Origin: Xenorhabdus miraniensis
GTDB lineage: Bacteria > Pseudomonadota > Gammaproteobacteria > Enterobacterales > Enterobacteriaceae
Length of the DNA: 15,214 nucleotides
NCBI RefSeq assembly: GCF_002632615.1
Contig: NZ_NITZ01000040.1
Coordinates: 1 to 15,214, forward strand
Direction of reading: 5' to 3'
The notes below the pieces were generated by a model, which searched no databases, had not been told where the DNA came from, and saw only the letters and a list, made by a program, of their open reading frames with translations. The position numbers and the translations under genes are program-made. Positions 1-15,214 of the stretch are shown piece by piece (within the stretch, counting starts at the first letter, position 1; the number at the start of each line of letters is the position of its first letter).

Positions 1-80
1 TCACCTAATTCATCGATTTTTCGACGGTGATATTCGGATGCCAGCTTGTCTTTTTTTAAAGCAGAACGAGGCGGTATCAT
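1..80 (-). CDS. IS5-family transposase, N-terminal fragment (runs off left edge)
   Basis: Only the first 26 codons are in the window. The minus strand from ATG at 78-80 reads MIPPRSALKKDKLASEYHRR and then KIDELG, which I recognise as the typical N-terminus of an IS5-family (DDE) transposase. The gene would catalyse movement of its own insertion sequence. A weak ribosome site (AGG) lies about ten bases upstream. The element's 5' end probably lies near 151-159. Whether the rest is intact cannot be seen. The family call rests on the N-terminus alone. Confidence 0.6.
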   Translation of the reverse strand, partial: MIPPRSALKKDKLASEYHRRKIDELG

Positions 81-150
81 GACGGCGCTACCTTGTAGAT
101 ATGTACTGTGTCTACATTTTACTCAATTTTGTGGCTGTGAAAAGTTTTTA

Positions 151-159
151 GAGGTTCCC
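151..159 (-). repeat. Probable terminal end of the IS5-family element
   Basis: Read on the transposase strand, the sequence begins GGGAACCTCTAAAAACTTTT about 75 bases before the transposase ATG. GGGAACCTC is a plausible IS5-type terminal repeat start. The other end is outside the window, so the inverted-repeat partner and target duplication cannot be checked. Confidence 0.35.
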
Positions 160-173
160 ATTAATAAAAAAGT

Positions 174-352
174 GTTGTCTCAGTTGTCTCGGTTGCCTCA
201 AAACAATTAACCTATTGTTTTATAATGATTAATCTTTGAAAAATGAGGCAACAAAGCCTATTTTCTGTTGTCTCAATTTTACTTTTCTTCTCATCATCAA
301 TTTATAATATATTGATAAATAAAGATTTAATTTTGTATTTTGTGTTGTCTCA
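174..352. repeat. Iteron-like cluster of the 9-mer GTTGTCTCA
   Basis: Three copies stand in exact tandem with 9-bp period: GTTGTCTCA (174-182), GTTGTCTCG (183-191) and GTTGCCTCA (192-200). An inverted copy TGAGGCAAC is at 244-252, and two further direct copies GTTGTCTCA are at 267-275 and 344-352, giving six sites in 180 bp of AT-rich DNA. Such arrays are known as replication-initiator iterons or as multi-site operators. No initiator or regulator gene is visible next to it, so the role is unknown. The neighbouring IS end at about 151 may have cut off more copies. Confidence 0.6.
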
Positions 353-366
353 ATTAATTGCTTTAG

Positions 367-486
367 CAACCTGAGCTGTTTCGGTATTGGTGGGTAAAAA
401 GCTATTGTGGAGGGTGTCGCTTGGACATCCGCGTTCAGATGCCGGCAGATTCGGTGTGGAATGTGAGGCAGGGGGAGGGAAATTGA
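367..486 (+). pseudogene. C-terminal remnant of a phage tail-fibre gene
   Basis: The plus-strand frame ending at TGA 484-486 encodes RLDIRVQMPADSVWNVRQ followed by GEGN and a stop. This matches the C-terminal motif RVQMPEDSVWNVKMA of the tail gene at 3651-4799. The frame is closed upstream by TAG at 364-366 and has no start codon, so only the last part of the gene survives. The DNA at 430-464 matches 3703-3737 in inverted orientation at 33 of 35 positions. I read this as the 3' tip of a second tail-fibre gene whose body was removed by deletion or by the IS insertion. Confidence 0.65.
430..464 (+). repeat. Inverted repeat, left copy (tail-fibre 3' end)
   Basis: These 35 bases encode RVQMPADSVWN and are the inverted counterpart of 3703-3737, with two mismatches. 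The pair brackets about 3.2 kb carrying the effector-like gene, the small membrane protein and the mini tail fibre. Confidence 0.75.
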
Positions 487-863
487 ACAGCGTAGAAAAC
501 AACAAACAGTTAATTTATTGAGATGTGGTTGATTTAATTTATTAGCTTATTTTCGAATAAATTCTACAAGTTGTGATATTCGAAAGGCATATAAATACTG
601 AAAAATGGTTATTTTTCTAATTTAATTTCTAACCATTTTATAGTATTAAAAAATGTATTGTTATTAATTCGGTTTTCGACAATTGTAATAATAACCACAC
701 ATGCCATTTTAGTATCTCTACATGGAATGTAAATATAAAATTATTTCATACCGATAATATCACCCATTTCAAAATATGTATTGGTTAGATAAAAATTGGT
801 TTTTTTAAAAAATGTTGTATATGTACGGATAATGAAATTTATTTATATTTATTAAGGATTTTT
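487..863. other. AT-rich intergenic region with a stem-loop
   Basis: No gene is supported here. The stretch is strongly AT-rich. A 10-bp inverted repeat AAAATGGTTA (602-611) / TAACCATTTT (630-639) has an 18-base spacer and could be a weak transcript end or a protein-binding site. The end of the region must hold the promoter of the following gene, but many AT-rich hexamers make any single choice arbitrary. The ribosome site AAGGAT lies about six bases before the ATG at 864. Confidence 0.5.
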
Positions 864-1652
864 ATGTCGGAAAATAATAAGATGAATATGGACTTTTTGA
901 AAGGATTAGATAAAAACATCTGTCCAGTATGTGGTGAAGAAGATTGCCCATACCCAAGAGATAGAAGGGGTGATAAAGTAATTGAAGAGATAATGAAGGA
1001 GTATACCAAAGGTAATATGCCACAGGTGAAAAAATTATATATTTCGAAAATGGTTCCACTTAGAAAAGCAAACTTTGGTAGGGGTAGTTTTGGTTCGAGT
1101 GAAGGATTTTACGATAAAGCCAAAAATAATAAACCCAGCATGAGTTCATTCGGCATGTTGCAGCATTTTTTCGGAAAATCAGGCCGAGAACTGACACTCT
1201 CTGAAATCGGTGTGCATGATCGAGTTCGCGGATTAATGCAGAAACCAGGTGCATTTGGCAGGCCAGAGGGCAGTATTCAGTCTCGTTTTATCTCACAGAT
1301 TCAACGTGGTGAACGAGTTGATTTTGAAAATGGGTATAATTTTGGTCTAGAAAAAAAGGTTCCGGTTTACGATCCACTGTGGGGTATTGGAGGCGCGAAG
1401 ATCAGTGGCAGTCTTACACATGTTAGTGCTGAAAAAGCAGGTGATGGATATAATGTATCTGGTACAATAAATTATAAACTGTATGATAAATTTACTGATC
1501 CATACGACACATTTAATTGGGGAAAAGAGGATATTAATGTGGGTGGTGAGCCATTTGATATCACTGGAGAATGGAAGGAAGATGTAAATTTTCATGTCGA
1601 CAGAAAGATTTTTGATAATAGGCTACTGCAACTTCTTAAGGATAAAAAATAA
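864..1652 (+). CDS. Putative effector/bacteriocin-like protein of unknown family
   Basis: 262 residues, starting at ATG 864 with ribosome site AAGGAT six bases upstream. I do not recognise a named family with certainty. There is no signal peptide or membrane helix. A small cysteine cluster CPVCGEEDC (residues 20-28) is followed by a polar linker. From about residue 97 the order is: hydrophobic MLQHFFGKSG, TLSEIGVHDRVR (111-122), beta-like GAKISGSLTHVS, then GTINYKLYDKFTDPYDTFNW (200-219). This order loosely resembles the colicin M catalytic domain (helix plus NG, IG turn, strands, then DxYD). D212-x-Y214-D215 would match the DxYD motif, but the His-Arg pair expected six residues later is missing; the nearest candidates are H244 and R247. 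The gene sits downstream of a tail-fibre remnant, as morons do. A lipid II-attacking effector is a hypothesis only. Confidence 0.6.
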   Translation: MSENNKMNMDFLKGLDKNICPVCGEEDCPYPRDRRGDKVIEEIMKEYTKGNMPQVKKLYISKMVPLRKANFGRGSFGSSEGFYDKAKNNKPSMSSFGMLQHFFGKSGRELTLSEIGVHDRVRGLMQKPGAFGRPEGSIQSRFISQIQRGERVDFENGYNFGLEKKVPVYDPLWGIGGAKISGSLTHVSAEKAGDGYNVSGTINYKLYDKFTDPYDTFNWGKEDINVGGEPFDITGEWKEDVNFHVDRKIFDNRLLQLLKDKK

Positions 1653-1661
1653 TTTTTTATG

Positions 1662-1687
1662 GTCGCGCATTTAATGCGCGACTTTAT
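1662..1687 (+). terminator. Stem-loop terminator after the effector-like gene
   Basis: A perfect 9-bp stem GTCGCGCAT (1662-1670) / ATGCGCGAC (1674-1682) with loop TTA is followed by TTTATA. It lies 10 bases after the stop codon at 1650-1652. It may also end transcripts of the convergent small gene at 1701-1883, though the minus side lacks a T-run. Confidence 0.75.
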
Positions 1688-1700
1688 ACAAAATATCCAA

Positions 1701-1883
1701 TTAAAATAAATATTGATAAGAAAACTGTGGAATAAGTAGACTTAATATAAAAACAAACGTCATTAATAACGACACCCATATGGTTTTTTTTCCATTTCTT
1801 TCCAATATAAAGAAATGGCTAACCAATATGGTTAAGAAGAAGAAAGTTACAATTGACATAAAAAGCATGGCGACGAATAACAT
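1701..1883 (-). CDS. Small two-helix membrane protein
   Basis: 60 residues with two hydrophobic segments, roughly residues 1-27 and 36-53, separated by a charged turn ERNGKKT. It ends in an aromatic tail (FSYQYLF). The ATG at 1881-1883 is preceded by AAAGGA at good spacing (AAAGGATGTGTT then ATG), which argues for real translation despite the small size. It is convergent with the effector-like gene and lies about 50 bases from its stop. A membrane immunity protein for that gene's product is one possibility, since colicin M-type toxins are countered by membrane-anchored immunity proteins. A phage superinfection-exclusion peptide or an unrelated small membrane protein are alternatives. No family is recognised. 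Confidence 0.5.
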   Translation of the reverse strand: MLFVAMLFMSIVTFFFLTILVSHFFILERNGKKTIWVSLLMTFVFILSLLIPQFSYQYLF

Positions 1884-2020
1884 AACACATCCTTTACCGA
1901 AAACTTTCCGTAATCATATAGATAATTGATTGAAAATCATAATTTTGTTTATAACCCCCCTTGATTCCCTTAATCTCTGGCACAGTGACAGAATTACGTA
2001 AAATCAATAAGTTATATAAA

Positions 2021-2057
2021 GGGGAGATATCCCGCCTTTAGCTATTTTTTTGATTTT
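2021..2057 (+). repeat. Palindromic intergenic repeat, copy 1
   Basis: GGGGAGATATCCCGCCTTTA then GCTA, seven bases, and GATTTT. It aligns without gaps with 2714-2750 at about 29 of 37 positions. The centre is a near-palindrome around GATATC. It overlaps the 3' end of the hypothetical frame at 2038-2280. Confidence 0.5.
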
Positions 2058-2280
2058 TATCATTTATTATAGTATACCTACTCAAGCACGCAATCTCACG
2101 TTCATCATCTAGAGTTTGAATTTGGTAGCGGTGCTTCACAGCTACCCCATTTAAAAATACCATACAAAAATAATAATAAGTTGAGTCGTTTTTAAGTATG
2201 CGAAGTTGTTGGGTTAACATATCTACAACACACGCCTCCCCTATAGTTTTATCCCCTGTTTGGGCATAGATAGAGTACAT
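2038..2280 (-). CDS. Hypothetical protein, possibly the 3' part of a frameshifted gene
   Basis: 80 residues from ATG 2278-2280, of unrecognised family; the ribosome site before this ATG is poor. The same frame stays open upstream to TAA at 2371-2373 and reads plausibly there (DFKVNLNIKTIHIRGYVGTV), but no normal start codon is present. Just upstream, in another frame, minus-strand DNA at about 2366-2437 encodes a single hydrophobic segment (MIVFIFPLIMNIIYLIY within it). A one-base frameshift near 2365-2375 would join them into a membrane-anchored protein of about 130 residues. I cannot tell whether the short product is made. The sequence is flanked by repeats and low in GC. Confidence 0.3.
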   Translation of the reverse strand: MYSIYAQTGDKTIGEACVVDMLTQQLRILKNDSTYYYFCMVFLNGVAVKHRYQIQTLDDEREIACLSRYTIINDKNQKNS

Positions 2281-2487
2281 AACATCTGGTTGACAAGTTG
2301 TGGCAACAGTTCCTACATACCCTCTGATATGAATAGTTTTAATATTTAAATTAACTTTAAAATCAATAAATTAAATAGATAATATTCATTATTAATGGGA
2401 AAATGAACACAATCATGTACAAACAGAAAAAACACTCCATACAGCATATACCAATTGATTTTACACTCACTAAATAAGGGAAGTGGA

Positions 2488-2606
2488 TAGCTATAAGGTG
2501 GGATGTTGCTATAGGGATCTGCCCTTTAACATACGGGATAATCCCGCATATACAAAAGCAAAGGTGTTGTGATTTCCACCATACCCAAGATGGGATATCC
2601 CACCTT
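2488..2606. repeat. Inverted pair of the palindromic repeat core
   Basis: TAGCTATAAGGTGGGAT (2488-2504) is a minus-strand copy of the repeat core. TGGGATATCCCACCTT (2591-2606) is a plus-strand copy containing the perfect 12-bp palindrome TGGGATATCCCA. The 10-bp arms AAGGTGGGAT (2495-2504) and ATCCCACCTT (2597-2606) face each other across 92 bases, an arrangement that could be a small non-autonomous element. Confidence 0.45.
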
Positions 2607-2713
2607 GCGGCAACCATTGGGATTTCCCCAATAGTTGGTTAACTCATTGATTTATCCGAGGCCGTCACTTTGACCACGTAGAGGATTTACGCAGAAATAA
2701 GCAGCAAGTTAAA

Positions 2714-2750
2714 AGTGAGATATCTCACCTTTAGCTAACTGGTTGATTTT
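2714..2750 (+). repeat. Palindromic intergenic repeat, copy with perfect 14-bp palindrome
   Basis: GTGAGATATCTCAC (2715-2728) is a perfect palindrome. It is followed by CTTTAGCTA, seven bases, then GATTTT, as in the copy at 2021-2057. The symmetrical centre is compatible with a dimeric regulator's operator or with a transcribed hairpin. Confidence 0.5.
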
Positions 2751-3059
2751 ACTTATTTCCCGCGCAGTGCAGTAATTCCGGTTCTCTGCCGGAAATAAGG
2801 GATATCAAGGAGTTAACAAGCAGGAGTCTCATTTTTATTTTGCCGAGTTTTGTCAGTTGTCAGATAAATATTACTGATTCCCCATTTGTTGCTTTATGTC
2901 ATTCTGACATCAAAACATACCACTCATCTACTGGGCTTAGTCAAGACTTACTCTTCAGTATTGATGAACCCATTTTATTGATGTTCACCGGCGGAGAAGT
3001 ATCCCACCGCCTTCATGTTACTTAGCAATCTGTATTGTTGATTAAATGAGGGAATAAAT

Positions 3060-3608
3060 ATGCAAGATAAAAAGCCTGATGTACTTGTCTCAGACGGTTG
3101 TAATCTCGTGATCGTTACAACACCGGAATATGTCAAAAAAGCGATTGAAGAACATGCTCAAAGCCGCAACCATCCAAATGCAACACTACAGGATAAGGGG
3201 TTTGTTATCCTAAGCAATGATGTCGGTAGTAATAGCGAAACGATGGCTGCAACACCAAAAGCAGTGAAAGCGGCATACGACTTAGCCAATACAGCTAATC
3301 AAAACGCCACAAAACCTCAAACTAAAAGCTCTATAAAATCAGTCAGTGGATCTTGGAATGTAGGTTCCATCATTTCTATTCCTGCTGATCTGCGTGGGCA
3401 AGTAATTACTTTTGTCAGATTAAGTGGATTAAATGCACAGCACCAAGCACTGCCTGTTCCTCTTGTTGATGGCATAACTGAGCAAAGACTAGCTGGCCCT
3501 CAGAATAACTGGGTGTGGTTAGAATTCAAATTCTCTGACAATTCGACAAATATTACTGTCGTAAATGGCAACAATGCTAATTTTGTTCAGATTTTTTATC
3601 GAGAATAA
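3060..3608 (+). CDS. Short phage tail-fibre-like protein
   Basis: 182 residues. ATG 3060 is preceded by GAGGGAAT, a good ribosome site. Residues about 24-37 (EYVKKAIEEHAQSR) and about 43-80 (TLQDKGFVILSNDVGSN, then SETMAATPKAVKAAYDLAN) match the phage tail-fibre repeat seen in P2-type H proteins. A low-complexity Asn/Thr/Lys linker follows, then a C-terminal domain of about 80 residues (from SGSWNVGSI to FVQIFYRE), beta-rich in character, that may be the receptor-binding tip. The long N-terminal baseplate-attachment part of P2 H is absent, so the protein is far shorter than a complete fibre. It has its own ribosome site and no disruption. It is convergent with the larger tail gene. It could be a moron-like orphan fibre or a leftover of an exchangeable fibre cassette. 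Confidence 0.75.
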   Translation: MQDKKPDVLVSDGCNLVIVTTPEYVKKAIEEHAQSRNHPNATLQDKGFVILSNDVGSNSETMAATPKAVKAAYDLANTANQNATKPQTKSSIKSVSGSWNVGSIISIPADLRGQVITFVRLSGLNAQHQALPVPLVDGITEQRLAGPQNNWVWLEFKFSDNSTNITVVNGNNANFVQIFYRE

Positions 3609-3629
3609 TGAAAATAAAAACCAACTTTC

Positions 3630-3646
3630 AGGGGCGCACAGCCCCT
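3630..3646. terminator. Stem-loop between convergent tail genes
   Basis: AGGGGC (3630-3635) / GCCCCT (3641-3646) with a 5-base loop lies immediately after the minus-strand stop TAG at 3651-3653. On the minus strand it is followed after nine bases by a T-run. It probably ends the tail-gene transcript; on the plus side the tail is weak. Confidence 0.5.
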
Positions 3647-3650
3647 ATTG

Positions 3651-4799
3651 CTACTCCACCTGTTCAGCCAACCCAACATCAGAAGCTGTCTTTGCCATCT
3701 TCACATTCCACACCGAATCTTCCGGCATCTGGACGCGGACAGAGATAGACCTGCCTGTGGGGATATCAATCAAATCACCGTCAGTGTAGCCCTCACGGAC
3801 ATTTCTGGCGAATACTGGCGCCTCAGAGTGCTCACGGTGGTATGTCATTAATTTGATGGAACCATCAGGCAGCACTTTGTAATCGACCCAAATCAGCGGT
3901 AATTTATTTTTGCATAGGGGTATTTCAACTCCGCCATCGACGCCGCCCCACGCTGCATCGGCATTAAATCCCAGCACGTTTTTGATGAGATAAACGCCCT
4001 CAGACAGGCGCTCAACGGTTGCCCCCTCTGATTCGTCATTGGTGATACCCGTGCCGTCACTGGTGATTTGGATGATGGGCGAGGCTGTTTTTAAGTAGCC
4101 ATCAATCGCATAACAATTTCCCCCAAGGGCTAAAACCTGACCGCTGACGCCTTTTTGAAATATAAAACTTGAATGCGTCAGAAGTCCTGTTTGAATAATG
4201 ATATACCCATGCTCACCGTGTGTACCAAAGTTAACCCTGAGTCCGGTTCCTGAGTGTTGAGCTAAGAAATTTGTCCAGCCGCCGCCGCTGGCTTTCACTT
4301 CATTGGCAAAATTTACACTCGTATTCTGAATAGCCGCATCTGCCAATCCAAGGTTTTTCACAAACGCTGATTTATCCAGAATATCTGCCCCGTTCTGTGC
4401 ATTATCCAGTTTCCCCTCCATCGCTGCCTGCAATGCCCGGATTGATTGCAACGATACCGTTTGGCCGTTCGGTAAGGTCACCTCCACTGTCCCGGTCTGG
4501 CTCATCCATCTGTCCATATTCTGGAGGAAGCCAATGATGGAGCTGGTATTCGCCACCATATGCCGGACACCATCCGAGATAGAATCGGGGATAGTAATCT
4601 GAATCTGGTACTTAACATTATTCAGGGTGGTTTTAGCTGCATCAGCCAGTACCAGTTCGGTATCCGAGTTCACCGCCTGAATCATGTGCAGTAATTTACT
4701 GTTGCCGGACTGGATTAAAATGACCTGCCCCGGTGCAACGCCGTTGAGATTCGATTTAAATCTGGTGCCCGTGCCGCGGACAATAGCCGAGCCGGACAC
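3651..4799 (-). CDS. Phage tail (fibre) protein with disrupted native start
   Basis: The open frame from GTG 4797-4799 gives 382 residues. The better initiation site is upstream: ATG at 4827-4829 behind AGGAA. However, its second codon is TAA (4824-4826), after which the same frame reads YSQGTLSI and runs into the GTG. The natural protein was therefore probably about 392 residues, starting M-x-YSQGTLSIVSGSAIVRG, and the gene carries a nonsense mutation at codon 2, unless translation restarts at GTG. The N-terminal 90 residues are a beta domain typical of lambdoid tail proteins (SGSAIVRGTGTRFKSNL). The middle (about 115-160) is helical, and the C-terminal half is Gly-rich. The C-terminal motif RVQMPEDSVWNV recurs in the remnant at 367-486. 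It is the last gene of the minus-strand prophage run. Function: tail tip or fibre in host recognition. Confidence 0.65.
   Translation of the reverse strand: MSGSAIVRGTGTRFKSNLNGVAPGQVILIQSGNSKLLHMIQAVNSDTELVLADAAKTTLNNVKYQIQITIPDSISDGVRHMVANTSSIIGFLQNMDRWMSQTGTVEVTLPNGQTVSLQSIRALQAAMEGKLDNAQNGADILDKSAFVKNLGLADAAIQNTSVNFANEVKASGGGWTNFLAQHSGTGLRVNFGTHGEHGYIIIQTGLLTHSSFIFQKGVSGQVLALGGNCYAIDGYLKTASPIIQITSDGTGITNDESEGATVERLSEGVYLIKNVLGFNADAAWGGVDGGVEIPLCKNKLPLIWVDYKVLPDGSIKLMTYHREHSEAPVFARNVREGYTDGDLIDIPTGRSISVRVQMPEDSVWNVKMAKTASDVGLAEQVE
3703..3737 (-). repeat. Inverted repeat, right copy (tail-fibre 3' end)
   Basis: Lies inside the 3' end of the tail gene (codons for RVQMPEDSVWN). It matches 430-464 in opposite orientation at 33 of 35 bases. 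Confidence 0.75.
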
Positions 4800-4846
4800 A
4801 ATGGAAAGAGTGCCTTGTGAATATTACATGGTGTGTTCCTGAGAAG

Positions 4847-5152
4847 TTAGAAGTTGAAATAACTGGCAGCGTCTAAGATAAGAATGGGTTGTTTTGTTGT
4901 GTAGTTGGTCGTTCCCCACTGGCTCGCTTTCCAGTATGAGCGTTTGCCTGAACTAATAAATAACGCTCCCTCCCCATTGCTGGTCAGTGACAAATCCCGG
5001 CTGTAGGCGGTACTCCCTTCCATCCACAGATGATACCCTATCACAGGCAGGCACCAACATCGGGTATCCGTTATCAAAATAGCGTTATCCGTGATGAACG
5101 AGGGTGAGTTGTAAACGCTAAGTTGATTACTGGTAGAAATGAAAAAGGCCAC
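4847..5152 (-). CDS. Hypothetical protein of the tail region, probably 5'-truncated
   Basis: 101 residues from GTG 5150-5152. No ribosome site is evident, and the frame continues upstream (TYTLNSRLRSG) to the TAA at 5186-5188, which is also the stop of the preceding gene. The protein is beta-rich with Trp/Cys clusters (DTRCWCLPVIGYHLW) and ends ILDAASYFNF. Its position, 17 bases before the native ATG of the tail gene and in the same direction, suggests the C-terminal remainder of a tail accessory protein. Base composition is clearly more GC-rich than the gene upstream, so the two probably have different origins. I do not recognise the family. Confidence 0.4.
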   Translation of the reverse strand: MAFFISTSNQLSVYNSPSFITDNAILITDTRCWCLPVIGYHLWMEGSTAYSRDLSLTSNGEGALFISSGKRSYWKASQWGTTNYTTKQPILILDAASYFNF

Positions 5153-5185
5153 ACCAGAGCGCAGCCTTGAATTCAGTGTGTAGGT

Positions 5186-5659
5186 TTATTTCCAGTTGAA
5201 GCAAAAATGCAATGTATTACCTAAATTGTGTTTCAGTAGTTCACCTAGTTGTTTTGCACCATCAGAAACATAAAGAAAATAAGTTTCAAGAGAGGGTGCG
5301 TGAGGACTAACAGAACCAAGATTATAAGTTGAACCATTCGCCATTATTTCAAGGTTCTTACTTCCTAAGTATGGTTGGTTTTGTGTATCAACTTCTAACT
5401 GTAATCCCCAGAAAGTACCAATGGGGACCTCAATTAGTTTGAATGCTAATATGTTTCCAACTCCCATTGTGCTTTGAAGATTTGTCAGGGTGCCAATAGG
5501 TAGTGTACCCGTCCCATCTTCGCCTGGAGCCGAACGCCCCCATTCTTGAACTTTATCATAATCTGGATTACCACCATTATAAAATTGGATGGTTCCTATA
5601 TTAAGATCAAAAGACAACATAGTACCTTCTGGACACACTGGCTTATTAACGTCAGACAT
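5186..5659 (-). CDS. Unrecognised 157-residue protein in the prophage remnant
   Basis: ATG 5657-5659 has a good ribosome site (GAGGGATTT then ATG). The frame is intact, and the protein looks soluble and beta-rich (many Gly, Thr, Asn; motifs VPIGTFWGLQLEVD and GNTLHFCFNWK at the C-terminus), with no signal peptide or membrane segment. I recognise no family. It lies in the orientation of the phage genes but is more AT-rich than the tail genes downstream and is undisrupted while its neighbours are broken, which fits a later-acquired accessory gene. It is in the same frame as 4847-5152 with a single TAA between, so a split 271-residue gene is an alternative. The natural-looking C-terminal strand and the composition change argue against that. 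Confidence 0.55.
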   Translation of the reverse strand: MSDVNKPVCPEGTMLSFDLNIGTIQFYNGGNPDYDKVQEWGRSAPGEDGTGTLPIGTLTNLQSTMGVGNILAFKLIEVPIGTFWGLQLEVDTQNQPYLGSKNLEIMANGSTYNLGSVSPHAPSLETYFLYVSDGAKQLGELLKHNLGNTLHFCFNWK

Positions 5660-5865
5660 AAATCCCTCACTTATTATTTGTTAAAGGTCATTTCATCCTA
5701 CTGCTAAATAGCCAGTTAATATTACTTAGGTCAGGTTTTTATCTCAATTAAATAGACCATAGCAGAATCAATACGCATTAAAATATGGTGGTGCATTATA
5801 AAATCTGTCTATTTGTCGAGTGCACGATTCAATGAGTTGTATATTTGAAGTTTGGTGCTAACAGT

Positions 5866-6117
5866 TTATTTACCGCTCGGCTTTTCTCTTGCCGCCCAAT
5901 AGCGATCCATTTCTTCCGGTGTGGCTTTCTGGTCTTCAAACGCATCACCGATTTTCAAGCCATCGGGTAATTGCGCCCATGCGACATAGAAATACCGGGG
6001 TTCAAACTCATCGCCTATCCATCAATAAATGCCAGCGTATTCCCCTTCCCAAAAATGCACATAGCCAATATGCCAGCCATCGCAAGGATTGTAGACCAGT
6101 ACTTCTTTGCCATTCAT
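5866..6117 (-). pseudogene. DUF551-like phage protein with in-frame TGA
   Basis: From ATG 6115-6117 the minus strand reads MNGKEVLVYNPCDGWHIGYV, then HFWEGEYAGIY, TGA (6022-6024), WIGDEFEPRYFYVAWAQLPD, then a charged tail to TAA at 5866-5868. Apart from the single TGA the 84-codon frame is open. The pattern (VLVY...GW.IG...W...WAQLPD) resembles the small DUF551-type proteins common in lambdoid and enterobacterial prophages, of unknown function. The frame extends upstream without a start to a TAG, so the N-terminus may also be lost. Selenocysteine recoding is unlikely: no such family is known to use it and the neighbours are also broken. Confidence 0.55.
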
Positions 6118-6196
6118 ATCAGGTGTGGGCTGTTCAGATGCAGGACGGATAATTAAGGATTCTGTGACAGGTGCAGACTACGTTCCCCCAGAAAGC

Positions 6197-6221
6197 AAAA
6201 AACCCCGCCAAAGCGAGGTCT
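6197..6221 (-). terminator. Rho-independent terminator
   Basis: On the minus strand ACCTCGCTTTGGCGGGGTTT continues to a run of six T. The stem is CCTCGC/GCGGGG (one G-T pair). It lies about 60 bases after the antiterminator remnant and before the DUF551-like frame. This is a typical lambdoid intergenic terminator. Confidence 0.75.
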
Positions 6222-6237
6222 GAAATTAATAAGCTGT

Positions 6238-6253
6238 GTGACATTGCTGTCAC
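6238..6253. repeat. Hairpin GTGACA/TGTCAC
   Basis: A perfect 6-bp inverted repeat with a 4-base loop, GTGACATTGCTGTCAC, sits between the antiterminator stop and the terminator. It may be part of the late-promoter or terminator region, or an operator; nothing more can be said. Confidence 0.3.
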
Positions 6254-6281
6254 TCTTATCACAGCATACTGACTTTTGTAA

Positions 6282-6515
6282 TTACGCAACCCTATTAACG
6301 GTTTCTTTTTGCACGCCTTTATCCAGTTCCAAAACGACATCTGAAACGGCCAGTACGCCTTCAATAAATCCCTCGGCTGCCTGTAATCATTTGGCGACTT
6401 TGTTATGAGAAATCCCTAATTTCGTGCCCATTGGCCTGAGTGGCAGTGCCTTAATATAATGCAACACAATCAACTGATAATAATAAGGATTGTGTTTCTT
6501 CAAGCGCAGAATATC
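6282..6515 (-). pseudogene. Phage antitermination protein Q remnant (C-terminal half)
   Basis: The minus-strand frame reads YDILRLKKHNPYYYQLIVLH then YIKALPLRPMGTKLGISHNK, VAK, TGA (6387-6389), LQAAEGFIEGVLAVSDVVLE, and ends QKETVNRVA with TAA at 6282-6284. The RLKK motif, helix-turn-helix-like segment and (R)LQxAEGFIEGxLxxxDxxLExD tail match the QuuD-type antiterminator Q of lambdoid prophages, which lets RNA polymerase read through into late genes. The N-terminal half is missing and replaced by integrase sequence. The TGA may come from CGA (Arg), a C-to-T change. The late lysis and head genes it would activate are gone. Confidence 0.65.
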
Positions 6516-7528
6516 GTACTCATCGTATGGCGGAATCCGTGGCCTGTAGCTCTACCGCCATACCCCATTCGCTTCATCATGGTATTCAATGCCATATCAG
6601 ATAGATGATTTTTATAATTTGTACGGCTTGGAAAAACATATTGATAGCTACCACTGATAGGCTGAATCTGCTTCAATAAATTAATAGCTTGTTCTGGCAG
6701 TGGCACGATATGGGGACGACGCATTTTCATTTTTTCGGCTGAAATTTCCCAAATCGCCTTATCTAAATCAATTTCTGACCATTCAGCCTTGCGAAGTTCC
6801 CCAGGTCGAACACCCGTTAATATAAGAATACGCAAAGCCACTCTAACGATCTGGCTTCCCATATATTTATCAACGGAACGCAAAAATTCAGGTAGCTCAT
6901 TTACTGAAAGGTGAGCATAATGTCCACGTTTATGGGGAACAAAGGCGCTCGCTAAATCTGGTGCGGGATTGTATTCTGCCCTGCCAGTAATAATTGCGTA
7001 TTTCCATACTTCACCGCAGCGCTGTCGAACTTTCTTCAACTTTTCTGTAGCCCCTCTCTTTTTCATAATAGAAAGGAGGTCTAATAATTCGAGGGGTTTT
7101 ATTTCAGCAATCGGACGATCACCTATATAAGGGAATACATCATTTTAAAATGCGTCCATCATATCTTCACGATAACCAACAGACCATCTGTCTTTTCTTC
7201 CCTCGTACCATTCACGCGCAATGCTTTCAAAGGTGTTACTAATTTCTCCCTGAGTTGCCAGTTTCTTTTGTTTTTTATCTTGGTTGGGATCAATACCTTC
7301 GGCTATCAGTTTCTTGGCTTCATCACGCTTTCTTCTGGCCTCTGCCAATGTAATAAGTGGAAAAGTGCCAATAGCGAGTAACTTTTCTTTTCCTGCAATG
7401 CGGTATTTCAGTCTCCAGTATTTAGAACCGGTTGTCTTTACCAACAGGTATAAACCGCCGCCATCCGATAGCTTAAAATCTTTATCTTGGGGTTTTACTG
7501 TTTCAACTTGTCGGGCTGTTAGTTTCAT
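6500..7528 (-). pseudogene. int: P4-type tyrosine integrase, nonsense-mutated and C-terminally truncated
   Basis: Starts MKLTARQVETVKPQDKDFKL at ATG 7526-7528 (AAGGA upstream). Codons 1-90 form the N-terminal arm-binding domain (DUF4102 type), followed by the core-binding domain. Codon 128 is TAA (7145-7147) where relatives have Glu (F-x-NDVFPYIG); the frame then continues unbroken. The catalytic domain shows the first Arg in TGVRPGELRKAEW (about codon 241) and the GHGFRHT box (His/Arg about 330-333). Just after MSTI the sequence changes to antiterminator DNA, so the last box and the catalytic Tyr are absent; full-length relatives are about 400 residues. It is inactive as a recombinase. Its position 194 bases from the 3' end of tRNA-Ser fits integration there. 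Confidence 0.8.
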
Positions 7529-7543
7529 ATTTCTAGCATCCTT

Positions 7544-7618
7544 GCCCCCTCACAGTAATGGGGGTATTTTCTAGGAGGTACAGAAAGTTACCCCTATATA
7601 TACCCCCTGATTGGGGTA
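7544..7618. promoter_or_regulatory. GGGGTA repeats, candidate integrase arm-type sites
   Basis: Between int and the tRNA stand GGGGGTA (7560-7566), TTACCCCTA (7588-7595 region), TACCCCCTGA (7601-7610) and TTGGGGTAC (7611-7619). TACCCC (7601-7606) and GGGGTA (7613-7618) form an inverted repeat. Short repeats of this kind beside a P4-type integrase are where arm-binding domains and excisionase act. The assignment is inferred from position. Confidence 0.45.
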
Positions 7619-7721
7619 CATTGCAATAGATGCCAGTAGACGTTGATAGAGTGTTATTTGGGGATTTTCTTTGATTTTACTAGGGAAAGTAGACTTTAAG
7701 AGATGCTGCTAGAAGTGTAAC

Positions 7722-7750
7722 TGGCGGAGGAGGAGAGATTCGAACTCTCG
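7722..7750. other. Probable prophage attachment site (3' end of serT)
   Basis: The integrase gene reads away from the tRNA 3' end, and P4-type integrases usually recombine at such ends, rebuilding the tRNA. No second copy of this 3' sequence is visible in the window, so the distal attachment site was deleted or lies elsewhere. Extent is approximate. Confidence 0.4.
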
Positions 7751-7809
7751 GATGGTTTCCCATCGGCGGTTTTCAAGACCGCTGCCTTCAGCCGCTCGGC
7801 CACCCCTCC
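7722..7809 (-). tRNA. serT: tRNA-Ser (anticodon UGA)
   Basis: The 88-base minus-strand gene runs from GGAGGGGTGGCCGAGCGGCT to ...CTCCTCCGCCA. The acceptor stem GGAGGGG/CTCCTCC pairs with one G-T. The anticodon stem GCGGT/ACCGC encloses loop CTTGAAA with anticodon TGA at 7773-7775. The long variable arm (CGATGGGAAACCATC region) is of class II serine type. The T-loop GTTCGAATC and CCA are encoded. It reads UCA and UCG-type serine codons. The identity with E. coli serT and its neighbour tusE support the symbol. It is intact, so the integration preserved function. Confidence 0.95.
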
Positions 7810-7821
7810 GCGATGTCGAGC

Positions 7822-7850
7822 ACTATAAACATCACTGTTCTCAATGTAAA
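7822..7850 (-). promoter_or_regulatory. Sigma-70 promoter of tRNA-Ser
   Basis: On the minus strand, -35 TTTACA (7845-7850), a 17-base spacer and -10 TATAGT (7822-7827) place the start about 5-8 bases before the mature tRNA 5' end at 7809, giving a very short leader. It is close to consensus. Confidence 0.75.
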
Positions 7851-7991
7851 GCATTTATCTGTTCAACTGCCGTCAATTTATTCACATTACTATCTGTTGG
7901 TCTATTTATTCAGCATATTTGGCAATCTTTCTTGGGAATAGTGGTGATTTTTGCTAAATTGCAGCCATCGTAATTGGATGGTTAAAAAATT

Positions 7992-8321
7992 ATGTTGGTA
8001 TTTGAAGGTCGTGAAATTGAAACCGATGCGCAGGGTTATCTAAAAAATAGCCGTGACTGGCAAGAAACCATGGCTCCTATTCTTGCTGAACAGGAAGCAA
8101 TCACTCTAACCGAACAGCACTGGGAAGTGATACGTTTTGTGCGTGAATTCTACGAAGAATTTAATACTTCTCCCGCTATTCGTATGTTAGTTAAGGCACT
8201 CTCTCAAAAATATGGTGAGGAAAAAGGGAACAGCCGTTACCTTTATCGACTATTCCCCAAAGGGCCGGCAAAACAAGCAACAAAAATTGCGGGCCTTCCG
8301 AAACCAGTCAAGTGTATTTGA
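7992..8321 (+). CDS. tusE: Sulfurtransferase TusE (DsrC/TusE family)
   Basis: 109 residues, the same length as E. coli TusE and alignable end to end ([17 protein letters not shown] start; [33 protein letters not shown]-terminus KPVKCI). TusE accepts persulfide sulfur from the TusBCD complex on its penultimate cysteine, Cys108, and hands it with MnmA to wobble uridine 34 of tRNAs for Lys, Glu and Gln (2-thiouridine). Cys108 is present. The protein is cytoplasmic. The start at ATG 7992 matches the family; the ribosome site is weak (GGATGG about ten bases upstream). It is divergent from serT and convergent with acyP. In E. coli yccA lies between tusE and serT; here it does not. Confidence 0.96.
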
Positions 8322-8327
8322 TCTCTT

Positions 8328-8349
8328 CATCCGTCGTTAATGGCGGATG
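8328..8349. terminator. Stem-loop between tusE and acyP
   Basis: CATCCGTC (8328-8335) / GGCGGATG (8342-8349), eight pairs with one G-T and a 6-base loop. It lies 6 bases after the tusE stop and overlaps the end of the convergent acylphosphatase gene. The T-run is poor on both sides. Confidence 0.4.
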
Positions 8350-8618
8350 CTAAAATCAGTCATCTCTTCTACTTCACAAAATTGTGACTCGAAATGTTCG
8401 ATCTTGGCACCCGGAGGCCCTCCCTGTTCCAGCCAATGCGTTAACATTTTGATTTGCGTATCATCACCACAAGCAACAATTTTAACGCTGCCATCATTCA
8501 TATTACGAACATATCCCACCAGCTTATTTTTCTTTGCCCAATGGTACGTTTTATAACGGAATCCAACGCCCTGTACCCGGCCGTAAACATAAATAATAAT
8601 GTTGTATTTGGTCATCAT
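8337..8618 (-). CDS. acyP: Acylphosphatase
   Basis: 93 residues, usual length. It hydrolyses acyl phosphates (carbamoyl or acetyl phosphate, 1,3-bisphosphoglycerate) to carboxylate and phosphate in the cytoplasm. Both family signatures are present: GRVQGVGFRYKTY with catalytic Arg21, and GYVRNMNDGSVKI with catalytic Asn39. GGPPGA (about 66-71) and the final strand MTDFSIRH are also typical. Two ATGs stand in tandem at 8616-8618 and 8613-8615; the ribosome site GGGAGGGG lies about four bases before the first. E. coli calls it yccX. In E. coli rlmI follows it before hspQ; here that gene is missing. Confidence 0.95.
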   Translation of the reverse strand: MMTKYNIIIYVYGRVQGVGFRYKTYHWAKKNKLVGYVRNMNDGSVKIVACGDDTQIKMLTHWLEQGGPPGAKIEHFESQFCEVEEMTDFSIRH

Positions 8619-8778
8619 TACGCCCCTCCCAAAGCAGATAGTAAGAACTTTGAAACGTTAAACCCACTTTTGGTATTGTATTTTATATACGCAACAGCTA
8701 ACCTGAAATTATGGGGTGGCGATCACATGCCATCTTAGTTTCAAAAATCATGCAAAAATTCCGGCTACCGGGTATGCA

Positions 8779-8806
8779 CTTGAAATTTACCTTATTGCCC
8801 TTATAT
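8779..8806 (+). promoter_or_regulatory. Candidate sigma-32 (heat-shock) promoter of hspQ
   Basis: CTTGAA (8779-8784), 13 bases, then CCCTTATAT (8798-8806) fits the sigma-32 consensus CTTGAA-N13-CCCCATnT well. The predicted start is about 30 bases before the hspQ ATG. E. coli hspQ is known to be heat-inducible through sigma-32, which supports the call. Confidence 0.65.
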
Positions 8807-8842
8807 AAGAGTCATTGCAAGGTTTCTTTGGAGGTGACTATG

Positions 8843-9160
8843 ATGATCGCCAGCAAATTCGGTATCGGCCAGCAAGTACGACATAAGCTGCTGGGTTATT
8901 TGGGTGTTGTTGTAGATATTGATGCTGAATATTCTTTAGAACAGCCGCAGGAAAATGATATTGCATCTAATGCTACTTTACGTTCAGCTCCGTGGTACCA
9001 CGTTGTGATGGAAGGTGATGATGGGCAACCCGTCCATACTTATCTGGCAGAAGCTCAATTGACTTATGAAACATCAGATGACCACCCAGAACAACCTTCC
9101 ATGGATGAGTTGGCCGAGTCAATCCGCAATCAATTGCAAGCCCCACGACTACGAAATTAA
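8843..9160 (+). CDS. hspQ: Heat shock protein HspQ
   Basis: 105 residues, matching E. coli HspQ throughout ([63 protein letters not shown]). HspQ is a small cytoplasmic heat-shock protein; it promotes turnover of mutant DnaA and acts as a specificity-enhancing partner of the Lon protease. A longer frame opens at 8711, but the family start is MIASK. GGAGGTGA at 8830-8837 is spaced for the ATG at 8843 (a tandem ATG stands at 8840). A sigma-32-type promoter lies upstream at 8779-8806, inside the longer frame, which also excludes the upstream start. It is convergent with the CoA-binding protein gene. Confidence 0.95.
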
Positions 9161-9194
9161 ACGCTCTTATTTACCCTTGTTTAAATCATTCCGG

Positions 9195-9228
9195 TAAGGT
9201 GGTGCATAATAAAACGCTCACCACCTTA
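9195..9228. terminator. Stem-loop between hspQ and yccU
   Basis: TAAGGTGGTG (9195-9204) / CACCACCTTA (9219-9228), ten pairs with a 14-base loop, followed on the plus strand by TTTATTTCT. It probably ends hspQ transcripts and perhaps those of the convergent gene. Confidence 0.6.
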
Positions 9229-9229
9229 T

Positions 9230-9643
9230 TTATTTCTCCATACCCAAGCGCGGGATTTCAATTTTAGGGCAACAATCCATCACAACATCCAATCCCTCGT
9301 GTTCTGCCAGTGATTTTGCTTCTTCATTGATGATGTCTTTCTGTAACCAAAGCACTTTTGCACCAATAGCGATTGCTTCTTCAGCCACACCGTAAGCCGC
9401 TGTCGCATTACGGAATACATCAACCATATCCACTGGTTGATTAATATCTGCTAATTGACTTACAACAGGCTGCCCCAACAAAGTTTGCCCTGCCAATTTA
9501 GGACTGACAGGAATGACTTTATATCCCTGATTCAGTAAGTATTTCATTACCTTATAGCTTGGACGCTCTGGTTTATCACTCGCACCTACCAACGCTATTG
9601 TTTTGACCTTTCTCAGTATAGTCGCTATATATTGATCATTCAT
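9230..9643 (-). CDS. yccU: CoA-binding protein (YccU family)
   Basis: 137 residues, the same length as E. coli YccU. It is a CoA_binding_2 (Rossmann-like) domain: the [20 protein letters not shown] loop binds the nucleotide, followed by [27 protein letters not shown] and [15 protein letters not shown]. The protein is cytoplasmic; its exact reaction is not known, and CoA binding is inferred from the fold. ATG 9641-9643 is preceded by AGGGGG. Next to mgsA, as in E. coli, but yccT, which separates them there, is absent; here yccU and mgsA are divergent across 155 bases. Confidence 0.92.
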
Positions 9644-9698
9644 TTAGCCCCCTATATTACCTTTAGTCGTTACTCCATGACGCAACAGCTATTTTCAT

Positions 9699-9726
9699 TT
9701 GGTTTATCTGCTACAGTATTTATGAT
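9699..9726 (+). promoter_or_regulatory. Possible sigma-70 promoter of mgsA
   Basis: TTGGTT (9699-9704), 16 bases, then TATGAT (9721-9726), about 72 bases before the mgsA ATG. The -35 is imperfect. A CCATTT/AAATGG inverted repeat follows near 9753-9768 in the leader. Confidence 0.4.
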
Positions 9727-9798
9727 AATCACGGCTGTTTTTTATTATCTTGCCATTTAAAAAAATGGTAAATCATTTATTCATATAAAGGTATCACC

Positions 9799-10257
9799 AT
9801 GGAATCAACGGTTCGCACCTTGGCAAAATCAAAAAATATCGCCCTTGTCGCCCATGACCACTGTAAAAAAGCCTTACTAGACTGGGCCAATACACATAAG
9901 TCCTTATTAAACAGGCATACTCTGTATGCGACAGGAACGACAGGGCATTTAATTCAGCAAAAGACGGGACTCACTATTACAAGTATGCTGAGTGGGCCAA
10001 TGGGAGGTGATCAACAAATTGGTGCCCTAATTTCTGAAGGAAAAATCGATGTTTTGATTTTCTTGTGGGACCCTTTGAATGCAGTTCCACATGATCCTGA
10101 TGTCAAAGCTCTGCTACGTTTAGCCACTGTTTGGAATATTCCCGTTGCTACTAACCTCTCAAGTGCCGATTTTCTTATCAACTCCGCGCTTTTTTCAGAA
10201 GAAGTCGATATCAGCGTACCAGATTATCAACGCTATCTTAATGAAAGACTCCAATAA
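9799..10257 (+). CDS. mgsA: Methylglyoxal synthase
   Basis: 152 residues, colinear with E. coli MgsA. It converts dihydroxyacetone phosphate to methylglyoxal and phosphate, a cytoplasmic bypass of lower glycolysis used when sugar phosphates accumulate. Visible active-site elements: LVAHDHCK with His19, the phosphate loop [23 protein letters not shown] with catalytic Asp71, [20 protein letters not shown] with Asp91, His98 and Asp101, and [11 protein letters not shown]. The ATG at 9799 has AAAGG upstream. A clear terminator follows. Flanked by yccU and, convergently, helD, as in E. coli. Confidence 0.97.
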
Positions 10258-10269
10258 TCAGAACGGAAA

Positions 10270-10298
10270 TGGGAGAGCCAAACTCTCCCCCCATTTTT
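10270..10298 (+). terminator. Rho-independent terminator of mgsA
   Basis: GGGAGAG (10271-10277) / CTCTCCC (10283-10289), seven pairs with a 5-base loop, followed by CCCAT and a run of five T. It begins 13 bases after the mgsA stop. Confidence 0.8.
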
Positions 10299-10328
10299 AA
10301 TCTTGTTTTTTCTGGTGTTGATACGGTT

Positions 10329-12383
10329 TTAAGGTTTACGCTGAGTGGGTACGCCTAATTGCAACAATTGATGAATGAATATCGATGGATTTTTCGGTTC
10401 CTGCATCAACCAAACCTGTTTTTTTGCCCGTGTCAGTGCAACATATAAAAGACGGCGTTCTTCCGCATCAGGAAAATCTTCAGGTTGCGGTAATAAAACG
10501 TGTTCTATCACAGATTCCCTCGCGGGTGCCGGAAAACCATCTTTTCCCTGATGTAGTCCCAGAATAATGACATACTCCGCTTGTTGCCCTTTAGACGCAT
10601 GAATTGTCATAAATTCGATCTGCAAATTTGGCCAGCGAGTTGGTGCTTTGTTCAATAGTTCTGGCTTGAGATGATAATAGCGTGCCAATAATAAGATGGT
10701 TTCCTGCTTGGTAACATAACCGCTCATTTTATTAAGCAGTGCTTCCAACTGTTCTTCCGGCAAAATCACAACCGATTTTTTATTGCCTTTTATCAATCTA
10801 TTAAGTGGATTAGCTAATTGATGAGGATTTTGTTGCACAAATCGGTTGGCTATTTCACTGATACGATCATTGAAACGATAAGTCGTATCTAACGTGCATT
10901 TTGTACCATCACCAAAATAAGTTGGAAAAGCTATCATTAAAGTTAATTCTGCACCACTAGGACGATAAATTGCTTGCAAATCATCTCCCACAGCGAATAG
11001 ATGGCTTTGTTTATTTTGCGCCTTCAGCGCTGTCAATAATTTGGCCTTCAGCGGTGAAATATCCTGGAATTCATCAATCAGAATATGTTTCCATGGACTG
11101 ATAAATTGCCCTTTTTGTAAAATATTCACAGCCTGATGGATTAAACCATAAAAATCGACTGCACCTTCAGATTTCAGTGCCGATTTCCAAGCCTTCAACA
11201 AAGGAGCCATAAGCCGTATACGTTTCTGAAATAGGTAAGCATAAGCAGCAGGTGCCTGTTTAATCATCTCTTTCTGACTGCCGCCATGCCTACGCATCAA
11301 TCCCAGCCAGCGTTCCAGACGAACAGATAGCTTATCTGTTAATTGGTTATCGTGCCAATATTCACCTTCTGGTAATTGCCAATCCAGTTCTTCATCTAAC
11401 CATTCCCGCCAACCTTTCGCTTGTGCTTTTTTTTCGCCACACTGCTTTTGCCATTCTTGGATGAGAAAGTTACGACGCTTCTGAGCATCAATTTCCAGTT
11501 CACTAATCTTGGTTTCTTTATTGCTTCCTTGCTGAATAATATGCAGAGCCAAGGCATGAAATGTTTTTGCTTTTACCTCTTTTATTCCCAAACGCGCCTG
11601 AATGCGTTCATTCATTTGACCAGCAGCCTGACGATCAAAAGCCAACAGCAAGATCTGTTCGGGAAGAGCTTGTTGACGCAATAACAACCACCCAGAACGC
11701 GCCATCAAAACAGTGGTTTTTCCGCTCCCCGCACCGGCTAAGACTAAAATATTTTTCTCACCATTAATAACCGCCTGACACTGAGAACGATCAAGTGGTG
11801 AAGTTTCTATGGTCCGGAAAAATTCCTCATGTTGCGCCAAAACACGATCCATCCAACCCTGGTTCATAGCCTGAATTGTTTTTTCACCCTTATACAACCA
11901 ATCCAAACAAATCTGATAATCATCACGACAGTTCTCAAATTGTGTGATTCGTTGTAATGGAAGAGGTAGTGACTGGAATGTTTCTTGGATTTGTTGCTGC
12001 AATGAAGTTAATTCTGCAATTTTCAACCAGCGATCTTGTTGGCCGATTTTATTAATTTCATTCACTTGAGCAGCCAATACTTCCGCACTGACATCGCTCA
12101 TATCGAGGCTCCATTTTTGCCATTCCTTTAATAAGTAATGGTAAAAATGTTGGGTTTGCTGCCATTCAGTACCATGCAGACGAACCACTTTTCCCTCAGG
12201 TAATTCAAATTCCAGTTCCCCCCAGACAATCCCTCGCTTACACTGAATGCCAATCAATTGATTAAATGGAATAAGGTACTGGTGCTTATCACCACTGACT
12301 TCAATGCCAGCATTAAGCAGACGCACCCTGTTATAAGGATGTTGGGCAAGTCGTTGCCCGATTTGCGTTGATTTGAGTTCCAT
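10329..12383 (-). CDS. helD: DNA helicase IV (UvrD/Rep-type superfamily 1)
   Basis: 684 residues, equal to E. coli HelD. It is an ATP-driven 3'-5' helicase that loads on single-stranded DNA. The N-terminal 200 residues are the HelD-specific region (ELKSTQIGQRLAQHPYNRV; GELEFELPEGKVVRLHGTEW). Walker A GAGSGKTT is at 217-224. HILIDEFQDISPLKAKLL is Walker B, VGDDLQAIY motif III, LDTTYRFN motif IV-like, EFMTIHASKGQQAEYVII motif V, and DAEERRLLYVALTRAKKQ motif VI. Compared with the E. coli sequence as I remember it (GDDWQAIYRFSGA), residues 469 and 475 are Leu and Pro instead of Trp and Phe; the second site corresponds to the aromatic that stacks on DNA bases in related helicases. Start ATG 12381-12383 matches the family; the ribosome site is weak. 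Divergent from yccS; yccF is missing between them. Confidence 0.96.
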   Translation of the reverse strand: MELKSTQIGQRLAQHPYNRVRLLNAGIEVSGDKHQYLIPFNQLIGIQCKRGIVWGELEFELPEGKVVRLHGTEWQQTQHFYHYLLKEWQKWSLDMSDVSAEVLAAQVNEINKIGQQDRWLKIAELTSLQQQIQETFQSLPLPLQRITQFENCRDDYQICLDWLYKGEKTIQAMNQGWMDRVLAQHEEFFRTIETSPLDRSQCQAVINGEKNILVLAGAGSGKTTVLMARSGWLLLRQQALPEQILLLAFDRQAAGQMNERIQARLGIKEVKAKTFHALALHIIQQGSNKETKISELEIDAQKRRNFLIQEWQKQCGEKKAQAKGWREWLDEELDWQLPEGEYWHDNQLTDKLSVRLERWLGLMRRHGGSQKEMIKQAPAAYAYLFQKRIRLMAPLLKAWKSALKSEGAVDFYGLIHQAVNILQKGQFISPWKHILIDEFQDISPLKAKLLTALKAQNKQSHLFAVGDDLQAIYRPSGAELTLMIAFPTYFGDGTKCTLDTTYRFNDRISEIANRFVQQNPHQLANPLNRLIKGNKKSVVILPEEQLEALLNKMSGYVTKQETILLLARYYHLKPELLNKAPTRWPNLQIEFMTIHASKGQQAEYVIILGLHQGKDGFPAPARESVIEHVLLPQPEDFPDAEERRLLYVALTRAKKQVWLMQEPKNPSIFIHQLLQLGVPTQRKP

Positions 12384-12449
12384 TGTCGTGGCACCGTACC
12401 TGAAAATTGTTGAACTACTTCATCACGTAAATGTTGTTAGGGGTATTTT

Positions 12450-14603
12450 GTGCTAACGGTTTTATCCAGCTCCCGCCATTTTCTGTATAACAGTCATGTC
12501 CTCTATTATATCCGTATATTCATTGCACTGACAGGAACTACCCTGATTCCCTGGCTATTAGGAGAAGAACTTAAAATAACCATTCCTTTGCTGCTAGGTG
12601 TCGTTGCGGCGGCATTAACAGATTTGGATGATCGTTTGGTTGGTCGTTTGCGTAATCTTATTATTACCCTGGTCTCTTTCTTTGCCGCTTTCACTTCGAT
12701 TACATTGCTATTTCCCTATCCATGGTTTTTTATGCTCGGGCTGGCAATATCAACCTGCGGCTTTATTCTGTTGGGTGCTTTGGGACAGCGCTACGCTACT
12801 ATTGCCTTTGGTGCTTTACTGGTAGCGATTTATACCATGCTCGGCTCATCCATATTTCCTGTTTGGTATCAGCAGCCTGTATTACTGCTCATTGGTGCCA
12901 TCTGGTATAATTTACTGACATTAACCGGCCACTTATTATTTCCAATTCGCCCTTTGCAAGAAAACCTTGCACGTTGTTACCAGCAACTTTCAACCTATCT
13001 TTATGCCAAAACAAGTTTGTTTGATCCTGATTCTGAAGCTGAAGAATATAAGCAAGCTGTGTTTGATATTGCCATGGCAAATAGCACATTAGTCACGACA
13101 CTCAATCAAGCCAAGATCTCTTTATTAAGTCGCTTAAAAGGCGACAGAGGGCAGCGAGGAACGCGCCATACTTTGCATTATTATTTTGTTGCACAAGATA
13201 TCCATGAGCGAGCCAGTTCATCCCATGTTCAGTATCAAAAACTGAGAGAAATTTTTCGTCACAGCGATATTCTGTTTCGTATTCAAAGGCTACTTTCTAT
13301 GCAAGCACGAGCATGCGAGCAGATTTCGCAATCTATTATCTTACATAAGCAATATCAACATAATCCACGTTTTGAAAGTGCGTTCAGTTATCTTGAAAGC
13401 TCCCTTGATCGCTTAAAAAACCAGCAAGGCACTAATTCCAAAATAATAGCATTTGATAATCTGCTGAAAAACTTACGTGCGATTGACGCCCAATTAGCAG
13501 GGCTTGGTTCGGATCAATACCTTCTTTCCCCAAATACCCAACAAGAAGAGACACGCTTATCCGGTGAAGATTTAACAGGTTGGCGTGATGTATGGTTCAG
13601 GATCAGCCGCAATTTGACACCAAAATCGGCACTCTTTCGCCATGCGGTTCGAATGTCTATCCTGCTATGTACTGGCTATGCCATTATCCAACTATTTGAT
13701 TTACAACGAGGTTATTGGATCTTACTAACGAGTTTATTTGTCTGCCAACCTAACTATAGTGCCACTCGCCGACGCCTGGCTTTACGTGTCATTGGTACAT
13801 TGGCAGGAATTTTGATTGGCTTACCCATTCTCTATTTTGTGCCCTCTATTGAAGGGCAACTGGTGCTAATTGTCATATCTGGAGTGCTGTTCTTCGCTTT
13901 TCGCAATAGCCAATATGCACATGCAACACTATTCATTACTCTTCTGGTTTTACTGAGTTTCAATTTATTAGGTGAAGGCTTTGAAATTGCACTACCCAGA
14001 ATTATCGACACATTGATAGGTTGTGGCATTGCCTTACTTGCTGTCAGTTTCATTTGGCCAGACTGGAAATTTCGCCAATTGCCTCAAGTGATTAACAGAA
14101 CAATGGTTGCTAATTGCCGTTACCTTAATGCTATTTTAATGCAGTATCATCAAGGAAAGAGCAACTGTCTGGATTACCGTATTGCTCGCCGTGATGCTCA
14201 TAATTGTGATGCTGAACTGGCATCCGTGATCTCAAACATGGCATCAGAACCAAAAAACTATCGTATTTCCCAAGAAACCGCTTTCCGTTTATTGTGCCTG
14301 AACCATACGATGCTGAGCTATATTTCTGCATTAGGGGCTCATCGTGACAGGCTTAATGATCCAGAAATCCTGGATATTCTTAATGATGCAATTTGCTACG
14401 TTGAATCCACATTAAACCAAGACGGAATGGATGGTGAGGCATTGCAATCTGCAATAAATAACTTGATGGAAAAAATCAACCTGACACCTGCTGAAAGCAA
14501 TAGCAAAATCCAGCTTATATTCCAGCAGATAGGTTTACTTATTGAGCTACTACCAGAAATTGTTTGTTTGAAAAAACAAATTAGTAAACAAGAATTATAC
14601 TAA
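12450..14603 (+). CDS. yccS: Inner membrane protein YccS (FUSC/YhfK family)
   Basis: 717 residues, same size as E. coli YccS. The start is GTG 12450-12452 with AGGGG about six bases upstream, agreeing with the family N-terminus (M-LTVLSS...). Two membrane blocks are visible, about residues 22-170 (IRIFIALTGTTLIPWLL; LLLGVVAAALTDLDDRLVGR) and about 400-545 (HAVRMSILLCTGYAIIQLF; GYWILLTSLFVCQPNYSATR; ATLFITLLVLLSFNLLGEG). Each is followed by a long cytoplasmic segment. This repeated layout is typical of the fusaric-acid-resistance-like (FUSC) family, whose better-known members take part in aromatic-acid efflux; YccS itself has no established substrate. It is divergent from helD with only 66 bases between starts, so the promoters must overlap. 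Confidence 0.95.
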   Translation: MLTVLSSSRHFLYNSHVLYYIRIFIALTGTTLIPWLLGEELKITIPLLLGVVAAALTDLDDRLVGRLRNLIITLVSFFAAFTSITLLFPYPWFFMLGLAISTCGFILLGALGQRYATIAFGALLVAIYTMLGSSIFPVWYQQPVLLLIGAIWYNLLTLTGHLLFPIRPLQENLARCYQQLSTYLYAKTSLFDPDSEAEEYKQAVFDIAMANSTLVTTLNQAKISLLSRLKGDRGQRGTRHTLHYYFVAQDIHERASSSHVQYQKLREIFRHSDILFRIQRLLSMQARACEQISQSIILHKQYQHNPRFESAFSYLESSLDRLKNQQGTNSKIIAFDNLLKNLRAIDAQLAGLGSDQYLLSPNTQQEETRLSGEDLTGWRDVWFRISRNLTPKSALFRHAVRMSILLCTGYAIIQLFDLQRGYWILLTSLFVCQPNYSATRRRLALRVIGTLAGILIGLPILYFVPSIEGQLVLIVISGVLFFAFRNSQYAHATLFITLLVLLSFNLLGEGFEIALPRIIDTLIGCGIALLAVSFIWPDWKFRQLPQVINRTMVANCRYLNAILMQYHQGKSNCLDYRIARRDAHNCDAELASVISNMASEPKNYRISQETAFRLLCLNHTMLSYISALGAHRDRLNDPEILDILNDAICYVESTLNQDGMDGEALQSAINNLMEKINLTPAESNSKIQLIFQQIGLLIELLPEIVCLKKQISKQELY

Positions 14604-14984
14604 AGATCATTCTATAGGGGGCTATCCCGCCCCTTAATAATATAGTGAAATTATTTTCTGCAATAATGCAACGAATTAATAATACAACAAACACTGTTAA
14701 AAAATCATCATCAAATAAATAATATGAACAAATACTATTTTAATTTCCAATAAAAAAGATATTACAAATATTAACATCATGGACATTCATTTTTTAATAT
14801 TGATTACATATAGAATTTCTGTAAATTCACAAATCCATAAAAACAAAAAACCACCCTATTAATGAGTTTAATTTTCATTAAAAAATAAAACAGAATACTT
14901 TTGGTTTTGTAAATACGCGGGAAATATACCAATCGCCATTGAAGATGCTTGATTTATCACCCAAATCAGATCATGCTTGCAACC
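14604..14984. other. AT-rich intergenic region downstream of yccS
   Basis: No gene is supported. AGGGG (14616-14620) / CCCCT (14630-14634) forms a weak stem-loop just after yccS that may end its transcript, without a T-run. TTAATGA / TCATTAA-type inverted sequence lies near 14860-14880. The left end of the IS630-type element should be within the last 100 bases; TATACCAAT at 14925-14933 is a candidate because IS630 elements insert at TA. Confidence 0.4.
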
Positions 14985-15214
14985 ATGAAAATTCATCTGA
15001 CACCAGAACAAAAACGTGCCCTCGAATTGATGCATGATACCACTCGTGACAGTCGAGTCTGTGATCGCATCAAGGCCGTGCTTTTAGCCTCCGAAGGCTG
15101 GACAGCTCAGATGATTGCACAGGCCTTGCGTATTCATGAAAGTACGGTCAGCCGTCATCTAAAAGATTTCATCGCTCAGGAAAAGTTCACCCCGGAAAAT
15201 GGCGGCTCTGAAAG
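14985..15214 (+). CDS. IS630-family transposase, N-terminal part (runs off right edge)
   Basis: 76 codons are visible: MKIHLTPEQKRALELMHDTT, then RDSRVCDRIKAVLLASEGWT and AQMIAQALRIHESTVSRHLK. This is the characteristic N-terminal helix-turn-helix of IS630 (Tc1/mariner-like) transposases; the DDE catalytic domain is outside the window. The ATG at 14985 fits the family start; an in-frame ATG at 14973 (MLAT) is an alternative. No strong ribosome site is seen. It lies where sxy and sulA follow yccS in E. coli. Completeness cannot be judged. Confidence 0.8.
   Translation, partial: MKIHLTPEQKRALELMHDTTRDSRVCDRIKAVLLASEGWTAQMIAQALRIHESTVSRHLKDFIAQEKFTPENGGSE

Follow-up and report, generated by a model that had tools for sequence, protein, structure and literature searches.

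A prophage-borne Xenorhabdus gene probably encoding an antibacterial protein that joins a colicin Z-type N-terminal module to a colicin M-like C-terminal domain

Introduction

Colicin M, PaeM, pectocins M1 and M2, and syringacin M (Pfam family PF14859) are bacteriocins that degrade lipid II. Colicin M is reported to require residues D226, Y228, D229, H235, and R236 (PMC8469651), and its catalytic mechanism was termed elusive in a 2018 review (PMC5821083). Colicin M-like domains are also reported in the T6SS effector-immunity pairs DUF3289/DUF943 (PMC11148199), and DUF3289 is described as a T6SS effector in a further paper (PMC12135965). Another report unifies a novel toxin domain with the colicin M fold (PMC12419801); that domain could be the one described here or another. 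For colicin Z, dependence on CjrC, CjrB, and ExbBD is described, with domains assigned in that paper's own way (PMC6668396).

Here we describe a gene found in a 15,214-nucleotide stretch of Xenorhabdus miraniensis DNA (the window). The gene is intact and lies in a prophage setting with a small gene linked to it; the N-terminal module of its product is shared with other bacteriocins, and fold ranking places the C-terminal domain with colicin M. The protein encoded by this prophage-borne gene of an insect-associated bacterium probably kills rival bacteria by attacking cell-wall building.

Results

The toxin gene and its surroundings

The toxin gene is open from its ATG start codon, which has an AAGGA ribosome-site-like stretch directly upstream. 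The closest matches come from Xenorhabdus hominickii and X. anantnagensis, each 85% identical over the full length, and from Photorhabdus temperata (82%). A chance frame is excluded because full-length relatives are 82-85% identical. The dN/dS values of the toxin gene were 0.21-0.30, both versus loci L001, L002, and L003 and over all compared pairs. The GC content of positions 501-1000 is 25%. A tail-fibre gene was identified at L001, and the remnant in the window translates as LDIRVQMPADSVWNVRQGEGN followed by a stop codon, resembling the end of the intact tail-fibre gene of L048. The initial annotation had described an intact gene with a ribosome site, preceded by the 3' remnant of a tail-fibre gene and set in AT-rich sequence, and all of this was borne out. 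Its claim that the gene has its own terminator stands in part: a hairpin 3' of the stop codon folds stably, but it is placed between two convergent genes and a simple terminator scan of positions 600-2100 gave 0 sites. By eye, the hairpin was seen at eight of the nine loci inspected (L001, L002, L003, L006, L007, L009, L010, and L048, but not L049) and is conserved with other letters in several relatives. It is probably a terminator common to both genes. Promoter-like sites in 600-2100 numbered 9 versus 8.8 expected, and matches to a LexA box were no more numerous than in shuffled sequences.

Table 1 Features of the toxin locus, with positions in the window
Feature	Position	Strand	Basis or description
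Tail-fibre gene 3' remnant	421..486	+	Read by eye against intact gene end at L048
Toxin gene, 262 aa	864..1652	+	C-x2-C-G-x3-C module at the N-terminus, colicin M-like domain at the C-terminus
N-terminal module, residues about 10-75	891..1088	+	Also found in colicin Z and in a Pyocin_S/Colicin_D bacteriocin of Serratia
Toxin domain, residues 88-255, colicin M-like fold	1125..1628	+	PHROG 31798, two AF2 models, hhalign
Codons 208-215 (D-K-F-T-D-P-Y-D), candidate active-site acids	1485..1508	+	Conservation in 41 domain copies; alignment to DxYD
Hairpin between two convergent genes, probable shared terminator	1662..1682		Fold z -4.6 (+), -2.8 (-)
60-aa protein, two predicted transmembrane segments, probable immunity protein	1701..1883	-	Convergent with toxin gene

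Further along the window a second tail-fibre block occupies positions 3060-5659, with ORFs at 3060-3608 (+) and 3651-4799 (-) plus two ORFs lacking a convincing PHROG match, 4847-5152 (-) and 5186-5659 (-). A tRNA-Ser gene is found at 7722-7809 (-), and next to it, at 6500-7528 (-), what by eye looks like a phage-type integrase interrupted into two ORFs of 188 and 127 aa. The window consists of prophage remains that include more than one tail-fibre end, and the island probably entered at this tRNA-Ser gene.

The C-terminal domain resembles the colicin M catalytic domain

The initial annotation had wavered between a divergent lipid II-degrading toxin and a new toxin fold, and had proposed structure prediction and a fold search as a check. 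Residues 88-252 match PHROG 31798, a family of unassigned function, at E 1e-35. AlphaFold pLDDT was 82 for the whole protein and 88 for the C-terminal domain alone. The fold ranking of the two AF2 models supports the colicin M catalytic-domain fold (VIA-align ranks 1-12). Foldseek against the PDB and BFVD gave nothing at E <= 1e-3. Given the fold ranking a new toxin fold is not needed, and that proposal was set aside.

The toxin protein matched 0 Pfam families at E <= 10, none of 20 relatives scanned matched Pfam Colicin_M (PF14859) at E <= 1, and a sequence profile run against PDB sequences gave a single chance match (E 0.17). By these tests the toxin is not a member of PF14859. A search for PF14859 in 5 and then 369 genomes gave no hit and is uninformative, because 14 control genomes gave none either.

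Profiles of 41 toxin-domain copies and of eight colicin M catalytic domains were compared. In local hhalign the match reached Prob 35-39 (E 3e-4 to 4e-4, score 30), whereas 30 column shuffles scored at most 21.7 and the reversed alignment 13.9; global hhalign gave a score of 30.8 versus at most 12.3 for 40 shuffles. The resemblance of the toxin domain to colicin M exceeds chance, its scores lying above those of the column-shuffled controls run. When the profiles were split at residue 171, a position of our choosing, Prob was 76 for the first halves (E 2e-5), whose score of 29.4 compares with no more than 14.3 in 60 shuffles. For the second halves the match was weak, with a local Prob of 5 and a global score of 13.3 (no more than 9.4 in 60 shuffles), and their alignment placed F210-T-D-P-Y-D215 on Y224-D-D-K-Y-D229 of colicin M, with colicin M H235 and R236 opposite a gap. 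Note that the DxYD register came from the split; the forced whole-domain alignment instead brought the colicin M YDFN near the Y158 motif. As the whole-domain alignment chose this other second-half register, the residue match to DxYD is moderate rather than firm.

The segment order first noticed (LQHFFGKSG, IG, strands, then FTDPYD) is present and exceeds chance, the profiles beating their shuffled controls, and D212/Y214/D215 fall on D226/Y228/D229 of colicin M in the C-terminal-half alignment, with the moderate register just given. The colicin M-like C-terminal domain itself is supported by fold ranking and by profile scores, whereas the lack of Pfam Colicin_M matches and the variability of Y214 (see below) count against it. 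DUF3289 was tried as a bridge to colicin M and rejected, since hhalign saw neither the toxin family nor colicin M in it: the toxin domain gave Prob 0.8 (16 DUF3289 sequences) and colicin M likewise only 0.5. Because colicin M itself gave only 0.5, hhalign cannot see a relation to DUF3289.

Conservation of the candidate active site

With gaps counted as misses, D208 and D212 are each kept in 38 of the 41 domain copies, D215 in 37, and Y214 in 30. Also nearly fixed are S137 (38), R141 (37), N156 (40), Y158 (41), and E163 (35), and likewise F142 and F154. The DxYD position is present in the toxin domain with a variable Y. The full DxYDx5HR motif was not found, no His-Arg following DxYD in 36 of the 36 readable copies; in the other five the tail is truncated or the motif changed, and the script could not read them. 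The His-Arg pair is indeed absent from its usual place, as first noted. The initial annotation had made its reading depend on conservation of D212, Y214, and D215 in homologs; the two Asp residues bear this out, whereas Y214 tells in part against it. As colicin M needs D226, Y228, D229, H235, and R236, the chemistry of the toxin domain must differ in part from that of colicin M.

Two proteins carry the domain twice in tandem (P0006, 77-244; P0007, 28-195). Their first copies have Asn at near-invariant positions 208 and 215 and Arg in place of near-invariant Gly 176, and look degenerate.

An N-terminal cysteine module is shared with colicin Z

Residues 10-71 match the NCBIfam colicin Z model NF041263 (profile positions 48-106 of 229) at E 1.6e-6. 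The 28.1-bit score does not reach the curated cut-off of 300 bits, and there is no full-length match. The model also matches 9 of 20 toxin relatives (E <= 1), and over 394 genomes of the order it gave two hits, one of them the X. hominickii copy. The cysteine cluster previously reported was confirmed (C20-x2-C23-x4-C28). From an alignment of 14 sequences, colicin Z included, we define a C-x2-C-G-x3-C module: each of the 14 retains all three cysteines as well as the glycine that follows the second cysteine. The word "cysteine" has 0 occurrences in the colicin Z paper (PMC6668396).

A protein search with the module found only itself among three candidates. In a plasmid collection, tblastn gave weak similarity (E 0.07-0.4) in seven Serratia and Raoultella records. 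A 575-residue Serratia protein combines the module (colicin Z model E 3.8e-36) with a Pyocin_S and a Colicin_D domain. When its first 119 residues were used as query, 21 plasmid records matched, pColZ among them, and 12 of the 21 matched at least 80% of the query. The Serratia bacteriocin is plasmid-borne (L021 2363-4353), and the 88-residue ORF that follows it is a possible immunity gene. Since the killing parts differ among module-bearing proteins, the module most likely serves binding or import, and is probably a receptor-binding or translocation part.

A small convergent gene for a predicted membrane protein accompanies the toxin

At an equivalent position, tblastn found a relative of the 60-aa protein in every one of 12 Xenorhabdus/Photorhabdus loci, with E values of 4e-7 or better, whereas the other seven loci gave none at E < 0.1. 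A script scanned 25 loci (L018, L019, L026, and L027 excluded), counting transmembrane (TM) segments by a simple hydropathy window. In 19 a two-TM gene of 60-82 residues is present on the opposite strand, in four another predicted membrane protein is next door (L012, L014, L015, and L020), and two (L016 and L017) have no membrane gene within 900 bases. These 25 loci are not independent, because L048 matches L001 in its ORFs and L049-L052 hardly differ from one another. For the small gene dN/dS was 0.13-0.23 versus L001, L002, L003, L009, and L010, and 0.13-0.26 over all compared pairs, which hold few changes. The 60-residue two-TM protein is a probable immunity protein. Beyond it a frame of 80-100 residues (2038-2340, -) has no Pfam match above chance.

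The toxin domain is found in several carriers

In L001 and L048 the toxin pair is flanked by a tail-fibre gene on one side and, on the other, by an integrase gene that adjoins one for dihydrouridine synthase; in L026 the toxin/two-TM pair is inside a lambda-type tail operon. These placements support the moron label given earlier. Other domain copies are on plasmids, one of 10.6 kb. IMG/VR contigs yielded one and four loci, and 50,697 phage records held no toxin relative at E <= 0.1. The domain stands behind PAAR domains in P0019, P0020, P0022, P0025, P0026, and P0028-P0030, behind a gp5-like trimerisation domain in P0031, and behind a phage tail protein in L015 (a Spirochaetales MAG), and is joined to a Phage_Mu_F domain (E 7e-13) in L016. 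In four Photorhabdus and Xenorhabdus proteins (P0008 and P0013-P0015) it follows long N-termini without a convincing Pfam match. The C-terminal toxin domain is a mobile unit. The phage Mu F-like head protein plus toxin domain spans L016 4488-5477 and L017 4566-5555, both Brucella-genus contigs, Mu-F having been demonstrated for L016. The initial annotation had overlooked this T6SS-type and phage spread, as it had the colicin Z-type module and the convergent two-TM candidate.

Discussion

We consider the gene to encode, with a probability of about 0.6, a small modular antibacterial bacteriocin, borne with its immunity gene as cargo of a prophage, in which a colicin Z-type import module precedes a diverged colicin M killing domain. 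Release would be by phage or cell lysis. The probable task of the N-terminal cysteine module is to bind a receptor in the outer membrane of rival Gram-negative cells, to drive import into them, or both. The C-terminal domain probably has its site of action in the periplasm, with lipid II or a closely similar undecaprenyl-linked headgroup as substrate. The Asp cluster D208/D212/D215 would serve where colicin M has DxYD, without the His-Arg pair, and the convergent two-TM protein would sit in the inner membrane of the producer and protect it. The toxin probably works like colicin M, and we infer lipid II as its substrate. The original reading is partly supported: its colicin M-like C-terminal domain gains from the fold ranking and profile, and loses from Y214 (30/41) and the missing Pfam Colicin_M match.

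Alternatively, the toxin could keep the colicin M fold but, its active site being changed, attack something other than lipid II, e.g., undecaprenyl phosphate or pyrophosphate, a different lipid-linked sugar, or peptidoglycan. Loss of His-Arg, the unkept catalytic Tyr, and the near-invariance of S137, R141, N156, Y158, E163, and D208 all speak for such a change, and a loss of phosphatase function has been proposed for colicin M-type domains whose motif is altered (PMC5821083, PMC8469651). However, the Asp residues and the fold are retained, and several colicin M-type systems also are reported to have membrane-type immunity (PMC8469651); we regard a changed target as rather unlikely. It seems improbable that the protein is a toxin acting in the cytoplasm or on the membrane, such as a nuclease or a pore former, and that it resembles colicin M solely through a common strand arrangement. 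Prophage location near tail-fibre and integrase genes would suit a phage protein that acts in superinfection or helps lysis and is no weapon against rivals, with the two-TM protein as an antiholin-like regulator. Homologous domains behind PAAR and gp5-like domains and on plasmids, and the presence of the N-terminal module in colicin Z and in a Serratia bacteriocin with a Colicin_D domain, make that reading highly improbable.

Within the bacteriocin reading we tentatively propose, at somewhat less than even odds, a separate colicin M-fold lineage with a rebuilt active site (D208/D212/D215 with R141, N156, Y158, or E163), perhaps a different undecaprenyl-linked substrate, a new immunity family of ~60-residue two-TM proteins, and a so far unrecognised C-x2-C-G-x3-C import module common to bacteriocins of three killing types. 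If true, a natural variant lacking residues essential in colicin M would be a probe of the colicin M catalytic mechanism, an import module portable between bacteriocins would be defined, as would a minimal immunity protein of two helices, and a single toxin domain would move among diffusible bacteriocins, T6SS-type spikes, and phage virion proteins.

Among known systems, searches by title or start of abstract found no paper on the toxin family. The L016 protein resembles the MuF polymorphic toxins of temperate phages (PMC5576092) in joining Phage_Mu_F to the toxin domain, whereas the Xenorhabdus protein has no Mu-F match. The C-terminal domain of BtpeA, a Bacteroides fragilis T6SS effector (PDB 9jdi) for which no paper was found by name or by topic, headed the Foldseek results of both models, with E values of 0.019 and 0.009, and was one of the 12 best in VIA-align; its identity to the toxin domain is 10-13%. 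The DUF3289 effectors, too, are reported to have a diverged colicin M-like domain, in their case as T6SS cargo with a cognate immunity protein (PMC11148199, PMC12135965). Colicin Z shares the C-x2-C-G-x3-C module and is described with a convergent membrane immunity gene downstream (PMC6668396); the match is confined to profile positions 48-106 of 229, and elsewhere the two proteins are unlike. From the colicin M family the toxin differs in having no PF14859 match, no His-Arg, a variable Y214, a colicin Z-type N-terminus, and a different small immunity candidate, whereas the two have in common the predicted C-terminal fold, the HYxxGxG...L..IG segment, and the alignment of D212/Y214/D215 with D226/Y228/D229.
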